From the NCBI RefSeq assembly GCF_006438725.1, contig NZ_RCZD01000005.1, positions 104,380-168,379 on the forward strand: a stretch of 64,000 nt of DNA, given 5' to 3'. Numbering within the stretch: position 1 is the stretch's first letter; the number at the start of each line of letters is the position of its first letter. Both the position numbers and the translations under genes were made by a program. The notes beneath the pieces are model-generated. The model saw only the letters and a list, made by a program, of their open reading frames with translations, was not told the origin of the DNA and made no database searches. The stretch comes from Ewingella americana. GTDB lineage: Bacteria > Pseudomonadota > Gammaproteobacteria > Enterobacterales > Enterobacteriaceae. Below, one piece after another: positions 1 to 64,000 of this stretch.

Positions 1-654
1 TGAGAAGCGCTGGTGGAACAGGCAAATGGCCGATTCAAGACGCAGGTCTGCCAGGTCTAAATAGAAACGCGGCAGATCGGCTGGCATACACAAGCCTTTA
101 TAGATCGTGACCACGTTGGAGAAGCTACAGACGTAAAAATCTTTATCGGCAATGCGTTTTTCAATACGGCGACGCGCCATATAGAGGCGGCGTTCCATAT
201 CACGCGGACGCCAACCGGCAGGCGCGTTAACAAAAATTTGCTCGATGCGGGGCAGGGAGGAGAGGGCAATTTCACCGAGAACATCAGGGTTCGTCGGCAC
301 ATCGCGCCAGCCGACCACGGACAGCGTTTCGTTTTGCAGCTCTTCCTCAACAATGCGGCGGCTCGCGGCAGCTTCTTCTTCATCTTTGCTGAGGAATATC
401 ATGCCAACGGCGTAATTTTTAGCCAGACGCCAGCCACGCTCTTCGGCAACCATGCGGAAGAAGCGATCGGGTTTTTGTAACAGCAGGCCACAACCGTCAC
501 CAGTCTTGCCATCAGCAAGAATAGCACCACGGTGTTGCATACGGGCCAGTGCGTGAATGGCTGTACGCACGACCTTATGGCTAGGTTCGCCTTCTATGTG
601 GGCGATCAGGCCGAAACCACAGTTGTCCCTCTCAAGGGATTTATCGTACAACAT
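1..654 (-). CDS. gltB: Glutamate synthase (NADPH) large subunit, N-terminal part
   Basis: Only the first 218 codons lie in the window; the gene runs off the left edge. GltB transfers the amide of glutamine to 2-oxoglutarate, giving two glutamates, in a complex with GltD. The visible part is the glutamine amidotransferase (class II Ntn) domain: the start MLYDKSLERDNCGFG places the conserved Cys12 that becomes the N-terminal nucleophile after propeptide removal, followed by the family blocks ARMQHRGAI, GDGCG and the PADLPRFYLDLADLRLESA region close to the E. coli sequence as I remember it. A GGGGAGG Shine-Dalgarno sits nine bases before the ATG. The gene is divergent from arcB across an 880-bp gap. 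Identification is very secure. Confidence 0.97.
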   Translation of the reverse strand, partial: MLYDKSLERDNCGFGLIAHIEGEPSHKVVRTAIHALARMQHRGAILADGKTGDGCGLLLQKPDRFFRMVAEERGWRLAKNYAVGMIFLSKDEEEAAASRRIVEEELQNETLSVVGWRDVPTNPDVLGEIALSSLPRIEQIFVNAPAGWRPRDMERRLYMARRRIEKRIADKDFYVCSFSNVVTIYKGLCMPADLPRFYLDLADLRLESAICLFHQRFS

Positions 655-1537
655 ATTCGTGAACCTCCCCAGGCTCTGCGAGACTCTCACACCTGTTGCG
701 AGGGGGCTTTTAGACGGGGAAGGCTCACATTTTCGCGCACTCTTGCGGTGCGTTGAATGCCTGAGTTTCCCGGTCAAAGGCCCCTCGTGACGGTTCTCAC
801 AAGTGGTGGTTGACTTGTTTTTATGAGGGAGTCTTCAATTACTGCATAAATATGACGAGTGGTACACCCGTCGAGATTGCTTCCAGCGGACTTCCAACTT
901 AGCGAGAAAGCACAGGCAGGTCAAATACGGATTTAAGTGATAACAAAAAGCCTATAATTGATGGTAGTAGCATGATTTTTAATGATTTATTGCCATTTTT
1001 TAACCCCTGACTTCATTAAGGTTTGTACCCCGAAGTGTGAGCTGTCTCACTGTCCTTAAGGGCCGTCAACTGTGCACCCTGCTGGAAGTGGTGACAATAG
1101 CAGTGTTTTATACTGCAAAATCGTCAGCAGGTGTGCTTTGTGACTATTTTTAACCAGCCGGTAATAATGTACTAAAAGGGCCGCGATAATAAGAATTATT
1201 CATACCACGGCGAATGACTTTATTTGCAGTAATAGTGAATAGTTATTCTTTAAAGGAGGCTGGAGATTAAAGGCTCTTTTTTCGGGGATGGGCGTAAAGC
1301 CTGAAATGAGTGGGGACCTGGCTAATTATAGCCGGGCTATATTGATAATATCACGTTGGTGGTTAGTCAATATCTGCGCGCCATGATGTCCTGATGCACC
1401 ACGGTAAGCCCCTCAACGGTGCAGGCCAGTAGTCTATAACCGTCTTGAGACGCCACGCGACCCGCAGACTGATCTCGGGCTTATATGCGCGGGTAAATGC
1501 GGTATCATTTGAACGTCTTCGTCTTTAGGGAATCGTT
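655..1537. other. Long gltB-arcB intergenic region
   Basis: About 880 bp without a convincing gene. It holds the gltB leader (left) and the arcB promoter region (right). A possible arcB -10 TATCAT lies at 1503-1508 with a poor -35 (TTATAT, 1481-1486). In E. coli gltB is followed on this side by yhcC before arcB; I see no yhcC coding sequence or recognisable remnant here. Short open frames at 532-790 are antisense to gltB or lack coding character. Confidence 0.6.
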
Positions 1538-3877
1538 ATGAAGCAAATCCGGGTATTAGCCCAGTATTACGTTGATCTGATGGTCAAGTTAGGATTGGTG
1601 CGTTTTTCTCTGCTGCTGGCCTCTGCGCTGGTGGTGCTGGCGATGATTGTCCAGATGGCCGTCACCATGTTGCTGCGCGGTCAGGTCGACAGCATCGACG
1701 TGGTGCGCTCGATTTTCTTCGGTTTGCTGATAACCCCCTGGGCAGTCTATTTCCTGTCGGTGGTGGTGGAGCAGCTTGAAGAGTCGCGCCAGCGTTTGTC
1801 ACGGCTGGTCGATAAGCTTGAAGAGATGCGCCATCGCGACCTCGAGCTGAACCAGCAGATGCAAGACAATATTACCCAGTTGAACCAGGAAATAGCCGAC
1901 CGTGTGAAAGCCGAAGAAGCGCGCCTGGCCGTGGTGGATAAGCTTAAACTGGAAATGCATCACCGCGAACAGGCACAGATTGAATTGAGTCAACAATCAG
2001 CCCTGTTGCGCTCTTTCCTTGATGCCTCGCCGGATTTGGTTTACTACCGCAATGAAGACAAAGAATTTTCTGGCTGTAACCGCGCGATGGAACTGCTGAC
2101 CGGCAAGAGCGAGAAGCAACTGGTTGGATTGACGCCCAATGACGTCTATAGCCCGGATATCGCCGAAAAAGTGGTGGAGACCGATGAGAAAGTATTCCGC
2201 CACAATGTTTCGCTGACGTATGAGCAGTGGCTGGTGTATCCCGATGGGCGCAAAGCCTGTTTTGAACTGCGCAAAGTGCCGTTTTATGACCGCATTGGTA
2301 AACGGCACGGGTTGATGGGCTTCGGACGCGATATTACGGAACGTAAGCGCTACCAGGACGCACTGGAAAACGCCAGCAGAGAGAAGACTACCTTTATCTC
2401 AACGATCAGCCATGAGCTGCGTACACCGCTTAACGGCATCGTCGGCCTCAGCCGCATTTTGCTCGACACCCACCTGAACGCTGAGCAGCATAATTACCTG
2501 AAAACCATTCACGTCAGCGCGATCACACTGGGCAATATTTTTAACGACATTATTGAGATGGATAAACTTGAGCGCCGCAAAGTGCAGCTCGACAACCAGT
2601 CGGTTGATTTCACCGGTTTTCTCTCCGATCTGGAAAATCTCTCCGGCTTACTGGTGCAACCAAAAGGGCTGAAGTTTGTCATGCAGCCGGATTTACCGCT
2701 GCCGCATAACATCATTACTGACGGTACCCGCCTGCGGCAGATTTTATGGAATTTGATCGGTAACGCGGTGAAATTCACCCACGACGGTGAAATCGTAGTG
2801 CGTGTGCATCATGACGGCGGCGAGCTGCTGCGCTTTGAGGTACAGGATTCGGGCATGGGTATCCCGCAGGATGAGCAGGACAAAATCTTCGCCATGTATT
2901 ACCAGGTGAAAGATCAGAACGGTGGCAAACCGGCGACCGGTACCGGTATCGGTCTGGCTGTGTCCAAACGGCTGGCGCAGAGTATGGGGGGTGACATCAC
3001 CGTGTGCAGCGAACAGGGCAAAGGATCGTGCTTCACCCTGACGGTCAGCGCACCGACGCTGGATGAACCCGTCAGCGGGACGGAAGAAGAGGACGACCTG
3101 CCACTACCGGCGCTGAATGTGCTGCTGGTGGAAGATATCGAACTTAACGTGATCGTCGCGCGCTCAGTGTTGGAAAAGCTGGGTAACAGCGTGGAAGTGG
3201 CCATGAATGGCCATGACGCGCTAGCGATGTTTGACCCGGATGAGTTTGACCTGGTGCTGCTCGATATTCAGTTGCCGGACATGACCGGTCTGGATATTGC
3301 CCGCAAATTACGTCAGGACTACGCCGGGCGCCACCTGCCGCCGCTGGTGGCACTCACCGCCAACGTGCTGAAAGATAAGAAAGAGTATCTCGACGCTGGC
3401 ATGGATGATGTGCTCAGCAAACCGCTGTCCGTCTCTGCGCTGACCGCCATGATCCAGCAATTTTGGGATCATCAGCCAGACTCTGTTTCTACTGAGGAGC
3501 CTTCTGTGACCACCCAGACGCAAGAATCATTGCTGGATACCGCCATGCTGGAGCAATACATCGAACTGGTCGGGCCGGGCCTGATTTACCAGAGCGCCGA
3601 TATGTTTGAAAAAATGATGCCAGACTACCTTGCCGTGCTTGATTCAAACCTGATCGCCCGCGATCAGGTGGGTATTGCTGAAGAGGGTCATAAGATCAAA
3701 GGGGCGGCGGGTTCGGTAGGATTGAAGCATTTGCAACAACTGGCGCAACAAATTCAGACACCAACGCTACCTGCGTGGTGGGACAATGTTCAGGAATGGA
3801 TTGATGAGTTGAAGCTGGAGTGGCGTAACGATATTAAAACGTTACGTGAATGGACGGCAAACGCTGGAAAAAAATAA
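1538..3877 (+). CDS. arcB: Hybrid sensor histidine kinase ArcB (aerobic respiration control)
   Basis: Membrane sensor that responds to the quinone pool and phosphorylates ArcA through a His-Asp-His relay under low oxygen. 779 residues against 778 in E. coli. Two membrane segments (about 22-45 and 57-77), a coiled coil (80-155), and a PAS domain with the two redox cysteines at exactly Cys180 and Cys241. Then comes the dimerisation/phosphoacceptor domain with His292 in ISHELRTPLNG, an ATPase domain (GMGIPQ, GTGIGL), a receiver domain with the Asp in LVLLDIQLPD (near 576), and a C-terminal Hpt domain with EEGHKIKGAAG (His near 717). All relay residues are present. The start follows an AGGG Shine-Dalgarno. 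It lies upstream of elbB-mtgA as in E. coli. Confidence 0.98.
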   Translation: MKQIRVLAQYYVDLMVKLGLVRFSLLLASALVVLAMIVQMAVTMLLRGQVDSIDVVRSIFFGLLITPWAVYFLSVVVEQLEESRQRLSRLVDKLEEMRHRDLELNQQMQDNITQLNQEIADRVKAEEARLAVVDKLKLEMHHREQAQIELSQQSALLRSFLDASPDLVYYRNEDKEFSGCNRAMELLTGKSEKQLVGLTPNDVYSPDIAEKVVETDEKVFRHNVSLTYEQWLVYPDGRKACFELRKVPFYDRIGKRHGLMGFGRDITERKRYQDALENASREKTTFISTISHELRTPLNGIVGLSRILLDTHLNAEQHNYLKTIHVSAITLGNIFNDIIEMDKLERRKVQLDNQSVDFTGFLSDLENLSGLLVQPKGLKFVMQPDLPLPHNIITDGTRLRQILWNLIGNAVKFTHDGEIVVRVHHDGGELLRFEVQDSGMGIPQDEQDKIFAMYYQVKDQNGGKPATGTGIGLAVSKRLAQSMGGDITVCSEQGKGSCFTLTVSAPTLDEPVSGTEEEDDLPLPALNVLLVEDIELNVIVARSVLEKLGNSVEVAMNGHDALAMFDPDEFDLVLLDIQLPDMTGLDIARKLRQDYAGRHLPPLVALTANVLKDKKEYLDAGMDDVLSKPLSVSALTAMIQQFWDHQPDSVSTEEPSVTTQTQESLLDTAMLEQYIELVGPGLIYQSADMFEKMMPDYLAVLDSNLIARDQVGIAEEGHKIKGAAGSVGLKHLQQLAQQIQTPTLPAWWDNVQEWIDELKLEWRNDIKTLREWTANAGKK

Positions 3878-4125
3878 CCCCAGCCGAAGCCGGGGTGCGC
3901 GAATACTGCGCCAACACCAGGGAAATCGTTAACCCGCGATAGTTTTAAGGGTTTTGGTTTCGCAAGTTTTGGTAATTCTGCCGTAAAGTCTAATACATTC
4001 TGTAGGAATCAACATAACAAATATAAGCTTAACTGTTACAAGATTCATTAAAAACTGTGATGTAGATTAGTCTTTGTCTATACAAAACTTCAAGCCTTTA
4101 TCGCAGGAAATTTTGGAGAATACAA

Positions 4126-4779
4126 ATGAAGCCTGTTGGCGTTGTGCTCTGCTGTGATGATTTTTCCGGTAGAACAGGGTTTCAGGAGGCCTTTTTAGTC
4201 CTTTCTGCCCTTAAAAAACAGGGTGTAAAAAGCCTGTGCATCACTGCTTGTGATATACAACTTGATGTAATAAAGGAATTTTTTTATAAAAAAGAAAAAG
4301 AAGATTTTGTTACGGCAACAGAATCCTCACTTTTATCCTTAAGTGAAATTATTTCACTTAAGGAATCGATTCCTGAGAACCTGAGTGGGCTCATTTTCCC
4401 TGGTGGCTTTGGTCTAATTCGTCGTTTAACTACCCTTGAGACAGATGGAAGCGATTACACAATCGATGAGGAACTGTTCACATTAATGCAGGAAATACAT
4501 AAGCAGAGTAAATCATTGGGGTTCATCAGTCAGGCCGCAATATTGGCACCAAAACTGGCGGGAGCCGAAGTGCGGGTCACGCTAGGCACTGATATTGATC
4601 GCGCGGAACTCCTTGATGCGATTGGGGCCGAACCGGTTCTGTGTCCGGCTGATGATATTGTCATCAATCTGGAAATGAAGATTGTTAGCACTCCGGGCCT
4701 GCTGTCGGAACAATCCGAAGGTGAAGCGGCTCTGGGGATTGATAAGCTGGTCAGATGTGTTACGGAATGGATTGAATGA
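4126..4779 (+). CDS. elbB: ElbB-like DJ-1/PfpI superfamily protein lacking the usual nucleophilic Cys
   Basis: Same length (217 residues) and position as E. coli elbB (arcB-elbB-mtgA), a DJ-1/PfpI-fold protein reported to have weak glyoxalase activity. Family landmarks are seen: an N-terminal beta-strand [14 protein letters not shown] (91-96), [26 protein letters not shown], and KIVSTPG. However, the nucleophile-elbow segment reads LGFISQAA, so the position of E. coli Cys135 holds Ser135. The N-terminal third is AT-rich and diverged, while the C-terminal third is well conserved. The stop overlaps the mtgA start (ATGA), so the two are translationally coupled. I infer that cysteine-dependent activity is lost or replaced; a non-enzymatic or xenologous variant is possible. 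Confidence 0.8.
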
Positions 4780-5507
4780 GTAAATCGTCAGGTATAGCCC
4801 TCTTCACGGCACCAATAAGGTGGCTCAAGCGCCTTCTAATACTGTTCGTTGGCTTATGGGTCGCGGGAATTTTCCTGTTTTCCTTTTTGCCGGTGCCTTT
4901 CTCCGCCGTGATGGTTGAGCGGCAAATTTCAGCCTGGTTGACCGGCGATTTCGGCTATGTTTCCCATTCTGACTGGGTACCAATGAGTGAAATATCCTCG
5001 CCGATGGCGCTAGCAGTCATGGCCGCGGAAGATCAAAAATTCCCCGAACATTGGGGTTTTGATGTTGACGCCATTCAGTCTGTGCTGGAAAAAAGTGACA
5101 AAGATGAGGGTCGAATTCGCGGCGCTTCGACACTTTCTCAGCAAACCGCCAAAAATCTGTTCCTGTGGGATGGCCGCAGTTGGCTGCGCAAAGGGCTGGA
5201 AGCGGGGCTAACCGTCGGCATTGAAACGGTGTGGAGTAAGCGCCGTATTCTGACGGTGTACCTGAACATTGTGGAATTTGGGGACGGTATTTTCGGTGTG
5301 GAAGAAGCCGCGCAGCACTTCTTTCATAAACCGGCGAGCAAGCTGACAGCCTCTCAGGCCGCACTGCTGGCGGCGGTACTTCCCAACCCGCACCTGTTTA
5401 AAGTGAATGCCCCTTCGGCTTATGTGCTGCGTCGCCAGCAGTGGATCCTGCGCCAGATGAGCCAGCTTGGCGGTGACAGTTTCCTCAGCGAGCACAAACT
5501 GCGTTAG
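4776..5507 (+). CDS. mtgA: Monofunctional biosynthetic peptidoglycan transglycosylase MtgA
   Basis: Polymerises lipid II into glycan strands at the outer face of the inner membrane, without a transpeptidase domain. 243 residues, near the 242 of E. coli. One N-terminal membrane anchor (about 17-40) is followed by a GT51 domain: [14 protein letters not shown] carries the catalytic Glu, then [38 protein letters not shown] and the [23 protein letters not shown] block are typical motifs. The ATG overlaps the elbB stop codon in ATGA. A bidirectional terminator follows at 5529. Secure call. Confidence 0.96.
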
Positions 5508-5528
5508 TTCTTCCTGCCTGTGAGTATA

Positions 5529-5563
5529 AAAAAGGGCCCAGCATGCGATGCTGAGCCCTTTTT
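5529..5563. terminator. Bidirectional terminator between mtgA and dolP
   Basis: A-tract, 15-bp stem around loop GCG with one mismatch, then T-tract; it can end transcription from both convergent genes. Confidence 0.85.
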
Positions 5564-5584
5564 ACTCACTTTCTGCAATACCTG

Positions 5585-6160
5585 TCACTTCACGTAAGTA
5601 AACGCCGTGGTGACATGTTTCACGCCGCTGACGCCGGCGGCAATGCTCGCCGCTGACTTGCCTTCTTCCTGAGTGACCAGACCGAGCAGGAACACTTCAC
5701 CGTTTTCGGTGGTGACTTTCACGTTGGAAGATTTCACTGAGTCGCTGGTCAGGATCTGCGAACGCACTTTGGTGGTGATCCAGGTATCCATAGAAGCGGT
5801 ACCCATGCTGACCGGTTTACCGGTGCGGATCTCGTTATACACTTCGTTCGCTCCCTCGACCCCCATGGTGATCTGTTTAGCGCGGGCGGCCATATCTGGT
5901 GTTGGGGCCTGGCCGGTTAACAGAACTTTGCCCTGATAAGCGGTGGCCACAATACGGGCTTCGTCCTTAAGTTGTTTGTCTTTGCTGATCGCGTTGCTTA
6001 CCCGCGCTTCCAGCGTACCGTCATCCACCTGCGTGCCCACGGAACGCGGATCGGTGGTGGTTTTGGTCGCGACACCGGCGACGCCAACAACAGCGGCGGC
6101 CACGCACCCCTGTAACAGCAGGGCGCTTAACAATAGTGCAAAAAGAGGACTTGCCTTCAT
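5585..6160 (-). CDS. dolP: Outer-membrane lipoprotein DolP, dual BON domain
   Basis: Lipoprotein of 191 residues, the same length as E. coli DolP (formerly YraP). In E. coli it binds anionic phospholipid at the division site, supports outer-membrane integrity and affects the BAM complex. A signal peptide ends in the lipobox LLQGC with Cys19. Two BON domains follow (about 46-115 and 125-190): the first contains ARIVATAYQGKVLLTGQAP, the second WITTKVRSQILTSDSVKSSN and NGEVFLLGLVT. It lies nine bases downstream of diaA on the same strand, so the two are probably cotranscribed as part of a yraN-diaA-dolP group, as in E. coli. Confidence 0.96.
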   Translation of the reverse strand: MKASPLFALLLSALLLQGCVAAAVVGVAGVATKTTTDPRSVGTQVDDGTLEARVSNAISKDKQLKDEARIVATAYQGKVLLTGQAPTPDMAARAKQITMGVEGANEVYNEIRTGKPVSMGTASMDTWITTKVRSQILTSDSVKSSNVKVTTENGEVFLLGLVTQEEGKSAASIAAGVSGVKHVTTAFTYVK

Positions 6161-6169
6161 TGGAACTCC

Positions 6170-6760
6170 TTAATCGTCCTGGTGAGGGAACAGCGTGTTA
6201 TCAATCAGGTCACAGAGACAGTTGACGGTGAGCATGTGCATTTCCTGAATACGTGCGCTGCGGTGGGACGGAATTCGGATCTCAACATCGTGAGGGCCCA
6301 GCAAACCAGCCAGTTCACCGCCGTCATACCCCGTAAGAGCAACGATAGTCATATCGCGGGTCACGGCGGCTTCCACCGCTTTGACGATATCACGGCTGTT
6401 ACCCCGGGTGGAAATAGCCAGTAAAACGTCACCGGCCTGGCCCAGTGCGCGCACCTGCTTGGCATAAATCTCTTCGTGCAGGCGGTCATTAGCAATGGCC
6501 GTCAGCACAATGTTATCCGCACACAGGGAGATAGCAGGCAGGCTTGGGCGTTCGGTCTCAAAACGGTTAATCAGACTGGCTGAAAAATGCTGGGCATTGG
6601 CTGCTGAGGTACCGTTACCGCAGCACAGGATTTTGTTGCCGTTCAGCAGCGATTGCACCAGTGTCATCGCGGCGCGGGAAATCGCATCAGGCAGCGCTTC
6701 TGCCGCAGCAATCTGGGTTTGAATACTTTCAGTAAAGCAGGCTTTGATTCTATCCAGCAC
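6170..6760 (-). CDS. diaA: DnaA initiator-associating protein DiaA
   Basis: Homotetrameric SIS-fold protein that binds several DnaA molecules and promotes orderly initiation at oriC. 196 residues, the E. coli length, and close to it over most of its length: [57 protein letters not shown] and [20 protein letters not shown] segments are all present. The second residue block [12 protein letters not shown] differs from E. coli only at the first positions. It is placed between yraN and dolP as in E. coli. Confidence 0.97.
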
Positions 6761-6826
6761 GTGATTTAGTCCAGTCAGTAAAATGTCGGCTGCGCGGTCG
6801 GGCAGGCCGTCAGTCTCAAAACAATC

Positions 6827-7195
6827 TCAATCCGCATTGAAAGCATCCGTCAGCCATTCTATCTGGCTGCCTGTGATGGCTAAAACATCAAAACGGCAAG
6901 ATGATGTGTCAAAGCTTGCATTTCTTCCTGCAAGCCAGAAAGAGGCGGCCTGTAATAACCGCTTCTGTTTTTGATGCGTTACGCTGGCCGCCGCACCCCC
7001 AAACAAGGCGTTACGACGGTAGCGAACTTCAACAAACACCCAGGTATGTTGATCGCGCATGATCAGGTCAATTTCACCCAGCCGGCACGCCACGTTGGCG
7101 GCGACGAAAATTAACCCCGCATTTTCGAGATAGCGACGGGCGAAGACTTCATAGTCTGCGCCACGCTCGCGGGTGGTCTGCAATTTTTTAAACAT
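6827..7195 (-). CDS. yraN: UPF0102 family protein YraN (endonuclease-like fold)
   Basis: Small protein (122 residues) of the UPF0102 family, whose fold resembles Holliday-junction resolvases and restriction endonucleases; its role is not established. The conserved nuclease-like core is visible: [24 protein letters not shown] and VFVEVRYR (E..D..E-x-K/R pattern), then [15 protein letters not shown]. It lies between lpoA and diaA on the same strand, the standard gamma-proteobacterial order. The start [12 protein letters not shown] is shorter than the E. coli N-terminus by a few residues. Confidence 0.93.
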
Positions 7196-7255
7196 CAGTA
7201 CATCCTTGTACCACTACCCTGCAGTATGAAATGCCTTGGGTAAGCTAAAACCGTT

Positions 7256-9280
7256 TTACGAAGAAACCGGCACCAGCGCGCCCTGGCGGTATTGCAGCCA
7301 TGGCAGTTTGCGGTGGATCACGCAGTTCTCGTTGGCGCTCAGTTGACCGGTGGTACCGGAAACCTGGAAGCCAGGGATTTGACGCATCTGGGAGAAATGA
7401 TTGGCCAGATCCCATGCATCGATACCCATGGCGTAGAGACGCACCAGCGAATAGTCGTTTTTGAACTGGCTGGCTGCCTGCTGCATTAACGCCGGATTGT
7501 TACCCGCCAGCAGAGGGATATCGCTGAACTGCACGCCTTCCATTTCCAGACGATAATCCGGGCCTGCACCGGCCTGATAGCTGCGTGAGCTGGCATAAAC
7601 CGCCGGCTTATTACGGCCACTGACGGCCAGGTCGATCATCGGCTTGATGAGGGTCAGCTCATCTTGTGTCGCGACGATATACACCGAATCCACATTCCCG
7701 GAAATGCCGCCGCTGGTGGCCTGAGTGATTTGATCATCGCTTGGTGGAGCCGGGATGGTGATCCCGCCGATGGTCACACCCTGCTGGGCCGGAGCTGCCG
7801 CTTTAGATGTGCTCAACACCGGTGTACCGGTCAGGCGAATACCGCTGCGAATCGTCGATTTCAGTTCAGAATAGGAGCCCAGATCCTGCTTCAGTACAGT
7901 CTGGCCGCCCTGTTTTTGCCATTCAGTGGCAAAGGCCTGCGCGATACGGTCACCGAAGCTGCCACGAGGTACCAACAGCAGTGGCATCTGACGATGCTGC
8001 GCCCACATATGGCGTGCCGCATCCTGCGCTTCGTCTTCCGGCGAGAGCGCAAAGTAACAGATATTCGGACTGTTTTTCTCAGTTTCTGGCTGATTTAGCG
8101 CCAGAACGTTCAATGACGTCTGAGTAGAGCCCAGTTCTGTCACTTTATCTTTTAACAGCGGGCCCACCACGATGCTTGCACCATCTTGCTGTGCCTGAGC
8201 CAGCAGTACGGCCAGTGGCTGAGTGCTGGTGTCATAAACTTTCACCTGCGCACGCGGATTTACCGGGGCTGCACTGATGGCCGGCGCCGCAGACGTTGCG
8301 GGTTGCGGGTTGGCTGCCGTGGTCTCGGCCGCCGACGGGCTGACGGCCGCATTTGGATCGGTTTGTGGCACGGCGGCGTTAGGATCCGCCGGGGCCTGCT
8401 GTGGCGCTGGCTGGCTTGGTAAGCCGTTTATGGCGGCATTGAAGCCTTGCTGAATCGCATTCCCGTAAACCTGCGCTGCGCCGCTCATCGGCAGGAACAG
8501 GGCGATTTTTTCGGTAGAAGAGGGCTGGAAGCTGAGCACGCTGTTCAACTGGGTCGGCAAGGTTGTTGCTGCCGGGTTAACCGGATAACGGCGCTGCCAG
8601 TCTTTGATACCGGCTTTCAGCAGATCGGGATCTTGCTTATTACTCAGCCAGACGCTGAGCAGATCCAACCAGCCTTGCAACGTATTTTCATTGGCATTGA
8701 TGGTGATACTGCTGACATCCTGCGGCGTCATTTGCGTCAGCGCACTCCAGGTCGCGTCGATATTGTCCTGATGCGGTTTGCCTTGCAGCAGAGGTTCCTG
8801 AGCAATATAAGCGCGCAGCAGGCCCAGGCTGGTGTGGCCTTGGCTGGCGTCGATTTGCGCCTGATAGAAACGGGCTTTCTGTGCATCATTTAAATTGGCC
8901 GGATCAAGCTTGCTGAGCGTTGTTGCCGCCGCCGGATAATTCTGCTGGGCAACCTGAACTTCAGCGCTGACCAGTTGCTGTTCCTGAGCCTGTGCTGCGC
9001 TCAGTTTTTGTGGCAATTGTGCTAATTGATCAGCAGCCTGTGGCGCTTTGCCTTCGCGCAACAAGGCACGAACTGCAAGTAATTGCCAGTCAGCCTTGGT
9101 ATCATCACCGTTTTGCTGTGCCTGTTGCAGATAATAGTCTGAGCTGCCAGTCGCCTTGGCCTGAACGGTTTCAGTCGGCGTCTGCGGAGCCTGGCTCGAA
9201 CAACTGGCGAGAAGCATCGCCACGATAACGGCAGGGATTAAACGTCCCGTGCGGGTACGAAAAGTAGTTGAGGAAGGCAT
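7256..9280 (-). CDS. lpoA: Outer-membrane lipoprotein activator of PBP1A, LpoA
   Basis: 674-residue lipoprotein that spans the periplasm from the outer membrane and stimulates the transpeptidase activity of PBP1A. Signal peptide with lipobox LLASC, Cys27. The N-terminal part (about 40-255) is helical and TPR-like. The C-terminal part (from about 257, KIALFLPMSGAAQVYGNAIQQGF) is a periplasmic-binding-protein-like domain. A low-complexity insertion rich in Pro, Ala, Gln and Asn (about 292-345, DPNAAVPQTDPNAAVSPSA) sits inside it; such linkers vary among genera. It is divergent from rsmI, as in E. coli. Confidence 0.96.
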   Translation of the reverse strand: MPSSTTFRTRTGRLIPAVIVAMLLASCSSQAPQTPTETVQAKATGSSDYYLQQAQQNGDDTKADWQLLAVRALLREGKAPQAADQLAQLPQKLSAAQAQEQQLVSAEVQVAQQNYPAAATTLSKLDPANLNDAQKARFYQAQIDASQGHTSLGLLRAYIAQEPLLQGKPHQDNIDATWSALTQMTPQDVSSITINANENTLQGWLDLLSVWLSNKQDPDLLKAGIKDWQRRYPVNPAATTLPTQLNSVLSFQPSSTEKIALFLPMSGAAQVYGNAIQQGFNAAINGLPSQPAPQQAPADPNAAVPQTDPNAAVSPSAAETTAANPQPATSAAPAISAAPVNPRAQVKVYDTSTQPLAVLLAQAQQDGASIVVGPLLKDKVTELGSTQTSLNVLALNQPETEKNSPNICYFALSPEDEAQDAARHMWAQHRQMPLLLVPRGSFGDRIAQAFATEWQKQGGQTVLKQDLGSYSELKSTIRSGIRLTGTPVLSTSKAAAPAQQGVTIGGITIPAPPSDDQITQATSGGISGNVDSVYIVATQDELTLIKPMIDLAVSGRNKPAVYASSRSYQAGAGPDYRLEMEGVQFSDIPLLAGNNPALMQQAASQFKNDYSLVRLYAMGIDAWDLANHFSQMRQIPGFQVSGTTGQLSANENCVIHRKLPWLQYRQGALVPVSS

Positions 9281-9342
9281 TCAGTTTCCAGTGATGTTTT
9301 TTTCAAGATGCTCAATATTAAATCGGCAATCCGGATGAAACA

Positions 9343-10212
9343 ATGAATCAACACGATCAAGCAGATATTTCTGCATCAACGCTCTACATCGTACCGACTC
9401 CGATCGGCAATTTAGGGGACATTACCCAACGTGCGTTGGCCGTGCTGAACAGCGTCGATTTGATTGCGGCGGAGGATACCCGCCATACCGGATTACTGCT
9501 GCACCACTTTGGCATCAGCGCCAAAATGTACCCGTTACATGACCATAACGAACAGCAAAAAGCAGAGCATTTACTGTCGAAACTCCAGGAAGGTCAAAGC
9601 ATTGCGCTGGTATCGGATGCAGGAACGCCGCTGATCAATGACCCCGGCTACCATCTGGTCCGTCGCTGTCGTGAAGCCGGTATTCGTGTGGTACCGCTGC
9701 CAGGTGCTTGCGCGGCCATCACGGCCTTGTCTGCCGCCGGTTTGCCGTCGGATCGCTTCTGCTACGAAGGTTTTCTGCCCGCCAAAACTAAATCGCGAAA
9801 AGACACCCTGCAGGCGCTGATCGAAGAGCCGCGTACGCTGATTTTCTACGAATCGACCCATCGCCTGCTCGACAGTTTGCAGGATATGGTCGAAGTTTGG
9901 GGGCCAAATCGTTACGTTGTGCTGGCGCGTGAACTGACCAAAACCTGGGAAAATATTCGGGGTGACGCCGTGGGCGCATTACTGGCCTGGGTGCTGGAGG
10001 ATGAAACCCGCAAACGTGGTGAAATGGTGTTAATTGTTGAAGGTCATAAAGTCGACACCGAAGCACTGCCTGCCGAAGCGCTGCGTACATTAGCCATGCT
10101 GCAAAAAGAGTTACCGCTGAAAAAAGCCGCCGCACTGGCCGCGGAAATCCATAATGTGAAGAAGAATGCGTTGTATAAATACGCACTCGACCAGCAAGAG
10201 GGTGACAAGTAG
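9343..10212 (+). CDS. rsmI: 16S rRNA (cytidine-1402 2'-O)-methyltransferase RsmI
   Basis: Methylates the ribose of C1402 in the 30S decoding centre, together with RsmH. 289 residues, tetrapyrrole-methylase fold: [19 protein letters not shown] at the N-terminus, [33 protein letters not shown] and [29 protein letters not shown] are family signatures. The C-terminus carries the usual small lysine-rich helical domain. It ends just before rnpB. Confidence 0.97.
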
Positions 10213-10224
10213 GGTGTAATGCCC

Positions 10225-10230
10225 TATTAT
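10225..10230 (+). promoter_or_regulatory. Likely -10 element of rnpB
   Basis: TATTAT eight bases before the predicted first base of the RNase P RNA. It lies immediately after the rsmI stop. Confidence 0.6.
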
Positions 10231-10237
10231 CCGCCGC

Positions 10238-10615
<378 letters not shown>

Positions 10616-10627
10616 TATAAAAGAAAA

Positions 10628-10656
10628 CCCGCGCAGAGCAATCTGCGCGGGTTTTT
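10628..10656 (+). terminator. rnpB intrinsic terminator
   Basis: Perfect 10-bp GC-rich stem (CCCGCGCAGA/TCTGCGCGGG), tetraloop GCAA, then five T. The preceding A-run also allows use on the other strand for yhaK. Confidence 0.93.
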
Positions 10657-10678
10657 GTCTTTTCTGTACCGGCTATTT

Positions 10679-11383
10679 TCAGACCGGCAAATCAATCAGC
10701 AATGCCCGCAGTGGTGTACTGGCCGTAATGGTCACCTGGGGTTCAAGGTGGATGAAAGCCCCGTCTCCGCACACCAGTCTCTGCATCTCCTGACTTTCCG
10801 CCCCGAGGGCGCTCACCTGGCCATGAATAGATTGCAAATAAGCCCGTGGCCCGCGGATCGGCAGGGTGATTTGTTCACCAGCCGGTAAATCCAGATGGTG
10901 GATCCATACCTGCTGACGTAATTGCAGGCTGCCACTTTCTCCGTCCGGCGATGCCAGCAAGAGATGTCGCACGCTGCCAACCTTGATTTGCTGGATCAAG
11001 GGGTTCTCATGTTGCGGACAGGCGTCGAGCCACAGCTGCATACGGGTCAGCGGCAGCGTCGCGCTGAGGTTCAGTTCACTGTAGCTGACACTGGCTTGTG
11101 TAGAGAGCAGCGCCGCCTCACCGGCCGCTACGCGAACGCTGTTGCCTTCGCTGTCGCGATATTCGGCTTCACCCTGCAACACCAAATTCAAAATGTCGAC
11201 GCGCGGGTAGGTGCGCGGTTGAAAGCTGGCACCGGGCGCCAGTACTTCCTGATTGAGTACGCGCAGTGAGGCGTAGCCCATAAGTTTCGGATCAAAGTAG
11301 TGTCCGAATGAAAAAGTATAGCGCGCCTTCAGCCAACCAAAGTCAGCTGTGCCGCACTCTTCTGCTGTTCTGCTCTTAATCAT
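10679..11383 (-). CDS. yhaK: Pirin-like protein YhaK
   Basis: Bicupin protein of the pirin family, 234 residues (E. coli 233). E. coli YhaK is a cytosolic protein linked to redox state, but its chemistry is unsettled. Sequence landmarks: GWLKARYTFSFGHYFDP, VLNQEVLAPGASFQPRTYPRVDILNLVLQGEAEYRDSEGN. The N-terminal cupin lacks the full HxH...E...H metal set of true pirins, as in the E. coli protein. It is divergent from the LysR gene yhaJ with a 110-bp spacer, suggesting control by YhaJ (inference). Confidence 0.93.
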   Translation of the reverse strand: MIKSRTAEECGTADFGWLKARYTFSFGHYFDPKLMGYASLRVLNQEVLAPGASFQPRTYPRVDILNLVLQGEAEYRDSEGNSVRVAAGEAALLSTQASVSYSELNLSATLPLTRMQLWLDACPQHENPLIQQIKVGSVRHLLLASPDGESGSLQLRQQVWIHHLDLPAGEQITLPIRGPRAYLQSIHGQVSALGAESQEMQRLVCGDGAFIHLEPQVTITASTPLRALLIDLPV

Positions 11384-11493
11384 GGCGGTCTGGCTCAGTG
11401 AAAAAATCGATAGATAAATGGTAAGCGTCTGGACGCACGATTGTTAGCCAGTTAATCTGGTCGGCATATTCAAATTTCCTGACAGAGAACCGC

Positions 11494-12399
11494 ATGGCTA
11501 AGGATCGCGCACTAACGCTTGAAGCATTACGGGTTATGGATGCCATTGACCGTCGTGGCAGTTTTGCCGCAGCGGCAGATGAGCTGGGCCGCGTGCCTTC
11601 TGCCTTGAGCTACACCATGCAGAAGCTGGAGGAAGAACTGGACGTGGTGCTGTTTGACCGCTCAGGTCATCGGACAAAATTCACCAACGTCGGGCGTATG
11701 TTGCTGGAGCGCGGCCGTGTGCTGCTCGAAGCCGCTGACAAACTTACCGTGGATGCCGAAGCGCTGGCGCGTGGTTGGGAAACCCAGATCACCATCGTCT
11801 GTGAAGCGCTGGCACCGGCCACGCAGCTATTTCCGCTGATCGAAAAACTGGCGTTGAAAGCCAATACGCAGGTGTCGCTGATCACCGAAGTGCTGGCGGG
11901 CGCATGGGAACGTCTGGAACAGGGCCGTGCGGATATCGTCATCGCGCCGGATATGCACTTCCGCTCATCGTCTGAAATAAACAGCCGTAAGCTCTATAAG
12001 CTGGTCAGCGTATACGTCGCCGCACCAGATCACCCCATTCATCTGGAAGCCGAACCGTTATCTGACGTCAGCCGGGTAAAATATCGGGGCATCGCCGTGG
12101 CGGATACTGCCCGCGAACGCCCAGTGCTTACTGTACAGCTTCTCGACAAGCAACAACGTCTCACCGTCAGCACGCTTGAAGAAAAACGTAAAGCGCTGCT
12201 GGCAGGATTAGGCGTCGCGACCATGCCGTATCCGATGGTAGAGCAGGATATTGCCGAAGGCCGTCTGCGCGTGGTGAGTGCGGAGTACAATCATGAATCA
12301 GACATTATCATGGCGTGGCGTCGCGACAGCATGGGCGAAGCGAAAGCCTGGTTCCTGCGCGAAATCGTTAAATTACTGGCCACGCGTGAAGTGAAGTGA
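11494..12399 (+). CDS. yhaJ: LysR-family transcriptional regulator YhaJ
   Basis: 301 residues with an N-terminal winged helix-turn-helix (ALRVMDAIDRRGSFAAAADELGRVPSALSYTMQKLEEEL) and a C-terminal effector domain. Very close to E. coli YhaJ over the whole length, for example DMHFRSSSEINSRKLY and YRGIAVADTARERPVLTVQLLDKQ. E. coli YhaJ activates yqjF-related genes in response to aromatic compounds and affects type III secretion in pathogens. Here yqjF and yqjG lie close downstream, and yhaK is divergent. The effector is not visible in the sequence. Confidence 0.95.
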   Translation: MAKDRALTLEALRVMDAIDRRGSFAAAADELGRVPSALSYTMQKLEEELDVVLFDRSGHRTKFTNVGRMLLERGRVLLEAADKLTVDAEALARGWETQITIVCEALAPATQLFPLIEKLALKANTQVSLITEVLAGAWERLEQGRADIVIAPDMHFRSSSEINSRKLYKLVSVYVAAPDHPIHLEAEPLSDVSRVKYRGIAVADTARERPVLTVQLLDKQQRLTVSTLEEKRKALLAGLGVATMPYPMVEQDIAEGRLRVVSAEYNHESDIIMAWRRDSMGEAKAWFLREIVKLLATREVK

Positions 12400-12455
12400 T
12401 CCTTAAAAACTATCCCCTGTCCCGGCCTTCCCCTTGTGAAAGGGGAAGGTGAGAA

Positions 12456-13439
12456 TCAAAACCTTGTTTCGCGGTTGTGTGGGGAATCTAAATCCTGTAC
12501 CGGTCCGGCTGAGATAATCCCATAGGGGTTAATGGTCGCGTGGCTGCGATAGTAGTGGTTGCGGATATGCGCGAAATCCACGGTTTCAGCAATGCCTGGC
12601 ATCTGGTAAATATCACGCAGGAAACCATACAGGTTCGGGTAATCGCTGATACGGTGGCGGTCACACTTGAAATGCGTGACATACACCGGGTCAAATCTCA
12701 CCAGCGTAGTCCACAAGCGCAAGTCGGCTTCGGTAAGTCTGGTACCTGTCAAATAACGCTGTTTCGCCAGAATGTCCTCGGCCTTATCCAGTGCGGAAAA
12801 CACGCCATTCACCGCTTCATCATAGGCTTCCTGGCTGGTGGCAAAACCGGCTTTGTAGACGCCATTGTTAATTTGCGGATAGACCCACTCGTTGATTTCA
12901 TCAATCACTGCGCGCTGTGGCTGCGGGTAATAATCGCCGGCGAGTGCGCCCTGGGCATCAAACGCGCTGTTGAACATGCGGATGATGTCGGCTGACTCAT
13001 TGCTGACAATGGTCTGCTGCTGTTTGTCCCACAAAATAGGCACTGTCACGCGGCCTGTATAATCGTGCTGTGCCCGCAGATAAATCTCATAGGCATAGTT
13101 CAGATGATACAAATCGTCACCCGTGGCAGCAGGGAAATCGGTGCCAAAGGTCCAACCGTTTTCCAACATCAGTGGATGAACGACCGACACGGGGATCATT
13201 TTCTCCAGCCCTTTTAGTGCGCGCATGACCAGCGTACGGTGCGCCCACGGGCAGGCCAGCGAAACATACAGATGATAACGGTCTTTCTCTGCGGCGAATC
13301 CCCCCTTGCCATGCGGACCGGGTTTGCCATCGGGTGTCACCCAGTTGCGAAACTGTGACTCTGAGCGTTTAAAGTGCCCGCCGGTAGACTTGGTGTCGTA
13401 CCAGATGTCCTGCCAAATACCCTCAACAAGTTGTCCCAT
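12456..13439 (-). CDS. yqjG: Glutathionyl-hydroquinone reductase YqjG
   Basis: Xi-class glutathione transferase that reduces glutathionyl-hydroquinones to hydroquinones. 327 residues. The active-site motif ACPWAH places the catalytic Cys at residue 63, the same as in E. coli. Other family marks are WTFGTDFPAATGD, VPILWDKQQQTIVSNESADI and LTEADLRLWTTLVRFDPVYVTHFKC. It sits downstream of yqjF on the same strand. Confidence 0.97.
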   Translation of the reverse strand: MGQLVEGIWQDIWYDTKSTGGHFKRSESQFRNWVTPDGKPGPHGKGGFAAEKDRYHLYVSLACPWAHRTLVMRALKGLEKMIPVSVVHPLMLENGWTFGTDFPAATGDDLYHLNYAYEIYLRAQHDYTGRVTVPILWDKQQQTIVSNESADIIRMFNSAFDAQGALAGDYYPQPQRAVIDEINEWVYPQINNGVYKAGFATSQEAYDEAVNGVFSALDKAEDILAKQRYLTGTRLTEADLRLWTTLVRFDPVYVTHFKCDRHRISDYPNLYGFLRDIYQMPGIAETVDFAHIRNHYYRSHATINPYGIISAGPVQDLDSPHNRETRF

Positions 13440-13549
13440 ACTCTTTACCCTTAAATAGGCTGTTCTTTAAGAAATAAAAAAGGGCGAAGTGAATAATCAC
13501 ATCGCCCACAATCTTATTCAGTATAGCGGTACATCCCTGGTGTGGGAGA

Positions 13550-13942
13550 TTACCAGTTTTTCTTGATCAAACGGTCGATGCTGAATGCGCCCGGACCAGC
13601 CACGAACAAGGCCAGGAAACCCCCTGCGATAGACAGGTTTTTCATGAACATCATCTGGTTTATAGCCACGGCGAAATCAGTATGGAAGATAAGCGCAGTC
13701 AGGATAGTGAACACGGCAGTGATGATCGCAGTAGTACGAGTCAGGAAGCCGAACAGAATGGCCAGACCGCCGCCGAATTCCAGCAAGATGGTCAGTGGCA
13801 GGAAGAAGCTAGGCACGCCCATTGATGTCATATAACCGGCAGTGGCGGTGTAGCCATTAATTTTGCCCCAGCCTGCAACGATAAAAAGAATTGGCATTAA
13901 AATACGTGCGATCAGCAGGACGGTGTTATTTACCTTGTTCAT
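13550..13942 (-). CDS. yqjF: DoxX-family inner membrane protein YqjF
   Basis: 130 residues with four hydrophobic helices and the DoxX signature ILMPILFIVAGWGKINGYTATAGYM and LEFGGGLAILFGFLTRTTA. I chose the ATG at 13942 (MNKVNN), preceded by a GGAG Shine-Dalgarno; an in-frame upstream extension to 14071 has no family similarity. The E. coli homologue responds to nitroaromatics through YhaJ. Its function is probably in redox/quinone detoxification, but is not established. It is followed by yqjG. Confidence 0.93.
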   Translation of the reverse strand: MNKVNNTVLLIARILMPILFIVAGWGKINGYTATAGYMTSMGVPSFFLPLTILLEFGGGLAILFGFLTRTTAIITAVFTILTALIFHTDFAVAINQMMFMKNLSIAGGFLALFVAGPGAFSIDRLIKKNW

Positions 13943-14149
13943 CTTCGACTCCGGGAAAGTGTCGCCCAAATGGGCGAAAATATTAACGGTACGTTCGGGT
14001 ATTATTTCCTTACGTGACCGCGTCAGGTTGATGGCGAGATAGTAAGTCGAAAGTTGTGATGTTGTTAGCAAGTAAAACTGTCTATTAACATCAAATAAAT
14101 TGAATGGGTAGCGTGTAACGCATCGAAACCTGAGCGTGTAAAAAAGAGA

Positions 14150-14185
14150 GGGGCCAGACTGAAGGTATCAATCTGGCCCCTTTTT
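14150..14185. terminator. Bidirectional terminator downstream of yqjK
   Basis: Stem GGGGCCAGA/TCTGGCCCC with a 13-nt loop, T-run on the + side and an A-rich run on the other. It separates the yqjDEK operon from yqjF. Confidence 0.85.
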
Positions 14186-14247
14186 ATCGACGCTTTCACA
14201 ACGGGAGAACGCGATTTTCTGGCTTTGTATTCAGTGGCTTGTGGGTG

Positions 14248-14532
14248 TTATGGCTTCATAAAATTACGGCGAAACAGCTGTGCCGTACCCCAGATACCAA
14301 GCGCACGACGTGACCAACGAACAACGCTGCTCGGATGACGAATGCCGTAAATCGCCAGCACGCTGGAACCCAGCACCAGATACTTGCGCAGATCAATAAA
14401 CTTCACCCAGCCGCGATCCACTTTTGCTGTGGCTTCAAGCCACTCAAGACGCCCCCCGGCCAGTTCGGCGCGTTGACGGTCGATCTTATGCAGCAGTTTT
14501 ACCTTTTCGATAACGCGGTCAGGTGTACTCAT
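14248..14532 (-). CDS. yqjK: YqjK-like family protein
   Basis: 94-residue small protein with one hydrophobic segment (about 50-63, YLVLGSSVLAIYGI) and a basic C-terminus. Recognised mostly by position as the last gene of yqjD-yqjE-yqjK and by the DRVIEKVKLLHKIDRQRAEL N-terminus typical of YqjK. The ATG overlaps the end of yqjE by four bases. Function unknown; yqjD partners are membrane and ribosome-associated in stationary phase. Confidence 0.9.
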   Translation of the reverse strand: MSTPDRVIEKVKLLHKIDRQRAELAGGRLEWLEATAKVDRGWVKFIDLRKYLVLGSSVLAIYGIRHPSSVVRWSRRALGIWGTAQLFRRNFMKP

Positions 14533-14933
14533 TCGTCATCCTTTTCCAGCAATGTGCGATCAATATCCAGCTGTTTGCGCGTCATGCTCAATAAGGTTGA
14601 ACGTTTCGCCTTAGACAGCGTCCACACCCCCAGAACCACTGCCAGAAATAACAGCACTCCGGTGGCGGTTCCCATTGCCATCAGTCGGTAAGCCGGGTCG
14701 ATTGCCCAGAACAGCACAACCAACAAACTCATCAAACCGAACGCAGTGAAAATAAGGGTGATGCCAGCCATGAGCAGGAGTTGGAAAATATTGGCCTTTT
14801 CCTCTTCCAGCTCAATGACTGCCAACCTGACACGCGTTTCAACAATCCCCACCAGAACGGTGACGATGCGTTGAGCGGTGTCGAGGATCCCTTTGCCCGG
14901 TCCTTGTGGCGGCGTTTTTAAATGTTCAGCCAT
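14529..14933 (-). CDS. yqjE: Phage holin family/YqjE inner membrane protein
   Basis: 134 residues with two membrane helices (about 50-75 and 80-105) of the Actinobacterial holin-X/DUF1469-like family. The family name includes 'holin', but the genes are chromosomal and conserved. ILDTAQRIVTVLVGIVETRVRLAVIELEEEK precedes the first helix. Placed two bases after yqjD and overlapping yqjK, hence one operon. Function unknown. Confidence 0.92.
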   Translation of the reverse strand: MAEHLKTPPQGPGKGILDTAQRIVTVLVGIVETRVRLAVIELEEEKANIFQLLLMAGITLIFTAFGLMSLLVVLFWAIDPAYRLMAMGTATGVLLFLAVVLGVWTLSKAKRSTLLSMTRKQLDIDRTLLEKDDE

Positions 14934-14935
14934 GA

Positions 14936-15241
14936 TTATCGGCGAGCTAACAGAACGCCAATCACTACGCCGACGGCGGCACCAATACCAACGCCAGTCC
15001 AGGGTTTATCGTGAACATAGTCGTCAGCCCGGCCCGCGATCTCTTTCGAATGATGGGCGAGTTTGTCGCCGGTATCACTCAGGCGTGAACGGGTATCCTT
15101 CAGCAGGCTTTCTGCTTTGCTGCGCAGCTTCTCGAGTTCAGCTTTTGGTTTGTCAGTAGAAGTCTGAAGTACTTCTTCCAGCGTATCTGCCAGGGATTTA
15201 AGTTCTGCGCGCAGATGTTCTGATGTGGTGTTATTAGCCAT
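14936..15241 (-). CDS. yqjD: Membrane-anchored ribosome-binding protein YqjD (DUF883)
   Basis: 101 residues. Amphipathic alpha-helical coiled coil (about 5-80) ending in a C-terminal membrane anchor AAVGVVIGVLLARR, the ElaB/YqjD/DUF883 architecture. E. coli YqjD binds stationary-phase ribosomes at the inner membrane and is under RpoS control. The glycine-rich tail and terminal RR are typical. First gene of the yqjDEK operon. Confidence 0.95.
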   Translation of the reverse strand: MANNTTSEHLRAELKSLADTLEEVLQTSTDKPKAELEKLRSKAESLLKDTRSRLSDTGDKLAHHSKEIAGRADDYVHDKPWTGVGIGAAVGVVIGVLLARR

Positions 15242-15399
15242 GTGTAAGTCACTCCATACGTTAACTGATGCGAACTTTTAACATAGCGGATATCTGGCTG
15301 AGCGCAACTACGATCACGTGGATAACGACTCAGTAAGGGGTAAAAAACCCGACAAAAATCCGCTATGTACCGGTAAAAATCTGTCCTGACACAGAGGGT

Positions 15400-15777
15400 T
15401 TACTTGCCCTGTGCTTCTCGTAATTCAGACTGGGCTTCATCCAGTTTTTTCTGTTTGTTGGCGATCTTCTTATTATCACCCGTTGCCTGAGCTTCTTTCA
15501 GCTCATGCTCACGTTCCTTCACTTTCTGCTGTTTTTCGGTGACGTGGCGTGCATTCTCAGCTTTCAGGCCTGCATCAGTACAATGCGCTTTGCTTTCGCT
15601 AAGGGCTTTCTGTAATCCGTTGATCTGACTTTTATTATTATGCTGATGAGCATAATCAAGCTGAGTTTGGATTTCCTGCTGTTTGGTCACACAACTTTCT
15701 GGTTGTGGGGCAGCCAATGCGGCGCTGGATAATATGAGAACGGGTAACGCGATAAGTGTGGATAAACGCAATGTCAT
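15400..15777 (-). CDS. yqjC: DUF1090 periplasmic protein YqjC
   Basis: 125 residues. N-terminal signal peptide MTLRLSTLIALPVLILSSAALA with a cleavage site after AALA, then a Lys/Glu/Gln-rich helical domain with two Cys (CVTKQQEI and HCTDAG) that could form a disulfide. I set the start at 15777; the seven upstream codons MTKEDTL lack signal-peptide character. Conserved but of unknown function; it lies upstream of yqjD as in E. coli. Confidence 0.92.
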   Translation of the reverse strand: MTLRLSTLIALPVLILSSAALAAPQPESCVTKQQEIQTQLDYAHQHNNKSQINGLQKALSESKAHCTDAGLKAENARHVTEKQQKVKEREHELKEAQATGDNKKIANKQKKLDEAQSELREAQGK

Positions 15778-15928
15778 GAGGGTGTCTTCCTTAGTCAATG
15801 TGAAACGCGAGGGGCGTTTCTTCCATAAAGCGCCTTGCGTGACGCATATAATTGTTGAATATTTCAGAAGAAATTATAACAGCTAAAAATAGATGTGCTC
15901 AAAGGAGGAATCTGAAAGCGTGGCGTGG

Positions 15929-16315
15929 TTAGCCCACTTTGAGCGGATTGCCGCTGAGTTTTTTCACCCATGATGGGGATTGGGTCGGCTCGCAAAGTTT
16001 GATTGAAAAACCCATCGGCAGGATATCCTGCAAGGCCCGCTCAGCAAGCATACGCTGCTCGCCAGAGTCCAGTTGCACAATCAGCCCGTCGTCCACGGGA
16101 GTAATACTTTTGATGCGGATACCGCGCTCATTGAGGCTTTGGTAAACGAAGAAGCCGTCCGGCAGGGTTAGACCCGCACGGGCCGGGCGAATCTGCAGCG
16201 CATTGGTATTTTGTGGCATCCGCGAGAAGGCAAACCCCATGGCAGCGGCAATCAGCAGCAGCGTGATTAACGTCACTGGCCACAGTATCGGGCGTTTAAA
16301 TCGCAGATTTTTCAT
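15929..16315 (-). CDS. mzrA: EnvZ/OmpR modulator MzrA
   Basis: Inner-membrane protein of 128 residues that links the CpxAR and EnvZ/OmpR systems by binding EnvZ in E. coli. One transmembrane segment (about 10-32, [21 protein letters not shown]) and a periplasmic domain with [24 protein letters not shown]. The start codon overlaps the end of yqjA (ATGA), the conserved yqjA-mzrA coupling. Confidence 0.95.
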
Positions 16316-16995
16316 GGCGCTTTATTGCCTTTCTTCAGACGGTCAGCTTGCTTCTTACGCCAGAGCAACAGCAACGAGCCCCCTAAACCGCCGACCAGCA
16401 GCACCAGCGGTAACAGCATCAGGCAGTTCATCAACTGATCTTCGTATTTCAGGAACAGCGGCGTCTTACCGATGAAGTAGCCGAGTGTCGTCAGAATCAG
16501 CACCCACAACAAACCGCTTATCCAGTTGAAGAACTGGAAACGGGCATTGTTCAGCCCGGACAAACCCGCGATGGTCGGCAGCAAGGTGCGAACAAACGCC
16601 AGAAAACGGCCTACCAGCAGCGCAGACAGACCATGCTTGTGGAAGAGATTGTGCGCACGTTCGTGATATTGCACCGGGAGATGGGCCAGCCAGCCCTGTA
16701 CTATTCGGGTATTTCCCAGCCATTTTCCCTGAATGTAACTTAACCAGCAGCCGAGGCTGGCGGCGGTGGTCAGCAGGAAAATGGTCAGCGGGAAGTTCAT
16801 CGCATCTTTTGCGATCAGCACGCCCACCAGAATCAACAGGCTGTCACCGGGAAGAAAAGCCGCGGGAAGCAGGCCATTTTCCAGAAAAATGATCAGAAAC
16901 AGAACGATGTACAGTGTCCAGACCATCGAAGGGTTGGCCAGTGTTTCGTAATCTTGTTGCCAGAGGGCATCAATGAGCGAACTAATGATTTCCAT
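16312..16995 (-). CDS. yqjA: DedA-family membrane protein YqjA
   Basis: 227 residues, DedA/SNARE-associated family, implicated in envelope homeostasis and proton-dependent transport in E. coli (with YghB). Several membrane helices and the family motifs [35 protein letters not shown] and [18 protein letters not shown], including the conserved acidic and arginine residues. Forms an operon with mzrA. Confidence 0.96.
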
Positions 16996-17399
16996 GTACT
17001 TTAGCGAAACTCCATAATTTTCAGTTAACCCACCTGAATCAATGCGGAGCAGTGCAGCTCAACGCGAAATAACCAGGCCGATAGGACGCCTTTCCATGGC
17101 GCTTAGGGTAAGAAAAGTCGCTTAATTGTAACAAAACCACCCATGTTGAGACAGGTAAATATACCTGTTAAAACCGAATGATATAAGCGTGGTACGCCCG
17201 GCAGGGCGCGCTTTTACACTCACTGACACAACTCGACAGTGACTGACAGGAATCGCGAAAGTGTTTTCCTCAGAATCATTTATTTCAGAAAACTTTTATT
17301 TAGAAACGTTCACTGCAGGAGGCGGATTAAATCCAGAAAGGGCGGAATGATTAGCGTGGATCAGCAGGCCGTGCAAACAGCCTGCTGCAAACCGGGGAA
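16996..17399. other. yqjA-exuR intergenic region
   Basis: About 400 bp with no supportable gene. It holds the upstream region of yqjA and the 3' side of exuR, including an 8-bp stem CAGCAGGC/GCCTGCTG (17362-17387) just after exuR that lacks a U-tract. The open frame at 17239-17472 runs into exuR antisense and is not credible. Confidence 0.6.
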
Positions 17400-18194
17400 T
17401 TACTTGTTGTTCATCGCGGAAGAGAGATGCTGCGCAGGAGCATCAAGGTGGACAACCGGATTTTCGGAATAGAGATAGCGGTCAACGTTGAATTCGAAAT
17501 CATCGCTGGTGGCACGGAACAGCATCTGCTTGGTATTTTCCAGATGTTGCCACATCGCCAGTTTGGCCGCGTTCGGATCGCGGCGGATCAACGCCTTGAG
17601 GATCTGGTCATGATCTTCGCACCAGCTTTCGATCGACTTCGCGTCGATATGCTCGTGCAATTTACGCCAGTAAGGATTCTGCCGCCGCTGACTCCACATC
17701 TTTTCGACGATGCTTGCCATGGCGCTATTTTGTGTCGATTGCGCTACCTGAATGTGGAATTTCAGATCCCACTCAGAATCGCGGAAGCGGTCTTCCAGAC
17801 GAGCTTGTTCCTGAATTTCCATCAAACGCATGATGTCCTGTTTGGTCACCTGCGTGGCGGCAAATTCAGCAATATTACTTTCAATCAGTTGACGCGCTTG
17901 TAACAGCTCGAATGGACCGGCGGCACCAAATTCCAAACCGTTGTCTGTCACGACCAGATGTTTTTGCTGGTTGGACATCACATGTATGCCGGAACCTTTG
18001 CGCACTTCAACATAACCTTCCACTTCCAGCATGATGATCGCTTCTCGCACCACGGTGCGGCTGACGTTCATCTCCTCTGAAATCAAGCGTTCGGCCGGTA
18101 ATTTTTCACCGACGGGGTAAACGCCGCTCTCAATTCTCTCCTTGAGCGTGGCTGCCAGTTGCTGATAAAGACGTCTGGTTTCAGTGGGTTCCAT
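17400..18194 (-). CDS. exuR: Hexuronate regulon repressor ExuR (GntR/FadR family)
   Basis: 264 residues. N-terminal winged helix ([59 protein letters not shown]) and C-terminal FCD effector domain with the metal-site histidines ([30 protein letters not shown]). In E. coli it represses exuT, uxaCA and uxaB and is released by galacturonate-derived signals. I use the ATG at 18194 (MEPTETRR), matching the E. coli N-terminus; the longer frame to 18260 adds unrelated residues. It sits next to exuT. Confidence 0.95.
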
Positions 18195-18288
18195 GGCTTT
18201 ACTCTTCATTAATATATACGGAAGCGATAAAAGGGTCGTTGAATGACGTTGGTCAATCATCCGGGCACATCGCCTGCCAGGGTAAAAC

Positions 18289-18300
18289 TTGTTATACCAG
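18289..18300. promoter_or_regulatory. Possible ExuR/UxuR-type operator upstream of exuR
   Basis: TTGTTATACCAG resembles one half and the core of the UxuR/ExuR consensus as I recall it (around TTGGTATACCAA). About 95 bp before the exuR start, compatible with autoregulation. Weak. Confidence 0.35.
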
Positions 18301-18370
18301 TATACGGGGAACGCAGAACGGTTGCACCGTCGAACACTTGCCAGAAATAAGCATGAGGGTAATAAAAACG

Positions 18371-18396
18371 AAAAAGCCCGGGCTGTTTTCCGGGCT
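18371..18396 (-). terminator. exuT terminator
   Basis: On the minus strand a stem AGCCCGG/CCGGGCT with an 8-nt loop, followed by five U. It lies directly after the exuT stop. Confidence 0.85.
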
Positions 18397-18408
18397 AAAA
18401 CCGAGTTA

Positions 18409-19701
18409 TCAGGCTTTTGCGGCTTGCAGAGGCTGAGCGACAGGTTCCACCGCTGACCGATTCTGCAGGACGGTCCAGATGACCACAGCCCCGATCAGAT
18501 CGAACACCGAAAGTGCAGCAAACAGTGGGCTGAAGCCCAATGTATCGGCCAGAGCACCGACCACCAGGGCAAACATCGTACTGGCCGTCCATGCCGCCAT
18601 CCCCGTCAGTCCGTTGGCCGTCGCGACTTCATTACGGCCAAATACATCTGAAGAGAGGGTGATCAACGCGCCGGAAAGTGACTGGTGCGCAAATCCGCCG
18701 ACGCACAACAAAGCAATCGCAGCATAAGGGCTGGCAAACAGACCAATCATCCCGGGGCCAATCATCAATACTGCCCCCATGGTGACGACCAATTTACGCG
18801 ATACAATCAGGTTAACTTTGAAATATTTCTGGAACAGCGGCGGCAGATACCCACCGACGATGCAGCCTAAGTCAGCGAACAGCATTGGCATCCAGGCGAA
18901 CATGGCAATGTGTTTAAGGTCAAAACCGTAGGCTTTAAACATAAACAACGGGATCCATGCATTGAACGTCCCCCAGGCGGGTTCGGCCAGGAAACGTGGC
19001 AGTGCGATACCCCAGAACTGGCGGTTACGCAGGATTTCCCAGGCTGACATCTTTTTAGCATTGGTGGTCTGGTGTTGAGCTTCCTGACCGCCGAGAATAT
19101 ATTCGCGTTCTGGTGCGCTAAGTTTTTTCTGATCTTTTGGATGTTTATAGAACACTAACCAGCAGATAGCCCAGATCATACTCAGGGCCCCGGTAATGAT
19201 GAAGGCGAGTTGCCAGCTGTGCATAATGATGCACCAGACTACCAGCGGTGGCGCAATCATCCCGCCGATAGAAGAACCGACGTTAAAGTAGCCTACGGCA
19301 ATAGAACGTTCCTTTGCCGGGAACCATTCGCTGGTGGCTTTCAGGCCTGCAGGGATCATCGCGGCTTCTGCCATACCGACAGCACCACGGGCAATGGCAA
19401 GGCCACCCCAGCTGCTTGCCAGCGCGGTCGCCATACAGAAGATGGCCCACATGATGGCAAACATGGCGTAACCGACTTTGGTCCCCATCACGTCAAGGAC
19501 GTAACCGGCAACCGGCTGCATAAGTGTATAGCAGGCGGAATAGGCGGCGATAATGTAGGAATATTGCTGTGTGCTGATGTTGAGTTGGCTCATCAGCGTT
19601 GGTGCTGCAGCGGCTATGGCGTTACGTGTTAAATAGCCTAATACAGTACCGACTGTGACCAGCCCGATCATGTACCAGCGTAACCCTTTGATCTTACCCA
19701 T
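18409..19701 (-). CDS. exuT: Hexuronate transporter ExuT (MFS)
   Basis: Imports galacturonate and glucuronate by proton symport. 430 residues with twelve predicted helices and strong match to E. coli Exu[86 protein letters not shown] and [21 protein letters not shown]. It is divergent from uxaCBA over a 462-bp control region. Confidence 0.97.
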
Positions 19702-19933
19702 TTAACTCTCTCCCAGTAAATAATCCGGTATTGGCTGCATATTTGCGGCCGCAGCACATTGAGCGCCGCCGCTCGGGGCGGGGCTTCTTCTTCGTGCTGC
19801 TGATGAGTACGTTATTTGACTACCCTGTTTTTGTTATCCCCATGTCCCGGACAAAAACGTCGGTGATGTGGCAGGTCTTCACAGACGTTCTTGTTCGGGC
19901 GAGCTAAAGATAACTTGTCATACAGATTTAAAA

Positions 19934-19949
19934 TTTGAATGACATCACA
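19934..19949. promoter_or_regulatory. Candidate CRP site in the exuT-uxaC control region
   Basis: TTTGA-N6-TCACA matches 9 of 10 bases of the CRP consensus TGTGA-N6-TCACA. It lies 233 bp before exuT and 215 bp before uxaC, in a region where catabolite control is expected. Confidence 0.5.
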
Positions 19950-20096
19950 AAACCACACTTAGATTGTGTGGATAATAGTAGATATCGCAATAAATCTATA
20001 ATTATCATTAAATTCAAGATGATGAATATTTTAGTGTGATCCGGGTAACAGTATTGACCCTATTCATGGGATTAAATAGTGCTGGACGATGACCAT

Positions 20097-20122
20097 AATT
20101 GGTGTGATAACTTCGCACCATT
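20097..20122. promoter_or_regulatory. Imperfect palindrome before uxaC, possible ExuR operator
   Basis: AATTGGTGTGA and TTCGCACCATT face each other across four bases, 42 bp before the uxaC start. The half-sites ATTGGT/ACCATT resemble the ends of the hexuronate-regulator consensus. The rest of the 462-bp exuT-uxaC gap holds AT-rich promoter DNA and no gene. Confidence 0.35.
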
Positions 20123-20163
20123 GAGAGATAACTCAGAATTGAATTGAAGGTGAGGAACCTAAG

Positions 20164-21576
20164 ATGGCGCAGTTTTTAACTGAAGATTTCCTGCTCGACA
20201 CCGAAGTCGCGCGTCGCCTGTACCACGACTACGCGAAAGATCAGCCGATTTTTGACTACCACTGTCACCTGCCGCCGGAACAAATCGCGCAGGATCACCA
20301 GTTTAAGAACTTGTATGACATCTGGCTGAAAGGTGATCACTACAAATGGCGTGCGATGCGCACCAACGGCGTGCCTGAACGCATGTGTACCGGCGATGCG
20401 AGCGACCGTGAAAAATTTGACGCCTGGGCTGCTACCGTTCCGCATACCATCGGCAACCCGCTCTATATCTGGACTCACCTCGAACTTCGCCGTCCGTTTG
20501 GCATTACTGGCAAACTGCTGTCACCGACCACGGCGTCGGAAATCTGGGAACGCGGCAACGAACTGCTGGCGCAGAGGAGCTTCAGTGCGCGCGGCATCAT
20601 GAAACAGATGAACGTGAAATTGGTCGGCACTACCGACGACCCGGTCGACTCCCTGGAACACCACAAAGCCGTGGCACAGGACACCAGTTTTGACGTCAAA
20701 GTGCTGCCCAGCTGGCGCCCGGATAAAGCCTTCAACATTGAAGCCGACAGCTTCCCTGATTACATGAAGAAACTGGAAGCTGCCGCCGATGTCTCGATCA
20801 CCCGCTTCAGCGATCTGCGCGACGCACTGAAAAAACGTCTGGATCACTTCGCGGCGCATGGCTGTAAAGTGTCCGACCATGCGCTGGACGTCGTGGTGTA
20901 TGGCGAAGCTGATGACGCAACGCTGGACGGTATTTTGGCCCGTCGCCTGAGCGGCGCGATGCCAGGTAAAGATGAAATCGCCCAGTTCAAAACCGGCGTG
21001 CTGCTCTATCTGGCTTCAGAATATCAACGTCGTGAATGGGTACAGCAGTATCACATTGGCGCGCTGCGTAATAACAACACCCGCATGTTCCAGCTGATTG
21101 GCGCAGATGTGGGCTTTGACTCCATCAACGATCAGCCGCTGGCAGAACCGTTGTCGAAATTACTGGGTGCACAGGGTTTGGCCGGTGGCTTACCGAAAAC
21201 GATTCTGTACTGCCTGAATCCACGTGATAACGAAGTGATCGGCACCATGGTCGGTAATTTCCAGGGTGAAGGGATGCCCGGCAAGATGCAGTTTGGTTCC
21301 GGCTGGTGGTTCAACGATCAGAAAGATGGCATGCAGCGTCAGATGACGCAGCTCGCCAATCTGGGTTTACTGAGCCGCTTCGTGGGCATGCTGACCGATA
21401 GCCGTAGTTTCCTGTCCTATACGCGCCATGAATATTTCCGTCGAATCCTGTGCCAGATGATTGGCCGCTGGGTGGAAGATGGCGAAGCACCACACGACAT
21501 GGTGCTGCTGGGCAATATGGTTAAAAACATCTGTTTCGATAATGCGAAAGCGTATTTCGCCATTGAATTAAATTGA
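20164..21576 (+). CDS. uxaC: Glucuronate isomerase UxaC
   Basis: Isomerises D-glucuronate to D-fructuronate and D-galacturonate to D-tagaturonate, the first step of the Ashwell pathway. 470 residues (E. coli 470). Amidohydrolase-type TIM barrel with [13 protein letters not shown] (metal-site HxH-like), [18 protein letters not shown] and [27 protein letters not shown] Shine-Dalgarno is present seven bases before the ATG. First gene of the uxaC-uxaB-uxaA operon. Confidence 0.97.
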
Positions 21577-21582
21577 GTAAAA

Positions 21583-21614
21583 CCCGCCGGGTGGGGGATG
21601 CCGTGCCCGGCGGG
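21583..21614. repeat. GC-rich inverted repeat between uxaC and uxaB
   Basis: CCCGCCGGG and CCCGGCGGG flank a 14-nt loop; a stable RNA hairpin without a U-tract. It may stabilise the uxaC message or attenuate the downstream genes. Confidence 0.6.
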
Positions 21615-21721
21615 GCCTAAAAATTCTTATTCCGATTCATCATTTCTTCTGAACACGACGGTGATGGGGCGCTAACTGCCCTCAAATACCGGCGTTTGCG
21701 TAAATTTAAGGTGAGTGTGAG

Positions 21722-23173
21722 ATGCAAAGGTTAAACCGTCGTGATTTCCCTGGGCGTCATTTCCCAGAAAAAATTATTCAGTTTGGTGAAGGTAATTTCC
21801 TGCGTGCCTTTGTTGACTGGCAGATTGATCTGCTGAACGAACATACCGATCTGAATGCCGGTATCGTGATTGTGCGCCCGATCAACAGTGATTTCCCGCC
21901 TTCGCTGAATGAGCAGGACGGTCTTTACACCACGATCATTAGCGGCCTGAATGAACAGGGTGAACGTGTGCGTGACACACGGGTTATTCGCTCGGTTAAC
22001 CGCGAAATCAATATTTACCATCAGTTCGATGACTATCTGGCGCTGGCGCGTAACCCGGACATCCGTTTTGTCTTCTCCAACACCACCGAAGCTGGCATCA
22101 GCTACGTGGAGGGCGACCGTTTTGACGATGCGCCACCGGCCAGCTTCCCGGCTAAACTTACCCGTTTGCTGTTTGAACGCTTCACGCATTTTGCCGGTGC
22201 AACGGACAAAGGTTGGGTGCTGCTGCCTTGTGAGTTGATCGACTATAACGGTGAGAAATTGCTGGAACTGGTGCAGCGCTACGCCACCGAATGGGCCTTA
22301 CCTGCGGCTTTCAATCAATGGTTGCTTGGCCATAACACCTTCTGTTCAACCCTGGTTGACCGTATTGTGACCGGCTACCCGCGCAGTGAAGTCGACAGCC
22401 TGCAGGCCGAACTGGGTTATCAGGACAGTTTCTTCGACAGCGCCGAACACTTCTACCTGTTTGTTATCCAGGGGCCGAAAAGCCTGGCGCAGGAGTTGCG
22501 TCTGGACAAACTGCCGCTGAATATCTTGCTGGTCGATGACATCAAACCTTACAAAGAACGCAAAGTGGCGATTCTTAACGGTGCGCATACCGCACTGGTG
22601 CCGGTGGCGTTTCTCGCCGGGCTGAACACCGTTGGCGAAGCGATGAATGACCCGCAAATCAGTCGTTTTGTCGAACTGGCGATTGCCGAAGAGATTTCAC
22701 CGGTACTGGACTTGCCACAGGCCGAGCTGACCTCGTTTGCACAGGCGGTGCTGAGCCGTTTCCGCAACCCGTTTATTCAACATCAGTTGCTGTCGATTGC
22801 CCTTAACGGCATGACCAAATTCCGTACCCGTATTCTGCCGCAGCTACTGGCCAGCCAGCAGAAGAATGGCCTGTTGCCACCACGTCTGACGTTTGCGCTG
22901 GCCGCGTTACTGGCGTTTTACCGTGGTGAACGTCACGGTGAAACCTTCCCACTCCAGGATGATGAGCAGTGGCTGAGCCTGTTTTCTTCATTGTGGGGTG
23001 GCGTTCGCCGTGGTGAGCTTCGTCTCAGTGAACTGGTTGAAACGGTTCTTGCGGACGAGCAGCGCTGGGGCCTTAATCTGAATACCGTGCCGGGCCTGCA
23101 TGAAAAAGTGACCGAACAGTTGCAGGCAATTCAGGACCGTGGCATGCGTGATGCACTCGCGGATTACAGTTAA
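21722..23173 (+). CDS. uxaB: Tagaturonate reductase (altronate oxidoreductase) UxaB
   Basis: NADH-dependent reduction of D-tagaturonate to D-altronate. 483 residues, mannitol dehydrogenase-like family: N-terminal Rossmann part with [22 protein letters not shown] and C-terminal domain with [23 protein letters not shown] carrying the catalytic Lys-x(4)-Asn-x(2)-His pattern. In E. coli uxaB is at a separate locus; here it is inside the uxaCBA operon, 11 bases from uxaA. Confidence 0.96.
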
Positions 23174-23183
23174 GAGGTTGATT

Positions 23184-24665
23184 ATGCATAGCATCATACA
23201 GATTCACCCCGCTGATAATGTCGCCGTGGCCTTGCAGGATCTTGAATCCGGTGAGCCAACCGAAGCAGGCGTGACCTTGCTTCAGGCGGTGGTGCGTGGG
23301 CATAAGTTTGCGATAAAACCCATCGCTGCCGGGCAGAACATCATTAAATATGGCCTGCCTATTGGCCATGCGTTGATGGATATTGCCGCCGGTGAGTATA
23401 TTCATTCGCAGAATGCCAAAACCAACCTCAGCGATCTGGACCAGTATCAATATCAACCAGAGTTCGTCGAACTGCCCCCGCAAATGGCCGATCGCGACGT
23501 GCAGGTGTATCGCCGTAAAAACGGTCTGGTGGGTATCCGTAACGAGCTGTGGCTGATCCCGACGGTCGGCTGCGTCAACGGGATTGCTAAGCAGATTCAA
23601 CAACGCTTTCTGAAAGAAACCAATCAGGCCGCCGGTACCGACGGCGTCTATCTGTTCACGCATCCGTTTGGTTGCTCGCAGCTGGGTGATGACCACATCA
23701 ATACCCGTACCATGTTGCAAAATATGGTGCGCCATCCCAACGCCGGCGCGGTGCTGGTGATTGGTCTGGGTTGTGAAAACAATCAGGTGGATGTGTTCCG
23801 CGACACGCTGGGCGAGGTGGATGACGAGCGCGTGCGCTTCATGACCCTGCAAAAATTTGATGATGAAGTGGAAGCCGGGCTGGAACGTCTGCGCGAACTT
23901 TATGCTGTCATGCGCTATGATCAGCGCGTGCCGGGTAAACTCAGCGAGCTGAAATTTGGTCTGGAATGCGGCGGGTCTGATGGCTTGTCCGGCATTACCG
24001 CCAACCCGTTGCTCGGGCGTTTTTCCGACTACGTGATCGCCAACGGCGGTACCTCGGTACTGACGGAAGTGCCGGAAATGTTTGGTGCCGAACGTATTCT
24101 GATGAGCCGCTGCCGCGACGAGGCGACCTTCGACAAAACCGTCCACATGGTGAACGACTTCAAACAGTATTTCATCGAGCATAATCAGCCGATTTACGAG
24201 AACCCTTCACCGGGTAACAAAGCGGGTGGTATCACCACGCTGGAAGAAAAATCGCTCGGTTGTACCCAGAAGGCCGGTCAAAGTCCGGTGGTGGACGTCC
24301 TTAAGTATGGCGAGCGCCTGTCCCGTCATGGTCTTAATCTGCTGAGTGCGCCGGGTAATGACGCCGTTGCCACCAGTGCGCTGGCGGGTGCCGGTTGTCA
24401 TATGGTTCTGTTTAGTACCGGGCGCGGTACACCTTACGGCGGTTTTGTGCCAACGGTGAAACTGGCGACCAACAGCGAGCTGGCGGCGAAAAAACCGCAC
24501 TGGATTGACTTCGATGCGGGAAAACTCATTCACGGTGTCCCGATGGATGACTTGCTCAGTGAATTTGTCGATCTGATCGTTGGCATTGCCGACGGCAAAC
24601 TGTCGAAGAACGAACTGAATGATTTCCGCGAGTTGGCGATTTTCAAAAGCGGTGTCACATTGTAG
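23184..24665 (+). CDS. uxaA: Altronate dehydratase UxaA
   Basis: Iron/manganese-dependent dehydration of D-altronate to 2-keto-3-deoxygluconate. 493 residues. N-terminal SAF domain (about 1-95) and catalytic domain with VGIRNELWLIPTVGCVNGIA, THPFGCSQLGDDH, GLGCENNQVDVF, GLECGGSDGLSGITANPLLG and CLGCTQ-like KSLGCTQKAGQ cysteines. I chose the ATG at 23184 (MHSIIQIHP); the upstream in-frame codons overlap uxaB. AGAGG Shine-Dalgarno present. Confidence 0.97.
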   Translation: MHSIIQIHPADNVAVALQDLESGEPTEAGVTLLQAVVRGHKFAIKPIAAGQNIIKYGLPIGHALMDIAAGEYIHSQNAKTNLSDLDQYQYQPEFVELPPQMADRDVQVYRRKNGLVGIRNELWLIPTVGCVNGIAKQIQQRFLKETNQAAGTDGVYLFTHPFGCSQLGDDHINTRTMLQNMVRHPNAGAVLVIGLGCENNQVDVFRDTLGEVDDERVRFMTLQKFDDEVEAGLERLRELYAVMRYDQRVPGKLSELKFGLECGGSDGLSGITANPLLGRFSDYVIANGGTSVLTEVPEMFGAERILMSRCRDEATFDKTVHMVNDFKQYFIEHNQPIYENPSPGNKAGGITTLEEKSLGCTQKAGQSPVVDVLKYGERLSRHGLNLLSAPGNDAVATSALAGAGCHMVLFSTGRGTPYGGFVPTVKLATNSELAAKKPHWIDFDAGKLIHGVPMDDLLSEFVDLIVGIADGKLSKNELNDFRELAIFKSGVTL

Positions 24666-24772
24666 TGACGGTTTTTTAGCGTCAGGATGAAGCGGCGTTT
24701 CAGTGGATGAGGCGCCGTGAATTTTCTCCTGGCTGGCTATGGATAAGATGTCAATGATGACTGTTTTCTTAC

Positions 24773-25333
24773 ATGAGTGACTTCTGGAACGCGCACTACA
24801 TCTGGTTTGCGCAGGGCGTTGGCGTGCTGGCATTCTTTGTCGGCATTACCATGTTCTTCAACCGCAATGACCGCCGTTTTAAACAACAACTCTCTGCATA
24901 CAGCGCCATTATCGGCGTGCACTTTCTGTTAATGGGGGCTAATCCGGCCGGAATGAGCGCCTTGCTCAACGCTGTCCGTACCCTGATTTCCCTGAAAACA
25001 CGCAATCAGTGGGTGATGGTGATTTTTATCGCCCTGACGCTGATTTTCGGCATCGGTAAAGCCAAACACCTGATGGAGTTGTTGCCCGTCGCAGGCACGG
25101 TAGTCAGCACCTGGGCACTGTTTCGTACCAGTGGGCTGAAAACCCGATGCATCATGTGGTGTTCTACCTGTTGCTGGGTCATTCACAATGTCTGGCTCGG
25201 ATCGATCGGCGGTTCGCTGATCGAAGGCAGCTTCCTGCTGATGAACGGCTACAACATCCTGCGTTTCCGCCATCTGCAACGCCAGGGCATTGATCCTTTT
25301 GCAGTGGAGACGGCGGTGGGGAAAAAACGCTGA
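24773..25333 (+). CDS. ygjV: Inner membrane protein YgjV
   Basis: 186 residues, six or so membrane helices, YgjV/Imp family. FWNAHYIWFAQGVGVLAFFVGITMFF opens the protein and WVIHNVWLGSIGGSLIEGSFLLMNGYNILRF closes it, both typical of the family. In E. coli ygjV is also next to uxaA. Function unknown; it may not belong to the hexuronate pathway. Confidence 0.92.
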   Translation: MSDFWNAHYIWFAQGVGVLAFFVGITMFFNRNDRRFKQQLSAYSAIIGVHFLLMGANPAGMSALLNAVRTLISLKTRNQWVMVIFIALTLIFGIGKAKHLMELLPVAGTVVSTWALFRTSGLKTRCIMWCSTCCWVIHNVWLGSIGGSLIEGSFLLMNGYNILRFRHLQRQGIDPFAVETAVGKKR

Positions 25334-25346
25334 TCGCAACGGATGG

Positions 25347-26075
25347 CTAATCCAGTTTCAGCGGCGGTAATTGGCCGAAAATACTCAGCAGGCCTTCGCC
25401 CCAGCCCTTACTGATCATATCGAAATAGGGGTGCCCTTCAGTAATACGGTGCTGCTGCGCGCTACTGTAGCTGTCTGCCGGGTAGATCATCACATCCAGC
25501 GGTAAACCTACTGAAAGATTGCTGCGCAGGGTGGAATCCATTGAAATCAATGCGCACTGCATCGCCTGTTCCAGCGCGGTGTTGTAGTTCAGCACGCGGT
25601 CAATAATGGGTTTGCCGTACTTGCTTTCACCGATCTGAAAGTAGGGGGTGTCATGCGTTGCTTCGATAAAATTCCCCTGCGGATAAATATGGAACAGCCG
25701 CAATCCATCCCCCTGAATCTGACCGCCGAGCAGTAAATTGCAGCTGAAATCAGTCATGCCACCCTGATTGGCGCCGCTGTCGCGGGCTATCACCTCGCGT
25801 ACCGTTTCTCCCAACAGGCTGGCGGCGTCATACATCGAGGTCGCATTCAGGAGATTCTCGCGCTCAGGATCCAGGCAGCGGCGGTGCAGCAGACTGATGA
25901 TGCTCTGTGTGGTCGCCAGATTTCCGGCACTCTGAATCACCAGCATCCGTTCATCACTCTGATGAAAAACATGCAGTTTGCGGAAGGTGGAAATGTGGTC
26001 CACTCCGGCGTTGGTGCGCGAGTCCGAGACAAAAACCAGGCCAGAGGACAAGCGCATGGCCACACAGTAAGTCAT
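25347..26075 (-). CDS. Proteasome-type peptidase Anbu (ancestral beta subunit-like)
   Basis: 242 residues, Ntn-hydrolase fold of the proteasome beta/HslV superfamily. After removal of Met1 the N-terminal nucleophile would be Thr2 (MTYCVAMRL), followed by SGLVFVSDSRTNAGVDHISTFRKLHVF, the signature of the Anbu family, with the SDSR Asp and the FRKL Lys expected in the active site. Anbu proteins form open-ring assemblies; their substrates are unknown. It is the last gene of a minus-strand set with a transglutaminase-like protein, an alpha-E protein and a circularly permuted ATP-grasp protein, an association known from comparative genomics that suggests a peptide synthesis, tagging or turnover pathway. 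Confidence 0.92.
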   Translation of the reverse strand: MTYCVAMRLSSGLVFVSDSRTNAGVDHISTFRKLHVFHQSDERMLVIQSAGNLATTQSIISLLHRRCLDPERENLLNATSMYDAASLLGETVREVIARDSGANQGGMTDFSCNLLLGGQIQGDGLRLFHIYPQGNFIEATHDTPYFQIGESKYGKPIIDRVLNYNTALEQAMQCALISMDSTLRSNLSVGLPLDVMIYPADSYSSAQQHRITEGHPYFDMISKGWGEGLLSIFGQLPPLKLD

Positions 26076-26105
26076 AGCAATCTCTACCTTTTCAGAAAGT
26101 CAGGT

Positions 26106-26900
26106 TCATTGAGGAATATCGAGCATGTGAACCGCCGCGACGGTGTGCATATCTTCACACCCTCCGCCTAAGCGGATACCGCGAACCGGGCATGCATCAA
26201 GATAGTCGATACCGATAGCCAGTTTCAAATGCTGATTGGGCTGGCAGGTATTGTTGGTCACATCAAAGCTCTGCCAGCGGTCGTCAAGCCAGGCTTCGGC
26301 CCACGCATGCATGGCGACGTGCGCCGAATCTTCGCTGTAGAGATAACCGCTGACGTAGCGGGCCGGAATGCCCAGACTGCGGCAACAGGCCAGAAAAACA
26401 TGGGTGTGATCCTGACAGACACCCTGTTGCGCGGAAAAGGCCTGCGACGCGCTATCTTTTACCGTGGTGGTGCCGGGGCTGTAGGGCATTTTTAGCAGCA
26501 GTTCACCCATTAACGTACACAGACTCTCATGCTGAGCCTGTGGGCGGTAATAGCGGCCGGCGAAGTCACGGATCGCGCCGTCCGCGTGGGTCAGCGGGCT
26601 GGTGCGCAGAAAAACCAGCGGCGACAGATGCCCGCAATGATCGTCTTCCACATTGTCTTCTATTTCCACCACGCCATTGGCTTCGATGGTGATCGCCTGA
26701 TGAGGCTGATCCAACGTCAGGACATGGAGTACATTTCCGTAGGCATCCAGCGTGCGGGTGGCGTATTCGGGCAGGGTGAGATCCCAAGACAAAATTTTCT
26801 GATGGCTTGAATCCTGCGGAGTCAGGCGCAGATATTGCGTGCTGCGTTTGACCTGTTGCGCATAGGTGTAATGCGTCTGATGACTGACATTCAGTTTCAT
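26106..26900 (-). CDS. Transglutaminase-like (papain-fold) cysteine peptidase/ligase
   Basis: 264 residues. N-terminal beta-rich transglutaminase_N domain (about 1-90) and a transglutaminase-like core with the triad Cys162 (AQQGVCQDHTHVFLA), His198 (AMHAWAEAWL) and Asp213 (WQSFDVTNN). Bacterial members usually act as proteases or amidases rather than cross-linkers. Its start overlaps the alpha-E stop by one base and its stop lies 30 bases before the Anbu gene, so the operon is tight. Confidence 0.93.
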   Translation of the reverse strand: MKLNVSHQTHYTYAQQVKRSTQYLRLTPQDSSHQKILSWDLTLPEYATRTLDAYGNVLHVLTLDQPHQAITIEANGVVEIEDNVEDDHCGHLSPLVFLRTSPLTHADGAIRDFAGRYYRPQAQHESLCTLMGELLLKMPYSPGTTTVKDSASQAFSAQQGVCQDHTHVFLACCRSLGIPARYVSGYLYSEDSAHVAMHAWAEAWLDDRWQSFDVTNNTCQPNQHLKLAIGIDYLDACPVRGIRLGGGCEDMHTVAAVHMLDIPQ

Positions 26901-27844
26901 TATTGTGCCTCCAGATAAGTTTGATGAATGCTCTCTGCAATGGCGCTGGTTTTACCGAGGAACTGTGTCAGCCATTCCGTCAGTCCCTCTGCCATGATTT
27001 CATCCAGCGTGGTGAAGCGCAGTTCAGCATGCAGTGTGTGCACCCGGCGGCGCGGCAAATTGCCGGAAGTGCCGCCAATCAGTTCGAGCTGTTCGGCCAT
27101 GATCTCTACGCAGGCCAGCAGGGAGCGCGGTAATTCACCCCGCAGGATCAACAGTTCAGCGATCGTCTCGCGGCTAATCTGCTGTTTGTACAGTGTATGG
27201 AACGCCTCGCGCGCACTGACTGCCCGCAGCAGAGTGTCCATCCGGTAGTATTCGCGCACCGGGTCTTCATCGGCATTGAGCAGCTGGTGGGTGACATCGA
27301 GCAATCGTGCGGTGCTGTCAGCCCGTTCAAGCATGGTGCCGAGACGAATGAAATTCAGCGCGTCGCTGCGCAGTAACGTGCCAAACATCGCGCCGCGAAA
27401 CAGGTGTGAACGCTCTTTCACCCAGTCGAAAAAGGCGTCAGCACCCAACGACGCCACGCCCTGACGGCGGATCAATTTCATCTCAATCCACGAGGCGTTA
27501 ATGCTCTCCCACACCTCAGACGACAAACTGCCGCGCACTGCGTGGGCATTATTCCACGCCATCTGCAGGCAACTGAAAATGCTGCTGTGGTTGATATTAT
27601 CCAGGGCAAAAAAGTTGAGCAGATTGCTCATGGTGAGCTGAGGGTAATGCTCGCTGAACAGCGTCTGCGTGCCGGTCAGCGTCAGCGGAACCATCAAATC
27701 ATTTTGATCGTCATTCCGTTGGGCGTGATCGCGGATCGACATCATCGACAGTTTGTTCGTGACGTCGAGCAGGCGGGCGATATTTTCGGCGCGTTCCAGA
27801 TAACGTGCCATCCAGTACAATTCACTGGCGGTTCTGCTTAGCAT
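26900..27844 (-). CDS. Alpha-E domain protein (DUF403)
   Basis: 314 residues, nearly all alpha-helical. Family marks: MLSRTASELYWMARYLERAENIARLLDV at the N-terminus, DALNFIRLGTMLERADSTARLLDV (a repeat of the same RAEN/RADS helix) and LRAVSAREAFHTLYKQ. These proteins accompany circularly permuted ATP-grasp enzymes and may be adaptor or substrate-related subunits. It overlaps both neighbours (7 bp with the ATP-grasp gene, 1 bp with the transglutaminase-like gene). Confidence 0.92.
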   Translation of the reverse strand: MLSRTASELYWMARYLERAENIARLLDVTNKLSMMSIRDHAQRNDDQNDLMVPLTLTGTQTLFSEHYPQLTMSNLLNFFALDNINHSSIFSCLQMAWNNAHAVRGSLSSEVWESINASWIEMKLIRRQGVASLGADAFFDWVKERSHLFRGAMFGTLLRSDALNFIRLGTMLERADSTARLLDVTHQLLNADEDPVREYYRMDTLLRAVSAREAFHTLYKQQISRETIAELLILRGELPRSLLACVEIMAEQLELIGGTSGNLPRRRVHTLHAELRFTTLDEIMAEGLTEWLTQFLGKTSAIAESIHQTYLEAQ

Positions 27845-29310
27845 ACGTCGTCCTCCGCACTGTTTTTCTCTGCCGGTTCATCCTCTAACACCCAGGTGTC
27901 TTTGGTTCCACCGCCTTGTGATGAGTTAACCACCAGTGACCCCTCTTCAAGCGCCACGCGCGTCAAACCGCCGGGCACCAGGCGGATCTCTGCGCCGGTC
28001 AGCGCGAAAGGTCGTAGATCGATGTGGCGCGGTGCCAGACCGTTATCGACGAACGTCGGGCAGGTGGAGAGGGCCAGCGTCTCCTGAGCGATATAATTTT
28101 CAGGGCGCGCCCTGAGCAGATCGCGAAAACGGGCGATCTCCGCAAGACTGGCCGTCGGGCCAATCAACATGCCGTAGCCGCCCGCGCCGTGGACCTCTTT
28201 CACCACCATTTTTTCCAGATTCGCCAGTACAAAAGACAGCGCTTTTTTGTCACGACATTGCCAGGTTGGCACATTGTTGAGGATCGGTTCTTCGGAGAGA
28301 TAAAAACGGATCATATCTGGCACGTAAGGGTAAATGGATTTGTCATCGGCCACGCCGGTGCCAATGGCATTGGCCAGCACCACGCCGCCAGCACGGTAGA
28401 CCGACAGCAGACCCGGCACGCCGAGCATGGAGTCTGCGCGAAACGCCAGCGGATCAAGGAAAGCATCATCAAGCCGGCGATAAATCACATCGATTTTGCA
28501 CGGACCGGACGTCGTGCGCATAAAGACCGCACCGTCTTTGACGTACAGATCAACGCTTTCTACCAGTTCGACGCCCATTTGCTGGGCGAGGAAACTGTGC
28601 TCGAAATAGGCGCTGTTAAAGCGTCCGGGGGTGAGTACGACGACGGTCGGATCATTGACCGGTGTGCTTTCGCGCAGAGTTTGTAACAGGTGGGAAGGGT
28701 AGCGGGAAACCGGCGCAATGCGCTGTTCGGCGAACAATTCAGGGTACAACCGCATCATCATTTTACGGTTTTCCATCATATACGACACACCGGACGGCGT
28801 GCGCAGGTTGTCTTCCAGAACGTAGTATTCGCCATCGCCACCGCGCACCATGTCAGTTCCGGCAATGTGCGCGTAGGTATCGCGGTGCAGGTCGATGCCC
28901 TGCATACACGGCTGATATTGATCATTCGCCAATACCTGTTCGGCGGGCACAATACCGGCCTTCAGGATGTTTTGATCGTGGTAAATATCATGCAGAAAAG
29001 CATTCAGTGCCTGTACGCGCTGACGGATCCCCAGATCCAGCATTTTCCACTCGTTAGCGGGAATAATACGCGGCACGCTGTCGAACGGAATGAGCCGCTC
29101 GGCCCCGTCATCTTCGCCATACACATTAAAGGTGATCCCCACCCGGTGAAACAGCAGCGCCGCTTCTTCTTTCTTGCGCTGAACGGCTTGTTGATCGGCC
29201 TTCTGTAACCACTGCCAGTAAGCCTCATAATGGCTGCGATGTTGCCCTTCAGCCATTAACATTTCATCAAAAAAGGGTGAATCGGAAAGGTCGATGTTGA
29301 TCATATTCAC
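27838..29310 (-). CDS. Circularly permuted ATP-grasp (type 2) protein
   Basis: 490 residues, DUF404/DUF407 architecture. Seen motifs: RVGITFNVYGEDDGAERLIPFDSVPRII, FLHDIYHDQNILKAGIVP, YYVLEDNLRTPSGVSYMMENR, VIYRRLDDAFLDP and MVVKEVHGAGGYGMLIGP. Family knowledge: ATP-dependent carboxylate-amine ligase fold, predicted to make peptide-like bonds. As first gene of the operon it probably supplies the synthetic activity while the transglutaminase-like and Anbu proteins cleave or remodel (inference). The 280 bp upstream hold the operon's promoter region and no gene. Confidence 0.93.
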   Translation of the reverse strand: MNMINIDLSDSPFFDEMLMAEGQHRSHYEAYWQWLQKADQQAVQRKKEEAALLFHRVGITFNVYGEDDGAERLIPFDSVPRIIPANEWKMLDLGIRQRVQALNAFLHDIYHDQNILKAGIVPAEQVLANDQYQPCMQGIDLHRDTYAHIAGTDMVRGGDGEYYVLEDNLRTPSGVSYMMENRKMMMRLYPELFAEQRIAPVSRYPSHLLQTLRESTPVNDPTVVVLTPGRFNSAYFEHSFLAQQMGVELVESVDLYVKDGAVFMRTTSGPCKIDVIYRRLDDAFLDPLAFRADSMLGVPGLLSVYRAGGVVLANAIGTGVADDKSIYPYVPDMIRFYLSEEPILNNVPTWQCRDKKALSFVLANLEKMVVKEVHGAGGYGMLIGPTASLAEIARFRDLLRARPENYIAQETLALSTCPTFVDNGLAPRHIDLRPFALTGAEIRLVPGGLTRVALEEGSLVVNSSQGGGTKDTWVLEDEPAEKNSAEDDVC

Positions 29311-29544
29311 CTCAATGACAGGTCGGGCCGTTGCATTTTTTCAGAGAATTTTTTTATGTGACAAAAGGAACACGCACAAAGTGTGCCAGCGTGCATAAAC
29401 CGCAGAAAAGCGTCTGAAAATCAGCATTTACGCGCTATTTCGGTGCGCGATAGCCACGGGCTGCCTGAATTGAGGGCAAAAAGAGACGGTGTTTTTTGAG
29501 TATGGTCGCTGATGAAGCAATCACCAGCACAGGCGAAAGGGCAT

Positions 29545-29570
29545 AAAAAAGGCCAGCCGGAGGGCTGACC
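29545..29570 (-). terminator. ridA terminator
   Basis: Minus-strand stem GGTCAGCC/GGCTGGCC with tetraloop CTCC and six U. It follows the ridA stop by about 20 bases. Confidence 0.88.
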
Positions 29571-29592
29571 TGATCACTGCGCTGTGTTGGAA

Positions 29593-29979
29593 TTAACGAC
29601 GTACAGCGATGGCTTCGATTTCGATTTTCACGTCTTTTGGCAGACGAGCGACTTCAACGCATGAACGTGCCGGGAACGGCGCGTTGTGCTCGGAGAAGAA
29701 GGCTTCGTAGGTGGCGTTAACGGTGGCGAAATCGTTAAGGTCTTTGACGAACACGGTGGTTTTTACGATGTCGGACACTTTCAGATTCGCGGCTTCAACA
29801 ATCGCTTTGACGTTTTCCAGCGACTGACGTGCCTGAGCGGCGATATCGTCGGGCACGGTACCGGTTTTTGGATCCACCGGGATCTGCCCGGAGGTGATGA
29901 TCATGCTGCCAAGATCCACACCCTGAACGTAAGGACCGATGGCTGCTGGTGCATTTTCAGTACTGATTTCGCGGGACAT
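29593..29979 (-). CDS. ridA: 2-iminobutanoate/2-iminopropanoate deaminase RidA
   Basis: Hydrolyses reactive enamine/imine intermediates released by PLP enzymes such as threonine dehydratase. 128 residues, trimeric YjgF/YER057c/UK114 family, with the conserved Arg in PARSCVEVARLPKDVKIEIEAIA and the substrate-site SGQIPVDPKTG. It lies next to pyrI as in E. coli, separated by 114 bp, which leaves room for its own promoter. Confidence 0.97.
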   Translation of the reverse strand: MSREISTENAPAAIGPYVQGVDLGSMIITSGQIPVDPKTGTVPDDIAAQARQSLENVKAIVEAANLKVSDIVKTTVFVKDLNDFATVNATYEAFFSEHNAPFPARSCVEVARLPKDVKIEIEAIAVRR

Positions 29980-30093
29980 GTTGTCTCCTGATTTGAGTTG
30001 ATGGATTTTAAAGCTGGCATCCAGTATACCCTAAATAATTCGGGTGATAGAGCGTCGCTAACGCACCTGCAACTTGAAGTATGACGGTGATAC

Positions 30094-30558
30094 TCAGTCG
30101 TTATTCATCACCACCTGGTGCTCGAACTCTTTTTCACAATATTTGCATTGCAGATGCACGTTCCCCTGACGCTTTTTCACCGTAAAACTTGATGCCACCG
30201 GCTCCGAGCGGCTGATGCAATTGCTGTTCGGGCAGCGCAATACGCCTTCGATATGGTCAGGCAGCGTCGGCATCAACTTCTTCACCACTTCATAATTGTC
30301 AATGCGGTTGACCGTGGCGTTTGGTGCATAGACAGCCAGCTGGTTCACCTGTTGCTCGGTCAGGAACGTGTTCTCGATTTTGATCAGATCTTTGCGGCCA
30401 AGCTCGTTGGACGGCAGATTCAGGCCGATGGTGATGCGTTGATCGGTTTCGGTCAACTTAAACAGCGACAGCAATTTGAAGCCGATTTGTGCCGGAATAT
30501 GGTCAATCACCGTGCCGCATTTGATGGCTTCAACCTGAAGTTTATTGTCGTGAGTCAT
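30094..30558 (-). CDS. pyrI: Aspartate carbamoyltransferase regulatory subunit PyrI
   Basis: 154 residues. Binds CTP/ATP and bridges the catalytic trimers of ATCase. N-terminal allosteric domain ([22 protein letters not shown]) and C-terminal zinc domain with the four ligands at Cys109, Cys114, Cys138 and Cys141, the positions known in E. coli. It lies 18 bases after pyrB in the same operon. Confidence 0.98.
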
Positions 30559-30576
30559 TCTGTTTTCTCCTCAAGT

Positions 30577-31512
30577 TTAGTGGGCGGTATCGGCATTCAA
30601 AACCAGTGCCAGCAGGGCCTGACGGGCAAAAATCCCGTTTCCAGCTTGCTGGAAGTACCAGGCATAAGGGGTTTTATCGACGTCGGTGGTGATTTCGTCA
30701 ATACGCGGCAACGGATGCAGCACTTTCAGGTGCGGCTGGGCACCGGCCAGGTCGGCGGCGCGCAGAACAAATTGCGCTTTGACGTTGGCGTATTCGGACG
30801 GATCCAGACGCTCTTTTTGCACGCGGGTCATGTAGAGAATATCCAGCTCGGGCACCACGTCGTCGATGCTTTCATGCAGGCTGTATTCAATGCCTTTCTC
30901 TTCCAGCAGGGAGAGGATATAGCCCGGCATGGCCAGTGCGTCGGGGGCGATAAAGTAGAAACGGTTGCCTTTGAATTTCGCCAGTGCCTGCGCCAGTGAG
31001 TGGACCGTGCGGCCATATTTCAGGTCACCGACCATGGCAATGTTGATGTTATCGAGGCGGCCCTGGGTTTCACGGATGGTGAACAGGTCGAGCAGGGTTT
31101 GCGTCGGGTGCTGGTTGGCACCATCACCGGCGTTCAGTACCGGAATGCCACCAGAGAACTCAGTCGCCAGACGCGCTGCGCCCTCCTGCGGGTGGCGCAT
31201 GACAATGGCATCAACGTAAGTGCTAATCACCGAGATGGTGTCCGCCAGTGTTTCCCCTTTCTTGCCAAGCGAGGTGTTCGAACCATCGGCGAAACCTACC
31301 ACAGACGCGCCAAGGCGGTGCATCGAGCTTTCAAACGACAGGCGTGTGCGGGTAGAGGCCTCAAAGAAACAGCTGGCGATCACTTTATGTTTCAACAGTT
31401 CAGGTTGCGGATTGGCTTTCAGACTGGCGGCGGTGTCGAGCACCAGCTCCAGCTCTTCACGGCTGAGATCGTTGATTGAGATAATGTGTTTTTGGTACAG
31501 CGGATTGGCCAT
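30577..31512 (-). CDS. pyrB: Aspartate carbamoyltransferase catalytic subunit PyrB
   Basis: First committed step of pyrimidine synthesis: carbamoyl phosphate plus aspartate to carbamoyl aspartate. 311 residues. Carbamoyl-phosphate motif STRTRLSFE, the 80s-loop [21 protein letters not shown], and HPLPRIDEI near the C-terminus. I use the ATG at 31512 ([15 protein letters not shown]), the E. coli start; the frame extends further upstream without similarity. Expression is controlled by the pyrL attenuator just upstream. Confidence 0.98.
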
Positions 31513-31568
31513 TGTCACTTCCTCTACTTGTCTGCTTGGGCTATCGATTCTCAAATTTTGGACAAAAA

Positions 31569-31592
31569 AAAGCCCCTTTAAAAAGGGGCTTT
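31569..31592 (-). terminator. pyrBI attenuator (UTP-sensitive terminator)
   Basis: Minus-strand stem AAAGCCCCTTT/AAAGGGGCTTT with a run of eight U, overlapping the 3' end of the pyrL leader frame. Translating ribosomes that follow polymerase closely at low UTP would block this hairpin, as in E. coli pyrBI. Confidence 0.93.
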
Positions 31593-31694
31593 CATCAGAT
31601 CGGCAATGCAACGGAAGAACAACGGCAGCGGACTGCCTTCTGGCACAGTGTTTTGTGACTGTTTTTGAACACAGCAAACCTGTCGATTGTTCAT
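31578..31694 (-). CDS. pyrL: pyrBI operon leader peptide PyrL
   Basis: 38-codon leader frame beginning [12 protein letters not shown], preceded by GGGAGA, and ending inside the attenuator stem. Its codons over the RNA stretch before the hairpin include PLPLFFRC, similar in character to the PFFFP stretch of E. coli PyrL, where U-rich RNA causes UTP-dependent pausing. The sequence is diverged and shorter than the 44-residue E. coli leader, but position and architecture agree. Confidence 0.85.
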
Positions 31695-31860
31695 GGGTTC
31701 TCCCGGCAAATTGTCGCGCATTATACGCCCGTGATTGACGACATCAAGTGGAAAAATCACACACAGGCAATCGATTGGCTTCCGGCCAGCACTGAGACAA
31801 AAACTGTTAACTGGATCAAGTGATGGTTTCTCCGGGTGCATTATCATGCGATAACATTGA

Positions 31861-34111
<2,251 letters not shown>

Positions 34112-34256
34112 AAGCGGGCCCTTTTTCTTACTTCTCTGCCTGAAGGCGGCAAAAGAAGAAGTGCTTTCTAAAAAGGTTAGTTGAAAAAGTGGCATTTTGG
34201 CGGGGATATGACGTGAAAAACTGCAATGTTATGTAAAACGAGTGAGGATTATTACC

Positions 34257-34300
34257 GAAAAAAATGACCCGACGCGCGGTTAAAGCAGGGCGTCGGGTCA
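34257..34300 (-). terminator. argI terminator
   Basis: Minus-strand stem TGACCCGACG/CGTCGGGTCA followed by a run of seven T, starting a few bases after the argI stop. Confidence 0.87.
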
Positions 34301-34307
34301 GGGGAGA

Positions 34308-35315
34308 TCAGAGAGAGCCAAGTGTGGCGACCATCACGGCTTTAATGGTGTGCAGGCGGTTTTCTGCCTGATCAAACACCACGCTGTGCGGGGATTCGAA
34401 CACTTCATCGGTCACTTCCATACCGCCATGCAGACCATACTCTTCGGCCATTTTTTTGCCGAGCGTGGTCTGGTCGTCATGGAAAGCGGGCAGGCAGTGC
34501 AGGAATTTCACCTGTGGATTACCCGTCAGGGCCAGCATCGCACTGTTCACCTGGTAAGCACGCAGTAAGCTGATACGCTCTTTCCAGGTCTCTTTCGGCT
34601 CGCCCATCGACACCCAGACGTCGGTGTAGAGGAAGTCAGCCTCTTTCACGCCGGTCGTAATATCTTCAGTCAGCAGGATATTGCCGCCATTCTCCTGAGC
34701 CAGATGTTGGCAGGTGGCAACCAGTTCGGCATCCGGCCAGCAGGCTGTCGGTGCCACGAGACGTAAATCCAGGCCGCACAGCGCCGCAGCCTCCAGCAGC
34801 GAATTCCCCATATTGTTACGCGCATCGCCCAGATAGGCGAGTTTCATGCCCTCAAGCGGCTGGCCAGGTAGCTGCTCTTGCATCGTCAGCAGGTCGGCCA
34901 GCAGCTGTGTTGGGTGGAATTCGTTGGTCAGGCCGTTCCAGACCGGCACGCCGGAGAATTCTGCCAGCATCTCGACCTTGTCCTGACCAAAACCGCGATA
35001 TTGAATAGCGTCGTACATCCGCCCCAGCACGCGTGCGGTGTCTTTCATCGATTCTTTATGGCCGATCTGGCTACCGCTTGGGCCAAGGTAAGTGACCCTG
35101 GCACCTTGATCATAAGCGGCAACTTCGAAAGAGCATCGGGTACGGGTAGAGTCTTTTTCGAAGATGAGCGCGATGTTTTTCCCTTGCAGGTGGGCTTTCT
35201 CAGTGCCGTTTTTCTTTGCGGCTTTTAGCTCAGCGGAGAGCTGGAGAAGGGATGAAATGTCCGACGGGGTAAAATCCAGTAACCTGAGAAAATGACGTTT
35301 ACTCAAAAGACTCAT
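34308..35315 (-). CDS. argI: Ornithine carbamoyltransferase
   Basis: Converts ornithine and carbamoyl phosphate to citrulline in arginine synthesis. 335 residues. Carbamoyl-phosphate motif [26 protein letters not shown], ornithine loop [11 protein letters not shown], and [10 protein letters not shown] with the catalytic Cys. I use the ATG at 35315 ([10 protein letters not shown]), five codons inside the longest frame. Position between yjgK and rraB equals E. coli argI. Two ARG boxes lie upstream. Confidence 0.97.
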
Positions 35316-35358
35316 GGTGTTTCTCTCCAATGTTTTTGCATTTCAGAATACATTTTAT

Positions 35359-35397
35359 GATGAATATAAATTCAATTTATATGTATGAATATGCAAT
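35359..35397. promoter_or_regulatory. Tandem ARG boxes (ArgR operator) for argI
   Basis: Two 18-bp sites, 35359-35376 and 35380-35397, three bases apart. The first contains the perfect core TGAATATAAATTCA; the second fits TG-N-AT-N4-AT-N-CA. This spacing is the standard arrangement for an ArgR hexamer, and the sites lie 44-82 bp before the argI start. Confidence 0.85.
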
Positions 35398-35497
35398 TAC
35401 AACCCCGAAATAAAAACTTTGTCGTTTATAGTGGAGGCTGGCCCTTCGCTGTGTGAAAATAGCGCCCAGATACGTCACATTGATTGAGGACAGAGGC

Positions 35498-35932
35498 ATG
35501 GCAAATCGTGAATTGCTGGAAGAACAACGTGAAGAAACCCGCTTAATCATCGAAGAACTGCTGGAAGATGGCAGCGATCCTGACGCGCTTTACACTATCG
35601 AGCACCACTTATCTTCAGAGAATTTCGACGTTCTGGAGAAAGCGGCGGTTGAAGCTTTCAAATTGGGTTATGAAGTGACCGACGCGGAAGAGTTGGAAGT
35701 TGAAGATGGCACTACCGTGATGTGCTGCGACGTGATCAGCGAAATTGCGCTGAATGCCGAACAAATCGACGTACAGGTTGAGCAACTGATGAACCTGGCC
35801 GAAGCTCAGGGCGTCAACTACGACGGCTGGGGGACTTACTTCGAAGGTGACGACGAAGATGAAGACGGCGAAGAAGGCGATGAAGAAGAAGGCGATGTCA
35901 TCGACGCAGATGATGACGGCAAACGTCATTAA
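35498..35932 (+). CDS. rraB: Regulator of ribonuclease activity B (RraB)
   Basis: 144-residue acidic protein that binds RNase E and modulates degradosome action. [37 protein letters not shown] at the N-terminus and the very acidic tail ([18 protein letters not shown]) are as in E. coli RraB. The start at 35498 follows an AGAGG Shine-Dalgarno; the longer frame from 35453 is not supported. It is divergent from argI, as in E. coli. Confidence 0.96.
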
Positions 35933-35940
35933 TCTTTGGG

Positions 35941-35974
35941 ATAACGCCTTTTAGACTGTTCTTCAGGGCGTTAT
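35941..35974 (+). terminator. Possible rraB terminator
   Basis: ATAACGCC and GGCGTTAT form an 8-bp stem about ten bases after the rraB stop, with a weak T-tract. Confidence 0.5.
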
Positions 35975-36080
35975 TGTCGCAGCCAGTTTGCGCCCGGCCA
36001 GCGCGGAGGAACCGCAGCGTACAGTCAGTACGTGAGGATTCTGAGCACTGCCCGGGGGCAAAATGGCAAGTAAAATAGCC
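35973..36080. repeat. Dispersed intergenic repeat, copy A
   Basis: About 108 bp between rraB and the bgl gene, similar in order and sequence to 46549-46643. Shared blocks: ATTGTCGCAGCCAGTTTG, GGAACCG, AGTACGTGA, GAGCACTGCCC and CAAAATGGCAAGTAAAAT. Copy A has about 13 extra bases around a partial duplication of the AGTACGTGAGG block. No frame codes for protein. Likely a genus-specific repetitive element comparable to ERIC or REP. Confidence 0.8.
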
Positions 36081-36094
36081 CAGCCAATATTTAC

Positions 36095-37537
<1,443 letters not shown>

Positions 37538-37590
37538 TCAATCTCCCTAATTTTGGGTGGAAAACTTCCACCCAATGTACAAAATATTCA

Positions 37591-39129
37591 TCAAGCCTGG
37601 TTCAGTTGTGCCTGGGGTGTTGATGGGGCGGCGGCTTTTGCGCTGGCTTTCGGTGCAGCTTCCACTTCATCGTTGAAGCCCACCAGATAGGTGAACACCG
37701 CGCCAAGCACGAACGCGACGGTTATCGACAGCAGGAAGCCGAGGAACTGGGTCATATGACCCTCTTTGAAGAACACCGGCAGAACCGCAATGCCCGGCAG
37801 GCAGTAGCTCCAGGAGACAGCATGGAATGAACCGGCAATGGCACCGCCAATCCCCCCCGCCGCGCAGCTGCACAGGAACGGTTTTTTCAACCGCAGCGCC
37901 ACACCATAAATGGCGGGTTCTGTTATTCCAAACAGGCCGGTGATGCCCGCAGACAGCGAGATACCTTTCATGTCGCGGTTACGGGTTTTCAGGTAAACGC
38001 CGAACATGGTGCCGGTCATGGCGAAGACCGCTGAAGCCTGCAGGCCGGTGAAGGTGTCATAACCCAGCGTGGCGTAGTTGCCGACGGTAACCGGCGTAAT
38101 GCCCCAGTGCACGCCGAGCGTAACCAGTGGTTGCCAGAATGCACCGACCACAAAGCCTGCGACGACCGGGCTGAGATTGTAGAGGGTGTTGTAAACGCCG
38201 CCGATAGCACCACCAATCAGGTTACCGACCGGGCCGAATACCAGCAGTGTGAGTGGCACCATGATGGCGATACAGAACATTGGGGTGAACAGATTGCGCA
38301 CCACACCTGGCAGAATACGTTCGAAGAAGCGTTCAATGTAGGACATCGCCCAGACCATCAAAATGATCGGAATGACCGACGCGGTATAACTCAGGTATTG
38401 CACTGGAATGCCAAAGAAATCCAGCGTCGGCGACGAAAGCGGAATGCCAGCGATGTTATTGAGAATATGCGCGATCTGCGGGTTGCTCAGTGCTTCGTGC
38501 ATCAATTGCTGCATCGCAGGGTCGGCCGAGTTGACGGTGGCAATCTTATTGGCCGTCAGCATATTCATGTAGTCAGGGCTTATCAGCGCGCAGGCACTGA
38601 TCACCGCTGAAAACGGGTTAACGTTGAATTTTTTGGCGGCGGTGAACGCGACCAGTACCGGCAGGAAGGTGAAGCCGGTCCATGAAACGAAGTTCAGAAT
38701 ACGGTAAGTACCGCTGGCGGCATCCATCCAACCGATAGCGGCGAGGAAAGAGATGATGCCCTGTAAAATCCCGCAGGCGGCCAGCGGATAGAGGAAGGGG
38801 GCGAATATGCTGGAGATGATATCCATCAGGCGACTGACGATACCGACTTTGGGTGCGGCGACCGGCGCGTTTTCATCAAGGGTAATGATTTTCAGCACTT
38901 GCTTATAAGCATCGCTGACGTGATTCCCTATCACCACCTGCATCTGGCCGCCGGCTTCAATCACCGTGATCACACCTTTGACGCGTTTTAACTCTTCTTT
39001 TTCGACAGCACTATTATCTTTTAAAATAAAACGTAATCGGGTTGCACAATGTGTGACGCTAATCACGTTATTATCGCCGCCGATGTATTTCAAAATATCC
39101 TGAGCAGTCTGAGCGTAATCAATCGCCAT
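37591..39129 (-). CDS. PTS beta-glucoside transporter, EIIBC
   Basis: 512 residues. EIIB domain at the N-terminus with the phosphorylated Cys28 in VTHCATRLRFILKD, then a membrane EIIC domain (about 100-475) with GITEPAIYGVALRLKKPF. The C-terminus ends in an Ala/Pro-rich tail and lacks an EIIA domain, so a separate IIA-Glc-type protein must donate phosphate, as for AscF. Cellobiose/arbutin/salicin are likely substrates by family. Transcribed before the glucosidase gene. Confidence 0.92.
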   Translation of the reverse strand: MAIDYAQTAQDILKYIGGDNNVISVTHCATRLRFILKDNSAVEKEELKRVKGVITVIEAGGQMQVVIGNHVSDAYKQVLKIITLDENAPVAAPKVGIVSRLMDIISSIFAPFLYPLAACGILQGIISFLAAIGWMDAASGTYRILNFVSWTGFTFLPVLVAFTAAKKFNVNPFSAVISACALISPDYMNMLTANKIATVNSADPAMQQLMHEALSNPQIAHILNNIAGIPLSSPTLDFFGIPVQYLSYTASVIPIILMVWAMSYIERFFERILPGVVRNLFTPMFCIAIMVPLTLLVFGPVGNLIGGAIGGVYNTLYNLSPVVAGFVVGAFWQPLVTLGVHWGITPVTVGNYATLGYDTFTGLQASAVFAMTGTMFGVYLKTRNRDMKGISLSAGITGLFGITEPAIYGVALRLKKPFLCSCAAGGIGGAIAGSFHAVSWSYCLPGIAVLPVFFKEGHMTQFLGFLLSITVAFVLGAVFTYLVGFNDEVEAAPKASAKAAAPSTPQAQLNQA

Positions 39130-39310
39130 TATAATTCTCCTGATACCCTTCGTGTTTGAAGCTGCAGCTTTAATTGCGCGGGTATGATTTTTATATAGAG
39201 GTAAGATTATTATTAATATTTTTTAGGCTTCGGGCGGGAGTGTAGCAAAAGGAGAAATGAAGTCACGATATAACAAAACACATTATTTGGTAGATGTCAC
39301 ATGTGTAAAA

Positions 39311-39331
39311 CGCCCTGTTTTATTTAGGGCG
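39311..39331 (-). terminator. Terminator overlapping the rpiR-type stop codon
   Basis: Minus-strand stem CGCCCT/AGGGCG followed by four T. The TAA stop of the regulator gene lies in the loop. It separates regulator and PTS transcription. Confidence 0.75.
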
Positions 39332-40093
39332 GGGAACAATGCCGGATGTAATTAGCGTTGGAAGTTTTTTGCCGATGGTTTCGATAATATACAAAACGGG
39401 GATCTGCGTCGTAATATTATAGTGGCCTTCCAGCAAGATAGGCGGCATGTGGTAGGAGATGTTAAGGTCCGCCATGCGTGCCAGTGTCGAGTTTTCGCTG
39501 TTGGTCAGACTGATGATTTTGCAGTTTTGCAGGCTAAACTGGCTGGCAATGCGGATAATTTCTTCGGTTTCACCAGAAACTGAAAGAATAATGGCAATGG
39601 CATCCTGATACATATCGCTGTTAATTGGATAATAAGGGTCATCGATATAAGTGCTGAACTTGCCAATATTAGAGAAAAACCGTGCGCTGTATTTTCCCAA
39701 TGCTCCGGAGGTGCCAATGCCGACGAATATAATACGACGCGTTGCGGCTATTTGCGTGGCAGCCAGATCTAACAGTTCATCGAATTCACTGTTATTAATG
39801 CTTTTAAAATAGCTGATGATCTCACTGATGCCAAATGAGACCGGAGGTTTCTCGTCATGTTCCAGATGTAATTTAAAACGAATTCTGAATTCCGAATAAC
39901 CCTCACAATGCATTTTTTTGCAAAAACGCAATACGGTCGTGGTGGAAACACCGGCGACATCAGCGAGTTCACGGATCGTCATGTACATGACCTTATCCGT
40001 ATTTTTAATGATGGTGTTGTAGACCATCAACTCTAATTCATTCAGCGTCGAAATTTCTTTATAAGTGAACATGCTGATGCCTGAACCTTTCAT
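39320..40093 (-). CDS. RpiR-family transcriptional regulator of the beta-glucoside locus
   Basis: 257 residues. N-terminal HTH_6 domain (TIRELADVAGVSTTTVLRFCKKMHCEGYSEFRIRF) and a SIS sugar-phosphate-binding domain (RIIFVGIGTSGALGKYSARFFSNIG, ISVSGETEEIIRIAS). Upstream of and codirectional with the PTS and 6-phospho-beta-glucosidase genes, so probably their regulator with a phosphorylated sugar as effector. Base composition is AT-richer than the neighbours. The start is uncertain: an internal ATG at 40072 (MFTYKEIS) is equally plausible. Confidence 0.88.
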   Translation of the reverse strand: MKGSGISMFTYKEISTLNELELMVYNTIIKNTDKVMYMTIRELADVAGVSTTTVLRFCKKMHCEGYSEFRIRFKLHLEHDEKPPVSFGISEIISYFKSINNSEFDELLDLAATQIAATRRIIFVGIGTSGALGKYSARFFSNIGKFSTYIDDPYYPINSDMYQDAIAIILSVSGETEEIIRIASQFSLQNCKIISLTNSENSTLARMADLNISYHMPPILLEGHYNITTQIPVLYIIETIGKKLPTLITSGIVPRPK

Positions 40094-40108
40094 TAACTGT
40101 GTTAATCA

Positions 40109-40621
40109 TTATAGGTGTTTCAGCATGGTGACTTCGCAATCAGTATGACCGGTGCTACCGAGTGCGCTATCAATATGGGCAAAGCCTAAACGCTCATACA
40201 AAGCGACCGCCTGCGTCAGGCTGGCCGTAGTTTCTAAATAACAGCGTGAAAAAGCCTGCGTGCGGGCGAACTCCATCGCTTGCAAAGCCAGTTTTTTGGC
40301 CAAACCCTGGCCGCGTAATGAAGGAAGAAAATACATCTTCTGTAATTCGCACAAATCCGCTTCTGCGCCGCTTAAGGGTGCCACGCCGCCGCCGCCTGCA
40401 ATTTGCCCATCGAGTTCTACCACCCAGTAGGCAGAGCGTGGCTGGCTGTAAGTCTCGTAGAGATGGTCGAGATTCGGGTCAGCTACCGTATAGCCTTTAT
40501 CAGCCGTCAGGCCGAACTCAGCGGACACATGGCGGATGACGTTAGCAATGGCGGCATTATCTTCTGCCCGGATAGGGCGCACCAGCAGTCTCAGGGGCGT
40601 TGCGGTAGACATATTGCTCAC
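40109..40621 (-). CDS. yjgM: GNAT-family N-acetyltransferase YjgM
   Basis: 170 residues. GNAT fold with [20 protein letters not shown], motif A region [25 protein letters not shown] (RGQGLAK acetyl-CoA loop) and [12 protein letters not shown]. Takes the yjgM place between rraB and yjgN. Substrate not visible. An alternative start at Met4 (40612) is possible. Confidence 0.9.
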
Positions 40622-40869
40622 TCGTTTTTTTATAGGCTTAACAAGGTTCAGTCCGACTTAATACCATCTAAAGGCGCGCAGATGCAACGCTCCCCGCACA
40701 TCCCCTCGTTTTTAGCCTTGTAATGAGAATCTTTTTCATCTGAATTGTAAATAATTCATTGCCTGAATGTATACGTGCATGATTAAATCTTCAACGTTCC
40801 ACTGGGTACTTATCCTCTCTTTTTTTGAAGAGAGAGGGTTTCTTATTGCTTTCAGGACGAAAGATAAAA

Positions 40870-42060
40870 ATGTCTGATAATAAACAACTTAACGAGTCAT
40901 ACCATGCGGTTCGTTTTCATGGCAGGGGTGGGGAATATTTCGCGATTTGGTTAGTCAATGCCTTACTGACCATTATCACATTAGGTATTTACTCCGCATG
41001 GGCGACGGTGAGACGACGTCGTTATTTCCTGGGAAATACTGAGATTAATGGCGATCGTTTCGATTATCACGCGAAGCCAATGCAAATATTGAAAGGGCGT
41101 TTGCTGGTCGTGGCCGGAATCATCGTGTTTTATATTCTGGTGGCTCTCATGCCGCAATTGGCACTGGTCTTTGTACTGGCGTTTCTGGCACTGTTGCCGT
41201 GGGTCATTATCCGCAGCTGGCGCTATAACGCCATCATGACCAGCTACCGTGGCGTGCGTTTTAACTATCACTGCAAAGTGGGGCGCGCCTACTGGACTAT
41301 GTATCTGTGCCCGATTTTGCTGATACTGGCGCTCTATTTGCCGGTTGCCATCATCATTATGGCCGTCGTGCAGACCGGCAGTATTACTGCGATGTTGCTG
41401 TCCGCGCTGATTGTCGTTGTGGGTCTGATATTAGGTGTTGCTGCTGTGCAAGGTATTATCAGCGCCATGCAGCACGATTTGTACGTGAATAATATGTTCT
41501 TCGGCAATGCGCCATTCCAGGCGTCATTAAAGAAAAAAGCCTTTATTAAATTCAGTCTGCTCGGTCTATTGCTGTTTGTACCTTTCCTGATTGCAGCGTT
41601 CTGGCTGATGGGCTCATTTATCGTGACCCTTTATCAGATTGCTATGATGGGGGATATCTCCACTGATACTACCAACGCCATTATGATGAGTTATTTCTTT
41701 AGATTCTTTATGTCGATGGTCATTATCTTCGTGGGTGCATTGGTGGTAGCCAGTTATCAGGTGGTGGCGATCCGTAATTACGTCTTTAACCAGACTAAAA
41801 TTGACGGCCACGTGCAGCTGCATTCATCGATGAAAACCCTGTCGTATCTCGGTCTGCTGTTCACCAACACGCTGATTGTGATCTTCTCGCTGGGTCTGGC
41901 GACGCCGGTGGCGCATGTGCGTTATGCGCGTTATATCGCTAATTGCACGGCGGTTGAGGGTGACCTTTCCCTGCTGAACGTGCAGGCGCACCATGACACC
42001 GCCAATACGGCAGTGGCGGAAGAAGTGGCGCAGGCGTTTGATCTTGGTGTCGGGATCTAA
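40870..42060 (+). CDS. yjgN: DUF898 inner membrane protein YjgN
   Basis: 396 residues with about eight membrane helices. Family marks: YHAVRFHGRGGEYFAIWLVNALLTIITLGIYSAWATVRRRRYFLGNT and a second copy of the motif near residues 330-370 (SYLGLLFTNTLIVIFSLGLATPVAHVRYARY). The start MSDNKQLNESYH at 40870 is chosen; codons from 40825 lack family character. The stop codon is three bases from the M48 peptidase start, so the two are cotranscribed. Function unknown. Confidence 0.93.
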   Translation: MSDNKQLNESYHAVRFHGRGGEYFAIWLVNALLTIITLGIYSAWATVRRRRYFLGNTEINGDRFDYHAKPMQILKGRLLVVAGIIVFYILVALMPQLALVFVLAFLALLPWVIIRSWRYNAIMTSYRGVRFNYHCKVGRAYWTMYLCPILLILALYLPVAIIIMAVVQTGSITAMLLSALIVVVGLILGVAAVQGIISAMQHDLYVNNMFFGNAPFQASLKKKAFIKFSLLGLLLFVPFLIAAFWLMGSFIVTLYQIAMMGDISTDTTNAIMMSYFFRFFMSMVIIFVGALVVASYQVVAIRNYVFNQTKIDGHVQLHSSMKTLSYLGLLFTNTLIVIFSLGLATPVAHVRYARYIANCTAVEGDLSLLNVQAHHDTANTAVAEEVAQAFDLGVGI

Positions 42061-42063
42061 TGC

Positions 42064-43083
42064 ATGACGCTTGAAGGCTTTTATCAGCCTCCCGGACGGG
42101 CAGCTCGCGAGGCTGCCCGTCTCTTTTTAGGCGATGAACAACGCCTGACGCTGTCCGCGCAGGACGTCACGCAGACGTTCACCTTGTCTGAGATCTCGGT
42201 ATCCGATGCGCTCGGTACCATTCCCCTGTTTCTCCTTTTTCCCGACGGCGGCCGTTTCGTGCCAGCCGACGACCCGGCTTTCCGCCACTGGTATCAGCAG
42301 CGGCGCAAACCCGGTCTGGTTTACCGCATGGAGAGCCACAAACGCGGCGTGATGGCCACCCTGCTGGCGACCTGTCTGCTGATTGTGTTCTACGTCTACG
42401 GTTTGCTGCCGTGGGCCAGTAACGCCATTGCGCTGCGCATACCGACCTCCGTCGAGCAAAGCGTGGGGCGTCATACTATGACGCTACTACAGGCCAGCGA
42501 TTTTAAACCGACGGCGCTGCCCGTGGCGCGACAAAAGCAAGTCGACGTCTTGTTCCAGCAAGTATTGCCTGATCTGCTGCGTGAGGGCCGTACGCCGGTT
42601 ACCCTCAGGCTGATGAACATTCCTGATGTCGCCAACGCTTTTATGCTGACCGACGGCACGCTGGTGCTCAGCGACAAGCTGGTGGCACTCAGCCCCAGCG
42701 ATGACGCGCTGGCGGCGGTGATGCTGCATGAGATGGCCCATCACGTTTACCGTCACCCGATGCGTATGCTGGTGCGCTCCTCGCTGGTGTCGCTCAGCCT
42801 GTTGTGGATGACCGGCGACGTCAGCGGTGTAGGCGATACGTTGTTACAGACGGCTTCTCTGGCTAACGAGTTGCAGTTCTCGCGCGGGATGGAGCAGGAG
42901 GCCGATGACTGGGCGATTATCGAAATGAAACGTCAGGGACGTTCACTGACGCAGATGGCCGGGATGTTCCGGCTGTTAGCGGCGGAGTCAAAAGATGAGC
43001 AGGGCAGCGGTTTGCCTGACTGGTTAAGTACGCACCCGGCCATGCAGTCGCGCATCGAACATATCGAAGCGGCGGCGCAATAA
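42064..43083 (+). CDS. M48-family zinc metallopeptidase, membrane-anchored
   Basis: 339 residues. Cytoplasmic-looking N-terminal part (about 1-95), one membrane helix (about 97-118), then an M48 (HtpX/Oma1-like) peptidase domain: zinc ligands His222 and His226 with catalytic Glu223 in MLHEMAHHVYRHP, third ligand Glu279 in EQEADDWAI. Directly follows yjgN. The pair DUF898-M48 recurs in proteobacteria to my knowledge, suggesting that the peptidase processes or controls YjgN or an envelope target. E. coli K-12 yjgN lacks this partner. Confidence 0.9.
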   Translation: MTLEGFYQPPGRAAREAARLFLGDEQRLTLSAQDVTQTFTLSEISVSDALGTIPLFLLFPDGGRFVPADDPAFRHWYQQRRKPGLVYRMESHKRGVMATLLATCLLIVFYVYGLLPWASNAIALRIPTSVEQSVGRHTMTLLQASDFKPTALPVARQKQVDVLFQQVLPDLLREGRTPVTLRLMNIPDVANAFMLTDGTLVLSDKLVALSPSDDALAAVMLHEMAHHVYRHPMRMLVRSSLVSLSLLWMTGDVSGVGDTLLQTASLANELQFSRGMEQEADDWAIIEMKRQGRSLTQMAGMFRLLAAESKDEQGSGLPDWLSTHPAMQSRIEHIEAAAQ

Positions 43084-43107
43084 AAAAGGCCGCTTTCGCG
43101 GCCTTTT
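43084..43107. terminator. Bidirectional terminator between M48 gene and valS
   Basis: AAAAGGCCGC and GCGGCCTTTT form a perfect 10-bp stem with a TTTC loop, overlapping the end of the M48 gene on the left. Confidence 0.9.
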
Positions 43108-43133
43108 CTTTACGACTTTCTTTTCACCAAACC

Positions 43134-45989
43134 TTACAGCGCAGCGATGGTGGCTTTCTGTTCTGCAATCTTGATTTTGGCTTCGCCACAGGCTGCCAGA
43201 CGGTCGCGCTCTTTAGCGACAACGGCTTGCGGCGCACGCGCCACAAAACCTTCGTTAGACAGCTTGCCTTCGATAGACGCAATCTCACCGTCCAGTTTCG
43301 CCATCTCTTTGTCCAGACGCGCCAGTTCAGCGTCTTTATCAATCAGACCGGCCATTGGGATCAGCAGCTCAGCACCTTCCACCAGTTTGGTGACAGAGAC
43401 CGGGCCTTTGTCGCCCGCAGGCAGAATGGTGATGGACTCCAGACGGGCCAGCGAGGAGATAAAGTTCAGGTTCTGTTCCACACGACGCTGTGCTTCTGCG
43501 CTTGCGCCACGCAGCAGCAGTTCCAGCGGTTTGCCCGGTGACAGGTTCATCTCGGCGCGTACGTTACGGATGGCAATGATCGCCTGCTTAATCCACTCGA
43601 GATCGGCCAGTGCCAGTTCATCGGCTTTCGCCGCGTCAAATTCCGGGAAAGGTTGCAGCATGATCGTTTCAGCGGTAATGCCTTTCAGGGTTTTCACGCG
43701 CTGCCAGATGGTTTCTGTGATGAACGGGATGATCGGGTGCGCAAGACGCAACAGACCTTCCAGCACTTCTACCAGCGTATGACGGGTGCCGCGCAGTTGT
43801 GCTTCGCTGCCGCCGGTCATGACCGGTTTAGTCAGTTCCAGATACCAGTCGCAGAACTGGTTCCAGGTGAATTCATACAGAATGCTGGCAGCCAGATCGA
43901 AGCGGTAGGTGTCCATCGCGTCGCGGTAAGCTTTCACTGTGCGGTTATATTCCGCGAGGATCCAGCGGTCAGCCAGTGACAGCTCAAGTTCGCCGCCGTT
44001 CAGGCCACAATCCTGATCTTCGGTGTTCATCAGTACGAAGCGGCTGGCGTTCCACAGCTTGTTACAGAAGTTGCGGTAGCCTTCAAGACGCTTCATATCC
44101 CAGTTGATGTCGCGACCGGTTGAGGCCAGCGCGGCCAGCGTAAAGCGCAGGGCGTCGGTGCCGTGCGGTTCGATGCCGTTCGGGAATTGCTTCTCGGTGC
44201 GCTTGCGGATTTTCTCTGCCAGCTGCGGCTGCATCATGTTGCCGGTACGTTTTTCCAGCAGATCTTCCAGCGAGATACCGTCGATCATATCCAGTGGATC
44301 GATGACGTTACCTTTCGACTTAGACATCTTCTGCCCTTCGTCGTCGCGGATAAGACCGGTCATGTAAACGGTGTTGAACGGAACCTGCGGTTTACCGTTT
44401 TCGTCTTTCACGAAGTGCATGGTCATCATGATCATGCGTGCGATCCAGAAGAAGATGATGTCGAAGCCGCTGACCACCACACTTGAAGGGTGGAAGGCTT
44501 TGAGATCAGGCGTCTGCTCTGGCCAGCCCAGCGTGGAGAAGGTCCACAGGCCGGAGGAGAACCAGGTGTCGAGCACGTCTTCGTCCTGCGTCAGCACCAC
44601 GTCTGCGCCCAGGTTGTGTTCGCTGCGCACTTCCGCTTCGTCACGGCCGACGAACACGTTGCCTTCGGCGTCATACCACGCCGGAATGCGATGTCCCCAC
44701 CACAGCTGACGGGAAATACACCAGTCCTGAATGTCGCGCATCCAGCTGAAGTACATGTTTTCGTACTGTTTCGGGACGAACTGAATCTCGCCCGTTTCCA
44801 CGGCTTCCACCGCGACTTTCGCCAGCGGGGCAGTGCGCACGTACCACTGGTCGGTCAGCATCGGTTCGATAACCACGCCGCCACGGTCGCCGTAAGGCAC
44901 GGTCAGGTCGTGAGGTTTGATCTCTTCCAGCAGGCCCATTTCGTCGAAAGCGGCCACCACGGCTTTACGCGCCGCAAAGCGCTCAAGCCCACGGAACTGC
45001 TCAGGAATATCGTTGCTGCGTGTGTCGCTCTCTTCGCCGTTGGTGTCGAAAATCTCGGCGGTCTGGCGGATATCGCCATCGAAAGTCAGAATGTTGATCA
45101 TCGGCAGGCCGTGACGTTTACCGACTTCATAGTCGTTAAAGTCGTGCGCTGGCGTGATCTTCACGCAGCCGGTGCCTTTTTCCATGTCGGCGTGTTCGTC
45201 GCCGAGAATCGGAATGCGGCGGCCAACCAGCGGCAGGATAATCTCTTTGCCGATCAAATCTTTGTAACGCGGATCTTCCGGGTTAACCGCTACGCCGGTA
45301 TCACCGAGTACGGTTTCAGGGCGGGTGGTGGCGACCACCAGATAATCTTTGCCTTCGGCGGTTTTCGCGCCGTCAGCCAGCGGATAACGCAGGTGCCACA
45401 TGAATCCTTTGGACTCGCGATTTTCCACTTCAAGGTCGGAGATCGCGGTGCGCAGTTTTGGATCCCAGTTCACCAGGCGTTTGCCACGGTAAATCAGATC
45501 TTCTTTGTACAGGCGTACAAACACTTCACGCACGGCGTTGGACAGGCCTTCATCCATGGTGAAGCGCTCGCGCTCCCAGTCCACAGAGTCGCCGAGGCGG
45601 CGCATCTGGCGGGTGATAGTGCCGCCGGATTCTGCTTTCCATTCCCAAATTTTTTCGATAAACGCGTCGCGGCCATAGTCGTGACGGGTTTTGCCTTCTT
45701 CGGCGGCCATTTTGCGCTCAACCACCATCTGCGTGGCGATACCGGCGTGGTCGGTCCCCGCCTGCCACAGGGTATTTTTACCCTGCATGCGCTGATAGCG
45801 GATCATGGCGTCCATGATGGTTTGCTGGAAAGCGTGACCCATATGCAAGCTACCGGTGACGTTCGGCGGCGGGATCATGATGGCAAAGCTTTCTTTACTG
45901 GTATCACCATGGGGCTTGAAGTAGCCCTGTTCTTCCCAGTGCTCGTAAAGCGGTTGCTCGATGTCTTGCGGGTTATATGTCTTATCCAT
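43134..45989 (-). CDS. valS: Valyl-tRNA synthetase
   Basis: 951 residues, E. coli length. Class I synthetase: HIGH-type motif [19 protein letters not shown] in [16 protein letters not shown]1 editing domain (about 190-330, [12 protein letters not shown]), anticodon domain, and a C-terminal coiled coil (about 885-951). Upstream of holC is on the same strand: pepA-holC-valS forms the conserved operon order, with a 14-base gap between holC and valS. Confidence 0.98.
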
Positions 45990-46003
45990 TTCGCTTTCGT
46001 TTT

Positions 46004-46468
46004 TTAGTCGGTCGATGTAGTGACAGACGGCGGCGTGGCCGTGGTCAACGTAAAACCGACGCTGCGATAAGCTTTGTAGCGATCGCGCGCCAGCTGTTTA
46101 AGGGAATCTTCGTAAGGGACGAAGTCTACCACTTCATGGAAAGCAGTAGCAAAATCTGCAAACTGAGGCAGCAGATTGATCAGCAAATCACGCGGCGCAT
46201 TGCCACGTTTGCCAGGCCAGCACAGCTCAACCGGCGCGCCGAACTTCGGCCCTTCGCCTGCTAAATTGTGCGGGACGAACTGACTGGGGTCACGCTGCCA
46301 CAAGGCTTCGTCCAGACGCTCTGCCTGCTGCTGATCTTCACAGGCCAGCAACACGCGTTTCCCTGCACGACAACGCTCGGCGGCAATCTGGCAGGCCAGC
46401 GCTTCGTGAGAAGTCAGGGTTCCGTCCGGGTCGGGCGCATCGATAAGGAAAAAGGTGGCTTGTTTCAT
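46004..46468 (-). CDS. holC: DNA polymerase III chi subunit HolC
   Basis: 154 residues. Links the clamp loader to [60 protein letters not shown] and [32 protein letters not shown] are typical of chi. Lies between pepA and valS as in E. coli. The last 20 residues ([15 protein letters not shown]) form a Thr/Ser-rich tail. Confidence 0.95.
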
Positions 46469-46548
46469 CAGTTATCCAGTGCATTTATCCAGAATGAAAC
46501 AGGCCGGAGTTAACCGGCCCTGAGTGTTACAGATTGTAGATTAGGCCA

Positions 46549-46643
46549 ATTGTCGCAGCCAGTTTGGGCACGGACAGCGCACAGGAACCGTAGTACGTGA
46601 CGGTGACGAGCACTGCCCTGGCTCAAAATGGCAAGTAAAATGG
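46549..46643. repeat. Dispersed intergenic repeat, copy B
   Basis: About 95 bp between pepA and holC, homologous to 35973-36080 and in the same orientation. It ends two bases before the pepA stop codon. Contains imperfect self-complementary parts but no open frame. Confidence 0.8.
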
Positions 46644-46644
46644 C

Positions 46645-48171
<1,527 letters not shown>

Positions 48172-48431
48172 TTAAAGACAACGGCGGGGGCTGCGGCTAG
48201 AATGAATCGCCGGTGACATCTCCCGTCATTGTGTTAACGACCTGTGTTAACCTGAACGGCGTTAGTTTTTATTTTGGCGGCTATAAGTATCTTCCTATAG
48301 GACACCCCAATTCTCGGTGTTTTAATACTATTTTAGTGTGAAGGTTGCCATATGATGAGAATAAATGACGGATTAGCGATGAAACTATCGATTTTCCTGC
48401 AAAAAGACAAGTTTTCACAGGCGTATTAAGC

Positions 48432-49526
48432 GTGATCATCATTAGATATCTGGTTAGGGAAACCTTCAAGAGCCAAATCGCAATTCTCTTTATCCTGCTA
48501 TTAATCTTCTTTTGTCAGAAGTTGGTCAGGGTGCTGGGCGCGGCGGTTGATGGCGATATCCCAACAAATTTAGTCCTTTCTCTGCTGGGCTTAGGCGTGC
48601 CAGAAATGGCGCAGCTCATCCTGCCATTGAGTCTGTTCCTCGGCTTACTGATGACGTTAGGCAAGCTTTACACCGACAGTGAAATTACTGTCATGCATGC
48701 TTGTGGACTCGGTAAACGCTCACTAATCCTTGCTGCTCTCAGTCTGGCGGTGATCACCGCTGTTTTTGCCGGTATCAATGCATTCTGGGTCAGCCCCTGG
48801 TCTTCAAAACATCAGGATGAAGTGCTGGCGGAAGCCAAGGCCAACCCAAGCATGGCGGCCATGGTTGAAGGCCAGTTCCAGCAGGCACAAAACGGTAATG
48901 CGGTGCTGTTTGTGGGTAGCGTGCAAGGCAAAGAATTCCATAACGTGTTCCTGGCGCAGCTGCGGCCAAACGGCAATCAGCGACCTTCGGTGGTGATTGC
49001 CGATAAAGGTCATATGGAGCAACGCCCTGATGGTTCCCAGATGGTGACTCTCGACCAGGGCACCCGCTACGAAGGCACCGCCTTGTTGCGTGACTTCCGT
49101 ATTACTGATTTTACCAACTATCTGGCGGTGATTGGCCATCAGACCGTCGCGGTGAATGAAAGTGACTCCGACCAGATGTCGATGCATCAGTTGTGGAAAT
49201 CCAATGAACCGGATGCCCGTTCTGAGTTCCACTGGCGTCTGACCTTGGTCGCCTCCGTCTTTATTATGGCTTTGCTGGTCGTACCGCTCAGCGTGGTTAA
49301 CCCGCGTCAGGGCCGCGTTCTCAGCATGTTACCGGCCATTTTGCTGTACTTAATCTTCTTCCTGCTGCAAAGCTCCCTGCGATCAAACGGTGCGAAAGGG
49401 AAACTGGATCCGTTGATTTGGATGTGGGTCACCAACCTGGCCTATTTCGCGCTGGCGATGGTACTCAATATGTGGGATACGCTACCGGTACGTAAAATCC
49501 GGGCGCGTTTGAGAGGAGCTGCCTGA
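48432..49526 (+). CDS. lptF: LPS export ABC permease LptF
   Basis: 364 residues (E. coli 366). With LptG forms the inner-membrane channel that, driven by LptB2, extracts LPS toward LptC. Six helices in two groups of three around a periplasmic beta-jellyroll (about 125-260). The start codon is GTG, read as M in MIIIRYLVRETFKSQIAILFILLLIFFCQK, which matches the E. coli N-terminus. lptG begins in the stop codon (TGATG). Confidence 0.97.
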   Translation: MIIIRYLVRETFKSQIAILFILLLIFFCQKLVRVLGAAVDGDIPTNLVLSLLGLGVPEMAQLILPLSLFLGLLMTLGKLYTDSEITVMHACGLGKRSLILAALSLAVITAVFAGINAFWVSPWSSKHQDEVLAEAKANPSMAAMVEGQFQQAQNGNAVLFVGSVQGKEFHNVFLAQLRPNGNQRPSVVIADKGHMEQRPDGSQMVTLDQGTRYEGTALLRDFRITDFTNYLAVIGHQTVAVNESDSDQMSMHQLWKSNEPDARSEFHWRLTLVASVFIMALLVVPLSVVNPRQGRVLSMLPAILLYLIFFLLQSSLRSNGAKGKLDPLIWMWVTNLAYFALAMVLNMWDTLPVRKIRARLRGAA

Positions 49527-50596
49527 TGTTTGGAGTATTAGACCGGTATATCGGCCGCACCATTTTCAACACCATCATGATGACCTTATTCATGTTGGTG
49601 TCGCTGTCGGGCATCATCAAGTTTGTCGACCAGTTGCGTAAAGTCGGCCAGGGTGGATATTCAGCCGCAGGGGCCGGGGTTTACACCCTGCTCAGCGTGC
49701 CAAAAGATGTAGAGATCTTCTTCCCGATGGCGGCCCTGTTAGGTGCTTTGCTCGGTCTCGGAACGCTGGCTACCCGCAGCGAGCTGGTGGTGATGCAGGC
49801 GTCAGGTTTTACCCGTATGCAAATCGCCTCTTCCGTTATGAAGACCGCGATCCCGCTGGTTTTACTGACCATGGCGATTGGTGAGTGGGTTGCACCGCAA
49901 GGCGAGCAGATGGCGCGAAATTACCGTGCCCAACAGATGTACGGCGGTTCACTGCTGTCCACGCAGAACGGCCTGTGGGCCAAAGACGGTAAAGATTTTA
50001 TTTACATCGAACGGGTGGCAGGTGACAACGAGATCACCGGCGTCAATATCTACCATTTCGATGACGACAACAAACTGCAATCTGTGCGTTATGCCTCGTC
50101 GGCAGCTTTCGACAATGGTGTCTGGAAATTGTCGCAGGTGGATGAATCTATCCTGACCGATCCTAAGCAAATCACCGGTTCTCAGACGTTGACCGGCGAG
50201 TGGAAAACCAACCTGACGCCGGACAAACTGGGCGTCGTGGCGCTGGACCCGGATGCACTGTCGATAAGCGGTCTGCGCAGCTACGTGAAATACCTCAAAC
50301 AGAGCGGGCAGGAGTCCAAGCGTTACCAACTGAACATGTGGGGAAAAATCTTCTCGCCACTGTCGGTTGCGGTGATGATGCTGATGGCCCTGTCGTTTAT
50401 TTTCGGGCCTTTGCGCAGCGTGCCAATGGGCGTGCGCGTAGTGACGGGGATCTGCTTTGGTTTCCTGTTCTACGTCCTGGACCAGATTTTCGGTCCACTC
50501 AGCCTGGTGTATAGCATACCGCCGGTGCTCGGTGCACTGTTACCGAGTGCGCTGTTCCTGGTGATCAGTATCTTCCTGCTGCTGAAAAAACGCTGA
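49526..50596 (+). CDS. lptG: LPS export ABC permease LptG
   Basis: 356 residues. Partner of LptF. MFGVLDRYIGRTIFNTIMMTLFMLVSLSGIIKFVDQLRKVGQGGY is the typical N-terminus, with the periplasmic jellyroll at about 130-265 and three C-terminal helices (IFGPLRSVPMGVRVVTGICFGFLFYVLDQIFGPLS). Overlaps lptF by one base and ends at a strong terminator. Confidence 0.97.
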   Translation: MFGVLDRYIGRTIFNTIMMTLFMLVSLSGIIKFVDQLRKVGQGGYSAAGAGVYTLLSVPKDVEIFFPMAALLGALLGLGTLATRSELVVMQASGFTRMQIASSVMKTAIPLVLLTMAIGEWVAPQGEQMARNYRAQQMYGGSLLSTQNGLWAKDGKDFIYIERVAGDNEITGVNIYHFDDDNKLQSVRYASSAAFDNGVWKLSQVDESILTDPKQITGSQTLTGEWKTNLTPDKLGVVALDPDALSISGLRSYVKYLKQSGQESKRYQLNMWGKIFSPLSVAVMMLMALSFIFGPLRSVPMGVRVVTGICFGFLFYVLDQIFGPLSLVYSIPPVLGALLPSALFLVISIFLLLKKR

Positions 50597-50616
50597 CAAG
50601 ACAAACACCTAATAGG

Positions 50617-50644
50617 AAGGGCGCCGTTGAGCGCCCTTTTTTAT
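50617..50644 (+). terminator. lptFG terminator
   Basis: AAGGGCGC/GCGCCCTT stem with a 6-nt loop and T-run. Confidence 0.9.
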
Positions 50645-50660
50645 TGCCGTTTTTGTGAGG

Positions 50661-51806
50661 CTAAATCTCGTTATTACGCACCAGTTCCGCGACCAGTTCG
50701 TTCACGCCGTCACTCATGTTCTTGAACTTGGTCAGCTCGCTGCGGGTCACCACGATGAATACGCCGATACCGCGCTGCGGCACCATCGCCACATACGTGA
50801 TAAAACCACCGCCACCACCGGTTTTCTGAATAATGCGTGGCAACAGTGGCGTAGGCGCCATCGTTACCCAGCCCATCCCGAGAGAATCCGCCATACCCGG
50901 CACGTCCATCCCTTTCAGCGAGACCAGATCCGTGCGCTGGTAATACATCTTCTGCGCCATTTCTGCGGTTGCACTGCGCTTACCGAGGGCGGAAGGCAGG
51001 AACTGACGCATCCAACGGCCCATATCCGCCGGGGTGGAGTAGATCCCGCCGCTGCCCGCCGCTGCCGTGGTGTTCAGGCAAGGGCTTGGGCGCAATCCGC
51101 TCATCAGCCGCGCACACTGGCTGGCATTCGGGGTCAGCGTGGTATCAATCATGCCGAGCGGTTGGGTGATCTGCTCACTCAGCAACTGGGTATAAGGCTT
51201 ACGTGCAGCGTTAGAGAGCGCATCAGACAGCAGATCAAACGCCAGATTTGAATAGGCCGCTTTGGCACCCGGCGGCGTGGTCAGTTTGGCCACCCGCAGC
51301 CAGCTCCAGCGGTCGCTTTTGGTCGGCCAGGTAAACACCGGGCGATTGGCTGCGCCGCCCGGCTGTTCACGCGGCAGGCCGCTGGTGTGCGTTGCCAGAT
51401 TCAGCAGAGTCACGGGGGAAGTGCCGCTGTAAGAGGGCACCACATTGCCGCCGGAGTATTTGCGCAGCGGATCGTTGATTCTGACCGTACCCTGCTGCGA
51501 CAGTTTCACCAGCACTTCACTGGTCATCAGCTTGGTCAGCGAAGCGATGCGGATCACGGAGTCTTCACGCGGGCGGATATCCGAACCGGGTCGGGTTTCA
51601 CCAAAACTACGAAATACCTGCTGCTGATTATCGACCACCACCAGCGCCATACCCATAGCACCGCTGCCATAGAAAATGTGCTCGGCGTAATCATCAACGA
51701 CTTGCGATGCCAGACGCGCATTCTGCGCGTGGCTCAACAGTGGCGCGCTGGCAAAAGCCATCGCCAGAAGCGAAAGGGAGAATTTTTTCAACAAACCGGT
51801 ATCCAT
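50661..51806 (-). CDS. ampH: D-alanyl-D-alanine carboxypeptidase/endopeptidase AmpH
   Basis: 381 residues, class C beta-lactamase-fold penicillin-binding protein involved in peptidoglycan recycling/remodelling. Signal peptide (LLKKFSLSLLAMAFASAPLLSHAQ), catalytic SLTK with Ser89/Lys92, YSN in AAYSNLAFD, and KTG in QKTGGGGGF. Strong match to E. coli AmpH through IFYGSGAMGMALVVVD, HTSGLPREQPGGAANRPVF and RSELTKFKNMSDGVNELV. I use the ATG at 51806; the long upstream frame overlaps the leuX promoter. In E. coli ampH is at another locus. Confidence 0.94.
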   Translation of the reverse strand: MDTGLLKKFSLSLLAMAFASAPLLSHAQNARLASQVVDDYAEHIFYGSGAMGMALVVVDNQQQVFRSFGETRPGSDIRPREDSVIRIASLTKLMTSEVLVKLSQQGTVRINDPLRKYSGGNVVPSYSGTSPVTLLNLATHTSGLPREQPGGAANRPVFTWPTKSDRWSWLRVAKLTTPPGAKAAYSNLAFDLLSDALSNAARKPYTQLLSEQITQPLGMIDTTLTPNASQCARLMSGLRPSPCLNTTAAAGSGGIYSTPADMGRWMRQFLPSALGKRSATAEMAQKMYYQRTDLVSLKGMDVPGMADSLGMGWVTMAPTPLLPRIIQKTGGGGGFITYVAMVPQRGIGVFIVVTRSELTKFKNMSDGVNELVAELVRNNEI

Positions 51807-51970
51807 CAACAAGGCAAAGTATTCAGGGGTGACGGCTATACTAATGCGAACTTTCCAAAACGGCATGGGAAAAAGTGTGCTGATGCAGAAAAATATGTGA
51901 GGAAAACTGTCGAAATTGCAGCGTGATGCCGTTTTTTTCGGCACTTGAACCTGACATACAAGGATAACTA

Positions 51971-51998
51971 TTGCGTGACTCGCTGTGCTGGGTATAAT
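51971..51998 (+). promoter_or_regulatory. leuX promoter, left copy
   Basis: -10 TATAAT at 51993-51998, possible -35 TTGCGT at 51971-51976 with a 16-bp spacer, followed by a GC-rich discriminator (GCCC) as usual for stable-RNA promoters. Confidence 0.7.
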
Positions 51999-52113
51999 GC
52001 CCACGTTTTCCGCATACTACTTTCTGTGCCGAAGTGGCGAAATCGGTAGACGCAGTTGACTCAAAATCAACCGCCGCAAGGCGTGCCGGTTCGATTCCGG
52101 CCTTCGGCACCAA
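51987..52113 (+). repeat. Left 127-bp direct repeat containing leuX
   Basis: Identical to 62275-62401. Contains the -10 box, the 5' leader and the whole tRNA gene plus one base. Acts as a boundary (attL or attR type) of the element between the two copies. Confidence 0.9.
52028..52112 (+). tRNA. leuX: tRNA-Leu (anticodon CAA), left copy
   Basis: 85 nt with encoded CCA. Acceptor stem GCCGAAG/CTTCGGC, anticodon loop CTCAAAA giving anticodon CAA, long class II variable arm, T-arm GGTTCGATTCC. Reads UUG codons. leuX is a frequent integration site for enterobacterial islands. Confidence 0.97.
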
Positions 52114-52121
52114 AATCAATT

Positions 52122-52148
52122 AAATCCTTATTTTGTAAGGATTTTTTT
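52122..52148 (+). terminator. Terminator after left leuX
   Basis: AAATCCTTA/TAAGGATTT stem with a 5-nt loop and seven T. Confidence 0.88.
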
Positions 52149-52199
52149 GTTTTTGAACTTCAATATCGCGTAACCCTCCTACAAAAGGGTATACGAGCG

Positions 52200-54110
52200 A
52201 TGTCCCAGCGTAAAAACCTCTATCGTCGAAGCAGCGGCATTTATGTCGTGCGCATTACCGTTCCTCAACGTTTTCGTCGATATGCTGGTCAGTGTGAGAT
52301 TCACACTTCAACAGGCACCAATCAGCTTCACGAAGCAAAGAAAAGGTCAGCGCACTTGTTAGCGGCTTGGTATCAGACCTTACTTGAGTATGCAGAATTT
52401 GATCATCGCTCTTTGAGCGAAAGCGCTTCGCTACCAAGTGGTGAGGGTATGATCTCATTTAACAAGTTTGCGGAGGTAACTGAGTTACCGGTAATTCAGC
52501 TCATTCAGGTAGCAATAAAAGGTAATTTACCTGTTTTCTGGTTAGCGTCCGGCCAGATGGGTGTCTATGTTGAGAATGTCAGTGATATGGTAGAAGGGCA
52601 TGTGATCAGTGATTTCGCCCTCAAACGTTTGTTCGATTTAGGTAAAAAAAACCGCGCAGTAGGTTATTTACAGCCATTGTCCCCGCTTCAAACATTGCAA
52701 CGTCTGATGAGCGAAGGTTTTTCTGAGGAAGAAAGAGCATTCAGGGTGGCTGGGCATAATCGCAAGAGCGGCTGGTTATTTGATCTACCTGATATGGTGA
52801 TCACACCTCAAAACCTAATGCTTAACAAAGTTCAAGCTGAAAGCCTACGGCTTGATTTGTTGACTAAGAGCATCCCATCAGCAGTAAGTATTCATCGCCT
52901 AGCTCCAGCCCCTATCACAACTCCCATTGCTGCAATCGCTAATGAGTATGTGAACCGCAAGTATTACTCAAAAACGCTGTCATGGCTTTGTGAGGAATAT
53001 TTACAGTATCGACGTAAGGGAAAGATCTCTGAAGCTGCTATTGGTGATATTAGCTATTATTTCGGTCTTATGGTTGAGGTAATGGGAAACATTAAGCTAG
53101 AAAACTTTGATCGTGATTTTCTCCGATCTTATGAAGGTAAGTTACGTGTGATACCCGCAAATCGGAATCTGATGAAAACAAAACACGGCATTGAGACGCT
53201 TGATGAACTCATCATTAAGGTTGCAGAGAGTGGTGATAAGTTGATGTCAGATGAAGCGGTTAGAAAGTATCTGAATGGCGTATTTGGCGCGATCAAGTGG
53301 GCTGTTGGTGATGGCAAGCTATTAAAATCACCGTGCGATAGTTTTTTCCCACGGCATGATAAGGAGCAGAGGGAACAAGACCATACTGATATCTTCGAGG
53401 GGCATGAGATTTGGGCTATCTTTTCTTTACCGTGGTTTTTCGCTGGCACGAGTGAACGTAACGCACAAGGGCGCTTTCACCATTATCGTCCTTTCCACTA
53501 TTGGGCACCCTTGTTAGGTTTACTCACGGGCGCCAGAGTTAACGAGCTATCGCAGCTACTGCTATTGGATATTCTTGAAGAAGATGATGTATTTTATATT
53601 AATCTCGTCAGTGATGATGAAAGCGGCAAGAAACTGAAGAACGTTAATGCTCGCCGCAAGATCCCTATTCATTCAAAGTTAATTGACTTAGGTTTCATCG
53701 AATATGTTAAAGCTTTGAGAAGTGCTGGATACATCCGGTTATTTCCAGAACTTAAGCCACATAAAACAAAAGGATATGGTAGGCCTGTTTCTGCATGGTT
53801 CAATGAATCACTGCTGGCGCGTAGATTGAAATTAGAGCGCAACAGAACCAAGTCGTTCCACTCATTCCGTCATTCTGTATCCACTTTACTTAAAGAGAAA
53901 GGAGTAAGCCCAGAGCTACGTGCACAACTGGTGGGGCATGTGCGTGGCGAGACGGAAACGCAGGTGCGATATAGCAAAGATCTTAAACCTGTGCATATGG
54001 TAGCGGTCATTGAAAAACTGGATTTTGTATTGCCAGAGATCGCTAATTTTAATATTTTGGATGGATTGGCTGCAGTTAGTGATGCGCTAAAAATTAAAAG
54101 AAATAGCTAG
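52200..54110 (+). CDS. Large tyrosine recombinase (island integrase)
   Basis: 636 residues, longer than most phage integrases. N-terminal DUF6538-like segment (NLYRRSSGIYVVRITVPQRFRRYAG), a long middle region, a core-binding SAM-like domain (about 255-380), and a C-terminal catalytic domain with Arg446 (LTGARVNELSQL), His554-x-x-Arg557 (SFHSFRHSVS), His580 (LVGHVRGE) and nucleophile Tyr591 (VRYSKDL). All catalytic residues are present, so it is probably active. I chose ATG 52200 (MSQRKNLYRRS) because the upstream frame reads through the tRNA and its terminator. It lies 88 bases from leuX, the usual place for a tRNA-targeting integrase. Confidence 0.92.
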   Translation: MSQRKNLYRRSSGIYVVRITVPQRFRRYAGQCEIHTSTGTNQLHEAKKRSAHLLAAWYQTLLEYAEFDHRSLSESASLPSGEGMISFNKFAEVTELPVIQLIQVAIKGNLPVFWLASGQMGVYVENVSDMVEGHVISDFALKRLFDLGKKNRAVGYLQPLSPLQTLQRLMSEGFSEEERAFRVAGHNRKSGWLFDLPDMVITPQNLMLNKVQAESLRLDLLTKSIPSAVSIHRLAPAPITTPIAAIANEYVNRKYYSKTLSWLCEEYLQYRRKGKISEAAIGDISYYFGLMVEVMGNIKLENFDRDFLRSYEGKLRVIPANRNLMKTKHGIETLDELIIKVAESGDKLMSDEAVRKYLNGVFGAIKWAVGDGKLLKSPCDSFFPRHDKEQREQDHTDIFEGHEIWAIFSLPWFFAGTSERNAQGRFHHYRPFHYWAPLLGLLTGARVNELSQLLLLDILEEDDVFYINLVSDDESGKKLKNVNARRKIPIHSKLIDLGFIEYVKALRSAGYIRLFPELKPHKTKGYGRPVSAWFNESLLARRLKLERNRTKSFHSFRHSVSTLLKEKGVSPELRAQLVGHVRGETETQVRYSKDLKPVHMVAVIEKLDFVLPEIANFNILDGLAAVSDALKIKRNS

Positions 54111-54132
54111 ATTATCTATGCCTTGAAGTAAA

Positions 54133-54152
54133 TGCCCCTAAAATCAGGGGCA
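54133..54152. terminator. Hairpin between integrase and ATPase genes
   Basis: TGCCCCT/AGGGGCA stem, 6-nt loop, between two convergent genes; no clear T-run. Confidence 0.5.
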
Positions 54153-54158
54153 CAATAT

Positions 54159-56768
54159 CTACGCCCTTCTTGTTTCTATAGCTTTTTTTCTGCTTTCTAT
54201 GGAAACTCTCCATGTTTCTAATATTTCAATATCTTTAATAACTTCATCGGGATGAGGAATAGGAACCATAGCTATAGCAGCTCCGTCATGTGCGAATTTT
54301 GAACACCTTGTCATATTTGAATCTACGAGATGAAAGTCTTCATCTTCAACAACAACATATCTTAATTTCTGTGTTGATATACCCTCAGAAAATCTATTAA
54401 CTACGCCCTGAAATAGAATTTCCTCAACACTCCTCTCCCATGCCATTCTTAAATGATAATAGGCATCTTGTGTTAGTTTTTTGGTTGATTCCTCATCTCC
54501 ATTTTTATGTGAGCGGGAAATTTCATTATGCATTCCCCTAAGAGTTTTTACTCTTTTTGAAGTGCTTAACGCATCGAAAGGCAGTCTGTCGGTGTGAACA
54601 CCAAACCCTTGAGGTGTTTTTCTGATGCATTGTGTTAGATTTTCTGCATTAAGTTCTTGGGATTCTTGTTGAAGAATACATAAGAAATAAATGTCATGCG
54701 TAAATATAATTACTTGTCTTTTTTTAGACTCTTCGACGAGTCGTTTTGCAACATGCCATCTGCGGCGATGATCTAAGGATGATACTGGGTCATCAAAAAT
54801 CACCCCCGACATTGTGTTTGATAAATTTACTTCTGTTAGGAAAGAAGCTATAGCTATTGCTCTTTGTTCTCCTTCGCTGAGAATATCCGATGGCCTTGCA
54901 CCATTAGATTGTTCTAAAATTAGTTTAAATTGATTTCTTCCTCCTGGGGAGGAATTTTGCATGGTTACACGCAGTTCATGAACGTTTAATGATGCTAACT
55001 CTCTGTTAAGTAATGTAATAACTTCTGGCGTGGCAATTGTTCTAGCTAAATCTGTTGATTTTCTTGATATAGCTGTTGTTACGCAGTTAGAGGAGCATTG
55101 GCCTAATTTATTACACAGTTCTAGTTTTGCAATAAAATCCAAGACTAGGTCTTTTAAAGTAGTTAATTTTGAACGTGCCAATAATTCGTTTTGTTCATTT
55201 ATCATCGCCTGCTTAGCGTCAGCATTGAAATTTGCTTCTAAAGCCTTAGCGTCAGCCTCAAGTTTGACGGTTGCCTCACTTAATACGGTATTTGGTGATT
55301 CAGGCAGTGCACTGATATCCTCCCAGTTCATTTTCCCACTTGCAGCAGAAATAATATTTTCTTGACGTTTTTTAAGAGCTTTATCAAATGCAGAGCATGC
55401 TTCTAATAGTAGTGGAGAGTAGTCTGATAACTCATTCTTTAAAGCTTCATCAATATTTAATTTTAAGTCGGTTTTTTCTATTATCTTGAATGCATTTGTA
55501 GCATTGGTTCTTGTCGCAATAGTTAATTTTTCTGCGGCTTGCTGTATGAATTTTTCGAATGAAATTAGTCGCTCAGCGCCATGTTCACCAAGTTCATTTT
55601 GGCACAATGGACATTTATCTGTGGGTTCAAAGTTTGGAAATGACTTTGATGGATAGCATTCTTTCGAGAACTCTCTAGCAGAGTCAAAAAGTATCTTCCA
55701 TGTTTCGTTCCCTGTTCCAATTAACTGGCGGGGAGTTTCTTTAAATTCCTTCGCTGCGATATCTGCTACGCTCTTCGCCGACTTGTATTTTTCAATGAGC
55801 GTTTTTAAATTTATTTCATTTTCCGAAGATATGATTGATGATGATTCCGTAATTACTTTTATTAATCCTTTATAACGTAAGGCTTTTTGTCTAAAAATCT
55901 GAGCTTTTTGTTTAGGATCTGACTCTGCCAATGTTTTTGTTAGCGTATTAAGTCTTTCATTATCTTGGTCTGTAAGTAAAGCAAGTTGTTCCACTTCTAA
56001 CGCTGATGTTTGGTGAGAAAGATTGGATAGCAGAGAACCAGTTTTGGTTCTTGTTTTGGATAGTTCACTGAAAACGTCAAGATTTGGGGTGTTAGATTTT
56101 ATCTCACTGTCTATCTTAGCTCTTAATTTTCCGCAAACACTGACCAGTTCAGTGAGAATATCTAGTCCATAAGGTATATAAGCGAAATCTCCTTGGTTAT
56201 CAATATAAGCTTTAGCACATAATGAATCAAAAGTTGATATATTCGATAGTTCCACTGGGGGGATTTCACCATCTAGCCAGTGTAGAGATAATTCATTCCC
56301 ATCTTTTATGACTTCAAATTCTGCTTCAGCTGGCCCAGTTTTTTCAGGCGGTAAGTTTGCGTTTGGGAGTAATTGTTCGCGTTGATCTCTTGCTCTACAT
56401 ACCTTCTTAAGGAGGCGAGAATAACCTGATTTACCCGCGCCATTTTCCCCATATATTATTGTTAATCCGGTTGGTGATATAGGTAGCTCTTCGTTCTCTG
56501 CTAAGGCATTTATATTTTTTAAATTTCTAATAGACTTTATCTGAATTAATGATGAAACATTCTCTATAGTGGCGATTTGATCCTCAGTAAATGTTAGTGC
56601 TTGTATTTTAATAGGGTTAGGTATGCCGTAATGGGATTTTAAAAGTGCATATACTTCTTCTAAATCTTTTTCGTCTAATTGCCTAGACTCATAAATTCGA
56701 TTTACAGCATGTTGTTGCCAAGCTGGCAGTCTTGTAGACCAATTTTGTATTTCTTGAAGTATCGACAT
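54159..56768 (-). CDS. AAA_13/ABC-type ATPase with zinc-hook-like motif, candidate defence effector
   Basis: 869 residues. ABC/SMC-like split ATPase: Walker A GENGAGKS (107-114), coiled coil (about 220-600) interrupted by CPLCQNELG (Cys386/Cys389, zinc-hook-like), signature LSEGEQRA (630-637), Walker B VIFDDPVSSLD (656-666), H-loop His691. The C-terminal helical domain (about 735-869) has two Arg-x3-Glu pairs in LRMAWERSVEEIL (Arg774-Glu778, Arg779-Glu783) and His827 in CSKFAHDG. This layout recalls RloC/PrrC anticodon nucleases and HEPN-type domains, but homology is my inference. ATG 56768 chosen for its GGAGG Shine-Dalgarno six bases upstream. No restriction-modification genes are adjacent. 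AT-rich, foreign composition. Confidence 0.82.
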   Translation of the reverse strand: MSILQEIQNWSTRLPAWQQHAVNRIYESRQLDEKDLEEVYALLKSHYGIPNPIKIQALTFTEDQIATIENVSSLIQIKSIRNLKNINALAENEELPISPTGLTIIYGENGAGKSGYSRLLKKVCRARDQREQLLPNANLPPEKTGPAEAEFEVIKDGNELSLHWLDGEIPPVELSNISTFDSLCAKAYIDNQGDFAYIPYGLDILTELVSVCGKLRAKIDSEIKSNTPNLDVFSELSKTRTKTGSLLSNLSHQTSALEVEQLALLTDQDNERLNTLTKTLAESDPKQKAQIFRQKALRYKGLIKVITESSSIISSENEINLKTLIEKYKSAKSVADIAAKEFKETPRQLIGTGNETWKILFDSAREFSKECYPSKSFPNFEPTDKCPLCQNELGEHGAERLISFEKFIQQAAEKLTIATRTNATNAFKIIEKTDLKLNIDEALKNELSDYSPLLLEACSAFDKALKKRQENIISAASGKMNWEDISALPESPNTVLSEATVKLEADAKALEANFNADAKQAMINEQNELLARSKLTTLKDLVLDFIAKLELCNKLGQCSSNCVTTAISRKSTDLARTIATPEVITLLNRELASLNVHELRVTMQNSSPGGRNQFKLILEQSNGARPSDILSEGEQRAIAIASFLTEVNLSNTMSGVIFDDPVSSLDHRRRWHVAKRLVEESKKRQVIIFTHDIYFLCILQQESQELNAENLTQCIRKTPQGFGVHTDRLPFDALSTSKRVKTLRGMHNEISRSHKNGDEESTKKLTQDAYYHLRMAWERSVEEILFQGVVNRFSEGISTQKLRYVVVEDEDFHLVDSNMTRCSKFAHDGAAIAMVPIPHPDEVIKDIEILETWRVSIESRKKAIETRRA

Positions 56769-57012
56769 GCAAAGCCTCCATCTGCATGAAAGGGGGGACG
56801 TGCTCAATAGCTATACCACTATGAAGTTAGCGGTGCAGTGATATTTATAAATTTTGTTACTGCAAACGCTTAATCCGTGCCAAAAAACGACCGTTTTCCG
56901 GCACCTTCCAATCACACGTTTTCACATTGTTGGAAAATTAGCCTTGGCTTTTCTGGCAGGCCATCCTATTTTCATCACCGTTTTCTGGCAGGGGCCGGAT
57001 GAGGAGATAACG

Positions 57013-57573
57013 ATGGCGACTTTTGGCTATGGACGTGTTTCTACAACGCAGCAGGATACCGAAAACCAGAGGCTGGAACTCTGGCAAGCTGGATGGAAGA
57101 TCGACTACTGGTTTACTGATGTGATTAGCGGCAAGGTTCCGGCGATGCAGCGCAAAGCATTCTCTGAATTGTTGGGTAAAATCCGCGAAGGCGAAACACT
57201 GGTTGTAGCGAAGCTGGATCGCCTTGGGCGTGATGCGATTGACGTTCTCCAGACGGTCAGGGCACTGGCAGGGCGTAATATCAAGGTGATTGTCCACCAG
57301 CTTGGCACAACTGATCTCACCTCTGCTGCGGGTAAACTTCTATTGTCGATGCTGGCAGCAGTTGCGGAGATGGAGCGTGACCTACTAATTGAACGCACTC
57401 AGGCGGGATTGTCACGAGCAAAAGCCGAAGGCAAGAAGCTGGGTAGACCTTCCAAAATCGCGCCAGAATCCCGTAGAGTGATTATTGAGAAAAGGAACCG
57501 TGGGGTCAGTGTCAGTGCCTTAGCGCGCGAATACGGCGTTTCAAGGGCTACGATCACAAATTTAAACTTATAG
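57013..57573 (+). CDS. Serine recombinase (resolvase/invertase family)
   Basis: 186 residues. Catalytic Ser10 in FGYGRVSTTQQ, KLDRLGRD, and the long E helix LLSMLAAVAEMERDLLIERTQAGLSRAKAEGKKLGRP, followed by a C-terminal helix-turn-helix (VSVSALAREYGVSRATITNL). ATG 57013 follows GAGGAG. Less AT-rich than the flanking genes, suggesting separate acquisition. No transposase or inverted repeats for a Tn3-type unit are evident. It may be a stability resolvase or an invertase of the island. Confidence 0.93.
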   Translation: MATFGYGRVSTTQQDTENQRLELWQAGWKIDYWFTDVISGKVPAMQRKAFSELLGKIREGETLVVAKLDRLGRDAIDVLQTVRALAGRNIKVIVHQLGTTDLTSAAGKLLLSMLAAVAEMERDLLIERTQAGLSRAKAEGKKLGRPSKIAPESRRVIIEKRNRGVSVSALAREYGVSRATITNLNL

Positions 57574-57589
57574 TAAAAGAACCTTCTGG

Positions 57590-57776
57590 GCTATTGACAA
57601 TAACTGTCAGTTGGGGTGGAATCCCTTTATTCCCCAAGGGGGAGAGCGGGCGCCTCTTATACTTGCCGAAGCTTGGCATGTTTGTAACTCAAAGAGATAA
57701 AGCTTATCTATGAGGTCATGTAGCGACTCACTTTTACATAGGTTAGCCCGTGAAAGAATCATTCATATGAAGGTGT
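57590..57776 (+). ncRNA. Candidate structured non-coding RNA upstream of the reverse transcriptase
   Basis: About 200 bp between resolvase and RT genes without a plausible protein. A possible promoter has TTGACA (57594-57599), 17-bp spacer, TGGAAT (57617-57622). Hairpins: TGACA/TGTCA (57595-57609), GGAAT/ATTCC (57618-57633), TGCC/GGCA around 57664-57678, AGATAA/TTATCT (57695-57709), ATGTA/TACAT (57718-57739). One frame stays free of stop codons from about 57564 to 57710 although it lacks a start and Shine-Dalgarno. Several DRT-type defence RTs use an RNA in this position. Prediction only. Confidence 0.4.
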
Positions 57777-57785
57777 TTGATCAAA

Positions 57786-59282
57786 ATGGATCTTGAAAAG
57801 AGCTTACTTAATAGTATTCGTGATGAAGCAACCAAACTCTCAATGCGACATCACGCTTACCATAATTCGATAGCTATTGAAAACAATCGGAAGAAAGAAA
57901 GAACTACATCGCCAAATTTATTACTAGTAAAAAGACCTGATCACTGGCTAGTTGATAAAAAATACAATCCTTTTTATGTAAATAAACATGCAAAAAGTAT
58001 TGCCCATTCTATTACCAAGAAAATAAAGGATGGCACATATGCTCCGCAATCTCCTGAATTAGCAAGCATTCCTAAGAAATCAGGAGGAAGTCGAGAGGTT
58101 TCAATTTATCAAATTCCTGATGCGGCAGTTTCTACACTTTTTTATCACAGACTGTTGAAGAAAAATAAACATAGGTTTAGTTCTTTTTCCTATGCTTACA
58201 GGAATGACAGAAACGTCCATTTTGCAATTCAAGATATATCGGTTGAATTATTACACTCTTCTAGGATTTTTGTTGCTGAATTTGATTTTCGTAAGTTCTT
58301 TGACACTATTTCTCATGAGTTTCTGTATGCTCAGTTTGAACAAAATGGTTTCTTGATAAGTAATGAGGAAAGGAATGTAATAAAAGCTTTCTTATGCGGG
58401 AGAGATAAGGGCATTCCACAAGGGACTTCAATTTCTTTATTCTTAGCAAACTTAACATGTTGGAAATTAGATAAGCAACTTGAAAAAGAAGGTTTACAAT
58501 TCGCGCGTTATGCTGATGATACAATAATTTGGTCTAAAGATTATTCTAAGATAAGTAAAGCCTTTGATATCGTATCGGATTTTTCTATTGAAGCTGGTGT
58601 AGCTATCAACGAAGATAAGTCAGATGGTATAAGTTTATTATGTAATGAAAAAATGCCATCAGAAATAGCAAGCAGAAAGTCTCATATTGAATTCTTAGGT
58701 TATTCTATTTCAGTTGATAATGTATCTATAAAACAAGCGTCTTTAATAAAGATAAAGAGACAAATATCTTTCATCCTCTATAAACACTTAATTCAACCAT
58801 TGAATTCAAGTCCTCTTAAAGCAGTGAAAATACCTGGAAATGATAAGGATGAAGCGCTGCTAAGTGCTATATGTGAAATTCGAAGGTATCTCTATGGTGA
58901 TCTTAACGAAGAAATGATCCGCTCTTATTTGAGTGGCCGTAGTAGTAGAATTTATTTCAAAGGTATCATGAGTTTTTATCCAATCATTAACAACGTTGAG
59001 CAAATGAAATCAATGGATGGATGGTTGGTTAACGAAATTTATAAGGCAGTCCAAAAAAGATCACGTCAACTTGCAAATCACTCTATGCCGAGAATGCATT
59101 CATTGCCATTTTCTGCAAGTAGGAAGGAACTTGTTGCATACTGTGATTCACAGCGTATTCATGGTAAGAAATTAATGAAAATTCCTAGTTTCATGACAAT
59201 TTATAATGCTATGAAAAAAGGAATCACTGAATCCGGAATATTGTCGGTGACAGATCCTCAGTCAGATAATTATGATTACTAA
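57786..59282 (+). CDS. Stand-alone reverse transcriptase, candidate defence-associated (DRT/UG type)
   Basis: 498 residues. RT palm motifs in order: SIPKKSGGSREVSI (about 94-107), motif A EFDFRKFFDTIS with Asp167, motif B GIPQGTSISLFLANL (209-223), motif C RYADDTIIW with Asp244/Asp245, and EFLGYSIS (302-309). About 190 further residues follow with no thumb/maturase, HNH or integrase features that I can recognise, so it is neither a group II intron nor a phage DGR enzyme. The retron hallmark VTG near the C-terminus is not seen. The gene is very AT-rich. ATG 57786 lies 12 bases after AAGG; TTG 57777 is an alternative start. Exact DRT class not determined (DRT2-like is a guess). Confidence 0.85.
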   Translation: MDLEKSLLNSIRDEATKLSMRHHAYHNSIAIENNRKKERTTSPNLLLVKRPDHWLVDKKYNPFYVNKHAKSIAHSITKKIKDGTYAPQSPELASIPKKSGGSREVSIYQIPDAAVSTLFYHRLLKKNKHRFSSFSYAYRNDRNVHFAIQDISVELLHSSRIFVAEFDFRKFFDTISHEFLYAQFEQNGFLISNEERNVIKAFLCGRDKGIPQGTSISLFLANLTCWKLDKQLEKEGLQFARYADDTIIWSKDYSKISKAFDIVSDFSIEAGVAINEDKSDGISLLCNEKMPSEIASRKSHIEFLGYSISVDNVSIKQASLIKIKRQISFILYKHLIQPLNSSPLKAVKIPGNDKDEALLSAICEIRRYLYGDLNEEMIRSYLSGRSSRIYFKGIMSFYPIINNVEQMKSMDGWLVNEIYKAVQKRSRQLANHSMPRMHSLPFSASRKELVAYCDSQRIHGKKLMKIPSFMTIYNAMKKGITESGILSVTDPQSDNYDY

Positions 59283-59284
59283 AG

Positions 59285-59308
59285 CTGCTTCATATATGTA
59301 TGAAGCAG
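59285..59308. terminator. Hairpin after the RT gene
   Basis: CTGCTTCATA/TATGAAGCAG perfect 10-bp stem with loop TATG, starting three bases after the RT stop and before a convergent gene. T-run short. Confidence 0.7.
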
Positions 59309-59323
59309 TTTGATTACGAGTAA

Positions 59324-59821
59324 TTACTCAAACGAAGCCGCAATGACTTCTCCGGTGTTGGCGTTGAAAACGCAAAAATATTGAAGAGGTGTTTGCATTC
59401 CAAGACTATTAATCGCCTTAGCTTGTTGTCCGAACATTTGAATAGTTCGTTTGTTCTCGTCATGCCAGAGGTAGGTGCTGAAAACCGGTTGCGCTTCGCT
59501 ATCCAGCCATACATGGCGAAACGTTGTTTTCTCATCCATTACGTGCTTGCACTTTTTAACGGGGTTATGATGTGCTTTTGCATAGCATTCTGGGTCGCTA
59601 ATTGAGCACAAGGCATTTTGTATCTCTGACGGGGGATCTGCGCTAACAGAGGAAAATGCACTCACTCCCAGCACTAATGAAAGAGTTCCCAGAACACCCC
59701 ATGAAATTGCTCGCAGGCTGCTAATCTGCCATTTTGATGCAACGTGAGTGACTATGTTGTAACAGGCCCAGCTAAGCGCGGCCCCCGTTGCCATAGGTAA
59801 TAAAAAGTCTGATCCCGCCAT
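59324..59821 (-). CDS. Orphan membrane protein
   Basis: 165 residues, not recognised. Two N-terminal hydrophobic helices (about 4-24 and 31-52: SLRAISWGVLGTLSLVLGVSA), then a region outside the membrane with three cysteines (ALCSISDPECYAKAHHNPVKKC) and a C-terminal part ending YFCVFNANTGEVIAASFE. The start at 59821 (MAGSDFLLP) has GAGGG four bases upstream; Met at 59839 is an alternative. It converges on the RT gene. It could belong to the RT system or be independent. Confidence 0.65.
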   Translation of the reverse strand: MAGSDFLLPMATGAALSWACYNIVTHVASKWQISSLRAISWGVLGTLSLVLGVSAFSSVSADPPSEIQNALCSISDPECYAKAHHNPVKKCKHVMDEKTTFRHVWLDSEAQPVFSTYLWHDENKRTIQMFGQQAKAINSLGMQTPLQYFCVFNANTGEVIAASFE

Positions 59822-60061
59822 GATTCCCTCATTTGCCAAACAACATCACTTCTTGTAGTGAGTGCTGGAGACACACAACCAGTGACGACCATCATACGTT
59901 CTTGATTCTATTTGTCACTATTGGTGTTTATTTTGAATCTTGTTAATTGTAGTTATCCAGGCTTCTTATGAGGGTGAATGTGCTCACAATTGGAGATGGT
60001 AGATTCAAAATGTCTAATTTGGAGCGTGGCCTTACAGTGATCAAAATTGCACATTCAGTGC

Positions 60062-60526
60062 ATGAAAAAGACCTTAAGAATACAGTTTGGCGAGCGGGTA
60101 AAAGAGTTGCGCATAGCCACCGGAATGAGCCAGGAAGCCTTTGCCGATCGGTGTGGGTTTGCGCGTAGCTATATGAGCCGCATTGAGCGTGGCGGCTCTA
60201 ACGCGTCTCTGGATGCGATTGAGGTGCTGGCTGGCGCTCTGAATGTCGAGCCATGGCAATTATTGGTGTCTAATTTATCTGAAGATAGCGATCCGGAATT
60301 ACTGGTTCCCTATGCGGCTGATGGCACAAGCTTTCATCCCGGTCTAGCAAGCACCCGCGATGGTTCATTTGGAGTGGGAGAAAAAACCGCTCAGAAGCGT
60401 TTTGGCACATTTTCAGAGGCTCTTGAATACCTACGTAACATGAAGACAGCAAGATGGCGTAGGCCCAACCACAGCGGCAATTGGGGAATTGTTACTGCTG
60501 TGCGATGGGACAAACTCAGGAAGTAG
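60062..60526 (+). CDS. XRE-family helix-turn-helix regulator
   Basis: 154 residues. N-terminal HTH_3/Cro-CI domain (FGERVKELRIATGMSQEAFADRCGFARSYMSRIERGGSNASLDAIEVLAGAL) and a C-terminal extension of about 80 residues ending SGNWGIVTAVRWDKLRK that I do not recognise. MKKTLRIQF at 60062 chosen over upstream ATGs because the HTH normally starts here. More GC-rich than the RT and ATPase genes. Likely controls the island or one of its modules; its target is not visible. Confidence 0.88.
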   Translation: MKKTLRIQFGERVKELRIATGMSQEAFADRCGFARSYMSRIERGGSNASLDAIEVLAGALNVEPWQLLVSNLSEDSDPELLVPYAADGTSFHPGLASTRDGSFGVGEKTAQKRFGTFSEALEYLRNMKTARWRRPNHSGNWGIVTAVRWDKLRK

Positions 60527-61031
60527 TGCAGGTATAAGGATTAAAACGCGGAGGGCTGGATTGATGATCAGCATACCTAAAGGATTTGTTGCCTGCCCTA
60601 GGACTTCCTTTCCTTCAGGAGGGCAGGTATAAATAGTAAAATACGGTTGCGTTACATAGGCGTTACGTATCAAAAAAAACTATTTTTCTCAGTCAATTCA
60701 ACGAAAAACTGACTTTCATGTGATTTCAAAGAATGAACCCATAACCGTGACTTTCTCGTATATTTATATTTTCGAGTGATCTTCTTCCCGAGTATCTCAG
60801 AAATTAGTTAATATATTAATGAAGGCTGCGGCAGCAGCCAGTCGCGACGATGTCGCGACCGGATACTAAAGCTAAGACAGTTAAAACGCTACAAAGCTAG
60901 GCGTTACCTAATTAATGGTTAAGCTCTTTATATAATTGGGTTTTAGGGCGAAATAGCGGGGTTAAATGCAGGGGAATAACCCCTCCCAATAGCTCACCAA
61001 ACTGCCATTCGGAGGGGGCTACTCTCAAAAT
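60527..61031. other. Non-coding, palindrome-rich region of the island
   Basis: About 500 bp with no credible frame. Contains CCTGCCCT/AGGGCAGG (60592-60627, 20-nt loop), the tandem palindromes at 60824-60859, and TAGGCGTTAC twice (60658-60667 and 60899-60908). Could be control DNA, an RNA gene or recombination/replication sites. Confidence 0.55.
60824..60859. repeat. Tandem palindromes GGCTGC-GCAGCC and 2x GTCGCGAC
   Basis: GGCTGC/GCAGCC around GGCA, then two copies of the self-complementary octamer GTCGCGAC separated by GAT (60841-60848, 60852-60859). GC-rich block within AT-rich DNA; 11-bp periodicity fits dimeric protein sites on one face of the helix. Confidence 0.75.
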
Positions 61032-61988
61032 CTACCGGCGCTTATACGAATCTAGTCGCCTTAATACAGAGGATAAGGATTTCTTGAGTTGTTTCTCTTC
61101 AGATATCTCTCCGGTCATTAATTTTATTATTTGGGCTAATCCCATGTCTGAATGTTCGGATATACGGGAAGCAAGCCAAACATTAACCCAGTGGGGAATA
61201 TGCATTGCCAGATGTTTTTGTTTGGTTACGGAGCATTCAAGTCTTTCTGTTACTTGATCTATGCCCAATACATGGCATTTACCATCTTTGAATGCTCCTT
61301 GCTGCAATTTCTTCCATGTATCGCGATGAGATTTGGATTGATACTGGGCTAGCCCCCATTGCAGGTTCCGGTTTAGCAACAATGCAGCGATTTTTACATC
61401 GCCTGTCCATTTTTCGAGTGCAAATTTCTCCGCTAACGACCAATCAAATTCTTCGTTCATGAATAAGTCATCATAAATTTCAGACTTCACTTTCTTACGG
61501 TGCCCAATCATCCAAGCCCAGTGTAAATCGATAAGTTGTCGATCTATGCTCATCTGGTTTGGTATATCGTCCAAAGTAGTTTTAACTGAAGGGGGGAGCG
61601 CTCTAAATCGAGGTGCAATATGTTGAGTCAGGTTCAGTGCAATCGATAGTTCAACCGCTTCATTTCGTAGAGACAAATATTCTTTTTTTTTCTGCAAGAG
61701 TTTTTGAAGCTTTGTTATTAAATCAGCATTATTGCTAGTCTGTGCTAATTTTTCAGCATTCGCTGCAAGAACAGAAAATGGCTTCACTATTGTAGTCGCC
61801 GGTTCTGAATCGCCAGATGAAATGTGCACCATTGATACTGGATGGTTATGCAGATCATCAGTCACTAGCATATCAACTGCATGAGTCTCATCTAGGTGTG
61901 CTAAAAGTCTGTCGAGTTCTATTGGTAGCTCTTCTGAAAGCTTGTTTTTTCCGCGATACTTCTCATTGTTGCTGTCTATTAAAGTCAT
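61032..61988 (-). CDS. Unrecognised protein, 318 residues
   Basis: No family recognised. Soluble, charged and mostly helical by composition: a Lys/Leu-rich helix around 95-125 (KLQKLLQKKKEYLSLRNEAVELSIAL), a Trp-rich middle (LHWAWMIGHRKKVK, EFDWSLAEKFALEKWTG) and a basic C-terminus (KSLSSVLRRLDSYKRR). No signal peptide or membrane segment. Codon usage and AT content fit the island. The ATG at 61988 is preferred; a TTG at 62000 would add four codons. It is the last gene before the right leuX. The 270 bp upstream of it hold AT-rich DNA with no other gene. Confidence 0.65.
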   Translation of the reverse strand: MTLIDSNNEKYRGKNKLSEELPIELDRLLAHLDETHAVDMLVTDDLHNHPVSMVHISSGDSEPATTIVKPFSVLAANAEKLAQTSNNADLITKLQKLLQKKKEYLSLRNEAVELSIALNLTQHIAPRFRALPPSVKTTLDDIPNQMSIDRQLIDLHWAWMIGHRKKVKSEIYDDLFMNEEFDWSLAEKFALEKWTGDVKIAALLLNRNLQWGLAQYQSKSHRDTWKKLQQGAFKDGKCHVLGIDQVTERLECSVTKQKHLAMHIPHWVNVWLASRISEHSDMGLAQIIKLMTGEISEEKQLKKSLSSVLRRLDSYKRR

Positions 61989-62274
61989 CAGATTTCTCAA
62001 TTCTTGCTATTGATAAGCGAAACGATATTTTCTGGACTTAGGCTTTACAATGCTTTAGATAGGCTATTTTTAAATAAAAACATAACTATTTGATTTTTAA
62101 TCACATATTTTTTTATGGGATCCTGAGGGAAATAGTTGAAAGATTTATAAACGATACTAGCTCCTCCTACAAAATCATCCTACAATCAGTCTTTAAGAAT
62201 GATTTTTTAATCTTCTAGTTACGCGATTCGCAAGTTCAAAAAGGCCGATATATTTAAGGTGTTAAATCAGCTGG

Positions 62275-62401
62275 GCTGGGTATAATGCCCACGTTTTCCG
62301 CATACTACTTTCTGTGCCGAAGTGGCGAAATCGGTAGACGCAGTTGACTCAAAATCAACCGCCGCAAGGCGTGCCGGTTCGATTCCGGCCTTCGGCACCA
62401 A
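62275..62401 (+). repeat. Right 127-bp direct repeat containing leuX
   Basis: Identical to 51987-52113. The left edge of identity lies between the -35 and -10 positions of the leuX promoter, so this copy keeps the TATAAT box (62281-62286) but has different DNA at -35. Confidence 0.9.
62316..62400 (+). tRNA. leuX: tRNA-Leu (anticodon CAA), right copy
   Basis: 85 nt, base-for-base identical to the left copy including CCA. All tRNA elements are intact. Its promoter has the -10 box but no good -35, so expression may be weaker. Confidence 0.97.
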
Positions 62402-62413
62402 CAGTATGTAAAT

Positions 62414-62438
62414 AGACCTCAACTGAGGTCTTTTTTTA
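62414..62438 (+). terminator. Terminator after right leuX
   Basis: AGACCTC/GAGGTCT stem, loop AACT, then a run of seven T. Sequence unrelated to the left copy's terminator. Confidence 0.88.
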
Positions 62439-62523
62439 TGCCTAAAATCCAGTCCCCGCAAGGCTTCCCTCGCTTTTTCAGTCAACATAAGTCAACCTGA
62501 TTCAATCTACGTCAACTTACTGA

Positions 62524-62573
62524 TGTGGGTACAATTGTGGGTATATCTCGCTTCGATAATGTTTGTACCCACA
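62524..62573. promoter_or_regulatory. Inverted repeats in the promoter region of the second integrase
   Basis: TGTGGGTACAA (62524-62534) and its exact complement TTGTACCCACA (62563-62573), with an extra half-site TGTGGGTA at 62536-62543, around a possible -10 GATAAT (62555-62560). Suggests a repressor or integrase-autoregulation site. Confidence 0.6.
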
Positions 62574-62598
62574 CAGAACCTTTGAAAGGATATTCAAC

Positions 62599-63702
62599 AT
62601 GGCTCTGAGTGATGTGAAGGTTCGTACAGCCAAGCCTGAAGCTAAAGCGTATAAGCTCACAGATGGCGACGGCATGGTGTTGCTGGTTCATCCTAACGGT
62701 TCAAAGTACTGGCGCTTACGTTATCGCTTTGATGGTAAGGAGAAGATGCTGGCGTTGGGTATATACCCAGAAGTAACGCTTGCTGATGCCAGGGCGCGAC
62801 GTGATGAAGCTCGTAAGCAGTTAGCGAACGGCATCGATCCTAGTGATAAAAAGAAAACAGATAAGATCGAGCTGGCTGAAACTCGAACATTCAAAGAAGT
62901 TGCGCTTGAATGGCATGCCACGAATAAGAAGTGGTCAAAGGATCACAGCAATCGTGTTTTGAAAACCCTCGAGGACAACCTCTTCCCCTCTATCGGTAAA
63001 TGCAATATTGCCGAACTTAAAACCCGCGATTTGCTGGCACCTATCAAAGCGGTAGAGAAGTCTGGACGTCTTGAGGTGGCTTCGCGCCTACAACAGCGTA
63101 CGACAGCAATTATGCGCTATGCCGTACAAAGCGGTTTGACCGACTACAATCCTGCGCAGGAAATGGCTGGAGCCGTCGCTACAGCAAAACGGCAACATCG
63201 GCCCGCCTTAGAACTTAGCCGTACTCCTGAACTACTTCACCGTATCGACACCTACACCGGCAGACCGCTCACTCGTTTGGCTATAGAGATGACGTTGCTG
63301 GTATTTATCCGTTCAAGTGAACTGCGTTTCGCCCGTTGGTCAGAGATAGACTTCGAGACATCAATGTGGACGATACCGGCAGACCGCGAACCATTAGAAG
63401 GCGTTAAGCACTCTCACCGTGGGTCAAAGATGCATACGCCACATCTGGTACCCTTATCTCGGCAGGCCCTTACAGTCCTTGAGAAAATAAAACGGTTAAA
63501 TGGTAATCGCGATTTAATTTTCGTTGGCGATCATGATCCTCGCAAACCGATGAGTGAAAATACGGTGAACAATGCACTCCGGGTGATGGGCTATGACACG
63601 AAAGTTGAAGTCTGTGGTCATGGTTTCAGAACCATGGCATGTAGTTCATTGATTGAGTCAGGGATTTGGTCAAAGGATGCGGTAGAACGGCAGATGAGCC
63701 AT
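62599..63702 (+). pseudogene. P4-type integrase, interrupted by an IS3-family insertion
   Basis: 368 codons of a prophage P4/CP4-type tyrosine recombinase. DUF4102 arm-binding domain (VRTAKPEAKAYKLTDGDGMVLLVHPNGSKYWRLRYRFDGKEKMLALGIYP), core-binding domain, and catalytic residues Arg238 (FIRSSELRFARW), His341-x-x-Arg344 (GHGFRTMA) and His368 (RQMSH). After that His the family's usual K/E-rich segment and the catalytic Tyr are missing; the sequence changes to IS DNA. It should be inactive. The reading frame stays open into the IS. ATG 62599 follows AAAGGA. Confidence 0.88.
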
Positions 63703-64000
63703 TGTAAGTATCCCACCAAAACGGCCCATTCACTTTTAGAGATCTTCCGACATACTAATTATGTCCCCGAGGAGATCGCTATGCGTAAAATCCGTTTCAC
63801 CGAGCACCAGATCATCGCCGTACTGAAATCAGTCGAAGCTGGCAGGACCGTCAAAGATGTGTGCCGCGAGGCCGCTATTTCCGAAGCCAGCTACTACAAC
63901 TGGAAGGCGAAATATGGCGGGATGGAAGCCGCTGATATCAAAAAAATCAAAGATCTTGAAGACGAGAATCGTCGTCTGAAGCAGATGTTTGCCGATCTGA
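63703..64000 (+). mobile_element. IS3-family insertion sequence, left end (runs off window)
   Basis: Begins at about 63703 with TG (TGTAAGTATCCCACC), as expected for an IS3-family terminus, right after the conserved Ser-His codons of the integrase. Contains the start of orfA. The right end and the target duplication are outside the window. Confidence 0.8.
63781..64000 (+). CDS. IS3-family transposase OrfA, N-terminal part
   Basis: 73 codons. HTH_Tnp_1 domain: MRKIRFTEHQIIAVLKSVEAGRTVKDVCREAAISEASYYNWKAKYGGM, then the leucine-zipper segment IKDLEDENRRLKQMFADL that mediates OrfA/OrfAB contacts. Resembles the IS407-like subgroup. GGAG lies six bases before the ATG. OrfB (DDE domain) would lie beyond the window. 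Confidence 0.92.
   Translation, partial: MRKIRFTEHQIIAVLKSVEAGRTVKDVCREAAISEASYYNWKAKYGGMEAADIKKIKDLEDENRRLKQMFADL

Follow-up and report, generated by a model that had tools for sequence, protein, structure and literature searches.

The reverse transcriptase (RT) gene carried in a genomic island of Ewingella americana raises the question of which class of RT it encodes, and whether the structured DNA directly upstream specifies its template. We analyzed the locus within the whole stretch of 64,000 nucleotides in which it was presented (the window; features in Table 1) and conclude with high confidence that the RT and the directly upstream structured noncoding RNA (ncRNA) are a DRT9 pair, predicted to act against phage, in which a tract of four uridines (U4) would be copied repeatedly into poly-dA primed on C-terminal tyrosines. 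Obtained here are the family, the catalytic and primer residues, a conserved RNA structure, the template tract, a host ExoI-family gene and the island location. The pair is a well-preserved member of a known family with one uncommon feature, the missing hairpin SL6. With it, an enterobacterial island joins a family that makes RNA-templated, protein-primed DNA homopolymers, a mechanism established only in 2025.

Table 1. Features of the DRT9 locus and its island (window positions)
Feature	Position	Strand	Evidence or remark
tRNA-Leu(CAA), left island end	52028..52112	+	Identical to right copy
Island integrase, DUF6538 and phage integrase domain	52056..54110	+	Pfam; PHROG integrase
AAA ATPase, candidate defence protein PDC-S06	54159..56807	-	PADLOC 838.5 bits; Pfam AAA_13
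Serine resolvase gene just upstream, island neighbour	56854..57573	+	Pfam Resolvase 124.4 bits
Putative promoter, TTGACA (57594-57599), 17 nt, TGGAAT (57617-57622)	57594..57622	+	Comparative
DRT9 ncRNA core, SL1 through closing stem	57626..57753	+	Covariance model R1
SL1, UCCCC-AAG-GGGGA	57631..57643	+	Single-sequence fold and SL1 in consensus
Closing stem, 5' strand GCGGGC, pairs with 57746-57751 (GCCCGU)	57646..57651	+	Consensus, covariance match
Inner hairpin UGCCGA-AGC-UUGGCA, at presumed SL4 place	57664..57678	+	Fold
Inner hairpin at presumed SL5 place	57688..57714	+	Fold
UUUU template tract	57732..57735	+	U4 or longer in 51 of 52 core loci; templating role reported in PMC12483538
Closing stem, 3' strand GCCCGU	57746..57751	+	Consensus, covariance match
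Spacer without the terminator-like SL6 of relatives	57754..57785	+	Hairpin search, folding
AAGGTG, possible ribosome site of RT gene	57770-57775	+	Read by eye
DRT9 (UG28) reverse transcriptase, 498 aa	57786..59282	+	Drt9 profile, solved-RT alignment, PDB folds
Inverted repeat past RT, possible terminator	59267..59326	.	75% complementary; not listed by terminator scan
tRNA-Leu(CAA), right island end	62316..62400	+	Identical to left copy

The RT frame is unbroken (ATG at 57786, stop at 59280-59282; a 501-aa version begins at an in-frame TTG, 57777) and matched the PADLOC Drt9 profile with 702.8 bits over residues 4-496, the second-best DRT class, UG17 (now DRT10), reaching 88 bits. The complete RT motif and the roughly 190 extra C-terminal residues that the original prediction had pointed out were both recovered: the YADD active site is Y242-D245, and the Pfam RVT_1 match stops at residue 308, with 190 residues beyond it. 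An N-terminal helix is predicted at residues 3-39, and the architecture is RT-only, as in DRT9. The solved DRT9 RT (9ioa and five more entries of identical sequence) aligned to residues 1-498, and the E. coli RT at locus L004, whose sequence begins like that of the solved structure, was 56.9% identical to the window RT (282 of 496 aligned positions). For a structure predicted from 32 aligned sequences (mean pLDDT 85.1; residues 139-142 and 491-498 below 50), the six top PDB folds were DRT9 chains, with TM-scores by query of 0.89-0.94. As judged by profile, alignment and predicted fold, the RT is an ordinary full-length member of DRT9 (UG28), and the earlier suggestion of a divergent or new subtype does not hold.

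Residues to which PMC12489045 assigns roles in RNA stacking, the catalytic lock, catalysis and priming in E. coli (Y25, K98, R104, R140, YADD, Y496 and Y498) correspond to Y25, K97, R103, R139, Y242-D245, Y496 and Y498 of the window RT. The DRT9 primer tyrosines, Y496 and Y498, were unchanged in all 32 aligned sequences, the window counted, and among the full-length proteins of the core set described below YADD was present in 48 of 48 and at least two tyrosines within the last 12 residues in 47 of 48. In contrast, R205 and K208, reported to hold a flipped SL4 base in the E. coli enzyme (PMC12489045), are not conserved, the aligned residues being C204 and D207.

Relatives were collected by scanning a one-genome-per-species collection (84,980 species), which gave 96 stretches and 61 loci. 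The core set of 52 loci, defined by RT identity of at least 47% and readable upstream DNA, comprised 48 loci from the scan, the window, one E. coli locus and two viral contigs. Left out were L009, whose contig begins 110 nt before the RT, the duplicates L001, L005, L006, L068, L071 and L072, ten loci below 47% identity, L101, and L066 and L067 (short matches only); four loci with cut or broken RT frames (L010, L033, L041 and L054) were retained for the RNA counts.

A covariance model (R1) built from 51 relatives, with the window left out, was scanned against both strands of the 64 kb at E up to 1 and gave the ncRNA core of Table 1 as its single match (61.4 bits, E 3.9e-11). DRT9 loci outside the model, L103 (92.3 bits) and L116 (47.8 bits), also matched R1, while none of eight loci bearing other RTs did. 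RNAalifold on the 52 loci recovered SL1, the closing stem CGG...CCG and a 3' hairpin, with both-sided change in 10 of 13 consensus pairs; each of the four closing-stem pairs was kept in 50-52 of the 52 loci, and in the window the closing stem is completely paired. Single-sequence folding of 57628-57786 was rejected as proof of an RNA, its z of -1.35 not being significant (24 of 200 shuffles equally stable). Thus, the upstream structure is taken as real because the R1 comparison finds it, whereas the hairpins on which the original prediction had relied are weak evidence by themselves; its pairing of a defence-type RT with an adjacent template RNA was borne out.

The template tract was located through the E. 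coli numbering of PMC12489045, which fits L004 with nucleotide 1 at 5513 (U67, C94, A106, G114, U121, U124-127 and U131 match) and thereby places the window template. Across the 52 core loci the tract is U4 in 40, U5 in 10, and U8 and U3 in one each; defence by the Salmonella system is reportedly lost when even one template uridine is missing (PMC12483538). In a Luteimonas DRT9 locus (L042, 5900-5925), UUUAA stands where the U4 tract is expected. In a Deferribacterales MAG (L018, 5644-6001), 235 nt separate the U tract from the RT start, as against 51-89 nt in the 51 other core loci.

The inner part of the RNA is less uniform. The SL5 stem covaries in 15 relatives (score 0.658, reached by 0 of 500 shuffles; slid controls at most 0.172), and a model of SL5 and the template loop built from these 15 (R2) gave no match, at E up to 1, in the locus of the window's genome (L102) or in its clade mates L007, L008, L010, L012, L052 and L054. 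Since R2 misses the window's clade, the SL5 covariation holds for the 15 relatives and not directly for this clade, whose RNA departs in its inner part from the studied systems.

Of the 52 core loci, 51 carry a hairpin whose tail is rich in T (SL6) in the interval from the closing stem to the RT start, and the same search found no SL6 in the window, the sole exception. The SL6-type hairpins of L034 and L037 are weak (five pairs with one G-C, and nine pairs with no G-C, respectively), and L103 and L116 each carry an SL6-like hairpin by eye. The window spacer of 32 nt folds at -4.5 kcal/mol, compared with 43-51 nt and -14.7 to -20.6 kcal/mol in six relatives. The missing hairpin could reflect damage, leaving a nonworking RNA gene beside an RT of intact appearance, and both its absence here alone among 52 loci and the lineage-specific SL4 pocket residues fit such decay. 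We nevertheless regard decay as very unlikely, given that the RT frame is unbroken with its key residues kept, that a cluster of 25 protein sequences (P0001) is 97% identical to the window RT, that the RNA core retains its R1 score, a fully paired closing stem and the U4 tract, and that a legend in PMC12483538 gives the mature Salmonella RNA without SL6. SL6 being reported as absent from the mature RNA, it is not required for DRT9 membership; the same report suggests that it acts in termination and can be dispensed with for poly-dA synthesis.

On the reading of a well-preserved DRT9 pair, the lack of SL6 makes it likely that RNA and RT share one transcript, and the window RNA is probably the leader of the RT mRNA; a terminator scan of the + strand from the RNA end to 59600 listed no site. 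Template and enzyme would then be co-produced, which is not expected in loci with SL6. The promoter previously proposed is present as a TTGACA-17-TGGAAT pair but absent from the list of the consensus promoter scan, whose five sites fell below the shuffled mean of 7.0 and which was rejected as proof; TTGA occurs 31-34 nt ahead of the RNA region in 21 of the 52 loci, a count in which the RNA starts of L003 and L004 are misplaced.

A more far-reaching version of this arrangement is conceivable, and we hold it as tentative and rather doubtful: a terminator-less DRT9 whose template RNA would exist solely as the RT mRNA's 5' leader and would need release, in a clade where U-A would replace a C-G contact between protomers, giving separate, non-mixing assemblies. 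If the terminator-less part is true, every transcript would give both template and enzyme, and the message may be bound by the RT that it encodes. The window offers a natural test of the need for SL6, the hairpin having been removed by nature. Among the papers retrieved by literature searches, no title or abstract opening mentions a DRT9 without terminator; one may still be in print.

The contact concerned is C94-G114, reported between protomers of E. coli DRT9 (PMC12489045). The aligned window bases, U57698 and A57722, were left uncalled by our fixed rule, and U57698 pairs inside a stem in the best fold. Both positions were called in 46 of the 52 loci (C-G 34, U-A 10, C-A 1, U-G 1), the six uncounted being L012, L030, L049, L051 and the window (no loop call) and L061 (neither G nor A); the Fisher p of 3e-8 ignores kinship and depends on a calling rule written after the sequences were inspected. 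Two clades, the window's and one of Bacteroidota, tend to have U and A at these places. On the RT tree, in which 44 rows bear both calls, there are just three independent loop-base changes, as a rule with two matching and none against; a sign test (median p 0.5) is unable to attain significance, and L012, in the window's clade, does not fit the covariation by eye. From these alignments, the covariation of C94-G114 is a weak lead, not a result.

The original prediction had named both DRT2 and DRT9 as models; the naming of DRT9 proved apt, but it was the DRT2 model that was followed. It would have rolling copying of a longer upstream RNA produce repeats that encode a toxic protein through the stop-free frame at 57564-57710, and we consider this highly improbable. 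DRT2 and DRT9 are related, upstream RNA is found in both, and the window RT reaches 77 bits on the PADLOC Drt2 profile; against this, the NCBIfam Drt2 score is 64.1 bits for a cut-off of 390, the DRT2 structure ranks just 28 among the PDB folds (TM by query 0.46), the upstream RNA fits the DRT9 covariance model, and the frame, with no known role in a DRT9 RNA, begins within the resolvase gene and mostly precedes the U4 tract. The open DRT2-like template was rejected because the RT falls below the Drt2 cut-off and the frame begins inside the resolvase gene; in DRT9, four uridines serve as the template, and the reported product is poly-dA, which is not transcribed. That the RT belongs to a group II intron, retron, DGR or CRISPR-associated type has a negligible chance of being right, since its general similarity (group II RT/maturase 142.1 bits, St85 retron RT 74.7 bits) does not attain the curated cut-offs of 300 and 235, the best folds beyond DRT9, group II-type RTs, reach TM by query of 0.56-0.58, and an Rfam search of 51900-63000 at E up to 1 found two tRNAs and nothing else. 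The RT thus stands apart from introns, retrons and DGRs, as originally read from the lack of intron or retron features, and the structure upstream of it is conserved.

For the DRT9 pair, a course of events can be proposed by analogy with the published Salmonella and E. coli systems. The promoter near 57594-57622 would give one RNA and RT transcript, and the functional RNA would be cut or trimmed from the leader, as the missing SL6 suggests. RT and RNA would assemble into a hexamer, in which dATP would be added opposite the U4 tract through repeated realignment and the chain would be primed on, and kept on, the C-terminal tyrosines. Poly-dA would be made constitutively and cleared by ExoI in healthy cells, until a phage factor shielding the 3' ends of DNA allows it to accumulate and the infected cell dies. 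For published DRT9, T5 gp58 is described as such a 3'-end-shielding phage protein and ExoI as the silencer (PMC12483538, PMC12489045); the host genome encodes an ExoI C-terminal domain (360.4 bits, cut-off 27), that is, an ExoI-family gene.

Compared with the Salmonella enterica and E. coli DRT9 systems (PMC12483538, PMC12489045; PDB 9nlv, 9nlx, 9ioa, 9vku, 9vma), the window has the same RT fold, length, YADD, Y25 and Y496/Y498, likewise has SL1, the closing stem and the U4 tract in the RNA ahead of the RT, and has an ExoI-family gene in its host; it differs in an RT identity of 57%, another RT clade, the lack of SL6, and the bases of SL5 and the template loop. In the 61-row RT tree, the window pairs first with Endozoicomonas (100/99); Morganella, Colwellia and Rosenbergiella join next (98/94), followed by a Pseudomonas (100/98), in a clade separate from the branch of E. 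coli L004 and Photobacterium sanctipauli. The Endozoicomonas (L007), Morganella (L008), Colwellia (L010) and Rosenbergiella (L052) members share 66-69% RT identity with the window and the same RNA type, but retain SL6. DRT10 (UG17) and DRT2 (UG2) are, like DRT9, defence RTs that copy their own ncRNA repetitively, with tandem repeats and SLATT partners in DRT10 and gene-carrying repeats in DRT2, as reported in PMC12632851; the window RT scores 88 and 77 bits on their profiles and 703 on Drt9. DRT9 is rare around the host: with its own genome counted each time, it occurs in 1 of 6 genomes at the level of the genus, 3 of 394 at that of the order and 2 of 369 at that of the class, and at full profile length in 2 of 295 genomes of the family, own included, where the best matches of 83 others are at most 138 bits.

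The predicted island location was confirmed, the RT lying between the two identical tRNA-Leu(CAA) copies. The island measures 10.3 kb, its tRNA-Leu ends lie within 144-nt direct repeats that are 96% alike, and its G+C is 0.402 (RT 0.335; window 10-52 kb 0.531). In a same-genus genome (G024), the left and right flanks join at a single tRNA, an empty site. Besides the genes of Table 1, the island holds an HTH protein and two proteins without Pfam match; for a 322-aa protein (61032-62000, - strand), searches of PADLOC, Pfam, NCBIfam and PHROGs gave nothing at E up to 0.001. Six island proteins were searched by tblastn (E up to 1e-5) against the loci collected up to that stage, with copies of the window's locus set aside. 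Nothing matched the ATPase or the 171-, 159- and 322-aa proteins; the resolvase gave only weak matches, in L051 and in a Hymenobacter plasmid locus present in two copies (L006, L047), and for the integrase the only match covered 32 residues, in the G024 flank (two copies). A link of these neighbours to the RT was rejected.

Beyond the core set, a divergent DRT9 clade (L053, L055-L060, L063-L065 and L101) has 32-39% RT identity, and five tested members score 484-585 bits on Drt9; against this clade the ncRNA model reached a best E of 8.3. Three Micrococcaceae members and one Demequina share an alignable element upstream of the RT, and GGTTCC-AAGA-GGAAC and CTCATTTT are common to the three Micrococcaceae; the element is perhaps a different template RNA. 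On a Thioclava plasmid (L101:3908-6038), the RT, at 484 bits on the DRT9 profile, overlaps the start of a SLATT-domain gene.
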